Shown: piece after piece, positions 1 through 44,943 of the stretch
Layout: each line of letters opens with the position of its first letter
Position numbering within the stretch: the first letter of the stretch is position 1
Virus record (IMG/VR): IMGVR_UViG_3300021138_000049
Location: 1-44,943 of that record
Direction: 5' to 3' (one strand)
Origin: a virus
DNA: 44,943 nt
Made by a program: the position numbers and the translations under genes
Notes under the pieces: model-generated
The model's database searches: none
What the model was told of the DNA's origin: nothing
The model's input: only the letters and a program-made list of their open reading frames with translations

Positions 1-83
1 CTCTATAATAGAATTTTTTTGATTTTTTATATTAATATATACATTAATAAAAAGATTAGAATATCTAATGGAGACAAAAGATA

Positions 84-95
84 TTTTAATATATA
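84..95 (+). promoter_or_regulatory. Late-type promoter motif before tail tube gene
   Basis: Exact TTTTAATATATA, the motif that recurs upstream of many genes here. It lies 41 bases before the tail tube ATG. A weaker copy (TTAATATATA) sits at 32-41. Bases 1-136 hold no convincing gene, only AT-rich leader DNA. The promoter role is inferred from recurrence and from likeness to T4 late promoters (TATAAATA). Confidence 0.55.
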
Positions 96-136
96 AATTA
101 TAATTAAAACAAAATTAAAAAAAATAATATAACGAA

Positions 137-757
137 ATGCCATTACCACATTTTACTCAATTATTAGTTACAGGCTCTCCCGGGGGCCCAGGAACTGACC
201 CACAGGAGCCAGTATATTTAAACTTATTTGAAATAACATTCATATTGCCTACCATCTTACAGGCTCAAGGTAGAGACCCTATTTTGATGTTACAACAGGC
301 AAATAATGTAAGTTTGGATTTAACACCGGATATTAGCACAAAGGAGCAACGTTTTAAATACTCAACAAGAGCATTTATGACTACTCCTGAGAAAACACAC
401 GTAGATTTTGATATAAAATTCAATGTTAACGTAAATAATCAAGGTTCTATGGAAACTTGGAATGTGTTAAAAGCATGGTATGACTTAGTATGGAACTCAC
501 AAAATGGTACTTTACATTACAAGAGTGATATAATTGGTACTATTATTGTTAACCAACATGATAGAAAAGGTGTTGTATTAAGAAGAGTTACTTTTCAAAA
601 TGCTCAAATTAAAGGTGTTGGTTCGATAGAATTAGATTGGAGTCAAAACTCTAGTATATGGGAAAATGTGACAGCTAAATTTGTAGCAGACTACTGGATT
701 GATGAGTATATTGATGGTAATTTTACAATTCAGCCTCCTTTGATTCCTGGATATTAA
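137..757 (+). CDS. gp19: Tail tube protein (T4 gp19-like)
   Basis: Predicted subunit of the inner tube of the contractile tail, through which DNA passes. The 206-residue protein has the gp19-family look: an N-terminal segment with LFEITFILPTIL, a central region with TWNVLKAWYDLVWN, and a C-terminal part with the pattern VGSIELDWSQNSSIWENVTAKF. T4 gp19 is about 163 residues, so this one is somewhat longer. The start follows a late-type promoter and an A-rich leader without a clear Shine-Dalgarno site. The sheath gene lies about 5 kb away on the other strand, the gap being filled by two homing endonucleases and accessory genes. The family call is from pattern recognition only. Confidence 0.85.
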   Translation: MPLPHFTQLLVTGSPGGPGTDPQEPVYLNLFEITFILPTILQAQGRDPILMLQQANNVSLDLTPDISTKEQRFKYSTRAFMTTPEKTHVDFDIKFNVNVNNQGSMETWNVLKAWYDLVWNSQNGTLHYKSDIIGTIIVNQHDRKGVVLRRVTFQNAQIKGVGSIELDWSQNSSIWENVTAKFVADYWIDEYIDGNFTIQPPLIPGY

Positions 758-769
758 ACAATTTATTTA

Positions 770-781
770 TTTTAATGTATA
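770..781 (+). promoter_or_regulatory. Late-type promoter motif (variant) before HEG 1
   Basis: TTTTAATGTATA, one base off the recurring motif, ending 7 bases before the endonuclease ATG. It suggests that the endonuclease cassette carries its own late promoter. Confidence 0.4.
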
Positions 782-788
782 ATCTAAT

Positions 789-2366
789 ATGGATTATATA
801 GAACAGATATTATCAGATAAAAATAAAAATAAAAGTGAAAAGTGGATAAGTGAAAACTTCTCTACTTTTCACTCTTTTATTAATAGCCTTTTTTATCTCG
901 ATATTTCTTGGAAAGAAAAATTATATTTACATATACATTCATTGGATAATTCACCAAATTGTTATTGTGGAAAAAATGTTCATTTTATCAGTATAACAAA
1001 GGGATATAGAAAATATTGCTCAACTTATTGTTTATCCAATGACCCTTCGATTAAACAAAAAAGAAAAGAAACTTGTTTTGTTAAATATGGTGTAGATAAT
1101 CCAATGAAGGATACAAAAGTTCAGGAAATTTATAAAAAGTCTATAATGGAAAGATATAATGTTGAAAATATATCAAAATTAGAAGAGACTAAAAGAAAAG
1201 TAGAAAATACTAATTTAAATAAATTTGGTGTTAAATATTTATCACAAAAACAAGATGTTAGAGATAAGTTGAGTATAATAATGAAGGAAAAAACTAAAAA
1301 TTTAAATCAAAAAAAGAAAGATAATTTAATTTTATATCTAACTGATAAGGTAAGTAAATATAATATTAAGTTCGTCGAATTAGTAGATACATCTATTTAT
1401 AAGTTAATATGTAAAAATAAACACCAATTTGAAATACATAAAAATACTTTAAATGATAGAATAAATAACAACAATACTATTTGTACAATTTGTAATCCAA
1501 TTAATAATGAGTCTGATGCACAAAACCAACTATATGATTACATATCTTCTATTTATAATAATCAAGTAATCAAAAATGATAGGACATTAATTGGAATGGA
1601 ATTAGATATTTATTTATCTGAATCTAAAATTGCATTTGAGTTTAATGGTGTCTATTGGCACTCTGATAAATATAAAGATAAGAATTATCATGTTAATAAA
1701 ACTAATATTTGTTTAGAAAAGGGTGTTCAGTTAATACATATCTGGGAAGATGATTGGAAATATAAAAGATCAATTGTTGAATCAAGAATAAATAATCTAT
1801 TAGGCAAATCCAATCGAATTTGGGCTAGGCTGTGTCAAGTAAAGGAAGTATCATTTAATGATACTAAATTATTTCTTGATGAAAATCATATACAAGGGAG
1901 TGTAGTTTCAAAATATAATATCGGTTTATATTATAAAGATAAATTGGTTAGTTTGATGACATTTGGTTCTTTAAGAAAATCTTTGGGACAAACGAAGAGG
2001 GAAGATCAATATGAACTTTTAAGATTTTGTAATAAATTGAATTTTAGTATTACCGGAGGGGCTTCTAAAATATTTAAATACTTCAAAAATAAGTATAATC
2101 CTAATTTAGTAATAAGTTATGCTGATAGATGTTGGTCAAATGGAAATCTTTATAGAAGGCTGGGATTTAGTATGGATGGAATTACTCAACCAAATTATTA
2201 TTATGTAGTTAATGGAATTAGGAAAAATAGATTCAATTATAGAAAGGATATTTTGGTAAAAGAAGGATATGATAAAGAAAAAACTGAATTTGAAATTATG
2301 TCAGAAAGAGGTATAGACAAAATTTATGATAGTGGGAATTTAAAATTTACATATAAAAAAAAATAG
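789..2366 (+). CDS. Homing endonuclease 1: Zn/YGV repeats, Vsr-like nuclease, GNAT-like C-terminus
   Basis: Free-standing mobile endonuclease, 525 residues. The N-terminal third has a Cys cluster (CYCGK, then YCSTYCL) followed by repeated modules of the form KYGVDNPMKD / RYNVENISKLEE, which look like DNA-binding repeats. A second CxxC pair (CTICNP) precedes the nuclease core at about residues 270-325: LDIYL, FEFNGVYWHSD and HIWEDDW, the Vsr/EDxHD arrangement. The C-terminal 190 residues (LDENHIQG, YYKDKLVSLMTFG, TGGASKIFKYF, SYADRCWSNGNLYRRLGF) look like a GNAT-type fold resembling phage Mom proteins; this is inference. It lies directly behind the tail tube gene and ends 4 bases before the next gene. 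Closely similar proteins occur at 4135, 25807, 28087 and 44044. Confidence 0.85.
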   Translation: MDYIEQILSDKNKNKSEKWISENFSTFHSFINSLFYLDISWKEKLYLHIHSLDNSPNCYCGKNVHFISITKGYRKYCSTYCLSNDPSIKQKRKETCFVKYGVDNPMKDTKVQEIYKKSIMERYNVENISKLEETKRKVENTNLNKFGVKYLSQKQDVRDKLSIIMKEKTKNLNQKKKDNLILYLTDKVSKYNIKFVELVDTSIYKLICKNKHQFEIHKNTLNDRINNNNTICTICNPINNESDAQNQLYDYISSIYNNQVIKNDRTLIGMELDIYLSESKIAFEFNGVYWHSDKYKDKNYHVNKTNICLEKGVQLIHIWEDDWKYKRSIVESRINNLLGKSNRIWARLCQVKEVSFNDTKLFLDENHIQGSVVSKYNIGLYYKDKLVSLMTFGSLRKSLGQTKREDQYELLRFCNKLNFSITGGASKIFKYFKNKYNPNLVISYADRCWSNGNLYRRLGFSMDGITQPNYYYVVNGIRKNRFNYRKDILVKEGYDKEKTEFEIMSERGIDKIYDSGNLKFTYKKK

Positions 2367-2370
2367 TAAT

Positions 2371-2937
2371 ATGAAATATTTAAAAATTTTTGAAGAATTT
2401 CACAAAGATGAATTAAATGAAGAAATATCATTAAAACCAATAGTTCCTTTAATATCTTCTTTGTTTATTAGTTTAAATTCATTAGCTGGAGTTTTTATAG
2501 CACCAACTACTGCTGTTGTTTCTACCAAACCCCTTTTCCCAAAGGGATATGTAATTAATGAATTAGATAATGTTTTTAATGATTTAAACACATTAAAAGA
2601 AGAGGTCAAAGATCCGGAGTTATCTGATTTAATAAAATCTGTTGATCATTTAAAACAGGATAAATTCACAAGATTTTCTCCTGATGAAATACTTGATGTT
2701 TGCTCTAAAATTGAAAAGTTTGCTAAAGACAATGATATGTATGATCAAGATATAAGTGATTCTTTAAATCATATTAAATCTAAAGATATTGAAAAATTAA
2801 AAATTGATTATAAAATTTTGTTTAAAAAATCTAAAGATGCTGTTGATGAGAACTCTAAAATAATTTTAATCATTTTACTAGTTTTAATATTATTAATTCC
2901 AATATCTGGATATGTTACTCGTAAATTTATAGCTTAA
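2371..2937 (+). CDS. Leader-bearing protein with C-terminal membrane segment
   Basis: A 188-residue protein of unknown function. It begins MKYLKIFEEF, the leader shared by many proteins here, followed by ELNE at residues 14-17, a possible cut site for a gp21-type prohead protease (I/L-x-E). Residues about 24-50 are moderately hydrophobic. The middle is charged and helical. Residues about 163-182 form a strong transmembrane segment (ILIILLVLILLIPISGYV). It starts 4 bases after the endonuclease stop with no promoter motif between, so it is probably co-transcribed. A capsid-internal or membrane-active role is speculation. Confidence 0.7.
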   Translation: MKYLKIFEEFHKDELNEEISLKPIVPLISSLFISLNSLAGVFIAPTTAVVSTKPLFPKGYVINELDNVFNDLNTLKEEVKDPELSDLIKSVDHLKQDKFTRFSPDEILDVCSKIEKFAKDNDMYDQDISDSLNHIKSKDIEKLKIDYKILFKKSKDAVDENSKIILIILLVLILLIPISGYVTRKFIA

Positions 2938-2973
2938 AAATTACTTTTATGAAATATATAAAAAAAATACTAT

Positions 2974-3360
2974 ATGAAATACTTAAAAACATTTGAATAT
3001 TACAATCATTATCAGGAAACATCTTGGATAGACACTATTGATGGAAAAGAGGTAACTATAACTATTGGAGAAATAGAGAAATATCTTAATAATTCACCAG
3101 TAGTTGAAATACCAGTTGATGAAATAAAGGATATGTGTATTCATAAAGATAAAAAAGATGAAGCAACTAGAAAAAGGGCAGAAGCTGCTGACCTATCATT
3201 TCCTATTATTATATCAAAGAATACTGATGGTAAATATAATATGATTTTAGATGGACACCATAGATTACAAAAGGCTATAAATACTAATGAAAAGTATATA
3301 AAAGCAAAAGTCTTAGATTTAAAAACCGCACCGAAGGAATATAAAATTATGTTTAGATAA
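2974..3360 (+). CDS. ParB/sulfiredoxin-like protein with MKYLK leader
   Basis: A 128-residue protein starting MKYLKTFEYYN. The rest matches the ParB-like nuclease/sulfiredoxin fold: VVEIPVDEI at about residues 41-49, SFPIIISK at about 73-80 and the signature ILDGHHRLQKAI at about 90-101. Proteins of this fold bind or cleave DNA, or use nucleotides. Phage copies are common but mostly uncharacterised. A second in-frame-looking start (MKYIKK) at 2949 opens only a 15-codon frame and is not used. The leader suggests delivery into the head and hence possibly into the host with the DNA. Confidence 0.7.
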   Translation: MKYLKTFEYYNHYQETSWIDTIDGKEVTITIGEIEKYLNNSPVVEIPVDEIKDMCIHKDKKDEATRKRAEAADLSFPIIISKNTDGKYNMILDGHHRLQKAINTNEKYIKAKVLDLKTAPKEYKIMFR

Positions 3361-3401
3361 AGCCTTATAGCATGATAAGAAAGAACCTGAAATGTCAATT
3401 T

Positions 3402-3451
3402 CTTCAAAATATTTTATATATTTCATAATGTATATATAAAATATTTTGAAG
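3402..3451. terminator. Long perfect hairpin between convergent genes
   Basis: A perfect 19-base inverted repeat (CTTCAAAATATTTTATATA at 3402-3420, pairing with 3433-3451) around a 12-base spacer. An outer pair, ATAAGAAAG at 3375-3383 and CTTTCTTAT at 3488-3496, nests it further. It fills the gap between two converging genes, so a two-way terminator is the simple reading. It lacks the GC-rich stem and T-run of the other terminators here. Confidence 0.5.
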
Positions 3452-3498
3452 ATAAAATATAAGATTATTTCTTTATCACATTGATGACTTTCTTATTT

Positions 3499-4116
3499 TC
3501 ATTCTATTATATCCTTGATTTTACGATCTCTTAGTATCATTTTAATCCAATCATCTGACGGTCTTTCACTTTCACCATCTACATCCAATTTCCAATGACT
3601 ACCCACTGTCATGTGTTTACAACCGGCTGAGTTATATATATCAATTGTATCGCGATTAGAATAATCACCTTCTTCAAATACACCAGCGTAGCATCCAATA
3701 TTAGATCCTTCAACTGTATAGTTAGAATATCCATGATCTTGTATATAACACAACTCACATGATAAGCAAGTTTTAAAATTACTAAAATAATCAGTCGCTA
3801 ATCTAATATCATTTTCAATCATTGATTTAACATCGCGAGTTCTTATAGGATCTCGCAACTTATCTAAAAATATCAGACTATACATAGTTCCAACATTAAC
3901 ATTGATATTTTTTTTTATAATATGTGTTTCTATTCTATATTGGCTTTTATATTTTGATATAAGAGATAATCCTTTTTGTCCTAATTGATTTATAATAGCA
4001 TATAAACCTATTTCTAAACCAGATGGCAATTCATCTAGTATAAAGTTTACAGTAGGAAAACCTATTTCAGTTCCTTTACCACTTCCTTTAATTCTTTTAC
4101 TTGATATAGTTAGCAT
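3499..4116 (-). CDS. Riboflavin kinase-like protein with Cys-rich C-terminal domain
   Basis: A 205-residue protein. Residues about 6-115 follow the riboflavin kinase (RibF C-terminal) pattern: GSGKGTEIGFPTVNF (the G-G/GFPTxN loop), GLYAI, RIETHI and later FLDKLRDPIR followed by a helix with ENDI. In cellular enzymes this domain phosphorylates riboflavin to FMN. No N-terminal FAD synthetase part is present. Residues about 117-145 carry CLSCELC, YSNYTVEG and a further Cys, then a Cys/His pair (AGCKHM), suggesting a metal-binding module. The substrate may differ from riboflavin. It lies 18 bases downstream of an endonuclease stop on the same strand. TACATTTG (minus strand, 4121-4128) is a possible host-type -7 box. 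Confidence 0.65.
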   Translation of the reverse strand: MLTISSKRIKGSGKGTEIGFPTVNFILDELPSGLEIGLYAIINQLGQKGLSLISKYKSQYRIETHIIKKNINVNVGTMYSLIFLDKLRDPIRTRDVKSMIENDIRLATDYFSNFKTCLSCELCYIQDHGYSNYTVEGSNIGCYAGVFEEGDYSNRDTIDIYNSAGCKHMTVGSHWKLDVDGESERPSDDWIKMILRDRKIKDIIE

Positions 4117-4134
4117 TTTACAAATGTAAGGATT

Positions 4135-5832
4135 TTAATTGTTATAAACCCACTTTCTTTGTCCACAATCCCATACTCTAAAAGAGTCCATATCTTCTGT
4201 CATAATTTGAACCTCTGTTTTATTTTTATCATATCCTCTTTTAATTAAAAGGTCTTTCCTGTAATTATACCTATGAAACCTAACACCATCTATAACCCAA
4301 TAATAATTAGGATTTGAAATTGATTCAAATTCAAATCCAAGACTGGAATATAAATCACCACTAAATTTACTTATTTCAGAATATGAAATAATTTTCTTTG
4401 AATTAACTTCTTTTAAAAAGTGTTTGAATAATCTTTGTGCACCACCTACTACATTTATATTTAATTTAGAGCAAAATCTAGCTAGTTCAAATACATTATT
4501 TTCTTTTTTAAATCCCATTGGAATTCTTAATTCTCCGAAAGTCATTAAACTAACTAATTCATTTTTATAATATAATCCGTATTTATATTTTGAAGCAACA
4601 TATCCCTGTATATGATTTTCTTCAAGAAAATCTCTACAATCTTTAGCAGATACATTTCTAATTTCGCATTTCCTGGCGTATATTTTATCCTTATTAGCCT
4701 GTATCCTATTATTAATAATAGATTTGATAATCTCTTGTTTATATAACCAGTCATCTTCCCATATAAAGATTAAATCAATTCCTAAAGATTTTGCTTCATC
4801 ATATTTATCAATATGATAATTAATTGGTTTATTTTCCTCCGAATGCCACCACAATCCATTAAATTCAAATCCCAATTTTAATTTAGGTAAATAAATATCT
4901 ATTTCTTTTCCATTTAAGATCCTCTCATTTGATAGAATCTCATCTTGATAAACTTGTTTGATATGATGTAACAACGAAACTTCCATACCAGATATCCCGG
5001 AATATATTGGATTACAAATTGTGCATAATATAGTATTTAATTTATTTCTGCTATATAACATATGCCTATTTATAGTATAAGTATGTCCATTTTTACACTT
5101 TGCCTTAATTATTCTTTTATCATAATCTATATCCAATAGTTCATCATTTTGACTATTTAATTTATTAATTACCAATTCTTTTAATAAATTATTTTTGGTT
5201 ATTTTTATTTTTTCAATTGATTTTATATGAATATCCTTATTCATCCATGGATGTTCAACTCCATATTTTTCTAATGATGTCTTTTTATAGGATTCTTTAT
5301 AACCACTATTTTTAAATGATTTAATTCTTTTGCTTAAAATTTCTTCACTTTTAGATGGACTATCAACGCCATAATTTTTCAATAATGTTTTTTTAGATTT
5401 ATATTGTATTAGTTTATTAGACATCGGTGAATTACCACCATATTTTTCATTATTACTTTTTACTATTTTATTTTTAATAATTTCAGACTCAGCTGGCGTT
5501 TTTGTTCCAAATTTAGCAATCGATTTTTCTCGTTTTATTTTTTTAATATTCGGGTCTGAAGAAATACATCTAACGCTACAATATTCATAATATCCAATGG
5601 TTGAATTTTTATAATTAACGGAGTTATTACAATCTGGATTCTTACATAAAACTATATTAGATATATTATTAATAGCATGATATATTTTTTGTTTAAAAGG
5701 TAAATCTTCCAAATTATGTTGTTGGCAAAATTTTATGATATAATCATACTCTTCTGTATAGTTTTTTATTACAAATGTCTCGCGAGACATTTTACCAGTT
5801 GGGTCAGAGTTTTTAAATACTTCTAAATTCAT
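4135..5832 (-). CDS. Homing endonuclease 2: YGV repeats, Vsr-like nuclease, GNAT-like C-terminus
   Basis: A 565-residue paralogue of the endonuclease at 789. The N-terminus has a zinc-type cluster (CKNPDCN, then YCSVRC). At least four KYGV/NYGV-type repeats follow (KYGGNSPMSN, NYGVDSPSKSEE, KYGVEHPWMN). CTICNP precedes the nuclease core EIDIYL, FEFNGLWWHSEE and FIWEDDW. The C-terminal GNAT-like region has LEENHIQGYVASKYKYGLYY, LVSLMTFG, VVGGAQRLFKHF and a terminal GYDKNKTEVQIM. It lies between the sheath gene and the flavokinase-like gene and is insulated from the sheath by a terminator. It has its own late-type motif 19 bases before the ATG. Confidence 0.85.
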   Translation of the reverse strand: MNLEVFKNSDPTGKMSRETFVIKNYTEEYDYIIKFCQQHNLEDLPFKQKIYHAINNISNIVLCKNPDCNNSVNYKNSTIGYYEYCSVRCISSDPNIKKIKREKSIAKFGTKTPAESEIIKNKIVKSNNEKYGGNSPMSNKLIQYKSKKTLLKNYGVDSPSKSEEILSKRIKSFKNSGYKESYKKTSLEKYGVEHPWMNKDIHIKSIEKIKITKNNLLKELVINKLNSQNDELLDIDYDKRIIKAKCKNGHTYTINRHMLYSRNKLNTILCTICNPIYSGISGMEVSLLHHIKQVYQDEILSNERILNGKEIDIYLPKLKLGFEFNGLWWHSEENKPINYHIDKYDEAKSLGIDLIFIWEDDWLYKQEIIKSIINNRIQANKDKIYARKCEIRNVSAKDCRDFLEENHIQGYVASKYKYGLYYKNELVSLMTFGELRIPMGFKKENNVFELARFCSKLNINVVGGAQRLFKHFLKEVNSKKIISYSEISKFSGDLYSSLGFEFESISNPNYYWVIDGVRFHRYNYRKDLLIKRGYDKNKTEVQIMTEDMDSFRVWDCGQRKWVYNN

Positions 5833-5851
5833 TTACATAGTGTGTTTAATA

Positions 5852-5863
5852 TATATATTAAAT
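5852..5863 (-). promoter_or_regulatory. Late-type promoter motif before HEG 2
   Basis: ATTTAATATATA on the minus strand, 19 bases before the endonuclease start. The surrounding 18 bases (5845-5862) are a perfect palindrome, so the motif reads in both directions. Confidence 0.45.
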
Positions 5864-5882
5864 ACACCAATATTTGTTTAAT

Positions 5883-5914
5883 AAAAAAAGTCGTATAGAA
5901 ATATACGACTTTTA
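5883..5914 (-). terminator. Terminator of the tail sheath gene
   Basis: A 9-bp stem AGTCGTATA/TATACGACT at 5889-5897 and 5902-5910 with a GAAA loop, extended by A/T pairs, followed on the minus strand by a run of seven T. It lies 18 bases after the sheath stop. It is classic rho-independent in form and nearly symmetric. Confidence 0.85.
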
Positions 5915-5932
5915 TATTTTTTAATTTTCTAA

Positions 5933-8900
5933 TTAGGATTTTATAAATCCACCACTTTGAATTGCTCCGGTTCTTAAGATAGTAATATTATTTACTATAA
6001 TACCCATCGCTTTTATTGGTTCGACATATGTATCTAATACACCAATTTGATTATCTATTATATCAGGTGTGTTATTTTCATCATCACATTTGTTAAAGTA
6101 GTTGTATAAACCATTTTTATTTACAAATTGTTCACAGATTACATCTGCTCTTAATTTTATTTCAGCTCTTACATCAGGAGTGTTAAATTTCCATTGGAAG
6201 TCTAACAACATAGCTGAAAGTGATCTTTCCAATTCAATTAATACTTCTCTAACGTGTATGTAAGATAATGATGATTTGTATTCTGTTTGAGCTGTGTTTT
6301 CAGTTTCAATTACAAATCCTCTATTTCTCTTATATACAATTGGATTCATTTGAGCTCCATTAAGGTTTTCAATATCAATGTTAGTGAAATCAGTTTCAAC
6401 ATTGTTGAATCCAGTTACTTTACCATTTGTAACACCTGCTGCTACTGTCCAAGGAACGATTGAAGAAATATTTGAATTTTGTTTTTTCATATAAGTAGTA
6501 GCTACAAACATTGCTGGTGGTAAATCTAATGGTCTACCGTTATCACTTACAGTTAAGTAAGGAGTGAAATAACCAACCGTGGTTACACCTTGTCCTTGAC
6601 CAAATGAATACAAGTACAAAGGATTTAGTGAAATGTTACCACCTGCAGCGACAAGTGCGGTATCTAATACTCCATTAGTTAAGAATGAAGGATTAGTTGA
6701 TGATGCGAATTGTTTTATTGAAGGCATATTTAAGAATCCTAAACAATCTAATCTTCCACCACAGATGTCCATTAATTGTTGTTTAGAGTTAGAAATTAAA
6801 CCTAATCCGAATGAATCGATTAAATATCTGAAGTCAATTGCATCTTTATTAACTAAAGCGTTATATAATGGTGTTCCAGCTGCAACTAAGTTTAAGATTT
6901 GATTTTGTCTAACTTCAGTGCCATCAGGCATTGATGCTTGTCTAATTTTAAATCCGTTTAAGGTAATAGCTTTGTAAGTACTAATATACTCTTCTATTTT
7001 CTTATATCTAGTTGTTTGCCAGATAGGATTAACTGAGGTTCCTAAGTTATTAACTGCGATTTTAGAATCACATGATAATTCGACTAAAGTAGTATCAGCT
7101 GGATAGTATCTCTTACTTAATACTCTTGTTAATCTTCTTGGAACTTCTCCAGGTTGTAAGCTTGATGTATCAACATAAGCTTCTAAGAAGTCACCTATAA
7201 CGATATTAATATATCTTGTTGCATCTACAAGAACCTTATTAGGTGATGATTGATATCCAGCAGGATATACAACATCTACAGATTCTTTGTAGTTTAATCT
7301 ATCAGAGAATACATTGAAACCATATTGAGCGTATTCTAACTCATTAAAGAATGTAGATCCACCAAAATTAGGACCTAAATCTAAAGGTAATGAATCACCA
7401 ACAGAATCTACGAAACTAACTGTTAAGTTATCAGAAGAATCGATATACATTTTTAAGTAATGTTTTAAATTAACATTATAGATATTTGTAACAGTAGTTA
7501 AGTATTCATATACGACTGTAGTTGATAATAAGAATGCATACATACCATCATTACCATTACCAGTGCCACCAAATAAAGTAGCTTGGTTAGTATAATCTTC
7601 GATAGTTATAGCTCCAGTGTTTAACTGTGCTGTTGGGAATATCATTAAATCACCAGACTGAACAGTACCGTTTGGCCATCCATTAGCGGCTGATCCAGTT
7701 TGAGTTTGTAATACAACGTAGTATAAACCGTTTTTGATTTCAAATGTTACATTAAATCCACCGTTTTCAATATCCATTGGATCTACAAAGTTAGTATATA
7801 GATAATCCATGTCATTGATGTCTCCGTTATAGTAATCTAAATAGAATTGAGAGTATTTAGCTACTACACCAGAAGCTGTAGTTCCAATTAAAGTAGTTGT
7901 AGTCATACCGTTTGAACCAACGATGAACTCGTCATCTTTAACATAGAATACTAAGTTACCTTTTACACTAATATCTGTGTAAGAAGCTAAACCTGATAAT
8001 TGGAAAGATTTATCTAATAAAGTAGATGTTACAACATTAGATACTGTTACATCAGCTAAAGATAATTTTTCTTGAGTAACTCCATTAACTATAGTCGCCA
8101 TTTCAAAACGACTTGGTGAGTTAAGATGACTTACAATATTATTAAAGTATTTAATTTTTCTATATTGCCCATAGTTACTTAATGATGGAGCTGCTGCAGT
8201 ATCTAAGAAAGTTACTACTACATCGTTACCAGAAGTAGACACTGTGTAATCAGTACCTAATGCTAAATCATTGTAACCTGTTTGATTTACATAAACATTA
8301 TGATAATTAAAATTACTAAATTGACCGTTTGTGCCTAAATAAACAGTTGCATATCCTAATACTAAATCATTAGCACCTACAACAGGATTTACATTTGTTA
8401 ATGTACCATTTACTGAACCAACTACACCAGTGCTATGTAATACTAAAGTAGAGGTATAAGTTGCTCCTGTGTTAGGGAAACTTGAAGTTGCTACAGTATA
8501 GCTAGCTGTAGTTGAATCTACAGTTACTCCTAAACCACCAATAACAGCATAAGGCATATTGTAACTTAAATTGAAGTTAACTGAAGCGGTAGTTGACGAA
8601 GCAGTTGCTGAAACACCACTAACATATCCTTCAGAATAGTTTGCTGTTCTTTGATAAGTTGATGTGGCTCCTCTAAATGATGATGAATAAGAAGCACTTA
8701 CGATAGCCCAAACATTTCCTGGTCTATCAAGTGGAACATCACCATAAGGCATTTGTTGAGTAATTGTATCTTGATAAGATAAGAAGTTAATAGTTGATTG
8801 TTCGGTACCAACTAAGTTATTACCGATTAAATCAAGCATTCCCATTGAATAATCTGTTTCAACTAAATCAATGTTGAATGTGCAGAACACACCAGTTTTA

Positions 8901-9751
8901 TCAGTATCTAAGTTAACAATAGTTTCAACAAAGATATTCTTACCATTTAAATCTCTGAAATAAGGGATTAAAGATAAACCTTCATAATATGCTAATAAAT
9001 TAACGTTTCTATCATTAGTAAAGTTACCAACTTGGCTTGTGATAAGACCAGTTGATGTGAAATATGATGACCATCTTGGGTCAACTGATAAGCTTTTATA
9101 ATTTGACCAATCTCCGGCTACAACAACAACATCTACTAAATAATCAGAAGCATAGTCATTTGGATTCAAATATGGTGGTATTAAATCATTAGAACCATAC
9201 CAAGTAGTTAAACTAACATCAAAACCAATTGCATTTGATTTGAATACAAATATGCTCACTGGCTTATCAGAAAGGTTAGTCATACTAAGTACAACATTAC
9301 TATAATCACTATCATCTTTAGTGAGATTAAGGAATGCTTCAGTGTCTCTTTTCCAGAAACCTGTAGTATTGAAGAACTTTCTGTAGGAATTTGAAAGTAT
9401 ATCTCCATTTGATTTATCAGTTGCTGCTGATAATGATTTATATTGGATAGTATCCAAATTATCATCAGTAGCTAATAGATTAAGAGCATATACCGGACTA
9501 GACTCTAACATCTTAGTAATAGTTCTGTGGAAGAAAGATCCTTTTCTTTCTAAACCTCTATCAATATCACCAAATATATTGGTTAAATCATTAGTATTGG
9601 TTAATAATACAGGTGTATTAACTGGTCCTTTTTTAGAGAAACCAACAACCAAAGTGTTTAACCCTTGAGTTATAGGGCTGGTAATAATTGATCTATCATA
9701 CTCTTCTATGAAGATGCCAGGTCTTTTATACTTGCTTATTTGAATAGCCAT
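5933..9751 (-). CDS. gp18: Tail sheath protein (T4 gp18-like), greatly enlarged
   Basis: Contractile sheath subunit. Family marks are at both ends. The N-terminus has KYKRPGIFIEEYDRS, then TLVVGFSKKGPVNTPVLLTN and a segment with YALNLLA. The last 140 residues have RGFVIETENTAQTEY, SYIHVREVLIELERSLSAML and IKAMGIIVNNITILRTGAIQ, the conserved sheath core that binds neighbouring subunits and the tube. At 1272 residues it is about twice T4 gp18 (659). The extra length is a Ser/Thr/Gly/Val-rich middle that looks like added beta-rich, surface-exposed domains. The start follows a late-type motif with a 25-base leader, and a strong terminator follows the stop. Two leader-type genes lie upstream on the same strand. 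Confidence 0.9.
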   Translation of the reverse strand: MAIQISKYKRPGIFIEEYDRSIITSPITQGLNTLVVGFSKKGPVNTPVLLTNTNDLTNIFGDIDRGLERKGSFFHRTITKMLESSPVYALNLLATDDNLDTIQYKSLSAATDKSNGDILSNSYRKFFNTTGFWKRDTEAFLNLTKDDSDYSNVVLSMTNLSDKPVSIFVFKSNAIGFDVSLTTWYGSNDLIPPYLNPNDYASDYLVDVVVVAGDWSNYKSLSVDPRWSSYFTSTGLITSQVGNFTNDRNVNLLAYYEGLSLIPYFRDLNGKNIFVETIVNLDTDKTGVFCTFNIDLVETDYSMGMLDLIGNNLVGTEQSTINFLSYQDTITQQMPYGDVPLDRPGNVWAIVSASYSSSFRGATSTYQRTANYSEGYVSGVSATASSTTASVNFNLSYNMPYAVIGGLGVTVDSTTASYTVATSSFPNTGATYTSTLVLHSTGVVGSVNGTLTNVNPVVGANDLVLGYATVYLGTNGQFSNFNYHNVYVNQTGYNDLALGTDYTVSTSGNDVVVTFLDTAAAPSLSNYGQYRKIKYFNNIVSHLNSPSRFEMATIVNGVTQEKLSLADVTVSNVVTSTLLDKSFQLSGLASYTDISVKGNLVFYVKDDEFIVGSNGMTTTTLIGTTASGVVAKYSQFYLDYYNGDINDMDYLYTNFVDPMDIENGGFNVTFEIKNGLYYVVLQTQTGSAANGWPNGTVQSGDLMIFPTAQLNTGAITIEDYTNQATLFGGTGNGNDGMYAFLLSTTVVYEYLTTVTNIYNVNLKHYLKMYIDSSDNLTVSFVDSVGDSLPLDLGPNFGGSTFFNELEYAQYGFNVFSDRLNYKESVDVVYPAGYQSSPNKVLVDATRYINIVIGDFLEAYVDTSSLQPGEVPRRLTRVLSKRYYPADTTLVELSCDSKIAVNNLGTSVNPIWQTTRYKKIEEYISTYKAITLNGFKIRQASMPDGTEVRQNQILNLVAAGTPLYNALVNKDAIDFRYLIDSFGLGLISNSKQQLMDICGGRLDCLGFLNMPSIKQFASSTNPSFLTNGVLDTALVAAGGNISLNPLYLYSFGQGQGVTTVGYFTPYLTVSDNGRPLDLPPAMFVATTYMKKQNSNISSIVPWTVAAGVTNGKVTGFNNVETDFTNIDIENLNGAQMNPIVYKRNRGFVIETENTAQTEYKSSLSYIHVREVLIELERSLSAMLLDFQWKFNTPDVRAEIKLRADVICEQFVNKNGLYNYFNKCDDENNTPDIIDNQIGVLDTYVEPIKAMGIIVNNITILRTGAIQSGGFIKS

Positions 9752-9776
9752 ATTAAAATGTTTATTTTTATTAACT

Positions 9777-9785
9777 TATATATTA
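9777..9785 (-). promoter_or_regulatory. Late-type promoter core before tail sheath gene
   Basis: TAATATATA on the minus strand within TTTTAAAATATAATATATAA, 25 bases before the sheath ATG. It deviates from the consensus 5' part, so it is a weaker match. Confidence 0.4.
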
Positions 9786-9812
9786 TATTTTAAAATCAGA
9801 TTTTTTCTCATT

Positions 9813-10379
9813 TTATTTAGTTTTCATAAAATAATCTATTCTTTTTTTATTATTAACTAAATCCTTCTGCATCTGTTTTAATTTATCTCTTGTATTTCTT
9901 TCAAGTGTAACAATCTCATTTTTAATTTTAGATATCTTATCATTCAAATCGCCAATTTTTGATTGTGTGTAATCAACGTCATTTTGTAAAGAGTCTTTAT
10001 TATCTGGATTAGATGCAATATCAGACTGTCTAGTAGATAATGTATCCTTCTGTGTATCTAAGTCATCCTGAATATTTTTTAATTCTCTTTTCTTCTCAGC
10101 TGCTTGCGCATATAAACCAAATAGAGGATTATTAAATTTAATCTTCTTCTTATCTCCTGTATTCTGTGGAATAAACTTCTGAGCAAATAACTTATTAATT
10201 AAATCTTTCTCATCTTTATACGTAATATAGATATTATCAAGAGTTACTCTTTTAGTCATAAACTCTTTAACATCTGCCTCTAACTTATTAAAGCTTGTTT
10301 TATCTGCTGCAAATTCAGCTGGATCATTTTGGTCAATAATAAATTTTTCACTTATAAAATCTTTATACTTCTTTATCAT
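9813..10379 (-). CDS. Coiled-coil virion-type protein with leader-like N-terminus
   Basis: A 188-residue protein of unknown function. It begins MIKKYKDFISEKF, a variant of the shared leader, closely resembling T4 internal-protein leaders (MKTYQEFIxEA); FISE at residues 8-11 is a possible gp21-type cut site. The remainder is charged. Residues about 90-185 show strong coiled-coil character (runs of Lys, Glu, Asp and Gln with heptad spacing, for example SKIKNEIVTLERNTRDKLKQ). It starts 1 base after the stop of the larger upstream gene, so the two form an operon. A head-internal or scaffold-like role is inferred only from the leader. Confidence 0.65.
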   Translation of the reverse strand: MIKKYKDFISEKFIIDQNDPAEFAADKTSFNKLEADVKEFMTKRVTLDNIYITYKDEKDLINKLFAQKFIPQNTGDKKKIKFNNPLFGLYAQAAEKKRELKNIQDDLDTQKDTLSTRQSDIASNPDNKDSLQNDVDYTQSKIGDLNDKISKIKNEIVTLERNTRDKLKQMQKDLVNNKKRIDYFMKTK

Positions 10380-10380
10380 T

Positions 10381-13116
10381 TTACTTACTTGATTGGAATG
10401 ATTTTAATATATCATCATTTTTTTCATTAGGTATAAGATAAGGCGCTGGTAATTTTTTGATAGTCAATAAATCAAGTTGTTGCTTTTCAACACCTTTTCT
10501 ATCTTTGAAATTAGTCGGTACAACTAGATACTCAATCTTTTTGACATTCATTGTGTAGTCCTTAACATCACCAACATTATCTAAAGAAACATATTTAAAT
10601 ACAAATTTGTTTCCTACTGTGAATGTATTGCCCTTCATAATAGCATATCCTACATTAAAGTCCATTTTTGATTTATATTGAATACCATTTACTTTTTTAT
10701 CTTCGATAGATTCAATTTTAAGTTTCTTTTCCTTTAAAGCATCTGTTACTAAAGATTGTGAAGGATTATCTTTAGAACTTACTTGATATTTGAACATCAC
10801 CCATTCACCATCTTTTGCTGATTTAAATGGGTAAACTATGAATACCGCATTATCTGTAGTTACTTTTAAAACCTTATCATTTAAATTAGATAGTTTTAAA
10901 TTCTTAGTTTTAAAAGTATCAACTGCGCTACTAAAGAAAGGATCGTTTTTATCACCTTGGTCTTCTTTTGGTATGGATGGATCAAATCTTGGAGTTTTAT
11001 CTAAGTTTTCAATTTCTCCACCACTTGTAGATGATTCTACACCAAAATATTTTCTAAATATGTCTTGTCTATGATTTTTGAAATAACCCTCGTGAGCTAA
11101 CATATCATTTATAAAACTAAATAAAGTTTTACCAGATCTCTGTGTTTTTTGATCCATAGGTGTGCCGGTTGTTGATTCTGCCTCTGAAACAAATTTAATG
11201 TTAGCCAAAATTTTTCTATAATACTTATCTTCTAATAATTTTGTTATACCATCTTGCCATTTATCATATACTCTTTTCGCTGCCCAAGGACCAAAGTCAA
11301 CCGATATACCTGTTCCAGATGGTTGAGTCCTTGTTGAACCTTTTCCTATATATTCATATTCTCTTAAAGTCTTCTGTGAAATAATTCCACCAGGACGACC
11401 AGATGGTATGTAATCTGTTGCGTAAAGTCTATAGGCTCTTCCAAAAAGATTTACGATTTTAATTATATGATCATCATTTACCGCATCGCTTGCTTTTAAA
11501 TTTACTTCTTTATCAGCTGATTTTTCAATGTCTTCTCTTAATTTCACATCACTATCGGTAACCTTCCATTCTTTTTCTTCACCTGGTTTAAAAAACTTAA
11601 ACCAAGACTTCTTAACACTATCACCCTCAACTTCAGTTGTAGTTTCTTTTGTGTCTTCAACCGGTTCATTTTTATCAGTATCGCTTTCATCTAAATCAAC
11701 GTTATCTTCATCCGCCTCTTTTATTAAAACAAAAGATGAGTAATCAAGAATTACAGATTCTTTTTTAATAACTGGATAAGACTTGTTCATCTCATTGAAA
11801 GATGTGACGAAAAGTTTTATATGATTAGTTGCACCACCAGTATCACCAGAAGCACCATACGCACCTAAAAGACCTAAATCTTCTGAAAAAGCTAATAAAA
11901 CTCTACCGAATAAGGAAATTGATTTGGCAACATCATTTACAGATGGACCTTGTTCTTCTGTGATTAATTCATCGAATGATATTGGCTTACCAACATTATC
12001 ATAATTTATAACAACTTGTCTACCGATTTCAAGTATTTTTACTTTTGACTCTTTTATTTTATCAATACCAGTAGCATTAATTAAAGAGTCTATATAAGGT
12101 ATAAATTTTGAAATTCCAGATTTATTATAAGCATTCACAACTTTTTTCCAAGCTGCTTTTGCGTGTAACTCTTGATCTTTGATATTAGCAGAAGCTTCGT
12201 TCATAAGATAAATCATTGACTCAGGAATAGATGATTCACCAGGCTTTTCAGCTTCAGGTTTAGGTGTAACTTTTTTTCCTTGAAGTGTTTCCAATCTTTT
12301 AGTCAAATTTTTTACCTCTTGAGTATAAAAATTTATTTTTCCTTGGTCTTTCTTGGTAGTAAATATAGTAACAGCTTTTTTCGCCTCAGCTAACTTTGCA
12401 TTAACATCATTAACTGAATTAGTTCTCATTTTCTTATATTTTTCTTCATCAAAAAATGTTCCTGCTCTAACTCCAACATTATCACTAACTTTTATATCAA
12501 GTTTAACAGTATTATTCTTAATATCTAAGTGTATTCTTGATACTGCAATTAATAAATTTTTAGAGTTTTGATAGAATACTTTAGTAGCTTTAGACTTCTC
12601 ATCTTCTGATCCAGATGTTTCACCTTCTTCTTTATCACCTTCTTCTTTTAACTTAAGCAAATCTTCTTTGAATTTTTCTAACTTTTGTATCAAGACTTCC
12701 TTATTTGGCATTTCAACCTTTTTTACTTCTTCAATAACTTGATCAATAAGACCTTCTGTAGTTGGAGTACCAAGTAGAATTTCTAATTTTTCCTTAACAT
12801 CTTTATCACCAGTAGACTCATTGTATATTTTTTCTAGAATTCTTCTAGCAAGTAAGTTTCCAAATTCTTCTTTTTGTTTATCATCCGGTAAATAAACTCC
12901 GAGTAAAGCATTTAATTCTTCCTTAACAAGGTTTACTAAATTATTAACTTTAGTATAATTATATCCGATTTTTAATTTTCTAATACTAGAATTTATTAAT
13001 CTTCCAAGAAGTGACCCACCCCATGTAATATCATTACCAAAAGCATCTGCTACTGCTTCATTTAATTTTGTTTCGATTTCAGATTTATATAAGTTTTGAG
13101 ATTTTAGATATTTCAT
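10381..13116 (-). CDS. Large leader-bearing structural-type protein
   Basis: An unknown protein of 911 residues when started at the Met of MKYLKSQNLY rather than the ATG at 13131, which would add MYHFS. The chosen start matches the shared leader. The leader is followed by TKLNEAVADAF, where LNE/A at residues 18-21 fits a prohead-protease cut. The body is soluble and charged, with Lys/Glu-rich helices (about 130-170), an acidic patch (DEDNVDLDESDTDKNEP) and a mixed alpha/beta C-terminal half including VDFGPWAAKRVYDKWQDGI. No catalytic motif was recognised. It shares a divergent promoter region with the gene at 13213 and reads into 9813. It is probably a packaged or virion protein. Confidence 0.65.
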   Translation of the reverse strand: MKYLKSQNLYKSEIETKLNEAVADAFGNDITWGGSLLGRLINSSIRKLKIGYNYTKVNNLVNLVKEELNALLGVYLPDDKQKEEFGNLLARRILEKIYNESTGDKDVKEKLEILLGTPTTEGLIDQVIEEVKKVEMPNKEVLIQKLEKFKEDLLKLKEEGDKEEGETSGSEDEKSKATKVFYQNSKNLLIAVSRIHLDIKNNTVKLDIKVSDNVGVRAGTFFDEEKYKKMRTNSVNDVNAKLAEAKKAVTIFTTKKDQGKINFYTQEVKNLTKRLETLQGKKVTPKPEAEKPGESSIPESMIYLMNEASANIKDQELHAKAAWKKVVNAYNKSGISKFIPYIDSLINATGIDKIKESKVKILEIGRQVVINYDNVGKPISFDELITEEQGPSVNDVAKSISLFGRVLLAFSEDLGLLGAYGASGDTGGATNHIKLFVTSFNEMNKSYPVIKKESVILDYSSFVLIKEADEDNVDLDESDTDKNEPVEDTKETTTEVEGDSVKKSWFKFFKPGEEKEWKVTDSDVKLREDIEKSADKEVNLKASDAVNDDHIIKIVNLFGRAYRLYATDYIPSGRPGGIISQKTLREYEYIGKGSTRTQPSGTGISVDFGPWAAKRVYDKWQDGITKLLEDKYYRKILANIKFVSEAESTTGTPMDQKTQRSGKTLFSFINDMLAHEGYFKNHRQDIFRKYFGVESSTSGGEIENLDKTPRFDPSIPKEDQGDKNDPFFSSAVDTFKTKNLKLSNLNDKVLKVTTDNAVFIVYPFKSAKDGEWVMFKYQVSSKDNPSQSLVTDALKEKKLKIESIEDKKVNGIQYKSKMDFNVGYAIMKGNTFTVGNKFVFKYVSLDNVGDVKDYTMNVKKIEYLVVPTNFKDRKGVEKQQLDLLTIKKLPAPYLIPNEKNDDILKSFQSSK

Positions 13117-13141
13117 ACTAAAATGATACATTTATTTTGAT

Positions 13142-13153
13142 TATATATTAAAT
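13142..13153 (-). promoter_or_regulatory. Late-type promoter motif, minus side of divergent pair
   Basis: ATTTAATATATA on the minus strand, 25 bases before the chosen ATG of the large leader-bearing gene. It is back to back with the plus-strand motif at 13182. Confidence 0.5.
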
Positions 13154-13181
13154 TAATAAAACACAAAATTTAGAAAATCTT

Positions 13182-13193
13182 TTTTAATATATA
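13182..13193 (+). promoter_or_regulatory. Late-type promoter motif, plus side of divergent pair
   Basis: Exact TTTTAATATATA, 19 bases before the ATG at 13213. Confidence 0.55.
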
Positions 13194-13212
13194 ATTAAAA
13201 TAAAAAACTGAT

Positions 13213-13668
13213 ATGTATATCAAAAATTTTGATTCTTTCAATGAAGGCTTATTAGGAGATTTTTCTTCCAAATTAAAAAAAACCTTTTCAGGTTTAAAGC
13301 CTTTCTTTTCCGGAAGTAAAGAGAGTAGTAAATTAAAAAAATGGGATATATCTTCTAAGAAAATATCAGATACTTATTTTCAATTTATACACAATAATAG
13401 AGTGATAGCTGAGTTAAAATTAGTAGATAATGTATTCAATCGTCCTACATTTGGACTTACAATATACTTTTATGAGACTGAAATTGAAAATAAAAAGAAC
13501 TTATCTTTGAGTAAAAAATTTGAAGGACAAGAAGAGCAACCTTATACAAAAGGAAGTAAAAAGTTCTTTAGTGTAGATGAGGCAATTGACTATTTAATTG
13601 CTTATTGGTCTAAAAACACTAATTCAGGTAAAGCAAAAAATCCAGAATTTAAAATAAAAATAAGTTAA
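13213..13668 (+). CDS. Small protein with leader-like N-terminus
   Basis: A 151-residue protein of unknown function. The start MYIKNFDSFNEGLLGDF is a shortened form of the shared leader, and FNE/G at residues 9-12 could be a protease site, though Phe replaces the usual Ile/Leu. The rest is a compact alpha/beta sequence (KKWDISSKKISDTYFQFIH, FGLTIYFYETEI, FFSVDEAIDYLIAYW), plausibly one globular domain. It has its own late-type promoter and converges with the next gene, overlapping its stop by 4 bases. Confidence 0.65.
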   Translation: MYIKNFDSFNEGLLGDFSSKLKKTFSGLKPFFSGSKESSKLKKWDISSKKISDTYFQFIHNNRVIAELKLVDNVFNRPTFGLTIYFYETEIENKKNLSLSKKFEGQEEQPYTKGSKKFFSVDEAIDYLIAYWSKNTNSGKAKNPEFKIKIS

Positions 13669-13934
13669 ACCAGTTTTGCTGATTTAACTTTTTCAGTTTT
13701 TTCGACTTCTACAACATCCTCAAAGCAAGAATCTTCTTTTTCTTCTGGTGCAATTACAAATAATAATGCACTTTGTAAATATTTTCCAGTTTCTAAGATT
13801 CGATAGAAAATATTACATCCTTCAAAGGTTTCTTTTCTTTCAATAACCTCAGTTACGTGATAATATGAACCTTTCAAAGCTCGAATTACTTTTGGATCTG
13901 AACTGTGTCCGTCTTTTATACATAATACTCGCAT
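13665..13934 (-). CDS. Small protein of unknown function
   Basis: An 89-residue protein when started at MRVLCIKDG. A longer frame begins at 13955, but its extra seven residues would lie across the TAATATATAT motif and the downstream edge of the promoter, so the shorter start is preferred. Residues 1-60 form a short alpha/beta unit (VIRALKGSYYHVTEVIE, CNIFYRILETGKYL). The tail is rich in Glu, Val and Lys. Upstream are both a host-type promoter and a late-type core, suggesting expression at more than one stage. No family was recognised. Confidence 0.55.
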   Translation of the reverse strand: MRVLCIKDGHSSDPKVIRALKGSYYHVTEVIERKETFEGCNIFYRILETGKYLQSALLFVIAPEEKEDSCFEDVVEVEKTEKVKSAKLV

Positions 13935-13938
13935 ATTG

Positions 13939-13948
13939 ATATATATTA
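13939..13948 (-). promoter_or_regulatory. Late-type promoter core 4 bases before ATG
   Basis: TAATATATAT on the minus strand, ending 4 bases before the ATG at 13934. This is the same tight spacing seen before many late genes here. Confidence 0.4.
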
Positions 13949-13952
13949 GATA

Positions 13953-13983
13953 CAAATATACAAAAGTTTTTTGAATCTATAAA
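13953..13983 (-). promoter_or_regulatory. Host-type (Bacteroidota sigma) promoter
   Basis: On the minus strand TTTA, 19 bases, TATATTTG. This fits the known Bacteroidota -33/-7 consensus TTTG-N19-TAnnTTTG with one mismatch. The same two boxes with identical spacing occur at 21729-21759. It probably drives the small gene at 13934 early in infection. Confidence 0.5.
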
Positions 13984-14065
13984 ATTATTTTTTTTTAAAA
14001 TTTCTTAAAAAATCCACTTACGATACTTTATTATTAAAAATTAAAATATATATGTTATTAATTTT

Positions 14066-14365
14066 ATGAAATACAAAGAGTTATTTTACAAAGATACTTC
14101 TATTAAAGAAGAATTTATAATTATAAAAATCTTACACCAAGAAGGATTCCATTGGATCATCGACTCCGAGATCGAAGATGCTTCTATTGAAATAATCAAT
14201 AAGACCCTTATCTGGAATTCTGGTAACTTTTATTCTGGCAATTGGCACTATGGGATCTGGAAAAATGGTAATTTTTACGGAATCTGGGAAAACGGCATTT
14301 TTGAAAATGGCAATTTCAAAGGTAAGTTTATAAGTGGTATTACATCCCCATCCGTAAAAATATAA
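14066..14365 (+). CDS. Small protein with W/G/N beta repeats
   Basis: A 99-residue protein. Residues about 50-90 contain short tandem repeats of the form GNF-x-GIW-x-NGxF (SGNFYSGNWHYGIWKNGNF, then GIWENGIFENGNFKGKF), the pattern of repeated beta-hairpin or solenoid proteins often seen in phages. The N-terminal half (MKYKELFYKD, HWIIDSEIEDASIEIINKTL) is not recognised; the first residues only partly resemble the shared leader. An AAAATATATAT element lies 14 bases before the ATG. It is followed 17 bases later by the next gene, probably in one unit. Function unknown. Confidence 0.6.
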   Translation: MKYKELFYKDTSIKEEFIIIKILHQEGFHWIIDSEIEDASIEIINKTLIWNSGNFYSGNWHYGIWKNGNFYGIWENGIFENGNFKGKFISGITSPSVKI

Positions 14366-14382
14366 AAAAAAAACTCAAGGTT

Positions 14383-14823
14383 ATGAAAAAGAGAAGAGAT
14401 GTAAAAGAAAACAATGTTATAATCTTCAAAAATAACAATGTTAAAATTACACAAGAACCTAATCAAGATCTATTTTTCGAAATTAAAAAAGAAATAACAA
14501 CTGATTTAGCAGAAGCTGTCGCACTTATGATGAATATCGAAGACAAGAATTTATGGAACTTAGAAATTAATCATAATATACAAATAGATCCTGAAAAGTG
14601 TTTATATTGGTTAAGTGGTGGTAACAAAGAGTGGATTTTTTTAGAAAATTATAATAGACCTTGGGTTGATTGTTATTTAGATTTTCAAGAAGAATTTGGG
14701 TTTATAATTATTGAGATTATTAAAAATTCAAAAACATTAGGCGATATTAAAAAGGGATTGCTTAAATATCTTAATTTACCTACATTATATGATTTTGCTC
14801 TGTGTAAAGGTTTTGTGAGATAG
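14383..14823 (+). CDS. Hypothetical protein
   Basis: A 146-residue soluble protein, not recognised. It begins with a basic stretch (MKKRRDVKEN). It then has alternating strands and helices with aromatic patches (CLYWLSGGNKEWIFLENYNR, WVDCYLDFQEEFGFIIIEII). The C-terminus is helical (TLGDIKKGLLKYLNLPTLYD). It sits between the repeat protein and a zinc-ribbon gene, all on the plus strand. Nothing in the context fixes a role. Confidence 0.55.
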   Translation: MKKRRDVKENNVIIFKNNNVKITQEPNQDLFFEIKKEITTDLAEAVALMMNIEDKNLWNLEINHNIQIDPEKCLYWLSGGNKEWIFLENYNRPWVDCYLDFQEEFGFIIIEIIKNSKTLGDIKKGLLKYLNLPTLYDFALCKGFVR

Positions 14824-14825
14824 TA

Positions 14826-14837
14826 TTTTAATATATA
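14826..14837 (+). promoter_or_regulatory. Late-type promoter motif before zinc-ribbon gene
   Basis: Exact TTTTAATATATA, starting 3 bases after the previous stop and ending 5 bases before the ATG. A transcript starting at the usual distance would have almost no leader. Confidence 0.55.
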
Positions 14838-14842
14838 CTATT

Positions 14843-15058
14843 ATGGATGAAATAAAAAAAGGTATTTGTAAAAACCCTTGGTGTAAAGCCACCTTTGAAT
14901 ACAAAGAAGATAAAAGACCTGATGTTTGCCCAAAATGTAAAAGTTTTGATAGTGAATTATCAGGCGGAGTTTCTTGGAATGAAAGAAAATATGACGGACC
15001 AAGAATGGATGGCTTACCACATCAAACATCTTTAAATATTAAAAAATACGCAAGATGA
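14843..15058 (+). CDS. Zinc-ribbon protein
   Basis: A 71-residue protein with two Cys pairs (CKNPWC at about residues 9-14 and CPKC at about 29-32) framing a short basic stretch, a typical rubredoxin-like zinc ribbon. The tail contains GGVSWNERKYDGPRMDGLPH. Its stop overlaps the start of the next gene in ATGA, so the two are translationally coupled. A nucleic-acid-binding or adaptor role is possible but not shown. Confidence 0.6.
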   Translation: MDEIKKGICKNPWCKATFEYKEDKRPDVCPKCKSFDSELSGGVSWNERKYDGPRMDGLPHQTSLNIKKYAR

Positions 15059-16233
15059 GAGCTCATATATTCGACTTAGATACCTTGGTTAAATTAGAAC
15101 AATATTGTTGGATAGTAGATAAAACTAAACCAAATATACCTTTATTGAAAATAAGCCAATCTGATTTTAAATTAATAAAAAGTGGAATCTATAAAAATCA
15201 AGGAAACAAAGTCGATTTTAATGGCATTACCTATTGGTTATCAAGTGAATTATCAAATAAATTAAAAGTTAAATTAAAAATATCACATTCAAGTCTAGGT
15301 AATCTTGGGATATCAATGCAAGAATTCCTAAATAAAGATATCATAGATGATATGAAACCAGAATTCTTATTAGATAATATTCTACACCTAAAGAATTCTA
15401 ATGATGATATATTCGTTGTGTGTTCAAGACAAACAAAAAATAACTATCTAAAAATTATAGAAAAGCTAGAACAAAAATTAAAAGAAGAAGGATTACAAAT
15501 TAAAAATTTTTATTATATCTCAGAGACTTTCTATGACCAAAATAGTGATGATATCAAATATAAAAAGATAAGATTATTACTACAACATTTAACTGGATAT
15601 AAAAATGATGATACTAAATTCATCAATGAAGAAGTTGAATTTTATAATGTTGTTGAATTTTATGATAACCAATTTGATACTTTGAAAATTGCAGATGAAG
15701 TTAATACCACTCTTAAAATGTTATTAAAAAAAACAGAAGATGGTTTGAAATCTGTTATCAAAGAAGACATTTCAGAAAACAAGCCAGTTTTAGTAGTGAA
15801 TCAAATATCAGAAAATTTAGTTAATAAAAAAGTTAGTAAGAAAGTTAATATTGAATATTTAACATTTCTTAAAACATTTGAAAGTTTCAAATTAAATAGA
15901 ATTAATGAAACAAATACATTTGAACAGAAAAAAGAATATTTAAATTCCTTAATTAAAATAATGAATAATAAAATGGAGTATTGTGAAGATTTGAAGGAAT
16001 TAGAAATGTATAACTATGATAAAATTCAATCAGATATAGAAGATTGGTTAGATGAATGTAACATTTTATTCTTTGAAAATGATGCTGACTCTGATTATGT
16101 TAATCAATATAGAGCAGATATGGAACGTTTTGGTCCTAAAGAAGAGGATATTACAGAGACATTATTAGATAATTATATCAAATCTGGTAAAACTTTTAAT
16201 AGTAAATTGGCAGATATTTTAGATAAGCTCTAA
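15055..16233 (+). CDS. HAD-like protein fused to a leader-bearing C-terminal domain
   Basis: A 392-residue protein. Residues 1-230 resemble HAD phosphatases of the type linked to phage RNA-repair proteins: MRAHIFDLDTL contains the DxD motif I, IFVVCSRQTKNNYLKII fits motif II, and EFYDNQFDTLKIA could be the acidic motif. Residues 268-285 read EYLTFLKTFESF...RINE, an internal copy of the MKYLKTFE leader with an (I)xE cut site at Glu285. About 107 acidic, helical residues follow. This looks like two genes fused, or a design in which the C-terminal domain is released in the head. It overlaps the zinc-ribbon gene by 4 bases and converges on the gene at 16234 with no gap. Confidence 0.6.
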   Translation: MRAHIFDLDTLVKLEQYCWIVDKTKPNIPLLKISQSDFKLIKSGIYKNQGNKVDFNGITYWLSSELSNKLKVKLKISHSSLGNLGISMQEFLNKDIIDDMKPEFLLDNILHLKNSNDDIFVVCSRQTKNNYLKIIEKLEQKLKEEGLQIKNFYYISETFYDQNSDDIKYKKIRLLLQHLTGYKNDDTKFINEEVEFYNVVEFYDNQFDTLKIADEVNTTLKMLLKKTEDGLKSVIKEDISENKPVLVVNQISENLVNKKVSKKVNIEYLTFLKTFESFKLNRINETNTFEQKKEYLNSLIKIMNNKMEYCEDLKELEMYNYDKIQSDIEDWLDECNILFFENDADSDYVNQYRADMERFGPKEEDITETLLDNYIKSGKTFNSKLADILDKL

Positions 16234-16845
16234 TTATCCTTTATTTTTCAAATATTTATCAATCATATCATTCAAGCCCCTTGAATCCATAATTTTAGTA
16301 TCTTCTTTCTCTTTTTCAGTCTCACTTTGTATAGATTCAACATTGGATAACTCATTTAAACCTAAATCTTTTCTAGTTTCTTTATAGAACTTTTCGAGCT
16401 CAGTTCTTTGTGTAGATGAGAATTTAGAGTTTTCTCTAATTTGTGATACGGTTTGGTTTATAACTTCATGCATTCTCGCACTATTATCGCCGTTATCAAC
16501 CTGTCTTAGTTGTGTAAGGAAGTTTTTTCTTGTCATTTTAGAAAGAAATATAGTCTCGGCATAAACTAAAGCATCTTCTTTCATTTTATTTTTAATATAA
16601 GGATGCTCAACTACCTTTTTAGCGTCTCCTAAATATAAATCTACTAGACTCTCTAATAAATCCATAGCTTGCTCACTAGACTGCGTTAAGTCAGCATCAT
16701 AGTCATAAATTTGAATTTCTCCTAAATCAGGTAGATCATCTTTTTTAGCCAGATACTTTGAAATATCTATATCTTTTGACCCATCTTGAATTCTTTCAAA
16801 CTCATTTTGAAGCTCATTTATTTTCTGCTCTTTCTTATCACTCAT
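16234..16845 (-). CDS. Putative small terminase subunit (gp16-like position)
   Basis: A 203-residue protein starting at MSDKKEQKINELQNEF. A longer frame to 17001 would run into the terminase gene on the other strand and adds a Phe/Tyr-rich shadow sequence, so it is rejected. The protein is largely helical: Gln/Glu-rich start, central DALVYAETIFLSKMTRKNFL, then SRGLNDMIDKYLKNKG at the end. It lies 48 bases from, and divergent to, the large terminase gene, where a small subunit would be expected. T4 gp16 is 164 residues. No conserved signature was recognised, so the call rests on position, size and helical content. Confidence 0.45.
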   Translation of the reverse strand: MSDKKEQKINELQNEFERIQDGSKDIDISKYLAKKDDLPDLGEIQIYDYDADLTQSSEQAMDLLESLVDLYLGDAKKVVEHPYIKNKMKEDALVYAETIFLSKMTRKNFLTQLRQVDNGDNSARMHEVINQTVSQIRENSKFSSTQRTELEKFYKETRKDLGLNELSNVESIQSETEKEKEDTKIMDSRGLNDMIDKYLKNKG

Positions 16846-16893
16846 TGGAGAATCTAATTTTACAATATATATTGAAAATGATTCTATTCCTTT

Positions 16894-17418
16894 ATGCCAG
16901 CAGTAAAAGAAGCTCAAGAAAAGAAATTTATATTCAATAGTAAAAATGTCCAAGAGATAACTGACCAAATTAACGATGGATACATCATTAAAAGGTTTCA
17001 AAATCCATGGTTTAAAAATGAAATCGGTGTTAGAAGAAGTGGTCTTACTTTTGCCTTAATCGATGATGAAATAGAAGAATATATTAAATGTAAATTAGAT
17101 ATTCATTATTTCGCTGAAAAATATTGTCGAGTTAAAACAGAAGATGGAAGTATTAATAATATTAAATTAAGAGAATATCAAAAAGATATCTTAGACTTAT
17201 ATCATAACGGAAGATTCAGTATCTTATGTGGAAGTAGACAAATTGGGAAATGCTTCTCATTTAATACGTTGATAGAGTTGAAAAGTGGTCAAATATATAG
17301 ATTCGGAATCCTTTACTACCAAATTCTTTCGGAGATTAGGCCACTAAATTTATTAGAATATTTTAAAATTAAATTGTATAACGCACTATACCTATTAGAC
17401 AGGAACCAAAAATTTTAA
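16894..17418 (+). CDS. gp17: Large terminase N-terminal part with split-intein N-fragment
   Basis: A 174-residue protein. Residues 1-119 are the start of the ATP-driven packaging motor: CKLDIHYFAEKYC, the adenine-recognition segment KLREYQKDILDLYHNG, and the Walker A loop up to GSRQIGK. At Cys120 (base 17251) the sequence becomes an intein: CFSFNTLIELKSGQ is block A, with Cys1 as the splicing nucleophile. Fifty-five intein residues follow before the stop at 17416. The matching C-fragment is at 18394. The joined junction would read GSRQIGK-T, a perfect GxxxxGKT. Known atypical split inteins with a short N-part include AceL-TerL, also in a phage terminase. No separate Shine-Dalgarno site is visible. 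Confidence 0.9.
   Translation: MPAVKEAQEKKFIFNSKNVQEITDQINDGYIIKRFQNPWFKNEIGVRRSGLTFALIDDEIEEYIKCKLDIHYFAEKYCRVKTEDGSINNIKLREYQKDILDLYHNGRFSILCGSRQIGKCFSFNTLIELKSGQIYRFGILYYQILSEIRPLNLLEYFKIKLYNALYLLDRNQKF
17251..17415 (+). other. Intein N-fragment (block A)
   Basis: Codes for residues 120-174 of the upstream terminase frame. Cys1 follows Lys of GK. Block A is CFSFNTLIELKSGQ. No block B is present in this piece; it lies on the C-fragment, which makes the split site atypical. The last residues (about DRNQKF) are probably cassette-derived, because the stop codon lies inside the promoter of the inserted endonuclease. Confidence 0.85.
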
Positions 17419-17424
17419 TATATA
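17413..17424 (+). promoter_or_regulatory. Late-type promoter motif inside the broken intein
   Basis: Exact TTTTAATATATA, 13 bases before the endonuclease ATG. The stop codon of the terminase N-part (TAA, 17416-17418) is part of this motif, which shows that the cassette brought its promoter into the intein. Confidence 0.6.
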
Positions 17425-17437
17425 AAAATAAAAAACC

Positions 17438-18421
17438 ATGGAATTTGAAATAATTGATAACTATGATGTAGTAACCTGTCGTATATGTGGTAGAAGATCC
17501 AAAAGAATATATGGATTACATCTAAAATATCACAATATAACATCTGAGAAATATAAAGAATTATATCCAGGTGCGCCATTGATGGCAAAAGTTGATACTG
17601 AAAAAATGGGCAAGCATATGAGAGATGATAAATATAAAAAAATGTTTCGTGATATGTATGTTGGTGATAAAAATCCAAATCATAAAAGTAGAACTACTGA
17701 AGAGGAAAGAAAGTCAAGAAGTCCATTTTCAAAAGATTTTACCAAATATAAAGAAGTTGAAGATAAAGATGAGGTTGTAAAAAGCTTTGCTAAAAAAGCT
17801 TTGAAAGATAGAGTATCACCCTTACAAAAGGAATATTATTTAAATAAAGGATTCACTGAACAGGAATCCTTAGAAATTTTATCAAATAGACAAAGGACAT
17901 TTAGTTTAGAAAAATGTATTGAGAAATACGGTGAGGAAAAAGGACTGAAAAGATGGAAAGAAAGACAACATCTATGGCAAAAGAATTTATTGGAAAATGG
18001 AAATATAAAATGTGGATATTCAAAAATTAGTCAAGAACTATTTTATAATATCATAAATAATTACGATGTTTCTGAATTGAAAGATGTTTACTTCTCTACA
18101 AAGAATAGTGAATTTTATATCTCAGTAAAAGAAAAAGGATTTTTTGTATATGATTTTTGTGACAAGAAAAGAAAAAAAATTATTGAATATAATGGTGATT
18201 ATTATCACGCTAATCCAATTATGTTCAATGAATATGATAAGCCACATCCTTATTTGAAAGAAAAGGGTCCGACATCAAAAGAAATATGGAACAAAGATAA
18301 GTTTAAAATTGATATTGCAAATCAAAATAACTTTGAAGTTCTAACAGTTTGGGATTCTGAGTATAGAAAAAATAAAAATAGTGTAATAGACAAATGTTTA
18401 ACTTTTTTAGGAATAATTTAA
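17438..18421 (+). CDS. Homing endonuclease 3, inserted inside the terminase intein
   Basis: A free-standing endonuclease of 327 residues. Residues about 12-45 form a Ros/MucR-like zinc finger: CRICGRR, then LHLKYHNITSEKYKELYP. A helical linker region follows (EKYGEEKGLKRWKERQHLW). The C-terminal 120 residues are a Vsr-like nuclease: KKIIEYNGDYYHANP supplies Glu, Asp and His, and VLTVWDSEY the terminal motif. It lies between the two halves of the terminase intein, in a different frame, with its own promoter. Its last 28 bases overlap the start of the terminase C-part. Vsr/EDxHD-type nucleases are the type described with split-intein fractured genes. It differs in its DNA-binding part from the other endonucleases here. 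Confidence 0.85.
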   Translation: MEFEIIDNYDVVTCRICGRRSKRIYGLHLKYHNITSEKYKELYPGAPLMAKVDTEKMGKHMRDDKYKKMFRDMYVGDKNPNHKSRTTEEERKSRSPFSKDFTKYKEVEDKDEVVKSFAKKALKDRVSPLQKEYYLNKGFTEQESLEILSNRQRTFSLEKCIEKYGEEKGLKRWKERQHLWQKNLLENGNIKCGYSKISQELFYNIINNYDVSELKDVYFSTKNSEFYISVKEKGFFVYDFCDKKRKKIIEYNGDYYHANPIMFNEYDKPHPYLKEKGPTSKEIWNKDKFKIDIANQNNFEVLTVWDSEYRKNKNSVIDKCLTFLGII

Positions 18422-18843
18422 TTAAAATATTATATCTCATAATAGAAGTTATAGAAAAGATAGAATATAGTAAAGTAGATATTGACGAGAATGATATTAA
18501 TAAAAAAATATTAAATACAATATCCAACTTAAATTTATCTGTAAAGTCAGATTCAGGTTGGGTAGAAATGACCGATATACATATTACACAGCCATATAGA
18601 CAGTATTATTTAATGTTGAGTAATGGATATTATTTAAATTGTGCCGATAATCATATAGTATTCGATGAAAATCATAATGGTGTATTTGTAAAAGATTTGA
18701 AAATTGGAAATGAGGTTCAAACCAATATTGGATTATCCAAAGTTATATCAGTTGAGAATAGTGGATTTAAAGTTTCTATGTTTGATAGTACTATTAATCA
18801 TAAGGATCATAGATATTATACAAATGGTATATTAAGTCACAAC
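18394..18843 (+). other. Intein C-fragment (blocks B, F and G)
   Basis: Codes for residues 1-150. The first 15-45 residues have no counterpart in the AceL-TerL C-part as I remember it and probably belong to the region that lay between blocks A and B before the break. The final His149-Asn150 plus Thr151 give the standard branch-resolution residues. Frame phase equals that of the N-part. Confidence 0.85.
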
Positions 18844-20646
18844 ACAGTATCAGCAGCAATCACCATGCTTCACTTTATCACATTCAATAATGATAAAAAT
18901 ATTATGATTGTGGCAAATATTGCAAACACCGCCATAGAAATTATAGATAAAATTAAGTCAATCTATATACAATTACCATTCTTTTTAAAAGTTGGTATTA
19001 AAAACTGGAACCAAAGATCCATCATTTTTGATAATGGATGTAGAATTAAAAGCTCTGCTAGAACAAAAACACCAGCTATTGGTTTTACCATTGACTTTCT
19101 TTACATGGATGAATTTGCACACATTCCACCCAATATAATTGAAGCTTACTATACCGCTGCATTCCCGACTGTATCAGCTATAGAAAACTCTAAAATTATT
19201 ATCACCTCTACTCCTAACGGCATGAATTTATTTTATAGATTATTAACTGATGCTGAAAGACCAGAGGGAGACCCATTAAGAAGTAACTACCGTGCAATGA
19301 GAGTTTACTGGTATCAAGTTCCTGGAAGATTTGTTACCTATTATAGACTAAATCCTCATAAAATGCACGAATATGGTGTTGCTAAAGAACAAATATTAGA
19401 ACAAACTCAACAAGTATTTGGAAGTCTGACCAAAGTTGAAATGAAATTTTATAGTGATACACAAAAGAATGTTATATTAGTTTATAATAATGATGCTTGT
19501 AGTGACCAAATGGCGAAAGCATTTCAATTTGTAGATTCAAATGGATTAGAAGTTCCAATTCAAGCAATTTCTGAAACAACAACCTGGAAAGAAGAAGCAA
19601 TCAAAGATATAGGTGGTGAAGATGCATTTAACCAAGAATATGGTCTTAGATTTATTAATTCAAGTAGATCATTATTGAATGAGGCAACAATAGAGGGATT
19701 ACTAAATAATAAAAAGAATTATGAATGTGAACAAATTTATGAATTTGATAGAAAATTGAAATTCTCTTATAAGGATTTAAAATGGATTGACGATGATGAA
19801 GTGTTTATGCCGATACATAGAAAAATTATAAGAGGCGTTCTATCAGTCGATATATCAGAAGGTTTGGGGCAAGACTATTCAATTATTAATATATTTAAAC
19901 TTGCACCAAAGTCTAAGGAAATTATTGAACTACAAAAGCATACTTATACTAATATGAGTGACTTCTTTACTTTAGTTCAAATAGGACTGTTTAGGTCTAA
20001 CTTAGTATCAGTTAAACAACTTGCAGAAATCTTTTACCTATTGGTATTTGAGTATCTAAACTATGATAATTTTAAAGCGGTATTGGAATTAAATAACTAT
20101 GGAAATGAATTTTTAGCTCATTTACCACACGTATTTGATAGTAATAACAACTATGGCTCAAGTATATTCTTCAAGTATAAACACAAAGCAGATGCTATTG
20201 AAGAAAGAGTTGGATTAAAAATCACAGATAATAAAAATTTACTAGTTAAAGAATATCAAGATGCTATGGATAAAAAGAAGTTTGTAATTACAAACGAAGA
20301 TAACATTAGAGAGATTACTACCTTTGTTAAACATATCACATCTGCTGGAAATATAAGATATGCAGCAGATATCGGAAATGATGATACCACTATGTCCTTA
20401 GTTAATGCCTCAAGTGTTTTTGCTAAACATGATTTTAGACAGATGTGTGAAGATTATGCGGCTACTCTCTTAGATACAGAAACAAGAAACTATTTTAATC
20501 TTATCTTGAAAGAAGCAGACTTTTCAGAAGCAGCTGACTATTCATCTATTATTAATATCAATAAACAAAGAAAGATGATGAAACAATTTCAAAATCATGT
20601 TTATAATAACGGTAATCAGTATTTTGGTGGTAATTTTAAATTATAA
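18394..20646 (+). CDS. gp17: Large terminase C-terminal part with split-intein C-fragment
   Basis: A 750-residue protein. Residues 1-150 are the intein C-part: block B at about 78-91 (LNCADNHIVF, His87), KDLKIGNEV, block F around 127-142 and block G TNGILSHN ending at Asn150, followed by Thr151. The C-extein (151-750) completes the terminase: TVSAAITMLHF continues Walker A, FLYMDEFAHI (235-244) is Walker B with its catalytic Glu, IITSTPNGMN is the coupling motif, and the nuclease domain starts with LSVDISEG (Asp486) with later acidic residues. Joined to the 119-residue N-extein it gives 719 residues, near T4 gp17 (610). The ATG lies inside the endonuclease 3' end. It ends flush against clpS with no terminator. 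Confidence 0.9.
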   Translation: MFNFFRNNLIKILYLIIEVIEKIEYSKVDIDENDINKKILNTISNLNLSVKSDSGWVEMTDIHITQPYRQYYLMLSNGYYLNCADNHIVFDENHNGVFVKDLKIGNEVQTNIGLSKVISVENSGFKVSMFDSTINHKDHRYYTNGILSHNTVSAAITMLHFITFNNDKNIMIVANIANTAIEIIDKIKSIYIQLPFFLKVGIKNWNQRSIIFDNGCRIKSSARTKTPAIGFTIDFLYMDEFAHIPPNIIEAYYTAAFPTVSAIENSKIIITSTPNGMNLFYRLLTDAERPEGDPLRSNYRAMRVYWYQVPGRFVTYYRLNPHKMHEYGVAKEQILEQTQQVFGSLTKVEMKFYSDTQKNVILVYNNDACSDQMAKAFQFVDSNGLEVPIQAISETTTWKEEAIKDIGGEDAFNQEYGLRFINSSRSLLNEATIEGLLNNKKNYECEQIYEFDRKLKFSYKDLKWIDDDEVFMPIHRKIIRGVLSVDISEGLGQDYSIINIFKLAPKSKEIIELQKHTYTNMSDFFTLVQIGLFRSNLVSVKQLAEIFYLLVFEYLNYDNFKAVLELNNYGNEFLAHLPHVFDSNNNYGSSIFFKYKHKADAIEERVGLKITDNKNLLVKEYQDAMDKKKFVITNEDNIREITTFVKHITSAGNIRYAADIGNDDTTMSLVNASSVFAKHDFRQMCEDYAATLLDTETRNYFNLILKEADFSEAADYSSIININKQRKMMKQFQNHVYNNGNQYFGGNFKL

Positions 20647-20928
20647 TTAGGCATTTTCCATACTAACAGTAAGATTAGCACCTTTTAACTTCTTATACAT
20701 TTCAGTAATAGTCTCTTTATCACCTCTTTTAACATCACATTTACCAGTGAAGTGAACAAGATGAGCACACTGAGAAGCCTGTTCTGGTTCATGACCACAA
20801 ACTTTAATTAAACACTCAATTACCCAGTCAAAAGAATTATAATCATCATTGTGTAACCACAAAATAAATGGTGAATTAAGTTTATCTTGTAAATCAGTTT
20901 GTTGTTGTTTTTTAGTTATCGTTGGCAT
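20647..20928 (-). CDS. clpS: ClpS-like N-degron adaptor
   Basis: A 93-residue protein with the complete ClpS fold pattern. ClpS delivers proteins with destabilising N-terminal residues to the ClpAP/ClpCP protease. The substrate-pocket motif is present as LHNDDYNSFDWV (Asn27, Asp28, Asp29), matching NDDYTPMEFV of cellular ClpS, and the pocket His appears as LVHFTG (His59). The C-terminal strand LTVSME is also typical. The Met of the cellular pocket is Phe here, which may change specificity. It is the last gene of a minus-strand trio with a zinc-ribbon and a HAD protein, starting 6 bases after the previous stop. The trio is driven from a host-type promoter, so probably early. No Clp ATPase lies in the window; it would act on the host protease. 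Confidence 0.85.
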   Translation of the reverse strand: MPTITKKQQQTDLQDKLNSPFILWLHNDDYNSFDWVIECLIKVCGHEPEQASQCAHLVHFTGKCDVKRGDKETITEMYKKLKGANLTVSMENA

Positions 20929-20934
20929 ATATCA

Positions 20935-21177
20935 CTATTTATTAAATTTTATTTTTTTTCCTTTAGAGTAAATTAAAACTGAATCTATTTTTTTATCTCT
21001 AATATCATTTTTATGCTTCGACATCCAAGCATATACATATCCAGTTGAGCTTGTTCTCATAATATGTATAGGTTCCTGTTTACAATTAGGACATTCCTTA
21101 CAATTATAATAATCATCGGTTTCCCATTCATGTTCACAATGGTAACACCACATATGTTCAGATATCTTAGGTAACAT
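20935..21177 (-). CDS. Zinc-ribbon protein
   Basis: An 80-residue protein with two CxxC pairs, MWCYHCEHEW and CKECPNCKQ, spaced about 15 residues apart, followed by a basic tail (YVYAWMSKHKNDIRDKKID, KGKKIKF). It is a typical small zinc ribbon that could bind nucleic acid or a host protein. It starts 1 base after the HAD gene stop and ends 6 bases before clpS, so the three form one operon. No family name can be given. Confidence 0.6.
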   Translation of the reverse strand: MLPKISEHMWCYHCEHEWETDDYYNCKECPNCKQEPIHIMRTSSTGYVYAWMSKHKNDIRDKKIDSVLIYSKGKKIKFNK

Positions 21178-21178
21178 T

Positions 21179-21682
21179 TTATAACATTTGTTTTTTGTTA
21201 ATTACATCAATAATAGTTACCTTAATACGTTGTTTCTTTCCCCATTCTACAAATCTATCTAAATGTTCATGTCTATCATCAAACATAATAAGCTCTTCAG
21301 CTTTAGGATTTACATTGATTAATGTTTCAAATAAATAACATTTGAAGTTAAATGTATCTCCACCTGTGTTACAATAAACATCACATTTAATATTATGTAA
21401 ATCTAAAACCTTTTTTACATGAGGCTCTAACTTTTTCAATCTGCCTGTTGCAATAAAAACATAGTTAGAAGGATCGGATTGATATTCATCAAATTTGTTG
21501 AAAACCCACTGGTTTAAAGCAGGGTAAAATATCTTGGTATTCAGAGATTCTGGATTTACCCACCATCCCCTACCTTGAAAACTCAATCCGGTTTTATGTT
21601 CCCATTCTACTCTTCCAGTTTCAGGAGTAGGCGTGTGAATTAAGGTTCCGTCGAAATCAAATGACACTATTCTTTTAAACAT
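21179..21682 (-). CDS. HAD-type phosphatase (RNA-repair-associated type)
   Basis: A 167-residue protein. FDFDGTLIHTPTP (residues about 8-20) is HAD motif I with both Asp. FIATGR (about 76-81) is motif II. IMFDDRHEHLDRF (about 138-150) is motif III/IV with two Asp. The segment after motif I (WEHKTGLSFQGRGWW) resembles the HAD family linked to Swiss-army-knife RNA-repair proteins, so the substrate may be a 3' or 5' phosphate on nucleic acid. First gene of the minus-strand trio with the zinc ribbon and clpS. A host-type promoter lies about 47 bases upstream of the ATG. Confidence 0.75.
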   Translation of the reverse strand: MFKRIVSFDFDGTLIHTPTPETGRVEWEHKTGLSFQGRGWWVNPESLNTKIFYPALNQWVFNKFDEYQSDPSNYVFIATGRLKKLEPHVKKVLDLHNIKCDVYCNTGGDTFNFKCYLFETLINVNPKAEELIMFDDRHEHLDRFVEWGKKQRIKVTIIDVINKKQML

Positions 21683-21728
21683 TGAATTTATTTATTTTTA
21701 GGTAGAAAATAATTTTAGATATATATTA

Positions 21729-21759
21729 CAAATATAGACAAAGTTTTTGTAAAAATAAA
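21729..21759 (-). promoter_or_regulatory. Host-type (Bacteroidota sigma) promoter for HAD-clpS operon
   Basis: On the minus strand TTTA, 19 bases, TATATTTG: the same boxes and spacing as at 13953-13983. Similarity extends into the spacer (ACAAAGTTTTT against CAAAAGTTTTTT). It fits the known Bacteroidota consensus TTTG-N19-TAnnTTTG with one mismatch. Confidence 0.5.
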
Positions 21760-21766
21760 ATAATTT

Positions 21767-22177
21767 ATGGCTGAAGATCAACAAACACCTGATATTTCCA
21801 ATAAAAAAATAGTTTATTCTATTATTGGTCTTATTATAACTATTATTATGTGGACTTTTTCAGGTATCAAAGATAATCAAAATCTTCAGAATCAAATTAA
21901 ACAAATACAAAAACAAAGAGATTCATTACAAAATAATATTAATAATCTACAAACTGATTATAAGTCTTTACAAAGTGCAGACTCATTAAAATATATAAGA
22001 TTACAACAAATTAATGATAGTTTAGTAAATATCGAAAGTGATTTACAAAACTCATTAGATAATTTAAATAATCTACAATCTTCAGTGGATTCTATTAATA
22101 ATAAAATAAAAAATGACACATTTATTAAAAGAACTGGTGATGATTTAATAAATTCACTTAGAAAGAAATTAAATTAA
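21767..22177 (+). CDS. Membrane-anchored coiled-coil protein (possible inner spanin)
   Basis: A 136-residue protein. A short soluble N-terminus is followed by one membrane helix at residues about 15-32 (VYSIIGLIITIIMWTFSG). A long coiled coil then fills almost the rest (LQNQIKQIQKQRDSLQNNIN and onward, rich in Asn, Gln, Ser and Leu at heptad spacing). This is the shape of phage i-spanins (Rz). It is 1 base from the next gene, which has a signal peptide and a terminal anchor, so the two look like a pair acting across the envelope in lysis. The function is inferred from topology only. Confidence 0.65.
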   Translation: MAEDQQTPDISNKKIVYSIIGLIITIIMWTFSGIKDNQNLQNQIKQIQKQRDSLQNNINNLQTDYKSLQSADSLKYIRLQQINDSLVNIESDLQNSLDNLNNLQSSVDSINNKIKNDTFIKRTGDDLINSLRKKLN

Positions 22178-22178
22178 T

Positions 22179-22679
22179 ATGAAAAAACTATTAATATTGA
22201 TATTTATTTTAATTAGCTTTAGTTTAAAATCACAAACTATATACCCATCATATTATATTAAAAATGGTGATACATTAGGTGTTATTATAACAATTCAACA
22301 AGCTCAAAAAATAGATAATGATTATGATTTATTATCATTATTAAAAGAATATAAAACAAAACAAGACAAATTAGATTCATCTTATCTCGTGGTTATAGAT
22401 AATTATGGTAAAGAAGTGGCTACTTTAAAACTAAAAATATCTACATTAGAAGACTTAAATAATGGAAAAAATTTAGAAATAGCTAACCTAAAATCACAAA
22501 TAGATGGATATAAGCAAGACAAATTATTATCAGATTTACAATTAGCAAAAAAGGATACTATTATTAGTAATTATAAAGTTCAAAATATAAAATTAAAAGT
22601 TCAAAGAACAGTAGCATTTGGTGTAGGAGGTGGATTAACAATAGTCGGAATTATACTTTTGCTATTTGTAAAAAAATGA
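22179..22679 (+). CDS. Secreted coiled-coil protein with C-terminal anchor (possible lysis partner)
   Basis: A 166-residue protein. It opens with a signal peptide (MKKLLILIFILISFSLKSQ). A Cys-free mature part starts with TIYPSYYIKNGD. Residues about 55-135 are a charged coiled coil (KISTLEDLNNGKNLEIANLK). One membrane helix follows at about 143-163 (VAFGVGGGLTIVGIILLLFV) and then two Lys. There is no lipobox Cys, so it is not a classical o-spanin lipoprotein. With the upstream membrane coiled-coil protein it may span the periplasm. The role in lysis is inference. Confidence 0.6.
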   Translation: MKKLLILIFILISFSLKSQTIYPSYYIKNGDTLGVIITIQQAQKIDNDYDLLSLLKEYKTKQDKLDSSYLVVIDNYGKEVATLKLKISTLEDLNNGKNLEIANLKSQIDGYKQDKLLSDLQLAKKDTIISNYKVQNIKLKVQRTVAFGVGGGLTIVGIILLLFVKK

Positions 22680-22727
22680 CTTTTTGTTTATAATATATAG
22701 TAATATAAAAAAATTATTTCTTAAAAA

Positions 22728-23288
22728 ATGAAACATGTAAGAAAATTTGAATCATATTCTAAAAAAAGAAAATTAGACCAAGCGATTAAAGAAAGCGTTA
22801 TGGTTGTTGATGATGTATATAAAGTAAGAGTCACTGCGGATATACCTCAATCTTTATTAAATGCTTATATTAAAAAAGTTAAAGATACTTTAGATAAAAA
22901 TGCGAGACAATTTTTCTCTGATGTTGAATTAGCAGAAGAAATTACAAAATTTGTTCTACAACAAGGTTTAAATATCGATAAGTTAGAACCATCAGCTTTA
23001 TTTGGTGGATCACCTCAAGCTCAAAGTCAAGCTCAGAGTCAAGCTCAAAGTCAGCCTCAAGTTCAAGTTCAATCAGAGCCAGCTCAATCACAAGCCCAAG
23101 GCCAACCACAAGCCCAAGGACAACCACAAGCCCAAGGCCAACCACAAGCTCAACCAGCTCAAGGCCAATCACAAGGTGAATTTGAAGAAGTTCAAGGTCA
23201 AGAAAAGAAAGAAGAAGGTGAAGAAGAAGTAGCTCAAGGTGAAGAGGAAAAGAAAGAAGGTGAAGAAGAAACTGAATTACCTATTTAA
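22728..23288 (+). CDS. Leader-bearing protein with PQ/AQ repeats and acidic tail
   Basis: A 186-residue protein beginning MKHVRKFESYSKKRKLDQAIKESV. The start is the shared leader, and IKE/S at residues 20-23 fits a prohead-protease cut. A small globular part follows (about 28-90: VYKVRVTADIPQSLLNAYIK, ELAEEITKFVLQQG). Residues about 95-150 are low-complexity Gln, Ala and Pro repeats, and the last 40 are very acidic (EGEEEVAQGEEEKKEGEEE). The charged tail and leader suit a head-packaged or scaffold-associated protein. It ends just before a two-way terminator. Confidence 0.65.
   Translation: MKHVRKFESYSKKRKLDQAIKESVMVVDDVYKVRVTADIPQSLLNAYIKKVKDTLDKNARQFFSDVELAEEITKFVLQQGLNIDKLEPSALFGGSPQAQSQAQSQAQSQPQVQVQSEPAQSQAQGQPQAQGQPQAQGQPQAQPAQGQSQGEFEEVQGQEKKEEGEEEVAQGEEEKKEGEEETELPI
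23012..23175 (+). repeat. Low-complexity CAAGCTCAA/CAAGGCCAACCA repeats
   Basis: Tandem short units encoding AQSQ and then AQGQPQ. Several copies of an 18-base unit (CAAGCCCAAGGCCAACCA-like) are nearly identical, which indicates recent slippage or unequal recombination. Confidence 0.75.
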
Positions 23289-23302
23289 TTATTAAATAAA
23301 TT

Positions 23303-23333
23303 AAAAAAACCCACTTAACTAAGTGGGTTTTTT
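23303..23333. terminator. Bidirectional terminator
   Basis: CCCACTT/AAGTGGG stem at 23310-23316 and 23321-23327, flanked by A7 and T6, so it works in both directions. Its minus-strand half lies inside the last codons of the gene at 23315. Confidence 0.85.
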
Positions 23334-23584
23334 ATTTGTATATCATCACCAATTTCATTATTTATAAAGTCTTTTACTTCAACTTCAATAGTTTCTGGAT
23401 CACCATCAATTTCTAAGACTAAATAATATCTATTATTAATTCTTTGTTTATCTAGTAATTTTCCTTCAACAATTTTAGGTTTAATAAAATCTTTATCGAC
23501 GGCAGGTATCGGAAAACGAGGGGCCAAATAAGTGGTTTCATATCCATCTCCAAAGAAGCCTTCAAATGTTTTTAAATATTTCAT
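23315..23584 (-). CDS. Small MKYLK-leader protein
   Basis: An 89-residue protein of unknown function. It starts MKYLKTFEGFFGDGYE, the shared leader, but no (I/L)xE site follows closely. The rest looks like a small beta barrel (KPKIVEGKLLDKQRINN, RYYLVLEIDGDPETIEVEVK). The final codons (KNPLS) coincide with the bidirectional terminator, so the stop lies within the hairpin. No late-type motif was found directly upstream on the minus strand. Confidence 0.6.
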   Translation of the reverse strand: MKYLKTFEGFFGDGYETTYLAPRFPIPAVDKDFIKPKIVEGKLLDKQRINNRYYLVLEIDGDPETIEVEVKDFINNEIGDDIQIKNPLS

Positions 23585-23599
23585 TAGGTTATATATTAT

Positions 23600-23611
23600 T
23601 TTTAATATATA
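23600..23611 (+). promoter_or_regulatory. Late-type promoter motif without a clear gene
   Basis: Exact TTTTAATATATA. The ATG 4 bases downstream (23616) opens only seven codons before a stop. The DNA from 23616 to about 23695 may be the remnant of a gene: another frame reads LITPTDMLAGLALRD before a stop. Confidence 0.4.
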
Positions 23612-23727
23612 TAATATGGATATAGTCGGGTACTTATAGTTTTGGTCTAATTACTCCAACAGATATGTTAGCTGGTTTGGCACTTAGAGATTAAATCTAT
23701 TTAATTTGTCATTTAAATAAAATATAA

Positions 23728-23739
23728 TTTTAATATATA
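23728..23739 (+). promoter_or_regulatory. Late-type promoter motif
   Basis: Exact TTTTAATATATA, 5 bases before the ATG of the 502-residue leader protein. Confidence 0.55.
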
Positions 23740-23744
23740 CATAT

Positions 23745-25253
23745 ATGAAGTATCTAAAGATATTTGATGCATTTAATGATCCAATTATTTATAATATAGA
23801 AAATAAACACCCATTTTCCGAATTATATAAAGATGATATATTAACACATTTCATTGATAAAGTAGATAGTGGTGATATTAAAATTGAATTCTATGATGAA
23901 AATAAAGTCACGAATTCTTTATGGTCAAGTTGGAGAACTAAATTCATGTCTATTCATAATCTTTATAATAGAGATAATATTAATCCTGATGCGGATTCTA
24001 TTATAATGAGTATGGAGTTAAAACATCCATACATGGTTAGAAATTATTCTTTTGACTATGAAAATTATGCGAAACAAATACTCATTCAATATTTTAAAAG
24101 ATTCTATAATCATTGGAATATAAATATATTTTTTGTACTTAAAACAATAATCAATTCGGGTAAATATTTCTGTGAGGTTATAATAATTATTCAAGATAAC
24201 TTACACGATTTTAGATATAAACAAGTATTAAGACCGGGTGAAAAAGTAAGAGAATCTAAAGAATCTGAGGATATTGAAGAAGTTGAAGATTATTTTTTAG
24301 AATTAAGTGACCATAAAGATGACGAGTTACCTATTAAAGTAGAAGTAACACGTCATTTAGTTAATAAATCCGATAGTGGCCAAGGTCGTAGAAAACTAAG
24401 AGATTTATCAGTTAAAAAGAGAATACCAGGATATAAAATTTGTATTTTCTATGATATTTATGACCAAGTATATGTTGAAAAGACAATATCTGTTGCTTTA
24501 AAGAGAATGGATCCATACTATGATGTGTATTATAATCAAATTTCTAAATTTGGCAATGGATATAACTCTAAAGAAATACCTGTACATGGTACAAATAGAG
24601 TTGCTTATGTATCAGATCCAATTTGGAAACAAACAATTACTGTTGCTCCAAAAAATATAAATGAATCTTCTAATAATGAATCCAATTTAATTATAGTAGA
24701 TGTGCAACCAGCATTTAAAAAATTCTTTACTGATAATTATGTTCAAAAGCTAAAAGAATATGCTCAGAAATATACTTATGTTTATCAAATATGGGATAAT
24801 CACTATCAAGGAACAAATGTAGATAAAGATTATTTATATGATAAAAAGCCAGATATACCAAATGCTGATTTATATAATTTCGGGGAACAGGATTTGATAG
24901 AGAAGAGGTACCAATATGATGTTGATGTTGATTTTTATAAAAAAATATTAGATAAAGAAACATATAAAGATGTTAAATATAAAGAAGATAAGGGCTTATT
25001 GAGAAGAGGAAATTATTTTCCAACAACTGAAGGAACTATTATTGTTTATATAGGAAATCGGCATGTTTGGTATCACACCCCGAAGAAATTATATGAATTA
25101 TTTGTTAAATTAAAAGGAAGTGAAGTTACTATGGTAGGTGGCAGTTTTCTGGAATGCTACACAGACATTGAGACAACAGCTAAATCACTTGGTGTATCTA
25201 TAAAACAAAATCATAATTATATCTACACAGCAACATACTGCCCTATTAAATAA
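23745..25253 (+). CDS. Leader-bearing protein with isochorismatase-like C-terminal domain
   Basis: A 502-residue protein. It starts MKYLKIFDAFND (shared leader). Residues about 20-295 are unrecognised and mixed alpha/beta with an acidic stretch (ESEDIEEVEDYFLELSDHKDDE). At 303-308 KNINE/S fits a prohead-protease site. Residues about 313-502 resemble the cysteine-hydrolase (isochorismatase) fold: NLIIVDVQPAF with the motif Asp, and near the end VTMVGGSFLECYTDIETTA, where the Cys corresponds to the catalytic Cys. The domain is divergent and the substrate unknown. The layout suggests an enzyme carried in the head and freed from its leader part during maturation. Confidence 0.6.
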   Translation: MKYLKIFDAFNDPIIYNIENKHPFSELYKDDILTHFIDKVDSGDIKIEFYDENKVTNSLWSSWRTKFMSIHNLYNRDNINPDADSIIMSMELKHPYMVRNYSFDYENYAKQILIQYFKRFYNHWNINIFFVLKTIINSGKYFCEVIIIIQDNLHDFRYKQVLRPGEKVRESKESEDIEEVEDYFLELSDHKDDELPIKVEVTRHLVNKSDSGQGRRKLRDLSVKKRIPGYKICIFYDIYDQVYVEKTISVALKRMDPYYDVYYNQISKFGNGYNSKEIPVHGTNRVAYVSDPIWKQTITVAPKNINESSNNESNLIIVDVQPAFKKFFTDNYVQKLKEYAQKYTYVYQIWDNHYQGTNVDKDYLYDKKPDIPNADLYNFGEQDLIEKRYQYDVDVDFYKKILDKETYKDVKYKEDKGLLRRGNYFPTTEGTIIVYIGNRHVWYHTPKKLYELFVKLKGSEVTMVGGSFLECYTDIETTAKSLGVSIKQNHNYIYTATYCPIK

Positions 25254-25309
25254 ATTATAAGTAAACAAACGAAAAAAAGCTACTATAAATCCAAATCAAA
25301 TTTTTACTT

Positions 25310-25509
25310 ATGAACAATAAGATGGATTTATATAATGATGATTGCTTTAATATACTGCCAAAAATATCAGACAAAAGCGTTGATATGATATGTGCAGATT
25401 TACCATATGGCACAACAAGGTGTAAATGGGATAGCATTCTACCATTGTAGGAATAGAAAAGGAATTAGAATATTATAATATATCCTTAAAAAGAATATCT
25501 TCTGTTTAA
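25310..25509 (+). pseudogene. Remnant of a DNA methyltransferase gene
   Basis: The first 46 codons (25310-25447, stop 25448) read like the N-terminus of an adenine/N4-cytosine methyltransferase: [13 protein letters not shown], then the catalytic motif [17 protein letters not shown]. Immediately after, in another frame (25450-25509), comes GIEKELEYYNISLKRI, the usual C-terminal end of the same family. The SAM-binding middle is missing, so an internal deletion left both ends. No activity is possible. It lies between the leader protein gene and the DUF4326-like gene. Confidence 0.75.
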
Positions 25510-25820
25510 ATATCAAATCCAATTTTAGGTTTATCTAAATTATTTACCAATTCCACCAATACATCACCATGACAAGTCTTTGGCTTACACCAACATCCAA
25601 GGGTTTTACCTTTTAATTCATGCAAGTCATTTAATAGATATTTACCATCACCATTTGTGATCCATTCTCTATAAGCTTCAATACACTCTTTCCTTGTTGA
25701 TAATATGAATTGGGCTCTGGTTCCCTTTTTATATGAAAAGGGGCAACCCCACTTACTTGTTCGATCGATTAATATATCATATGGTTCCTTCTTATGATGA
25801 ACCACTTTACATTTTTTCAT
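25506..25820 (-). CDS. DUF4326-like Cys/His protein
   Basis: A 104-residue protein when started at MKKCKVVHHKKEPYD. A longer frame from 25871 would sit inside the endonuclease, so the downstream ATG is chosen. The pattern matches the DUF4326 family: YDILIDRTSKWGCPFSYKKG, a central helix RKECIEAYREWI, and the signature LGCWCKPKTCHGDVLVELVN near the C-terminus, which looks metal-binding. The molecular function of the family is not known to me. It overlaps the 3' end of the upstream endonuclease by 14 bases, which suggests translational coupling. Confidence 0.7.
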   Translation of the reverse strand: MKKCKVVHHKKEPYDILIDRTSKWGCPFSYKKGTRAQFILSTRKECIEAYREWITNGDGKYLLNDLHELKGKTLGCWCKPKTCHGDVLVELVNNLDKPKIGFDI

Positions 25821-27534
25821 ACACCCATCTTTTTTGACCACACCCCCATATTCTATAATATCCTCTTTCATGCATTATTTCTACCTCGGTTTTAGCACCA
25901 TCAAATCCATCTTTAATTAACTTTTTCTTATTATAATTAAACCTATGTCTTCTGACACCATTAACTATCCAGAAATAATTGGGTTCTGATGTAGAGATAT
26001 ACTTAAAATTTAACTTCTCGTACATACCACCAGTGAACATAGATATATCCGAATAGGATATAACTCTATTAAAATCAAAATTATTCAAAAAATATTTGAA
26101 TAATTTTGAACTAGCTCCAATGACTGAAAATCCAATCTTATTACAAAATCTAATTAGTTCATATTCTTTCTTTGAATTCGTAAATCTATATCCAAACGTC
26201 ATTAAACTAACTAACTCATTGTTATAATATAATCCTAATTTTAGTGATGATGCAGAAAATCCTTGAATGTGATTATTATCTAGAAAAACTCTTGAAACAT
26301 CAGAAGAAACTTCTCTAATTTGGCAATTTCTGGCATATATTCTATTACTTATAATACCAATTCTATTTAATAAAATAGATTTAATTATATCTGATTTATT
26401 TCTCCAATCATCCTCCCAAATATGAATTAAATTTATTCCCTTTTCTTCACAAAATTTAGTTTTATCTAAATGATAATATCTTTTTTTATAAAGCTCACTA
26501 TGCCAATATAATCCATTGAATTCTATCGCCAAATTTAAATTTGGCATATATATGTCAATTTCCTTCCCATCTAAAATAGTTCTATCATTTTTAATATATT
26601 CGATATTATTTTCTTCTAAAAGGCTTAATATTTCAGACTGATATGATGATGTTTTATTGTATAATGGATTACAATTGATGCATATAGTTCTATTAGTACT
26701 AACTCTTTGATATAAAACATATATTAATATATTATACTCTGAATTACAATTCTTACATATAATGTCAACATTTCCATCATTATAACTTTTGACATCCAAA
26801 TTTAGATTACTTAATTTAAGTAGATATTTTTCTGTCATTTTTTTCTTTCTAGAAACTTGCATATTTTTCAAAATATCTTCAAATTGAAAATGATGTTCCT
26901 TACCAGTTTTTTCTAAATAATTATTTTTTCTTTTTTCTAATATTTCCTTGCTCATTATTGGAAATTGATAACCCCATTTGTTGAGATTTGATTCAATTGT
27001 TTTTGATTTTATATCATCAGACTTTGATACATTATCAACTCCATACTTTTGTAAAGTCGAATTTTGTCTTTTTTTATTTATTTCATTTTTTTGATCAGCT
27101 GATATATTCCTTTTTGAATTGGATACTTTATTTTTAACTAATTCTGATTTTGATGCAATATCAAATCCCCATTTTTCTAAATTTGTTGCCTTTATTTTGT
27201 CTCTAACTTCTTTATTTCCTATTAAACTTTTTACTCCATATTTTTTAATCATAGATTCCTCTCTAATTTTTTTAAAATCTGGATCATCATTTGAACACTT
27301 ATTACTACAATAAACAGAATAACAACCATTGTAAAATTTAACTTGATTTGTACAAATTTTACATATTGGTATTGATACTATATTATTATAGTAATTATAA
27401 ATTTTAACTTTGAATGGAATATCAGGATTATTGATATTAAAATCAATAATGTTATTATATAATAATATGTGTTTTTTAACACATCTTTCAGCCCATAAGA
27501 TTTTGTCCAGTATCTCTAATTCTAGTCTATCCAT
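25807..27534 (-). CDS. Homing endonuclease 4: YGV repeats, Vsr-like nuclease, GNAT-like C-terminus
   Basis: A 575-residue paralogue of the endonucleases at 789 and 4135. The N-terminus carries CKICTNQ and YCSNKCSND. Repeats KYGVKSLIGN, KWGFDIASKSE, KYGVDNVSKSDD and KWGYQFPIMS follow. A Cys pair (CKNC) is followed by CINCNP, then the nuclease core EIDIYM, IEFNGLYWHSEL and HIWEDDW. The GNAT-like end has DNNHIQGFS, YYNNELVSLMTFG, VIGASSKLFKYF, SYSDISMFTGGMYEKLNF and a terminal WGCGQKRWVY. It lies downstream of the gp55-like gene and ends on the start of the DUF4326-like gene. It has its own late-type core 5 bases before the ATG. Confidence 0.85.
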   Translation of the reverse strand: MDRLELEILDKILWAERCVKKHILLYNNIIDFNINNPDIPFKVKIYNYYNNIVSIPICKICTNQVKFYNGCYSVYCSNKCSNDDPDFKKIREESMIKKYGVKSLIGNKEVRDKIKATNLEKWGFDIASKSELVKNKVSNSKRNISADQKNEINKKRQNSTLQKYGVDNVSKSDDIKSKTIESNLNKWGYQFPIMSKEILEKRKNNYLEKTGKEHHFQFEDILKNMQVSRKKKMTEKYLLKLSNLNLDVKSYNDGNVDIICKNCNSEYNILIYVLYQRVSTNRTICINCNPLYNKTSSYQSEILSLLEENNIEYIKNDRTILDGKEIDIYMPNLNLAIEFNGLYWHSELYKKRYYHLDKTKFCEEKGINLIHIWEDDWRNKSDIIKSILLNRIGIISNRIYARNCQIREVSSDVSRVFLDNNHIQGFSASSLKLGLYYNNELVSLMTFGYRFTNSKKEYELIRFCNKIGFSVIGASSKLFKYFLNNFDFNRVISYSDISMFTGGMYEKLNFKYISTSEPNYFWIVNGVRRHRFNYNKKKLIKDGFDGAKTEVEIMHERGYYRIWGCGQKRWVYEKM

Positions 27535-27539
27535 AATAT

Positions 27540-27548
27540 TATATATTA
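27540..27548 (-). promoter_or_regulatory. Late-type promoter core before HEG 4
   Basis: TAATATATA on the minus strand, ending 5 bases before the endonuclease ATG. The spacing matches most other endonuclease copies. Confidence 0.4.
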
Positions 27549-27596
27549 TAGTTATAAATAAGTTTTATGATATCAAACGAATTATCGAATTTTACT

Positions 27597-27956
27597 TTAT
27601 AACGAATGTAACCCCTGCCCATCATTAGAAGACTCTATACTTATTACTTTAATGAGATTTTCATTATCTCCTTTTTTCTTATAAATCTCATTAAATCCTT
27701 TCGCAAGCCCTCTTTTGAACACTTCAGTAAAGTATGCGAACGGATTATCTGACTTCTCCTCATTGAAGTTATACCAGTTACCGAACATATCTAATAGACC
27801 GCTTTGATAGCAATCCATTTTATCATCATTACTCCAATATCTCATTTTTTTAATGGTTCGTTTAGCTAAAATTTCTAACATTAATTTAGCTTTATTGGTC
27901 AATTTTCCTTGGGACTTCGAGACAACTATCTCGCTAAATAAATCCCTGTTATGCAA
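27597..27956 (-). CDS. gp55: gp55-like late sigma factor
   Basis: About 119 residues, a compact sigma-like protein resembling T4 gp55, which directs host RNA polymerase to late promoters. Shared pattern: KAKLMLEILAKRTIKKMRYWSNDD, then YQSGLLDMFGNWYNFNEEKSDNPFAYFTEVFKRGLAKG, matching the sigma region 2 stretch of gp55 (helix, aromatic-rich turn, NPxAY). T4 gp55 is 185 residues, so this is short. No ATG opens the frame: the first possible start is TTG at 27956, and codons upstream stay open to about 27993, where AAGAGG precedes an ATA. The start is therefore uncertain. It is the obvious candidate reader of the TTTTAATATATA motif. Confidence 0.65.
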   Translation of the reverse strand: MHNRDLFSEIVVSKSQGKLTNKAKLMLEILAKRTIKKMRYWSNDDKMDCYQSGLLDMFGNWYNFNEEKSDNPFAYFTEVFKRGLAKGFNEIYKKKGDNENLIKVISIESSNDGQGLHSL

Positions 27957-28005
27957 ATAGATAGGCTTTTTATTATTTTTTATAGAGACAACCTCTTATT
28001 TTTAG

Positions 28006-28014
28006 TATATATTA
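28006..28014 (-). promoter_or_regulatory. Late-type promoter core before gp55-like gene
   Basis: TAATATATA on the minus strand, about 50 bases before the first possible start codon. It may give autoregulation if the gp55-like protein reads this motif. Confidence 0.3.
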
Positions 28015-28017
28015 CTT

Positions 28018-28083
28018 TTATATGATTGTTTTCAGTATTGATTCAATATCATTAAATTTATCATAGTTTATTTCTAACTTCAT
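28018..28083 (-). CDS. Possible tiny ORF between HEG 5 and gp55-like gene
   Basis: A 21-codon frame, MKLEINYDKFNDIESILKTI plus one Ile, starting 3 bases after the upstream endonuclease stop. It could be a coupled micro-gene or the displaced 5' end of a host gene. The evidence is only position and a sensible composition. Confidence 0.25.
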   Translation of the reverse strand: MKLEINYDKFNDIESILKTII

Positions 28084-28086
28084 TTA

Positions 28087-29568
28087 CTAACTATTTATTT
28101 CAAATTTTATTTTACCACAATCCCATATTTTATAAATATTATTTTCACTCATTATTTCCGATTCCGATTTTGATATATCAAATCCCATTTTTTTTAGACT
28201 CTTTTTTTGAAATCCCTGTTTATTTCTTCTTAATCCCTTTACATTATATTTATAATCCGGCTTTATTATAGATGATATCTTAAAATTATTTTTTAAATAT
28301 ATATCACCACAAGACCAGGAAATGTCAGCATATGTTATTATTCTATCAGGATTTTTTTTGGATATAAAAAATTTTAATAATTTGGAAAATCCACCAATTA
28401 CACTATAATTTATCAAAGAGCAAAACCTAGATAAATTCCATCCATTTTTACTCATTTTAAATCTACCTTCTGATTTATCAAACGTCATTAAACTAACAAG
28501 TTCACCATTATAGAATAATCCAATAGAATATTTATTAGATACATATCCTTGGATATGATTTTTATTTAAAAATTCTTTAGAAATTTTATTATCTACTTCA
28601 GATACATGACATTTTCTTCCATAAATACGATTATCTGTGACTCCTAGTAAATTACTTATTTGACTTTTTAATATTTCACTTTTATTTAACCAATCATCCT
28701 CCCAAATATGGATAATTCTAATTCCCTTTGCTTTAAAAAACTCTGATTTCATCTTATGATAATTTTTATCCAAATATTCTTCTGAATGCCAGTATAACCC
28801 ATTGAATTCAAATCCCAATTTTATATCTGGAAGATATATATCAATTTCAAGTTTATCTTTAAAGTTTCTTATAATATCTTTACTATAGATAGATTTTATA
28901 AATTTATAAAATTCTGATTCTTTAATAGATGATGAATCTCCTATTGGGTTACAAATTGTACATATTGGAATATTTGATTTTTTTCTAGTATAATAATTAT
29001 CATTTTTTATTTCAAATGTGTGATCAAAATTATTATCACATTTAAAAAGAGATGTATTATCCTTTATATAATTTATATAATTAACATCACTTGATATTTT
29101 TGATGTTTTTAATCTTATTTCTTCTGATTTTGATATATGCTCAACTCTATATTTCTTTAATAACGTTTGTTTTGATTTTTCCTTAAATATCTCGGATTGT
29201 TGTAAAAATTCAACTCCATATTTTTCTAAATTTGTTAATTTAGTCTTTTCTTGAGTCTCCTTTAGTTGCATATGACTAATAACACCAATATTTTTAATAT
29301 TTGTCTCTTTAGCCTTATCAGATCCACAAATTTTTGAACAGGCATATTTATTACCAACTGAAATATTTCTATAATATTCTCTATAAGTAATTTCCACCTC
29401 TTTATTACAATAGTCACATATTACGTTTATTAGTTGCCTTGATCCAGTATTTAAATGATTAATATTCACATCAATAAACTCACCAGTTATATCATATCCA
29501 AGTGATTTAAAATATGGTAACTTTCTACACCCTTTAGTTGGAATTTTAATAAAATTATTTTTTAACAT
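28087..29568 (-). CDS. Homing endonuclease 5: YGV repeats, Vsr-like nuclease, GNAT-like C-terminus
   Basis: A 493-residue protein when started at MLKNNFIKIP. A longer frame begins at 29592, but its first eight codons are the late-type promoter itself, so the second ATG, 4 bases after the motif, is preferred. The N-terminus has a different module (KLPYFKSLGYDITGEFIDV, CDYCNKEV), shared with the fragment at 39187. Repeats such as KYGVEFLQQSE and KYRVEHISKSEE follow, then CTICNP, LEIDIYLP, FEFNGLYWHSEE and HIWEDDW, and the GNAT-like end (NKNHIQGYVS, YNGELVSLMTF, VIGGFSKLLKFF, TYADISWSCGDIY). It lies beside the gp55-like gene. Confidence 0.85.
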   Translation of the reverse strand: MLKNNFIKIPTKGCRKLPYFKSLGYDITGEFIDVNINHLNTGSRQLINVICDYCNKEVEITYREYYRNISVGNKYACSKICGSDKAKETNIKNIGVISHMQLKETQEKTKLTNLEKYGVEFLQQSEIFKEKSKQTLLKKYRVEHISKSEEIRLKTSKISSDVNYINYIKDNTSLFKCDNNFDHTFEIKNDNYYTRKKSNIPICTICNPIGDSSSIKESEFYKFIKSIYSKDIIRNFKDKLEIDIYLPDIKLGFEFNGLYWHSEEYLDKNYHKMKSEFFKAKGIRIIHIWEDDWLNKSEILKSQISNLLGVTDNRIYGRKCHVSEVDNKISKEFLNKNHIQGYVSNKYSIGLFYNGELVSLMTFDKSEGRFKMSKNGWNLSRFCSLINYSVIGGFSKLLKFFISKKNPDRIITYADISWSCGDIYLKNNFKISSIIKPDYKYNVKGLRRNKQGFQKKSLKKMGFDISKSESEIMSENNIYKIWDCGKIKFEINS

Positions 29569-29572
29569 ATTA

Positions 29573-29584
29573 TATATATTAAAA
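29573..29584 (-). promoter_or_regulatory. Late-type promoter motif before HEG 5
   Basis: Exact TTTTAATATATA on the minus strand, 4 bases before the chosen ATG. Confidence 0.5.
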
Positions 29585-29603
29585 TGTGGCAACTCCCTTT
29601 AAT

Positions 29604-29634
29604 AAAAAAAACCTTAACATTGTTAAGGTTTTTT
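29604..29634. terminator. Terminator after the 427-residue gene
   Basis: CCTTAAC/GTTAAGG stem (29612-29618 and 29622-29628), loop ATT, flanked by A8 and T6. It terminates the minus-strand gene that ends at 29660 and is symmetric enough to act both ways. Confidence 0.85.
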
Positions 29635-29659
29635 AAGTTTTTCTAATTATTATATTAAA

Positions 29660-30943
29660 TTAAGCTCTTTCTCTTTCTTTATATTGTAATTCTTTAACTG
29701 ATTGTAAATCTACTTCTAATGATTTTCTTCTCTTTTCTAGATTTTCTAAAGCAACATTTAAAACATTAGATTCTCCTATGTATTTAATTGAAGTTTTTAC
29801 TTTACTGATGTTAAATTTAACATCTTCTAATTTTAATGAAATTTCTCTTTCTTTATCTTCTAATTTCTTTTTACTTACTAATTCTTTACTTAATTTATTT
29901 TCATAAAAATATGTCAAATCGTAATTTAATTCATTTCTAACCTCGTTTACTAATTCAATAGCTGATTCGTATTTGAAGAATGAATTACCATATCTTTCAT
30001 CACATCTATAAAGATAAGTAGCATTTTTATAATTAAATGCAAATGCTTCTAAATAAGGATTAACTAAGTTAGAAACTCTCTTAACAACATCTAATTCAAC
30101 AAATTTATCTAAATTATTTGAAGTTTCTAATAAAACAGGATAGAAATTTTTATTAACAATAGGAATGATAGGAGAACTGAATAAATTTTCTAAAGTTGTT
30201 TCTTTATTCATTTCATCATCATTGATGAAGATAATTCCTTTTTTAGAAACAGATAAACCAACTGTTAAGTTTTCAGAAATTCTGAAATTAACTCTATCTT
30301 CAGTAATATCTGCATATTTCATAGCAGTTTCCAAAGTTCTTAAAACTCTTAATTTATTATTGTCTTTAACATGAGTCTCTAAAAGAGTTTTTTCAACATT
30401 ATTCTCAGATAATAAGAACCATGATTCCTTTACTAAACAAAGATATCCATCTTCAACTTGTTCAACAACAGTGAAAACGGACTCACCTTTACCACCTGAT
30501 AGTAAATTTGCTTTTTGTTCTGGAGATTTTGTTAAATTATGAACGAATAATTTAATTTCAGGAACCCAATCATAAATAGCTAATTCATTAAGAACTTTTG
30601 ACAATCTATCTTGATCATTCTCTAAATTGATAGTTTGTAAAAGGACATTAATAGGTTGTCTATATAATTCTCCTTGATTTTTGCTATTCAAAACATTATA
30701 TAAATGTTTTAATTCATATAAAAGCTGATACTCTCTCATATCAGTATTAAGTGATTCAAGAAGTGATTTAACACTTTTATCAAAAGTATAAGTTCTTAAT
30801 CTTTCATTAAGAGCGTTAATAACTTGCTTCTCAGATAATTCATTGCATAATCCAATATAGGATTCAACTATCATTGAAACTTCTTCTTGATCCATACTTG
30901 AATTTTTTCTGAAATTAAATAGTTCTAATTTAATATTCTTCAT
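29660..30943 (-). CDS. Unknown protein with C-terminal coiled coil
   Basis: A 427-residue protein, not recognised. The N-terminal 130 residues are helical (EVSMIVESYIGLCNELSEKQ, YQLLYELKHLYNVLN). The middle is mixed alpha/beta with short strands (ESVFTVVEQVEDGYLCLV, VGLSVSKKGIIFIND). Residues about 340-425 form a long charged coiled coil (KKKLEDKEREISLKLEDVKF, LENLEKRRKSLEVDLQ). It has a strong terminator of its own and lies between a gp15-like gene and endonuclease 5. This fits a well-expressed structural or morphogenesis protein, but nothing proves it. No MKYLK-type leader is present. Confidence 0.65.
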   Translation of the reverse strand: MKNIKLELFNFRKNSSMDQEEVSMIVESYIGLCNELSEKQVINALNERLRTYTFDKSVKSLLESLNTDMREYQLLYELKHLYNVLNSKNQGELYRQPINVLLQTINLENDQDRLSKVLNELAIYDWVPEIKLFVHNLTKSPEQKANLLSGGKGESVFTVVEQVEDGYLCLVKESWFLLSENNVEKTLLETHVKDNNKLRVLRTLETAMKYADITEDRVNFRISENLTVGLSVSKKGIIFINDDEMNKETTLENLFSSPIIPIVNKNFYPVLLETSNNLDKFVELDVVKRVSNLVNPYLEAFAFNYKNATYLYRCDERYGNSFFKYESAIELVNEVRNELNYDLTYFYENKLSKELVSKKKLEDKEREISLKLEDVKFNISKVKTSIKYIGESNVLNVALENLEKRRKSLEVDLQSVKELQYKERERA

Positions 30944-31036
30944 AATAAATATTGTTTTTTATTTTATATAATCTATATATAATAAAATAAAAATGAATTT
31001 TTCCCATTTTTTATTAATAGACATTACTATATATAT

Positions 31037-31813
31037 TTATTCCTGAAACTTATTTTTTTCACTTTGTTTATCTAACTGCTGTGAATCATTATTATTCCAT
31101 TTTGATGGCTTTCCATTGCTTTTTGCTTCACGTAAATGCAAGTACCATTTAGTTCTTTTAGGATTAACTATGTCATTGCCATTATCATTTCTAAATGCCG
31201 GATAATAAGTATGAACTTCAAAAGAAACGGTTAACTTGATAGCATTATCACTGGTCATATTTTTTTCTCTTGATATATCAACTTGTTGATCATCAGGCAT
31301 CAATAGAACAGCATCTATATTCATGAAATTGTGCTCAAAATACATAAACCTATAAAGCCACAAGGTATTAATAATTGCTTGACTACATTTAAATGAGTCG
31401 ATTTCAGAATTTACCAAAACCACTAAGTCATATTTAACTGAAATAGGAACTGCTCTAATTTTTGCTAAAACTTTTTTAATTTCTGTTTCATTTTCAACTA
31501 CCATTCTTAACCAAACATTCGGATTAGCAAATTCATCTGATTTGATATTAAATCCAGTCATAGTTAGATGACCTCTCGGTATAATATCAGTATTTAACTC
31601 AACATATCTGTTATCAGAAACTACATCATCAGTGAAGCTGTCTAGTAAAAATCTTTCATCACCTGTCATGGAGTAATAAAATGGTACCCTAACTTCTCTG
31701 TCACCAGAGGAAAAACGATTCGTCCAGAAAACCTCTCCCTCAATTGTATCTAATACACAAACGGTTAAATCGCGAAAAAAGCAATCTTCGAAGTTGTAAC
31801 GATCACCTATCAT
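31037..31813 (-). CDS. gp15: Tail completion / sheath stabiliser protein (T4 gp15-like)
   Basis: A 258-residue protein whose layout follows T4 gp15, which caps the tail and joins it to the head. An early segment RFSSGDREVRVPFYYS matches the gp15 pattern SGDKFIRVPITY. TDIIPRGHLTMTGFNI matches ILPRINLHLVDF. VKYDLVVLVNSEIDSFKCSQAI matches the central strand-helix, and AIKLTVSFEVHTYYPAF matches the final WSLTFEVNGWMYPP. T4 gp15 is 272 residues. It starts in the ATGA overlap with the upstream endonuclease stop, so its translation is probably coupled to it. Confidence 0.75.
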   Translation of the reverse strand: MIGDRYNFEDCFFRDLTVCVLDTIEGEVFWTNRFSSGDREVRVPFYYSMTGDERFLLDSFTDDVVSDNRYVELNTDIIPRGHLTMTGFNIKSDEFANPNVWLRMVVENETEIKKVLAKIRAVPISVKYDLVVLVNSEIDSFKCSQAIINTLWLYRFMYFEHNFMNIDAVLLMPDDQQVDISREKNMTSDNAIKLTVSFEVHTYYPAFRNDNGNDIVNPKRTKWYLHLREAKSNGKPSKWNNNDSQQLDKQSEKNKFQE

Positions 31814-32712
31814 AACCTTAAATTATTTTTATAATCCGATTCCCAAATAGAAACTATTTTATAACCCAATAGTTTAAGACATTCTTCTCTATCGATAGTT
31901 TTTTTGTATAGATATCCAAACTTTTTCCCATTTACATTATTAACATCATCTTGATTATATATATTCGGATTTCCATGCCAAAAATCTCCATAAAATTCAT
32001 ATATAATTTTATTTTTCAAGTCTATACCATCAACAAATACATTTCCTATTTTATATTGTCTGTAATCTTTATCTATATTAAATTCATTTAACCATATATT
32101 TTCAATTATTCCACCATTTCTATTACATATCCCACACCCCCTACCATTTAGATGTGAATTTGGTGTCATCTCGAATACCCCATGCTTAGAACAATTTATT
32201 TTAATTTTTTTATTGGACTTTTTATAATCAGTCAGATCATATTCATATTTATCCTGATGTACTAAATTAGCTTTTTCGATGAAAGATTCTCTCGTTGAGG
32301 ATCCCTTACCTATACTATTACATTTAATACACCCACCAGTTTTGGAATCCAAGTGCTTCATTGGTGATTGATAAAATTCAAAATCATGTTTTTTACACCT
32401 TATGAGAACCTTATTTCTCATTTTAACATATTCCACTTTGGAATAGTCATATCTATCGGAATGTATTTTCCTAAATTTCGAAATTATATCATTGATATTG
32501 TTCTTCCTACTTTCTGATCTTTTCAATAGTCCGCAATTTGGACATCCAGATACATAATGGGAGTTGGGAATCTGTGAGAATTCACCATGGTGTGGACAAT
32601 TGATCAAAACTTTTGTTCTGTCATTTTTGTAATCAACCAGTGAATAGTCATATTTATCTCCGTGTTTTAATTTGGACTTTTCTATAAATTTATTGGTATC
32701 ATACTTAATCAT
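31810..32712 (-). CDS. Homing endonuclease 6: triple Zn-repeat plus Vsr-like nuclease
   Basis: A 300-residue protein of a second architecture. It has three N-terminal repeats of about 60-70 residues of the DUF723-like form (H-x-DKYDYS-x-V-x-Y, VLINCPHHGEF, then CPNC or CIKC or CGIC), each probably binding zinc. The nuclease core in the last 90 residues has IDLKNKIIYEFYGDFWHGNP (Glu/Asp/His) and IVSIWESDY. It lies just upstream of the gp15-like gene and overlaps its start by 4 bases. A late-type core lies 4 bases before its ATG. The same architecture occurs at 35849. Confidence 0.85.
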   Translation of the reverse strand: MIKYDTNKFIEKSKLKHGDKYDYSLVDYKNDRTKVLINCPHHGEFSQIPNSHYVSGCPNCGLLKRSESRKNNINDIISKFRKIHSDRYDYSKVEYVKMRNKVLIRCKKHDFEFYQSPMKHLDSKTGGCIKCNSIGKGSSTRESFIEKANLVHQDKYEYDLTDYKKSNKKIKINCSKHGVFEMTPNSHLNGRGCGICNRNGGIIENIWLNEFNIDKDYRQYKIGNVFVDGIDLKNKIIYEFYGDFWHGNPNIYNQDDVNNVNGKKFGYLYKKTIDREECLKLLGYKIVSIWESDYKNNLRL

Positions 32713-32716
32713 TAAT

Positions 32717-32726
32717 TATATATTAA
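32717..32726 (-). promoter_or_regulatory. Late-type promoter core before HEG 6
   Basis: TTAATATATA on the minus strand, 4 bases before the endonuclease ATG. It would also serve the coupled gp15-like gene. Confidence 0.4.
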
Positions 32727-32742
32727 TTTTATATCCTTCTCA

Positions 32743-32754
32743 TTTTAATATATA
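32743..32754 (+). promoter_or_regulatory. Late-type promoter motif before frameshifted leader gene
   Basis: Exact TTTTAATATATA, 4 bases before the ATG at 32759. Confidence 0.55.
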
Positions 32755-32758
32755 ATCT

Positions 32759-33086
32759 ATGAAGTATCTAAAGTATTTTGAAAATGTCGAATCGTCAGTT
32801 AGATCGAAACTGGAATCAATTGTTTCTATGTATGAATATCTATGTGATAATGATAATATTACCATTTTTTAAAGGATCGGAAATGAAGTATATTGATGGT
32901 GTTAAGAGAATGAATGAGTACGGATACAATTTTACTTCATATGAAGAGAATTTTCAGGAAATTAACGATGATGAAAATGTAAAAATTAGTCATATACACA
33001 TCTATTTTACAATAAGAGATCCAAAATTTCTACCTGAACTAAAATCTACTTTCTTAAATAGAATAAAGAAATTTAAATTCTTTTAA
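32759..33086 (+). CDS. MKYLK-leader protein with a frame break at a T6 run
   Basis: Frame one starts MKYLKYFENVESSVRSKLES directly behind a late-type promoter and stops at TAA 32870-32872 after 37 residues. The second frame is open across and beyond this point and continues KGSEMKYIDGVKRMNEYGYN to 33086. The switch lies at ATT TTT TAA: moving one base forward joins the frames into a sensible protein of about 108 residues. This can be a one-base insertion in the T run, a sequencing error, or programmed +1 slippage at a stop codon. No function was recognised beyond the head-targeting-type leader. Confidence 0.55.
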
Positions 33087-33132
33087 TTGAACTTTTCAAC
33101 TTGTGTCCATAATAATTATATTAAATTGACAT

Positions 33133-34110
33133 ATGAAAGAACTTTTACTTAGTGAAAAGTGGAGACCAAAAAATTTAGAAAATATCATTCTTCTTCCAAG
33201 AATTAGAAAAATATTTGAATCTGGGATTAAACAAAATGTCATTCTTTATGGACATTACGGCACCGGCAAAACCACACTTGCTAGAATTTTAATAGGCAAA
33301 TATTCTAAAAATAAAGCTTTTCTTGAAATAAATTCATCATTTTATACATCAATAGATGTTCTTAGAACTAAGATTGATGACTTCTGTTCTAAAGTTTATA
33401 TGGGATTAGACTTAGATACTGAAGTTGAGATGGATCCTATCAAATATGTTTTTTTAGATGAGTTTGAAAGAACTTCTACCCAATATCAAGATGCACTAAA
33501 AGCCTATATTGAAGAATATTCCGCTAAAAATGTGAGATTTATATTTAATACCAATCATATCAATAAAATTTCTGATGGTATTAAATCCAGATTAATGCAA
33601 GTAAATTTTGATTGTGTTAGTGCTGAAGAAGAAAAATTTCTTAAAACATCTATTTACAAAAGGATTATGGATGTTATTGCACCTAAAGAAAACATTTCAC
33701 TAAAAAAAGAAGACCTAATTAAGATTATCAATAAAAACTTTCCAGATTTTCGTTCTATTATGAATGAAATCCAACACTTTAAGGAGACTGGTGAGACTAT
33801 TGTTGCTGCATCAGTTGTTAATCTTAAATTAAGAAATGATTTATATTCAATTGTATATGATAAATCAAAAACCTATGAAGATATTTATCACTTTTTAATG
33901 GATAACTTTGGTCCAGAAAAAATTGATGAAATGATGTCTTTATTTGGAAGAAGTTTTATCCAATGGAGTTTTGCTGAGAAAAGAGAAAACATCGATAAAT
34001 TATTTCAAGTTAATTATATTTTAGCTGAAAATACTAGATTATTGGAAACTGCAACTGACCCTATTATTGTTGGTATGACGGTAATAGGAAGATTAAGAGA
34101 CTTGTTTTAA
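33133..34110 (+). CDS. gp44: Sliding-clamp loader large subunit (T4 gp44-like)
   Basis: A 325-residue AAA+ ATPase that loads the replication clamp. The opening SEKWRPKNLENIILLPRIRK is the RFC/gp44 start. Walker A is GHYGTGKTTLA (about residues 39-49), Walker B VFLDEFER (about 107-114), sensor 1 FNTNHINKI, and the arginine motif SRL (about 151-153). The C-terminal helical domain follows (MDNFGPEKIDEMMSLFGRSF). T4 gp44 is 319 residues. The small subunit gp62 and the clamp gp45 are not in the window. It stands between the frameshifted leader gene and gp25, with no late-type motif of its own, which suits early or middle expression. Confidence 0.9.
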   Translation: MKELLLSEKWRPKNLENIILLPRIRKIFESGIKQNVILYGHYGTGKTTLARILIGKYSKNKAFLEINSSFYTSIDVLRTKIDDFCSKVYMGLDLDTEVEMDPIKYVFLDEFERTSTQYQDALKAYIEEYSAKNVRFIFNTNHINKISDGIKSRLMQVNFDCVSAEEEKFLKTSIYKRIMDVIAPKENISLKKEDLIKIINKNFPDFRSIMNEIQHFKETGETIVAASVVNLKLRNDLYSIVYDKSKTYEDIYHFLMDNFGPEKIDEMMSLFGRSFIQWSFAEKRENIDKLFQVNYILAENTRLLETATDPIIVGMTVIGRLRDLF

Positions 34111-34149
34111 TCCTTCATTTTTATTTTTAACTATATCTGTGCTGTAAAA

Positions 34150-34161
34150 TTTTAATATATA
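34150..34161 (+). promoter_or_regulatory. Late-type promoter motif before gp25
   Basis: Exact TTTTAATATATA, 8 bases before the ATG. Confidence 0.55.
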
Positions 34162-34169
34162 TTGCAATT

Positions 34170-34568
34170 ATGGCACAAACTTACGATTTTAGGGACTTTT
34201 ATATTAGATACAAAGGGCATCCTATGTATAAAGATGGAGTACTTGTGCAAGATGATGTCATACATGTTATTATTCAAAAATATGAAATGATATTATTTAC
34301 CAACCAAGGTGAACTCTTAGGTGATCCAAATTTCGGATGCAACCTTGAGGAGTTATTATATGAAACTAGAGTTGATTCCAAAATTGTTGAAAATCAAATT
34401 AGAGCACAAATCTCACAATATATTACAGAGTTAGATAGTATGAATTATAACCTAAATGTTGTTTTTGCACAAGATGTTGAGAATTATCAAGAAATGATGT
34501 ATGTTTACTTTGAATTAGCAGATTACGAAGTATTTGCTCAAATAGGCACACAGTATGGTGGATTTTAA
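34170..34568 (+). CDS. gp25: Baseplate wedge protein (T4 gp25-like)
   Basis: A 132-residue protein of the gp25/GPW family, a conserved part of the baseplate wedge that starts sheath assembly. The family mark MILFTNQGELLGDPNFGCNL (about residues 46-65) is followed by EELLYET and the helix IVENQIRAQISQYI. T4 gp25 has 132 residues, the same length. It has its own late-type promoter and is followed by two small genes of unknown role. Confidence 0.9.
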   Translation: MAQTYDFRDFYIRYKGHPMYKDGVLVQDDVIHVIIQKYEMILFTNQGELLGDPNFGCNLEELLYETRVDSKIVENQIRAQISQYITELDSMNYNLNVVFAQDVENYQEMMYVYFELADYEVFAQIGTQYGGF

Positions 34569-34615
34569 ATTTAAACTTTAAATATTTTTTAAAATAAAAT
34601 TATAAAATATAATTT

Positions 34616-34915
34616 ATGAGGACTATTTTAATGCAATTTTGGGAAGAATCAGAAAGAGGATGGGGAATTAGACCCGATGGAGCTTCTTTACATATAGATA
34701 AACAATCACACAAAAGATATATAAAAGAGGTTTATAATGATAGAGATATTAACAATATCCCAAATGAGTATGAAAGAATTGTTGGGAATCCAATAGAAGT
34801 GAAGGTTGAAGACGAGATATATAATATTGTATCATCTGAAAAAACTTTAAGATTGGCTCAATTTCAATTAAGTAATTTAATTAAATTAAAAAATATTATT
34901 GTAGATGTTGATTAG
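34616..34915 (+). CDS. Hypothetical protein
   Basis: A 99-residue soluble protein, not recognised. The N-terminus (FWEESERGWGIRPDGASLHI) looks like a short beta unit. The middle is basic and polar, and the C-terminus helical (LRLAQFQLSNLIKLKNIIV). Its last 11 bases overlap the next gene in another frame, suggesting coupled translation with the small membrane protein. Confidence 0.55.
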   Translation: MRTILMQFWEESERGWGIRPDGASLHIDKQSHKRYIKEVYNDRDINNIPNEYERIVGNPIEVKVEDEIYNIVSSEKTLRLAQFQLSNLIKLKNIIVDVD

Positions 34916-35264
34916 TTTTTTACATAAAATGTTTCATATAATGTCTTTATTTTTTATTTGGTCAGAATTTTACCATATAAAATATAAAGATAGACTTTAT
35001 GTAAGATTCAATGAAAGAAAAATAGACAAGACCACTTTTACAGATTATATTTTTTATATAACAAAGATTTTTTATTTTATCTGGGTATTAGTTGGATTAT
35101 TTTCTGCCCATTCAATGGCTTTTTTATCTATTTTATTAATTTCTGCGATAAAATTTTTTATCGTTTTATTCAAAAGTAAAAGGGTTACTGATATCTATGA
35201 CGTAATATGTAGTGTTTCATGTATCTTAATTTTGGGATATATGTTTTTTAAATCAACCTTTTGA
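34905..35264 (+). CDS. Small integral membrane protein
   Basis: A 119-residue protein with about three or four hydrophobic segments (FLHKMFHIMSLFFIW near the start, FYFIWVLVGLFSAHSMAFLS, ILLISAIKFFIVLF, and VICSVSCILILGYMFF at the end). Its role is unknown; a holin or another membrane function cannot be told from sequence. It converges with the gp4-like gene, overlapping its 3' end by 12 bases. Confidence 0.55.
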   Translation: MLISFLHKMFHIMSLFFIWSEFYHIKYKDRLYVRFNERKIDKTTFTDYIFYITKIFYFIWVLVGLFSAHSMAFLSILLISAIKFFIVLFKSKRVTDIYDVICSVSCILILGYMFFKSTF

Positions 35265-35759
35265 TAAGTGTTGTTCTGTGATAATAATGAATTCAAATCC
35301 TTTTCTCTGACAATATTCTATCATATATTTCCACTTTGATAAATTCTTATTCCACATAATCAGGCTATATTTGAAATTCTTTAATTGTTTAGCTGTTGCA
35401 TTTTGGGGTAATTTTGGTTCAACAGTTTCATTAGAAGGTTTTACTTCAGCAACAACCCTTGATATAGAACCATCAGATCTTTTTAACTCATAGTAAAAAT
35501 CAGGATAATAGGTATGAGTTGTTGTTTCTAAGCTTTTGGTAACTTCATTATATTCAGTTTTTTGGTAAGGTATATTAAGACTCTCGGCTGACCATTTTAA
35601 AATATTATCATTACTATCTAACCAAATCATTATCTTCTTTTCCAATGAACTCCTATAATAGAGTCCACCGATTGAATTTAATTTAATTATCTTATCTTTA
35701 TTTATTGGAGTGAACAATCCTTGATGGTATTTTTTATTATTTGGTACGTTATTTATCAT
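35253..35759 (-). CDS. gp4: Head completion protein (T4 gp4-like)
   Basis: A 168-residue protein when started at MINNVPNNKKYHQGLF. A longer frame from 35831 adds 24 residues without family similarity and is rejected. It matches T4 gp4 (also called gp50), which finishes the filled head: YHQGLFTPINKDKI, GLYYRSSLEKKIMIWLDSND, ILKWSAESLNIPYQ, YYPDFYYELK, VVAEVKPSNET and KYMIEYCQRKGFEFIIITE correspond in order to QGRFKPINPKKY, IIYRSSWELKLMKYLDEN and so on. The Asp and Glu-x-Lys of the DFY...AEVKP motif look like a PD-(D/E)xK nuclease fold. It converges with the membrane protein gene and diverges from endonuclease 7. Confidence 0.85.
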   Translation of the reverse strand: MINNVPNNKKYHQGLFTPINKDKIIKLNSIGGLYYRSSLEKKIMIWLDSNDNILKWSAESLNIPYQKTEYNEVTKSLETTTHTYYPDFYYELKRSDGSISRVVAEVKPSNETVEPKLPQNATAKQLKNFKYSLIMWNKNLSKWKYMIEYCQRKGFEFIIITEQHLSKG

Positions 35760-35771
35760 ATGATAATCTGT

Positions 35772-35783
35772 TTTTAATATATA
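35772..35783 (+). promoter_or_regulatory. Late-type promoter motif before a 26-codon frame
   Basis: Exact TTTTAATATATA, 6 bases before the ATG at 35790. The short frame 35790-35870 (MKVLWDYFITRADQFLIYTL and six more) runs into endonuclease 7. It may be the original promoter and 5' end of the gene now starting at 36748, cut off by the endonuclease insertion. Confidence 0.4.
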
Positions 35784-35832
35784 TAAATAATGAAGGTCCT
35801 CTGGGATTACTTCATTACGAGGGCAGATCAAT

Positions 35833-35844
35833 TTTTAATATATA
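35833..35844 (+). promoter_or_regulatory. Late-type promoter motif before HEG 7
   Basis: Exact TTTTAATATATA, 4 bases before the endonuclease ATG at 35849. Confidence 0.5.
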
Positions 35845-35848
35845 CTTT

Positions 35849-36760
35849 ATGCCAATTAGATTATCAATAGACGAATTCATTAGTAGATCCTCAAAATTAT
35901 ATAATAATAGATATGATTACTCATTGGTACATTACCAAAATTGCATGTCAAAGGTTAAGATTATTTGTCCTGATCATGGAATATTTGAACAAACTCCACA
36001 GAATCATTTAAATGGACATCCATGTAAAAAATGCTCAAGAAATATTGTATCATCATATCAAAGAAGGGGACATGAATTTATCGAAAAGTCAAATCTTAAA
36101 TTTGATAGAAAATATGATTATTCATTGGTTAACTATGAAAATAGGGCTAAAAAAATAAAAATTATTTGCCCTGATCATGGAGTATTCAAACAAACTCCAA
36201 TCAATCATTTATCTAGAGGATGTAAAAAATGTTCGATTCTAAAAAAGGCCAAGATTAACGAATCGATATTCATTAATAAATCAAATATAATACATAAGGA
36301 TAAATATGATTATTCATTAGTGAGTTATAAATCCGATAAAATAAAGGTCGTAATAAAATGTAAAAAACACGGAGATTTCCTGCAACAACCAAATACGCAC
36401 CTAAGTGGTCGTGGATGTCCCTCTTGTTCAAGTAGTAAAGGAGAAAATATGATCTTAAATTATTTATCAAAGAGGGGAATATTATTTGAGAAGGAAAAAA
36501 AATTTGAAAGATGCTCAAATGTAAATAACTTATTATTTGACTTCTACATACCAAATTTAAATACTTGTATTGAATTTGATGGTAAACAACATTTTGAATC
36601 TATTAATTTTTTTGGTGGTGATGATCAACTTAATGATATCAAAAAAAGAGATCAGATTAAGAATCAATATTGCCTAGATAATAATATAAATTTAGTGAGA
36701 ATACCATACTATGATATTAATAGTATAGATAAAATTTTAGATAGTATATGGGAGAATTAA
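35849..36760 (+). CDS. Homing endonuclease 7: triple Zn-repeat plus Vsr-like nuclease
   Basis: A 303-residue protein when started at MPIRLSIDEFISRSSKLY, directly behind its promoter. The frame extends upstream to 35741, but those 36 residues overlap the gp4-like gene and the promoters. It has three DUF723-like repeats (NRYDYSLVHY, VKIICPDHGIFEQTP, CKKC; two more copies), each with a CxxC. The nuclease end is CIEFDGKQHFES, then RDQIKNQYCLDNNINLVRIPYYD, a Vsr-like variant. Paralogue of endonuclease 6 but with a different nuclease subtype. Its last 13 bases contain the start of the next gene. Confidence 0.85.
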   Translation: MPIRLSIDEFISRSSKLYNNRYDYSLVHYQNCMSKVKIICPDHGIFEQTPQNHLNGHPCKKCSRNIVSSYQRRGHEFIEKSNLKFDRKYDYSLVNYENRAKKIKIICPDHGVFKQTPINHLSRGCKKCSILKKAKINESIFINKSNIIHKDKYDYSLVSYKSDKIKVVIKCKKHGDFLQQPNTHLSGRGCPSCSSSKGENMILNYLSKRGILFEKEKKFERCSNVNNLLFDFYIPNLNTCIEFDGKQHFESINFFGGDDQLNDIKKRDQIKNQYCLDNNINLVRIPYYDINSIDKILDSIWEN

Positions 36761-37440
36761 TAGAAAGAATTAAGTTAAGTAACCTAGTGCATGGTGATGG
36801 AATTGCTGAAAATTTCAAAGCAAATTCAATATTCTTCCAAGAAGCATATTCCAAGTCTGATAAGAATGTAATGAGTATTCCAATAGGTAAAATACAAGTT
36901 GGTGGATTTTACTTTTTTTTTTATTTAGATGATTCCAATTGGATGAGATACTCCCCGGTATTCACCGTTGATTTTAAGAAATTTGATAATCTAATAATTG
37001 TATATGGAGTTAACTTCAACTTCATACCACTTGAAATAAGATCAACTATTTTTGATAAATTTATGACCGAAGATAACTTTGAAAAAGATATATTACTCCC
37101 TGTGACCTATCAGGGTGTTTATAAAGAATTGTTGAAATATGGATTTGAATATGCTATAGTCGAATATAATCTAGCCCAGGTTAAGTATGTACATAAGATA
37201 AGTATGAATTTAGTTCCAAGATTTTTATATTCTCAACATCCAGTTAATAAATATGATCCAAATAAATTATACAGTATTTGGAGTGCTAAGATAGATGATA
37301 AAGCTGAACGTCACAGAGAAATGTCATCTGCTTTAATTAAAGATTTCTATACAGCTTCTGATGATATTTTAGATAATTATACACTATTAAAAAACCACAT
37401 AGCCAGAATTCAAAAAAGTATAGATAAATATGGTGGATAA
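36748..37440 (+). CDS. Conserved-looking protein of unknown function, 5' end possibly displaced
   Basis: A 230-residue soluble protein, not recognised. The strand-rich middle (SIPIGKIQVGGFYFFFYLDD, YSPVFTVDFKKFDNLIIVYG, VNFNFIPLEIRSTIFDKF) gives a compact fold, and helices follow. Its ATG lies inside the 3' end of endonuclease 7, and the first residues (MGELIERIKLSN) may be a substitute for an original N-terminus left at 35790. It is followed by the portal gene, so a virion assembly role is possible, but this is only context. Confidence 0.6.
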   Translation: MGELIERIKLSNLVHGDGIAENFKANSIFFQEAYSKSDKNVMSIPIGKIQVGGFYFFFYLDDSNWMRYSPVFTVDFKKFDNLIIVYGVNFNFIPLEIRSTIFDKFMTEDNFEKDILLPVTYQGVYKELLKYGFEYAIVEYNLAQVKYVHKISMNLVPRFLYSQHPVNKYDPNKLYSIWSAKIDDKAERHREMSSALIKDFYTASDDILDNYTLLKNHIARIQKSIDKYGG

Positions 37441-37479
37441 ACTTATTTAATATATTATAGTATAACTCAATATGCTAAA

Positions 37480-37490
37480 TTTAATATATA
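37480..37490 (+). promoter_or_regulatory. Late-type promoter motif before portal gene
   Basis: TTTAATATATA, 20 bases before the portal ATG. The ATG that directly follows the motif (37491) opens only six codons (MKKYFA). Confidence 0.5.
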
Positions 37491-37510
37491 TGAAAAAATA
37501 TTTTGCTTAA

Positions 37511-39190
37511 ATGCCTAGCTATAATCCACTTAACCAACAAACAACCAATATACAATCTGCGGTAGAGAACAAAGGTTTATTCAATAGATTATTGAGAGGT
37601 CTTAGCTCTTGGGGTATGAAATATGATGACATGATCATCAGAAATACTGTAGGTGTTGGTATGAATGAAGACCCTTATTCTATTAAGTCAAACTCAATGT
37701 ATGACTTTTTCTCACAAAGGGCGGTTGCACAAGTTTTAAATAAAAAATCTATTCCTTATTTAGATAGAGCTTATTCTGATAAAAGAAGAATTTTAAGAGA
37801 ATATTCAATCAAAGATGAAATTAGAGATTTCGTTTCTACTGTAGCAGATGAATCTATTGTATATAATGATGATAGAGATTTTTGCTTTATCAAATCTTTA
37901 ACCAATGATTATTCACAAGATATCAAAGATAAATGTCAGGAATATTTTGAGAAAATTTATAATAAATATGGATTTTCAGATGGTATCACTGCTTGGAATA
38001 TGATAAAAGATTTCTTGATTGATGGTTATGTAGCTTTGGAAATAGTTTGGGATGATAAAAAGAAAAATATTATTTATTTTAATAGATTAAGACCAGAAAC
38101 ACTTGTTCCTGCTTATGAACCTACAATCGGTAACTTATGGATTCAATATCCAGAAGATCCTCAGTTAAGAAGAATTTTTCTTGACTCTCAAATAGTTTTC
38201 ATATCTTATTCTACTCAACATGACTATTCAGAGACTTCTTATGTAGAAGGACTTATTAAACCATATAATCAGTTAAAAATTATTGAACAAACAAGAATTA
38301 TGTTCAATGTTATTAATGCAACTGTTTATCAAAAATTTACTATACCTATTAAAGGTTTACCAAGACAAAGAGCAGAAGAACAAATTGGACAATTAATTGC
38401 TGATTATTCTGAAGAAGTTGAATGGGATGATAGCCTAGGGACTCTAACTATTAGCGGCTCTAAACATTTACCTTATAACAAGCAAATATGGTTCCCTGAA
38501 GGTGATGCTGGAACTCCAAATATGGAATTAGTTTCTCCTGAAGGTCATAATTTGAATGAAAGTGATATGTTGACTTGGTTTTTTAACTCTCTAAAAAGAG
38601 CTACTAAAATACCTTTTTCAAGATTTGAAAAAGAAAATGGTGGTGGAAATGTATTTCAAGATGCGTCAGAAATGACTAGAGATGAGGTAAAATTCTCAAA
38701 TTTCATCAATAGATTAAGATCTAATTTCAAAGAATTGATTGTAAAACCTTTGAAATTACAAATGTGTATGGAGTTTCCTGAATTAAAAGATGATGAAATA
38801 TTTTTAAATCAGGTAGATATCAACTTTAATTCTAATCAAATATTTGAAGAATGGAAAAAATTAGCTAATATGGAAAAAAGATCTTCTATATTATCAACAC
38901 TTTTAGGAATTCAAACTGCGGATGGTCAACCATATTTTCATATTGAATATTTAATTGATAAAGTAATGAAGTTGACTCCAGAAGAAAAAGAAGAAAATAA
39001 AGCTTATTGGATTAAAGCTAAAGGAATGGGAGCTGGTACATCTGCCGCTGGTGAGGGTGGAGAATTTGCACCTGAAGGCGGATCAGCACCTGAAGGAGGC
39101 GGATTAGCACCTGAAGGTGGAGTACCACCAGCACCTGAAGGAGGATCACCTGAAGCTGGAGCAGAAGGTGGTGGAGAATTTGAATTCTAA
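37511..39190 (+). CDS. gp20: Portal protein (T4 gp20-like)
   Basis: A 559-residue subunit of the ring through which DNA enters the head. Family features in order: an N-terminal helix-rich part, DEIRDFVSTVADESIVYNDD, the segment MIKDFLIDGYVALEIVWDDK (about 153-172), FNRLRPETLVPAYEP, VFISYS, the stem-like PYNQLKIIEQTRIMFNV, and SLKRATKIPFSRFEKENGGG near residues 365-385. T4 gp20 is 524 residues. The last 55 residues are a Pro/Glu/Gly tail (PEGGSAPEGG repeats) not found in T4, probably flexible. The late-type motif and 20-base leader suit strong late expression. Confidence 0.9.
   Translation: MPSYNPLNQQTTNIQSAVENKGLFNRLLRGLSSWGMKYDDMIIRNTVGVGMNEDPYSIKSNSMYDFFSQRAVAQVLNKKSIPYLDRAYSDKRRILREYSIKDEIRDFVSTVADESIVYNDDRDFCFIKSLTNDYSQDIKDKCQEYFEKIYNKYGFSDGITAWNMIKDFLIDGYVALEIVWDDKKKNIIYFNRLRPETLVPAYEPTIGNLWIQYPEDPQLRRIFLDSQIVFISYSTQHDYSETSYVEGLIKPYNQLKIIEQTRIMFNVINATVYQKFTIPIKGLPRQRAEEQIGQLIADYSEEVEWDDSLGTLTISGSKHLPYNKQIWFPEGDAGTPNMELVSPEGHNLNESDMLTWFFNSLKRATKIPFSRFEKENGGGNVFQDASEMTRDEVKFSNFINRLRSNFKELIVKPLKLQMCMEFPELKDDEIFLNQVDINFNSNQIFEEWKKLANMEKRSSILSTLLGIQTADGQPYFHIEYLIDKVMKLTPEEKEENKAYWIKAKGMGAGTSAAGEGGEFAPEGGSAPEGGGLAPEGGVPPAPEGGSPEAGAEGGGEFEF
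39055..39183 (+). repeat. GGTGGA/CCTGAAGGAGG repeats in portal tail
   Basis: Short tandem units encoding PEGG/APEGG at the 3' end of the portal gene. Copies differ slightly. The composition (Gly, Glu, Pro, Ala) is unlike the rest of the protein. Confidence 0.65.
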
Positions 39191-39591
39191 TTTTTATATT
39201 TTTTACTAATTAATTCTTGAGATTTTGATGGATTATCAACTCCCCATTTTTCTATCATGGTTCGTTGTATTCTTTTTTTAATCTCTTTATTCTGAATTGG
39301 ATAATCAACTCCATGATTAATATTCAATGACCTTTTTCTTTTAGATTCGGAGCATTTTCGACAATAGTATTCTCCCCACTTATTACCATATTTAACATAG
39401 TTTTTGAATATAACATCTTTGGTATTACCACACCCATCGCACTGACAGGTAATTTTTTGATGACTACCTGTTGATAGTAATTCAATTGGTATTAATAATT
39501 TCTCACCAATAGTAACATTATAACCCAATTCTTCATAATAGGAATAATTGGTCTCATTAATTTTTATTGATATCTCTCTTGTTATAATCAT
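39187..39591 (-). pseudogene. Truncated homing endonuclease (N-terminal fragment)
   Basis: A 134-residue fragment matching the N-terminal part of endonuclease 5: YYEELGYNVTIGEKLLIPIE, CQCDGCGN, YCRKCSES, then repeats NHGVDYPIQNKE and KWGVDNPSKSQE. It stops before any nuclease core, and its stop codon overlaps the portal stop. The catalytic and GNAT-like parts are gone, so it cannot cut DNA. It could still bind DNA. It overlaps the upstream minus-strand gene by 4 bases. Confidence 0.75.
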
Positions 39592-40001
39592 TTTCTATTT
39601 AGTATTCTTTTATAAATTGGTCCTCTATCAATATCTATATTAAATGTGTTTATCTCACCACCACAAAATACGGGTTTTAAAACTAAATAATCTTCAAGGT
39701 CTTTTAATTTTTTACCTTCTGTTGTTTCAAGAATTTTAATAAACCCATAATACTTATTATTTATAGAAAAAATTTGTGAAATAACATGTGATACTCTTGA
39801 TAAATCAATTTGACACATATAACTATTTGTATATGGCTCACCAATAACTGGTAAAAAATTTGATTTTTCTTCAAATTTTTCATCTAATAACTCACAAATA
39901 GCTTTTTCTCTATGATGAAATTTATTATTCTTAAAATTGATAAATAATTTATCAAAATCTTGGATTTCTGTAAAAATTTCAAGCTTAATAAAATTTTCCA
40001 T
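39588..40001 (-). CDS. Small protein resembling part of the prohead protease fold
   Basis: A 137-residue protein when started at MENFIKLEIF (the frame is open to 40019). A segment LSRVSHVISQIFSINNKYYG-FIKILETTEGKKLKDLED (about residues 68-107) resembles the protease sequence LSRASHLIRSV...GKIKLLNTYWGKEAKAL encoded by the next gene over. The Ser-Ser-Arg motif of the protease is not there (VFCGGE instead), so it would be inactive. It could be a diverged duplicate or an unrelated protein with a similar core. It diverges from the protease gene; a weak host-type promoter (TTTA-N21-GAATTTTG, minus strand near 40017-40049) may drive it. Confidence 0.5.
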   Translation of the reverse strand: MENFIKLEIFTEIQDFDKLFINFKNNKFHHREKAICELLDEKFEEKSNFLPVIGEPYTNSYMCQIDLSRVSHVISQIFSINNKYYGFIKILETTEGKKLKDLEDYLVLKPVFCGGEINTFNIDIDRGPIYKRILNRK

Positions 40002-40117
40002 GATCATTATAGAAGTCAAAATTCACAAAGTTTTTCGTCTATCTATAAAAAATCCACCCTTTATTTTTTTAGGTTTTTCAAGGTTATATATATTGATACA
40101 AAATAATTAATTAATTA

Positions 40118-42235
40118 ATGAAACCAGTACTAATTGTTGAAAACAATACAAGTCCTTTAAGTCTATATGAAAGCACTCAAACAGGCAAGAAAGATTATGT
40201 TTTAGGTGGTATATTCACTGAATTCGGTGTTAAAAACCGTAATGAAAGAATATACACAGCTGACAAATTCATTCCATGCTTAGATGAACTTAATGAAAGA
40301 ATCAGTACTATGGGTGTAGTTTATGGTGAGTTCGACCACCCTGATGTTTTTGACACATCACTTTCAAGAGCTTCTCACCTTATCAGAAGTGTAAATTATG
40401 TCAAAGAACATAATAGAGTTGATGGTAAAATCAAACTATTAAATACCTATTGGGGTAAAGAAGCAAAAGCTTTAGTTGATGATGGTTGTCCAGTTTTTGT
40501 TTCATCAAGAGCTGCTGGTATTACAGAAGCTGATGGAACTGTAACATTAAAAAAATTATTTACTTATGATATAGTTGCTGATCCGGGTTTCGCATCAGCT
40601 AAATTAAGCTCAATCAATGAGTCATTAAACTATTCAAATAACACCAACTTTAGGATATATGAAATGTCCGATGAGTCAAAAATTAACGATTTATTCAACA
40701 TGAACAAAGATCAATTTGTTACCAAAAATCAGTTAACCGACTATTCTAAGTATATCATCAATGAGATATCATCTACTAAGAAAGAAGTTAGAACTGCATT
40801 AAAATCTGGTAACTTAAATCCGAAAAAGCTAGAACAACTCTTAGAATACTACGAAGAGTTACAAAAAACTAACGACCAAGTAGTTAAGTACTTAGATTAC
40901 TTAGCTGAGAAGGTACAAATTGTTGTTAATGAAAACAAATCATTAAAATCAACAACTGACAAATTAGTTAGTCACAATGACTACTTAGCAGAAAACTTAG
41001 AAAAAGCTATCAATTATTCTGAGTATGTAGCAGAAAATTTAGATAAGAATATTTCTTACTCTGAATATATCGCTGAAAACTTAGACAAAAACATTGTTTA
41101 CTCTGAATATATCGCTGAGAATTTAGATAAGAATATTTCTTACTCTGAATATATCGCTGAGAACTTAGACAAAAACATTGCTTACTCTGAATATATCGCT
41201 GAAAACTTAGACAAAAACATTGCTTACTCTGAATATATCGCTGAGAATTTAGATAAGAATATTTCTTACTCTGAATATATCGCAGAAAATTTAGATAACA
41301 CAATTGCTTATTCTGAATATTTAGCAGAACATGTAGAAGGTAACATCGCCTACTCTGAATACATCGCTGAACATTTAGATGATAATATCGCTTATGCAGA
41401 ATACATTGCTGAGAATTTAGATAAAACTGTTTCTTATGCAGGTATGATTTCTGAAAAATTAAATGGCGGTAAATTATTTGAAAACAATGGTGAATCATTA
41501 CCAAGTTTAAAAGACGCTGGTTTTGAAATGTTACCAGAATTTGAAGAAGAAGAAGAAGAAGGGTGGAATGATCACGAAGAAGAAGAAGAAGGACATGAGG
41601 GACATGAGGGACATGAGGGTCATGAAGGACATGAAGGACATGAAGATCATGAAAGTCACGAAGAAGAAGAAGAAGGGCATGAGGAAGACGAAAAAATGGA
41701 AGAAAATTTTGATGGTAAGTCAGACAGTGATTTATCAAAACAAATAGACAAACTAATAGAAGAAGCTAAAAAACGTAAAGTTTCTGAATCTAGCGATTTG
41801 CATTTCTTGAAGTTTTTAAACAAGTCTCAAGTTGATAGTTTTTACGAATTATCAAATGAAGATCAAGAACAAGTAAAACTTTATATAAACGAAAGAAGTT
41901 ATTTTACAAGTTCTGAAGTTATAAAACTTATCACTGAAGCACTTTCAGTTAAGAATGAAAAAATCGAGGACAAATTAGTCAGATTGATGCCTGAAAACAT
42001 TAAGCCAATCTGGAGTCAATTAAACGAGGGTTCTAAAAAATCTATCTTATCACAAGCTAGATTATATCCAGAATTGAATACCGAATCTAAAATCGAACAT
42101 TTCTGGTTAACTAGAAACCTTAAGAAAAATGAATCTGTAACAAAGAAATTAGTTGCACACGAAAGTTTAATTCAAGAAGATAGACTTTCTGATAGTGAAG
42201 TTAATTTAATCATGGAAAGATTCAAAAACCTTTAA
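40118..42235 (+). CDS. gp21: Prohead protease (gp21-like) fused to scaffold-like coiled coil
   Basis: A 705-residue protein. Residues 1-165 fit the T4 gp21 / S77-type maturation protease: GGIFTEFGVKNRNERIYTAD, the catalytic His in GEFDHP (His74), LSRASHLI (His87) and the nucleophile region VFVSSRAAG (Ser129/130). SINE/S at 165-169 and SLYE/S at 15-19 look like self-cleavage sites. From about 290 come ten exact-length 14-residue repeats (YSEYIAENLDKNIA type), two heptads each, expected to form a coiled coil. An acidic His/Glu region (about 470-530) and a helical end follow. In T4 the scaffold gp22 is separate, so this looks like a protease-scaffold fusion. It is followed by gp23. Confidence 0.8.
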   Translation: MKPVLIVENNTSPLSLYESTQTGKKDYVLGGIFTEFGVKNRNERIYTADKFIPCLDELNERISTMGVVYGEFDHPDVFDTSLSRASHLIRSVNYVKEHNRVDGKIKLLNTYWGKEAKALVDDGCPVFVSSRAAGITEADGTVTLKKLFTYDIVADPGFASAKLSSINESLNYSNNTNFRIYEMSDESKINDLFNMNKDQFVTKNQLTDYSKYIINEISSTKKEVRTALKSGNLNPKKLEQLLEYYEELQKTNDQVVKYLDYLAEKVQIVVNENKSLKSTTDKLVSHNDYLAENLEKAINYSEYVAENLDKNISYSEYIAENLDKNIVYSEYIAENLDKNISYSEYIAENLDKNIAYSEYIAENLDKNIAYSEYIAENLDKNISYSEYIAENLDNTIAYSEYLAEHVEGNIAYSEYIAEHLDDNIAYAEYIAENLDKTVSYAGMISEKLNGGKLFENNGESLPSLKDAGFEMLPEFEEEEEEGWNDHEEEEEGHEGHEGHEGHEGHEGHEDHESHEEEEEGHEEDEKMEENFDGKSDSDLSKQIDKLIEEAKKRKVSESSDLHFLKFLNKSQVDSFYELSNEDQEQVKLYINERSYFTSSEVIKLITEALSVKNEKIEDKLVRLMPENIKPIWSQLNEGSKKSILSQARLYPELNTESKIEHFWLTRNLKKNESVTKKLVAHESLIQEDRLSDSEVNLIMERFKNL
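41015..41434 (+). repeat. Ten tandem 42-base units
   Basis: Period exactly 42 bases (14 codons), each encoding YSEYIAENLDKN(I)x. Inner copies are almost identical at the DNA level (for example TCTGAATATATCGCTGA shared), with outer copies more diverged (YLAEHVEGNIA). Partial units flank the array. It shows recent expansion and likely length variation. Confidence 0.9.
41591..41661 (+). repeat. Tandem 9-base GGACATGAG units
   Basis: About eight units coding for Gly-His-Glu (later Asp-His-Glu, Ser-His-Glu), inside an acidic region of the protease-scaffold protein. The His/Glu density suggests metal binding or pH response. Confidence 0.8.
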
Positions 42236-42280
42236 TCTTTATAACAAAATTATAAAGACCAAAAAACAAAAAAAATTCAA

Positions 42281-43945
42281 ATGTCAAACATTAGAATAGA
42301 CAAACAAAAAGCCTACAAAAAATGGGCTCCAGTATTAGAGAACATGGGAGTTCAAGGCGAAGAAAGATTAGATTGGATGTCAGAATATGCTGAGTACCAC
42401 TCAATCAATGAAAACGCATACCTTAACGCAGGTATCGCAGGTATGGGTAACGTAGTAGCTCCTCAACCAGCTGCTTACTCAGGACAAACTGTAAACACTA
42501 CAGGTACTCAAGTTGGTTCTGGTGACTTAGGTCAAAACTTATTACCAGTAGCAATGAAGATTGCAGCTCAAACAATTGGTCTTGACCTTGTTGCTGTAAA
42601 ACCTTCTCCAGGTCCAAAAATCGACTTGTTATACATCGATTTCCAATACGATGATTTACAAGGTCCTGATTTCAGACCACAATTATTCAAATTGAATAGT
42701 GATAACTCAAGTGCTGTTATTAGTGCTATTACTGCTGACTTAGCTTCTGCAAGTATCACTCAGACAGTAGGTGGCTTATCAGGTGGTAGATTATGGTATA
42801 ACATCAGCTCTAGTGGCAATGGTTCTACTACTGATCCTAGCCCAAGCAATCACCAAAATATCGTAGAGTTCTTAGGATTCTCTCGTATTGATGGTTTACC
42901 AATGTTTAAGGCTTACAGACAAGCTAACGCAGTTGGATACGGTGGAACTCCGGTTACTGCTCCTTATACATTCGACCAAACTTTAAACACATTTACACCA
43001 AGCGCATCAATGCTTTCTCAAATCATTTATGTGAGCACTGTAGGTGTTACGGCTAGCAATCCTCAAGTTGAATTAATTTCAGCTTTAGAAGACCATATTC
43101 CTGGTTTCGTTTCTAACTGGACTTCTGCTGGTAATTTCCCTGGTCAATATCCAATGGGAAGAGGTGATGATGACAACACTTATGCTGGTGTAATCGGACC
43201 TAAAATTTCTTCTAAAACTGTTGCAGTTGGTAGTATTGAAGTATCTTCAGCATTAAGAAGAACTGAAATTGAAGATATCAAAGCTAACACTGGTATGGAT
43301 ATCGTTCAAAAAATGGAGTCTATCCTTGTTAACGAATTGTCTCAAACAATTTCTAAACAAATCGTAGCTAAAATCTTCGAATTAGGTGTATTAAACAAAC
43401 AATCTGCTCCTGTAAGAAGTGGTGTTTCTATCTTCGATTTAAACACAAACTACGTAGCATCTGGCCCAGGTGGTGAAACTACACACGCTGTACAAAGAAA
43501 GTTAATCACTAAATTAGTACACGCTTCTAACTTCATCGCAACTGAAGGTCGTGTTGGACCAGCTCAATTCGCTGTTACAAACGGAGGTTTAGCAGCAGCT
43601 TTCATGGATATCGCTGGTTACACTATTAACCCAGTTAAATCTAAATTAAACGGATCAGGTCAATTATACCCTGTAGGTCAAATCGGTGATATCACTATAT
43701 ATGTTGATCCTTACATGAAGTATAACGACGACAGAATTGTTATCGGTAGAAAGAACAATCCTGATCAACCTGGTGTTATCTTTGTTCCATATTTAATGGC
43801 ACAATCTATTAGCATCATTTCTGAAGCTACTTTCGCTCCAAGAATGCTTTTACGTTCTAGATATGCTGTAGCTGAAGTTGGTTGGTATCCTCAAAAACAA
43901 TATATGCAAATCAACGTTACTGACGCTGGTGGTTACCTTAACTAA
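42281..43945 (+). CDS. gp23: Major capsid protein (T4 gp23-like)
   Basis: A 554-residue shell protein. The N-terminal 44 residues look like the gp23 propeptide: KAYKKWAPVLENMGV, WMSEYAEYHSINE/NAYLN, with a prohead-protease site (INE) after Glu44. The mature part has GVIGPKISSKTVAVGSIEVSSALRRTEIEDIKANTGMDIVQKMES in the central region (first and last pieces given here only as a guide), and the C-terminus has DPYMKYNDDRIVIGRK and LLRSRYAVAEVGWYPQKQYM, all typical of gp23. T4 gp23 is 521 residues. Codons are richer in C-ending forms (AAC, TTC, ATC) than in neighbouring genes, as expected for the most expressed protein. A strong terminator follows. Confidence 0.92.
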   Translation: MSNIRIDKQKAYKKWAPVLENMGVQGEERLDWMSEYAEYHSINENAYLNAGIAGMGNVVAPQPAAYSGQTVNTTGTQVGSGDLGQNLLPVAMKIAAQTIGLDLVAVKPSPGPKIDLLYIDFQYDDLQGPDFRPQLFKLNSDNSSAVISAITADLASASITQTVGGLSGGRLWYNISSSGNGSTTDPSPSNHQNIVEFLGFSRIDGLPMFKAYRQANAVGYGGTPVTAPYTFDQTLNTFTPSASMLSQIIYVSTVGVTASNPQVELISALEDHIPGFVSNWTSAGNFPGQYPMGRGDDDNTYAGVIGPKISSKTVAVGSIEVSSALRRTEIEDIKANTGMDIVQKMESILVNELSQTISKQIVAKIFELGVLNKQSAPVRSGVSIFDLNTNYVASGPGGETTHAVQRKLITKLVHASNFIATEGRVGPAQFAVTNGGLAAAFMDIAGYTINPVKSKLNGSGQLYPVGQIGDITIYVDPYMKYNDDRIVIGRKNNPDQPGVIFVPYLMAQSISIISEATFAPRMLLRSRYAVAEVGWYPQKQYMQINVTDAGGYLN

Positions 43946-43961
43946 TACATATATTAGTCTT

Positions 43962-43991
43962 AAAAAAACCCTCTCATTTGAGAGGGTTTTT
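43962..43991 (+). terminator. Terminator after major capsid gene
   Basis: CCCTCTC/GAGAGGG stem (43969-43975 and 43980-43986), loop ATTT, preceded by A7 and followed by T5. It is rho-independent in form and 17 bases after the gp23 stop. Confidence 0.88.
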
Positions 43992-44012
43992 CATTTAAAG
44001 GGAAATGCATTA

Positions 44013-44023
44013 TTTAATATATA
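44013..44023 (+). promoter_or_regulatory. Late-type promoter motif before HEG 9
   Basis: TTTAATATATA, 20 bases before the endonuclease ATG and after the gp23 terminator. Confidence 0.45.
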
Positions 44024-44043
44024 TCTGAAACAACATTTGCACG

Positions 44044-44943
44044 ATGAATACGGAAAAAATTAAAATATTAAATGATATAACTCAAAATAAATCAAATAGA
44101 CTTCGCGAATCTTATTTAAAAAAAAATTATATTAATATTTATAATGATATACAATCATATTGTAGTAATATACCTGACTTACCATTTATTCAAAAGATAT
44201 GGCATTGGACAAATGATATGAATAGTTATTTTTTATGTAAATGTGGTAAGAAAACATCATTTAATAGAAATTGGATTGAAGGGTATAGAAAAAACTGTTC
44301 TGCTAAATGTTCACAATCAGAAAATGATGTAAAGGAAAAAAGAAAAAAGACAACTATAGAAAAATATGGGGTTGATAATATTGCAAAAATAGAATCTATA
44401 AAAATAAAAACAGAAAAGACAAACATTGAAAAATATGGATACAAATCATCATTTCAAAATATAGATGTTAAAAATAAATGGAGAAAAACAATTATAGAAA
44501 AATATGGAACTGATCATTATTTTAAAACAGATGAATTTAAAATAAAAACTAAAAAATATTACTTAGAAAAATATGGAGTTGAGCATCAGTTAGATATAGA
44601 ATATGTTAAACAAAGGATAAAAGAAACATGTATTAGAAAATATGGAGTTAATACTTATTTAAATACGGATCATTCAAGATCTTGTATCAAAAAATATAAT
44701 AGATCTTCTTATGAGGATGAAATTATCAATTGGATTAAGTCAATGGGTATATATGTTGAATCATCAAGTAGAATAATAAGTCCGATGATAATAGATATAT
44801 ATCTACCCGATAATAAAATAGCAATAGAATTTAATGGATTATATTGGCATTCTGAAATATTTAAAGATAAAAATTATCATATAGAAAAAACAAAAAGATG
44901 TGATAATATAGGTATATCATTAATACATATTTGGGAAGATGAT
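44044..44943 (+). CDS. Homing endonuclease 9 (partial, runs off the window)
   Basis: An open frame of 300 codons with no stop before the window end. The N-terminus has a Cys cluster (FLCKCGKK, then NCSAKCSQS). Six repeats follow: KYGVDNIAKIES, KYGYKSSFQN, KYGTDHYFKTDE, KYGVEHQLDIE, KYGVNTYLNTD and a last partial one. Then come the nuclease motifs IIDIYLP, IAIEFNGLYWHSEI and, at the edge, HIWEDD. The GNAT-like end, if present, lies beyond the window. It is placed directly behind the major capsid gene and its terminator, with its own late-type motif. Confidence 0.88.
   Translation, partial: MNTEKIKILNDITQNKSNRLRESYLKKNYINIYNDIQSYCSNIPDLPFIQKIWHWTNDMNSYFLCKCGKKTSFNRNWIEGYRKNCSAKCSQSENDVKEKRKKTTIEKYGVDNIAKIESIKIKTEKTNIEKYGYKSSFQNIDVKNKWRKTIIEKYGTDHYFKTDEFKIKTKKYYLEKYGVEHQLDIEYVKQRIKETCIRKYGVNTYLNTDHSRSCIKKYNRSSYEDEIINWIKSMGIYVESSSRIISPMIIDIYLPDNKIAIEFNGLYWHSEIFKDKNYHIEKTKRCDNIGISLIHIWEDD

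Follow-up and report, generated by a model that had tools for sequence, protein, structure and literature searches.

The window analyzed here is a 44,943-nucleotide stretch of viral DNA (IMG/VR record IMGVR_UViG_3300021138_000049), and its T4-type large terminase is encoded in two pieces with a third gene between them (Table 1). terL-N ends within an intein that begins directly after the Walker A lysine; terL-C opens with the remainder of that intein and continues into the rest of the terminase, whose C-extein matches Pfam Terminase_6N (3.4e-15). Both pieces share one reading frame, which is closed by stops in between, and the intervening endonuclease gene is read in a different frame. An earlier note, made from the window alone, had described a fractured large terminase with an intein in the Walker A loop and an endonuclease between the halves, a description that sequence, fold, empty sites, and purifying selection all support. 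The order that it gave (GSRQIGK, Cys, 55 intein residues, a stop, the endonuclease, and a newly opened frame with HN and Thr) agrees with the open reading frames in every element, and its placement of the split between blocks A and B is confirmed by the block B stretch CADNHIVF, which falls in IntC. The same arrangement is present in two other, independent metagenome assemblies (L116, 99.91% over 13.8 kb; L115, 99.4%), and the split-terL pattern exceeds chance. Stop-codon recoding was ruled out, with terL-N ending in TAA, TAG, or TGA according to lineage and an intervening frame full of stops. Overlaps between the endonuclease gene and terL-C in relatives are similar to the 28 nt of the window, and translational coupling of the two genes is possible.

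Table 1. Features of the split terL locus (coordinates of the window; a slash marks a splice junction)
Feature	Position	Strand	Description
terL-N	16894-17418	+	174 aa; reads ...ILCGSRQIGK/CFSFNTLIELKSGQIYRFGILYYQILSEIRPLNLLEYFKIKLYNALYLLDRNQKF, then TAA stop
N-extein of TerL	16894-17250	+	119 aa; Walker A GSRQIGK at its end
IntN	17251-17415	+	55 aa; Cys1, block A, helical tail
IntN block A	17251 to about 17340	+	
IntN helical tail	about 17344-17415	+	
TTTTAATATATA	17413-17424	+	probable phage promoter element before the endonuclease gene; overlaps the terL-N stop
Stop of terL-N	17416-17418	+	TAA
Homing endonuclease gene	17438-18421	+	327 aa; free-standing
Endonuclease 3' end/terL-C start	18394-18421	+	28-nt overlap
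terL-C	18394-20646	+	750 aa; first 150 aa are IntC
IntC	18394-18843	+	150 aa; ends ...YTNGILSHN, then TVSAAI
IntC helical lead	about 18394-18477	+	followed by block B (CADNH), blocks F and G, SHN end
C-extein of TerL	18844-20646	+	Thr+1, remaining ATPase, nuclease domain

The intein halves and the endonuclease

The two halves together carry a nucleophilic first residue, blocks B, F, and G, and a C-terminal HN before the Ser/Thr/Cys position. Cys1 is invariant (12 of 12 IntN sequences), as is block B His87 among 12 IntC sequences, in which SHN is nearly invariant; the IntC of the window reads ADxH, block F, and SHN/T. NCBIfam and Pfam alone barely detect the intein halves of the window, which made searching by profile and by fold necessary. 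The IntC profile matched the gp41-1, VidaL, and Cat inteins (4e-9 to 2e-8), and Pfam Intein_splicing was matched by 22 of 22 rows of alignment A6 at an E value of ≤0.1 (best, 3e-8); MAFFT alignment A4, which includes IntN rows, was misaligned and was left out of the model. IntN alone as the query gave no PDB match. For the contiguous relative L142, an AF2 model (pTM 0.70, with poor confidence at residues 1 to 20) had VidaL (2e-8), Cat, and gp41-1 as its best PDB matches, with VidaL first, and inteins or intein-like domains were matched among its top 50 PDB hits, in line with a Hint fold.

The position of the split is that of atypically split inteins, whereas the 55-aa IntN exceeds the 15 to 37 aa published for them (PMC13014065). 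Across related split inteins, IntN measures 42 to 69 aa, and it is longer than the published atypical IntN because it carries an extra helix, the helical tail. We infer that this tail and the IntC lead are paired helical extensions, and we keep the pairing conditional because the amphipathicity of the tail is weak in most copies and not clear in that of the window. Some alleles lack HN/T (LR756501 ends LN/T and LR756500 ends SQ/T) and thus their splicing may be slow or absent.

The endonuclease combines an N-terminal Ros/MucR-like zinc finger with a C-terminal Vsr/EDxHD-like nuclease domain. All of its matches have modest scores: Vsr (1cw0; Foldseek probability 1.00, E value 0.035) is the best, I-Bth0305I (3r3p) follows (0.98, E value 0.11), and a profile search also returned 3r3p (E value 0.14). 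The 77 relatives of the endonuclease that were found adjoin pieces of this split intein; in the window, the free-standing gene lies between the two halves, as in a fractured gene. The claim that the endonuclease has its own promoter is plausible, given the enrichment of TTTTAATATATA, which the window contains 11 times as an exact match where 0.24 copies would be expected and which recurs at the same place, within one mismatch, in 22 of 73 distinct relatives but in none of 365 coding control stretches. A scan for the sigma-70 consensus, on the other hand, showed no excess. TTTTAATATATA is probably a phage promoter element.

Mobility, selection, and a series of arrangements

About 50 distinct relatives have an empty site, with a terminase that is uninterrupted at the intein position (SRQ.GK-T) and an N-extein joined directly to the C-extein. 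Two occupied/empty pairs are closely related: the DNA flanks of L035, which has a 2.2-kb insert, are 97.4% and 96.2% identical to those of L065, which has none, and the flanks of L285 and L296 are about 94% identical. Two further pairs bear on mobility: L159 and L166 have an intein dS of about 0 with an extein dS of about 0.6, and L021 and L046 hardly differ in their exteins but carry intein alleles that have diverged strongly. On the terminase tree, the intein changes between presence and absence 20 times, at least 12 of them forced by well-supported branches. Purifying selection is evident among the relatives in every part, with dN/dS values of 0.14 (core) and 0.18 (tail) in IntN, 0.17 (lead) and 0.15 (core) in IntC, 0.21 in the endonuclease, and 0.06 to 0.09 in the exteins. 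The relatives thus support a mobile split intein that, as judged from its sequence, appears to be functional.

The note had proposed a search of phage genomes for contiguous versions of the same intein; contiguous TerL inteins occur in the Ackermannviridae (Kuja, VP-1, and SP-9-14), where they occupy the same GK/T site and have a homologous IntC. Other relatives keep the split without an endonuclease (L042, L127, and L135), and one that has lost the endonuclease (L286) retains its fossil 3' end. The halves can also lie apart: they are separated by 12.4 kb, without an endonuclease, in a 735-kb phage (LR756501), by 12.3 kb in the syntenic G014, and by about 67 kb in G009, and in G008 and L017 they are on opposite strands. 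The series runs from the empty site through contiguous, bare split, fractured, and endonuclease-lost forms to halves dispersed over 3 to 67 kb, and the split persists after loss of the endonuclease or dispersal. With in-frame stops between the open reading frames, no intron found, and relatives whose halves are far apart or on opposite strands, the intein is naturally split, and dozens of lineages retain the same split with both halves intact.

Proposed trans-splicing, alternatives, and precedents

We are confident that the Walker A loop of the large terminase of this huge phage holds a mobile intein that is atypically split, that TerL would be assembled by trans-splicing, and that the endonuclease would drive homing. 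TerL-N-IntN and IntC-TerL-C would be made as two separate proteins, whose intein halves would come together and form the Hint fold, with the terminal helix of IntN and the initial helix of IntC as the probable contact. Splicing by Cys1 and Asn150, with Thr+1, would then yield an uninterrupted GSRQIGK-TVSA P-loop, before which the TerL ATPase could not work. The endonuclease, probably expressed from its own promoter, would cut intein-free terL, and the cassette would be copied in.

A decaying terL, broken by insertion of the endonuclease, with the true terminase elsewhere or an error of assembly, is highly improbable. The window is a 44.9-kb fragment of a genome that may hold a second terminase elsewhere, and AT-rich phages carry many endonucleases, as such a reading would have it; three assemblies nevertheless agree, dN/dS stays at 0.06 to 0.09 in the exteins and about 0.15 in the intein halves, and the same split with intact halves is kept in dozens of lineages. 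A search of eight larger or related records for an intact second terminase turned up nothing beyond paralogs that are partial or comprise the ATPase alone. Beyond terL itself, the substantial terminase-like frames of the 735-kb and 462-kb records are limited to shorter ATPase paralogs with a defective Walker A, in which the lysine is replaced (SRQMGI). Nor do the fragments seem apt to act as a two-subunit terminase that is never joined, a reading that separately encoded and sometimes distant halves might suggest and to which we give scant credence: the break falls within the P-loop and separates the Walker A lysine from the next threonine, and the catalytic residues of the intein are kept under selection. 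An unspliced pair has no reason to retain Cys1, HN, and the Hint fold.

Introns deserve consideration, as self-splicing introns have been reported in terL of Jug phages and phage ICP1, and group I introns with endonucleases interrupting terL are documented (PMC12363816, PMC10448857). The endonuclease region could accordingly be, or belong to, a group I or II intron, with the mRNA spliced in cis and a contiguous intein or terminase translated. Yet Rfam gave no match up to an E value of 1 in positions 16500 to 21000 of the window, and none at the gathering score in five related loci; only about 20 nt are free upstream of the endonuclease frame, and its 3' end overlaps IntC. Because no intron was found and the halves of relatives lie 12 to 67 kb apart or on opposite strands, the latter making cis-splicing impossible, RNA splicing is exceedingly unlikely. 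Trans-splicing of the protein is the reading that we retain.

The AceL-TerL intein, which the earlier note named among the nearest precedents, was found in L316 at 99% identity. The precedent holds for the terminase host and the split before block B but not for the insertion site, which in AceL-TerL (FQTEFE/C...HN/CEFLG) lies past the ATPase motifs, as against GSRQIGK/C and HN/TVSA in the window; the +1 residue is Cys in AceL and Thr here. The note observed that an AceL-type split and a fractured arrangement appear together in one phage genome. That combination is not unique: in the AceL relatives L318, L323, and L326, an endonuclease likewise sits between the two halves. AceL-TerL, GOS-TerL, and the consensus Cat inteins, like the intein of the window, have a terminase as host, are split ahead of block B with a short N-part, and have an IntC core of about 100 aa, and CatC ranks with the best matches by structure; their IntN has 25 to 37 aa, however, compared with 42 to 69 aa in the window's family, and CatC has no counterpart of the family's 30- to 40-residue helical lead. 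The gp41-1 intein is canonically split. It shares the Hint fold with the window, as does VidaL, whose IntN has 16 aa (PMC13014065), whereas neither matches the helical pair. The contiguous Ackermannviridae inteins are single polypeptides without an endonuclease or the helical pair.

Split inteins in fractured genes, divided at the canonical position after block B and accompanied by EDxHD endonucleases, were reportedly described by Dassa et al. in 2009. Like the window, these systems are of phage origin and have a host gene broken within an intein and a free-standing endonuclease of Vsr-like fold between the pieces; unlike them, the window is split before block B and has its intein at the P-loop of terL, and its relatives include bare and dispersed stages. 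The halves of cyanobacterial DnaE lie at distant loci with no endonuclease, as in LR756501 or G009, whereas the host protein is another, the split is canonical, and the window's relatives still show intermediate stages. What is new here is the P-loop site, a longer IntN with its putatively paired helical extensions, and the contiguous-to-dispersed series.

Implications for packaging and for split genes

An essential packaging motor seems to rely on two proteins joined after their synthesis. Because this motor is essential and its P-loop becomes complete only on joining of the halves, virion production in these phages would require trans-splicing. That the split itself controls packaging, rather than being no more than a parasite's scar, is doubtful; the motor would then be licensed when the halves meet, with terL-C expressed from the endonuclease promoter or a distant locus, and the dispersed, endonuclease-free split would be domesticated and fixed in the largest known phages.

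A series from empty to dispersed is rarely seen for any split gene, and with it the question of how dispersed split inteins, cyanobacterial DnaE among them, arose becomes testable. The family also provides many candidate natural split inteins that come with helical extensions of their own and are possible ligation tools. For huge phages, annotation of terL and trees built on it can miss half of the gene.

Terminase locus and its intein

The large terminase (TerL) of the window is fractured, as the earlier note had described: terL-N ends in ...SILCGSRQIGK/CFSFNTLIELKSGQIYRFGILYYQILSEIRPLNLLEYFKIKLYNALYLLDRNQKF and a TAA stop, with the first intein residue (Cys1) directly after the Walker A lysine and an N-terminal intein part (IntN) of 55 residues, and an endonuclease gene separates it from terL-C. 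In terL-C, block B (CADNH) and block F come within the first 150 residues, which end in ...TNGILSHN; Thr+1 and the remainder of a T4-type large terminase (Terminase_6N, 3.4e-15) follow. The same locus is found in two further metagenome assemblies (DNA identity 99.4% and 99.9%), and this agreement, together with the anatomy in the window, bears out the earlier observation in its main details. The window, a 44,943-base viral fragment from IMG/VR, contains one terL-C, and no clear Shine-Dalgarno sequence was seen at gene starts in the window. The ClpS-like gene also adjoins terL in L044 and L052.

Features of the window and ATPase-domain paralogs of two huge-phage relatives
Feature	Position	Strand	Remark
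terL-N	16894-17418	+	N half of TerL plus IntN
Endonuclease gene	17438-18421	+	between terL-N and terL-C
terL-C	18394-20646	+	C-terminal intein part (IntC) plus remaining TerL
ClpS-like protease adaptor gene	20647-20928	-	convergent with terL-C
Large related free-standing endonucleases (PHROG 3339/559)	789-2366, 4135-5832, 28087-29592		three genes
TTTTAATATATA copies	84, 13182, 14826, 17413, 23600, 23728, 29573(-), 32743, 34150, 35772, 35833		exact
ATPase-domain paralog	L113 (LR756501 697.5-704.5 kb)		390 aa, Walker A lysine replaced
ATPase-domain paralog	L006 (LR756500) 5937-6749		270 aa, Walker A lysine replaced

A profile from 12 IntC sequences matches the PDB inteins gp41-1, VidaL, and Cat at 4e-9 to 2e-8, and 22 of 22 alignment rows match Pfam Intein_splicing at E <= 0.1. 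Contiguous versions, for which a search had been proposed, exist: two relatives carry the whole element in a single reading frame (L142, 194 aa; L170, 197 aa), and Ackermannviridae phages Kuja, VP-1, and SP-9-14 have inteins at the identical GK/T point, theirs being contiguous whereas that of the window is split. The AlphaFold2 model of L142 (pTM 0.70; residues 1-20 poor) has VidaL, Cat, and gp41-1 as its nearest PDB structures, and the best 50 PDB matches of the model consist of inteins and intein-like (Hint) domains. The C-terminal splice residues, usually HN/T, are odd in L112 of LR756501 (LN/T) and L006 of LR756500 (SQ/T).

The break precedes block B, which sits in IntC, placing the split between blocks A and B as first read. 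Published natural atypical N-parts measure 15-37 aa (PMC13014065), and those of this family are longer (42-69 aa) because IntN ends in a helix-like tail (consensus LTFLEKIKIxLYxIL). IntC opens with a second helix-like stretch (KKILIxIIYxLIELIEKIEYRN), of which CatC has no counterpart. In the model of contiguous L142, tail and lead are joined in a single long helix, predicted for residues 37-68, so the natural break lies within that helix. Both are under purifying selection, with dN/dS of 0.18 (tail) and 0.17 (lead) compared with 0.14 and 0.15 (intein cores), 0.06-0.09 (terminase), and 0.21 (endonuclease); they probably keep the intein halves together.

Endonuclease and mobility of the cassette

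The endonuclease begins with a Ros/MucR-like zinc finger, and the model of its C-terminal nuclease domain matches Vsr (1cw0, probability 1.00) and I-Bth0305I (3r3p, 0.98) with modest E-values (0.035 and 0.11), consistent with the Vsr-like enzyme proposed earlier. All 77 relatives found in IMG/VR adjoin pieces of the same split terminase. A promoter of its own, also proposed, is plausible: TTTTAATATATA, with 11 exact copies against 0.24 expected and mostly directly upstream of genes, is, from its distribution, probably the phage's own promoter, and the copy at 17413-17424 overlaps the terL-N stop directly upstream of the endonuclease gene. Of 73 distinct relatives, 22 have a motif with at most one mismatch at this position, versus 0 of 365 coding control stretches. 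In the window, terL-C lacks such a motif and its first 28 nt lie within the endonuclease gene; it is thus probably expressed from the endonuclease's message. Endonucleases resembling the free-standing PHROG 3339/559 trio lie between terL halves in other relatives.

Among 153 distinct terminases, 53 are split with an endonuclease, 59 were scored as uninterrupted by script, and the rest show other states; because the scripted figure takes in AceL-type terminases, about 50 is the safe number of empty sites. L035 and L065 share flanking DNA (97.4% and 96.2% identical) with a 2.2-kb insert in one only, and L285 and L296 form a second near-identical occupied and empty pair. The intein halves of L159 and L166 are almost without synonymous change, with exteins at dS of about 0.6, and L021 and L046, whose terminases are nearly the same, have strongly diverged intein alleles. 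On the terminase tree (FastTree, containing long branches) the site must have switched between empty and not empty 20 times, and well-supported branches force at least 12 of these switches. The endonuclease would cleave empty terL genes and copy the cassette into them.

Between L131 and L149, IntN is nearly identical (dS 0) and the dS of IntC is 0.83, which suggests separate exchange of the two halves. In L035, the L044 family, L052, and L181, the TerL nuclease domain contains a further intein (GNDDC...VVHN/C, C-extein at about residue 517), which is contiguous, has a LAGLIDADG-like core, and is missing from L065, otherwise near-identical to L035. L035 and the L044 family have it alongside the split one, as L181 probably does, and their TerL would then need two splicing reactions.

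Dispersed halves and the case for protein splicing

In some relatives (L135, L127, L042, L122) the endonuclease is absent and the gap measures 18-284 nt; the 28-nt gap of L286 retains the endonuclease 3' end as a fossil, so the endonuclease was lost after the split. In other relatives the endonuclease is a different large one, which often lies on the opposite strand. Within one clade the halves move apart, from one endonuclease between them (L218, L221) through a second endonuclease-like gene (L211) and further genes (L231, 4.5 kb) to 12.3 kb in G014, with an endonuclease at each half, and 12.4 kb in LR756501, with none. Synteny of these last two across 12 genes, with terminase halves 72-77% identical, shows that the wide separation is not an assembly error. 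In G009, about 67 kb separates the halves, and roughly ten genes upstream of terL-C are shared with L181, which likewise has no terL-N there. The halves lie on opposite strands in G008 (about 22 kb apart) and L017 (3 kb).

Jug phages (PMC12363816) and ICP1 (PMC10448857) are on record as having terL joined by cis RNA splicing of an intron. Such splicing is unlikely to join these halves, since an intron search at the locus and at five loci of relatives found none and genes on opposite strands cannot be so joined. A search for further TerL N-parts or C-parts gave nothing in G008 and, in G009, nothing except one weak unrelated match. An intact second terminase was rejected for LR756501 and LR756500: apart from terL, their substantial terminase-like ORFs are confined to ATPase-only paralogs, in which SRQMGI replaces SRQ.GK and which should be unable to hydrolyse ATP. 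G001 has an additional weak paralog of 256 aa.

Precedents and consequences

Atypically split TerL inteins (AceL, GOS) are already known, and in 2009 Dassa reportedly described fractured genes that combine split inteins with Vsr-like endonucleases. The AceL-TerL sequence matches L316 at 99%; that intein is inserted at a different terminase position from the window's. Its family includes contiguous (L321, L327) and bare split forms (L316, L319), and its relatives L318, L323, and L326 have an endonuclease-like gene of another type between the halves; the combination that the earlier note pointed out is therefore not unique. Among the open-access papers searched, we found none that places a split intein in the terminase P-loop, and none that describes helical extensions occurring as a pair or terminase halves that are dispersed.

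The two precursors would associate and then form the Hint fold, and splicing would join Lys to Thr and complete the P-loop. Because the cut falls within Walker A, each precursor by itself should be inactive as an ATPase, and the phage would depend on protein splicing for a working terminase.
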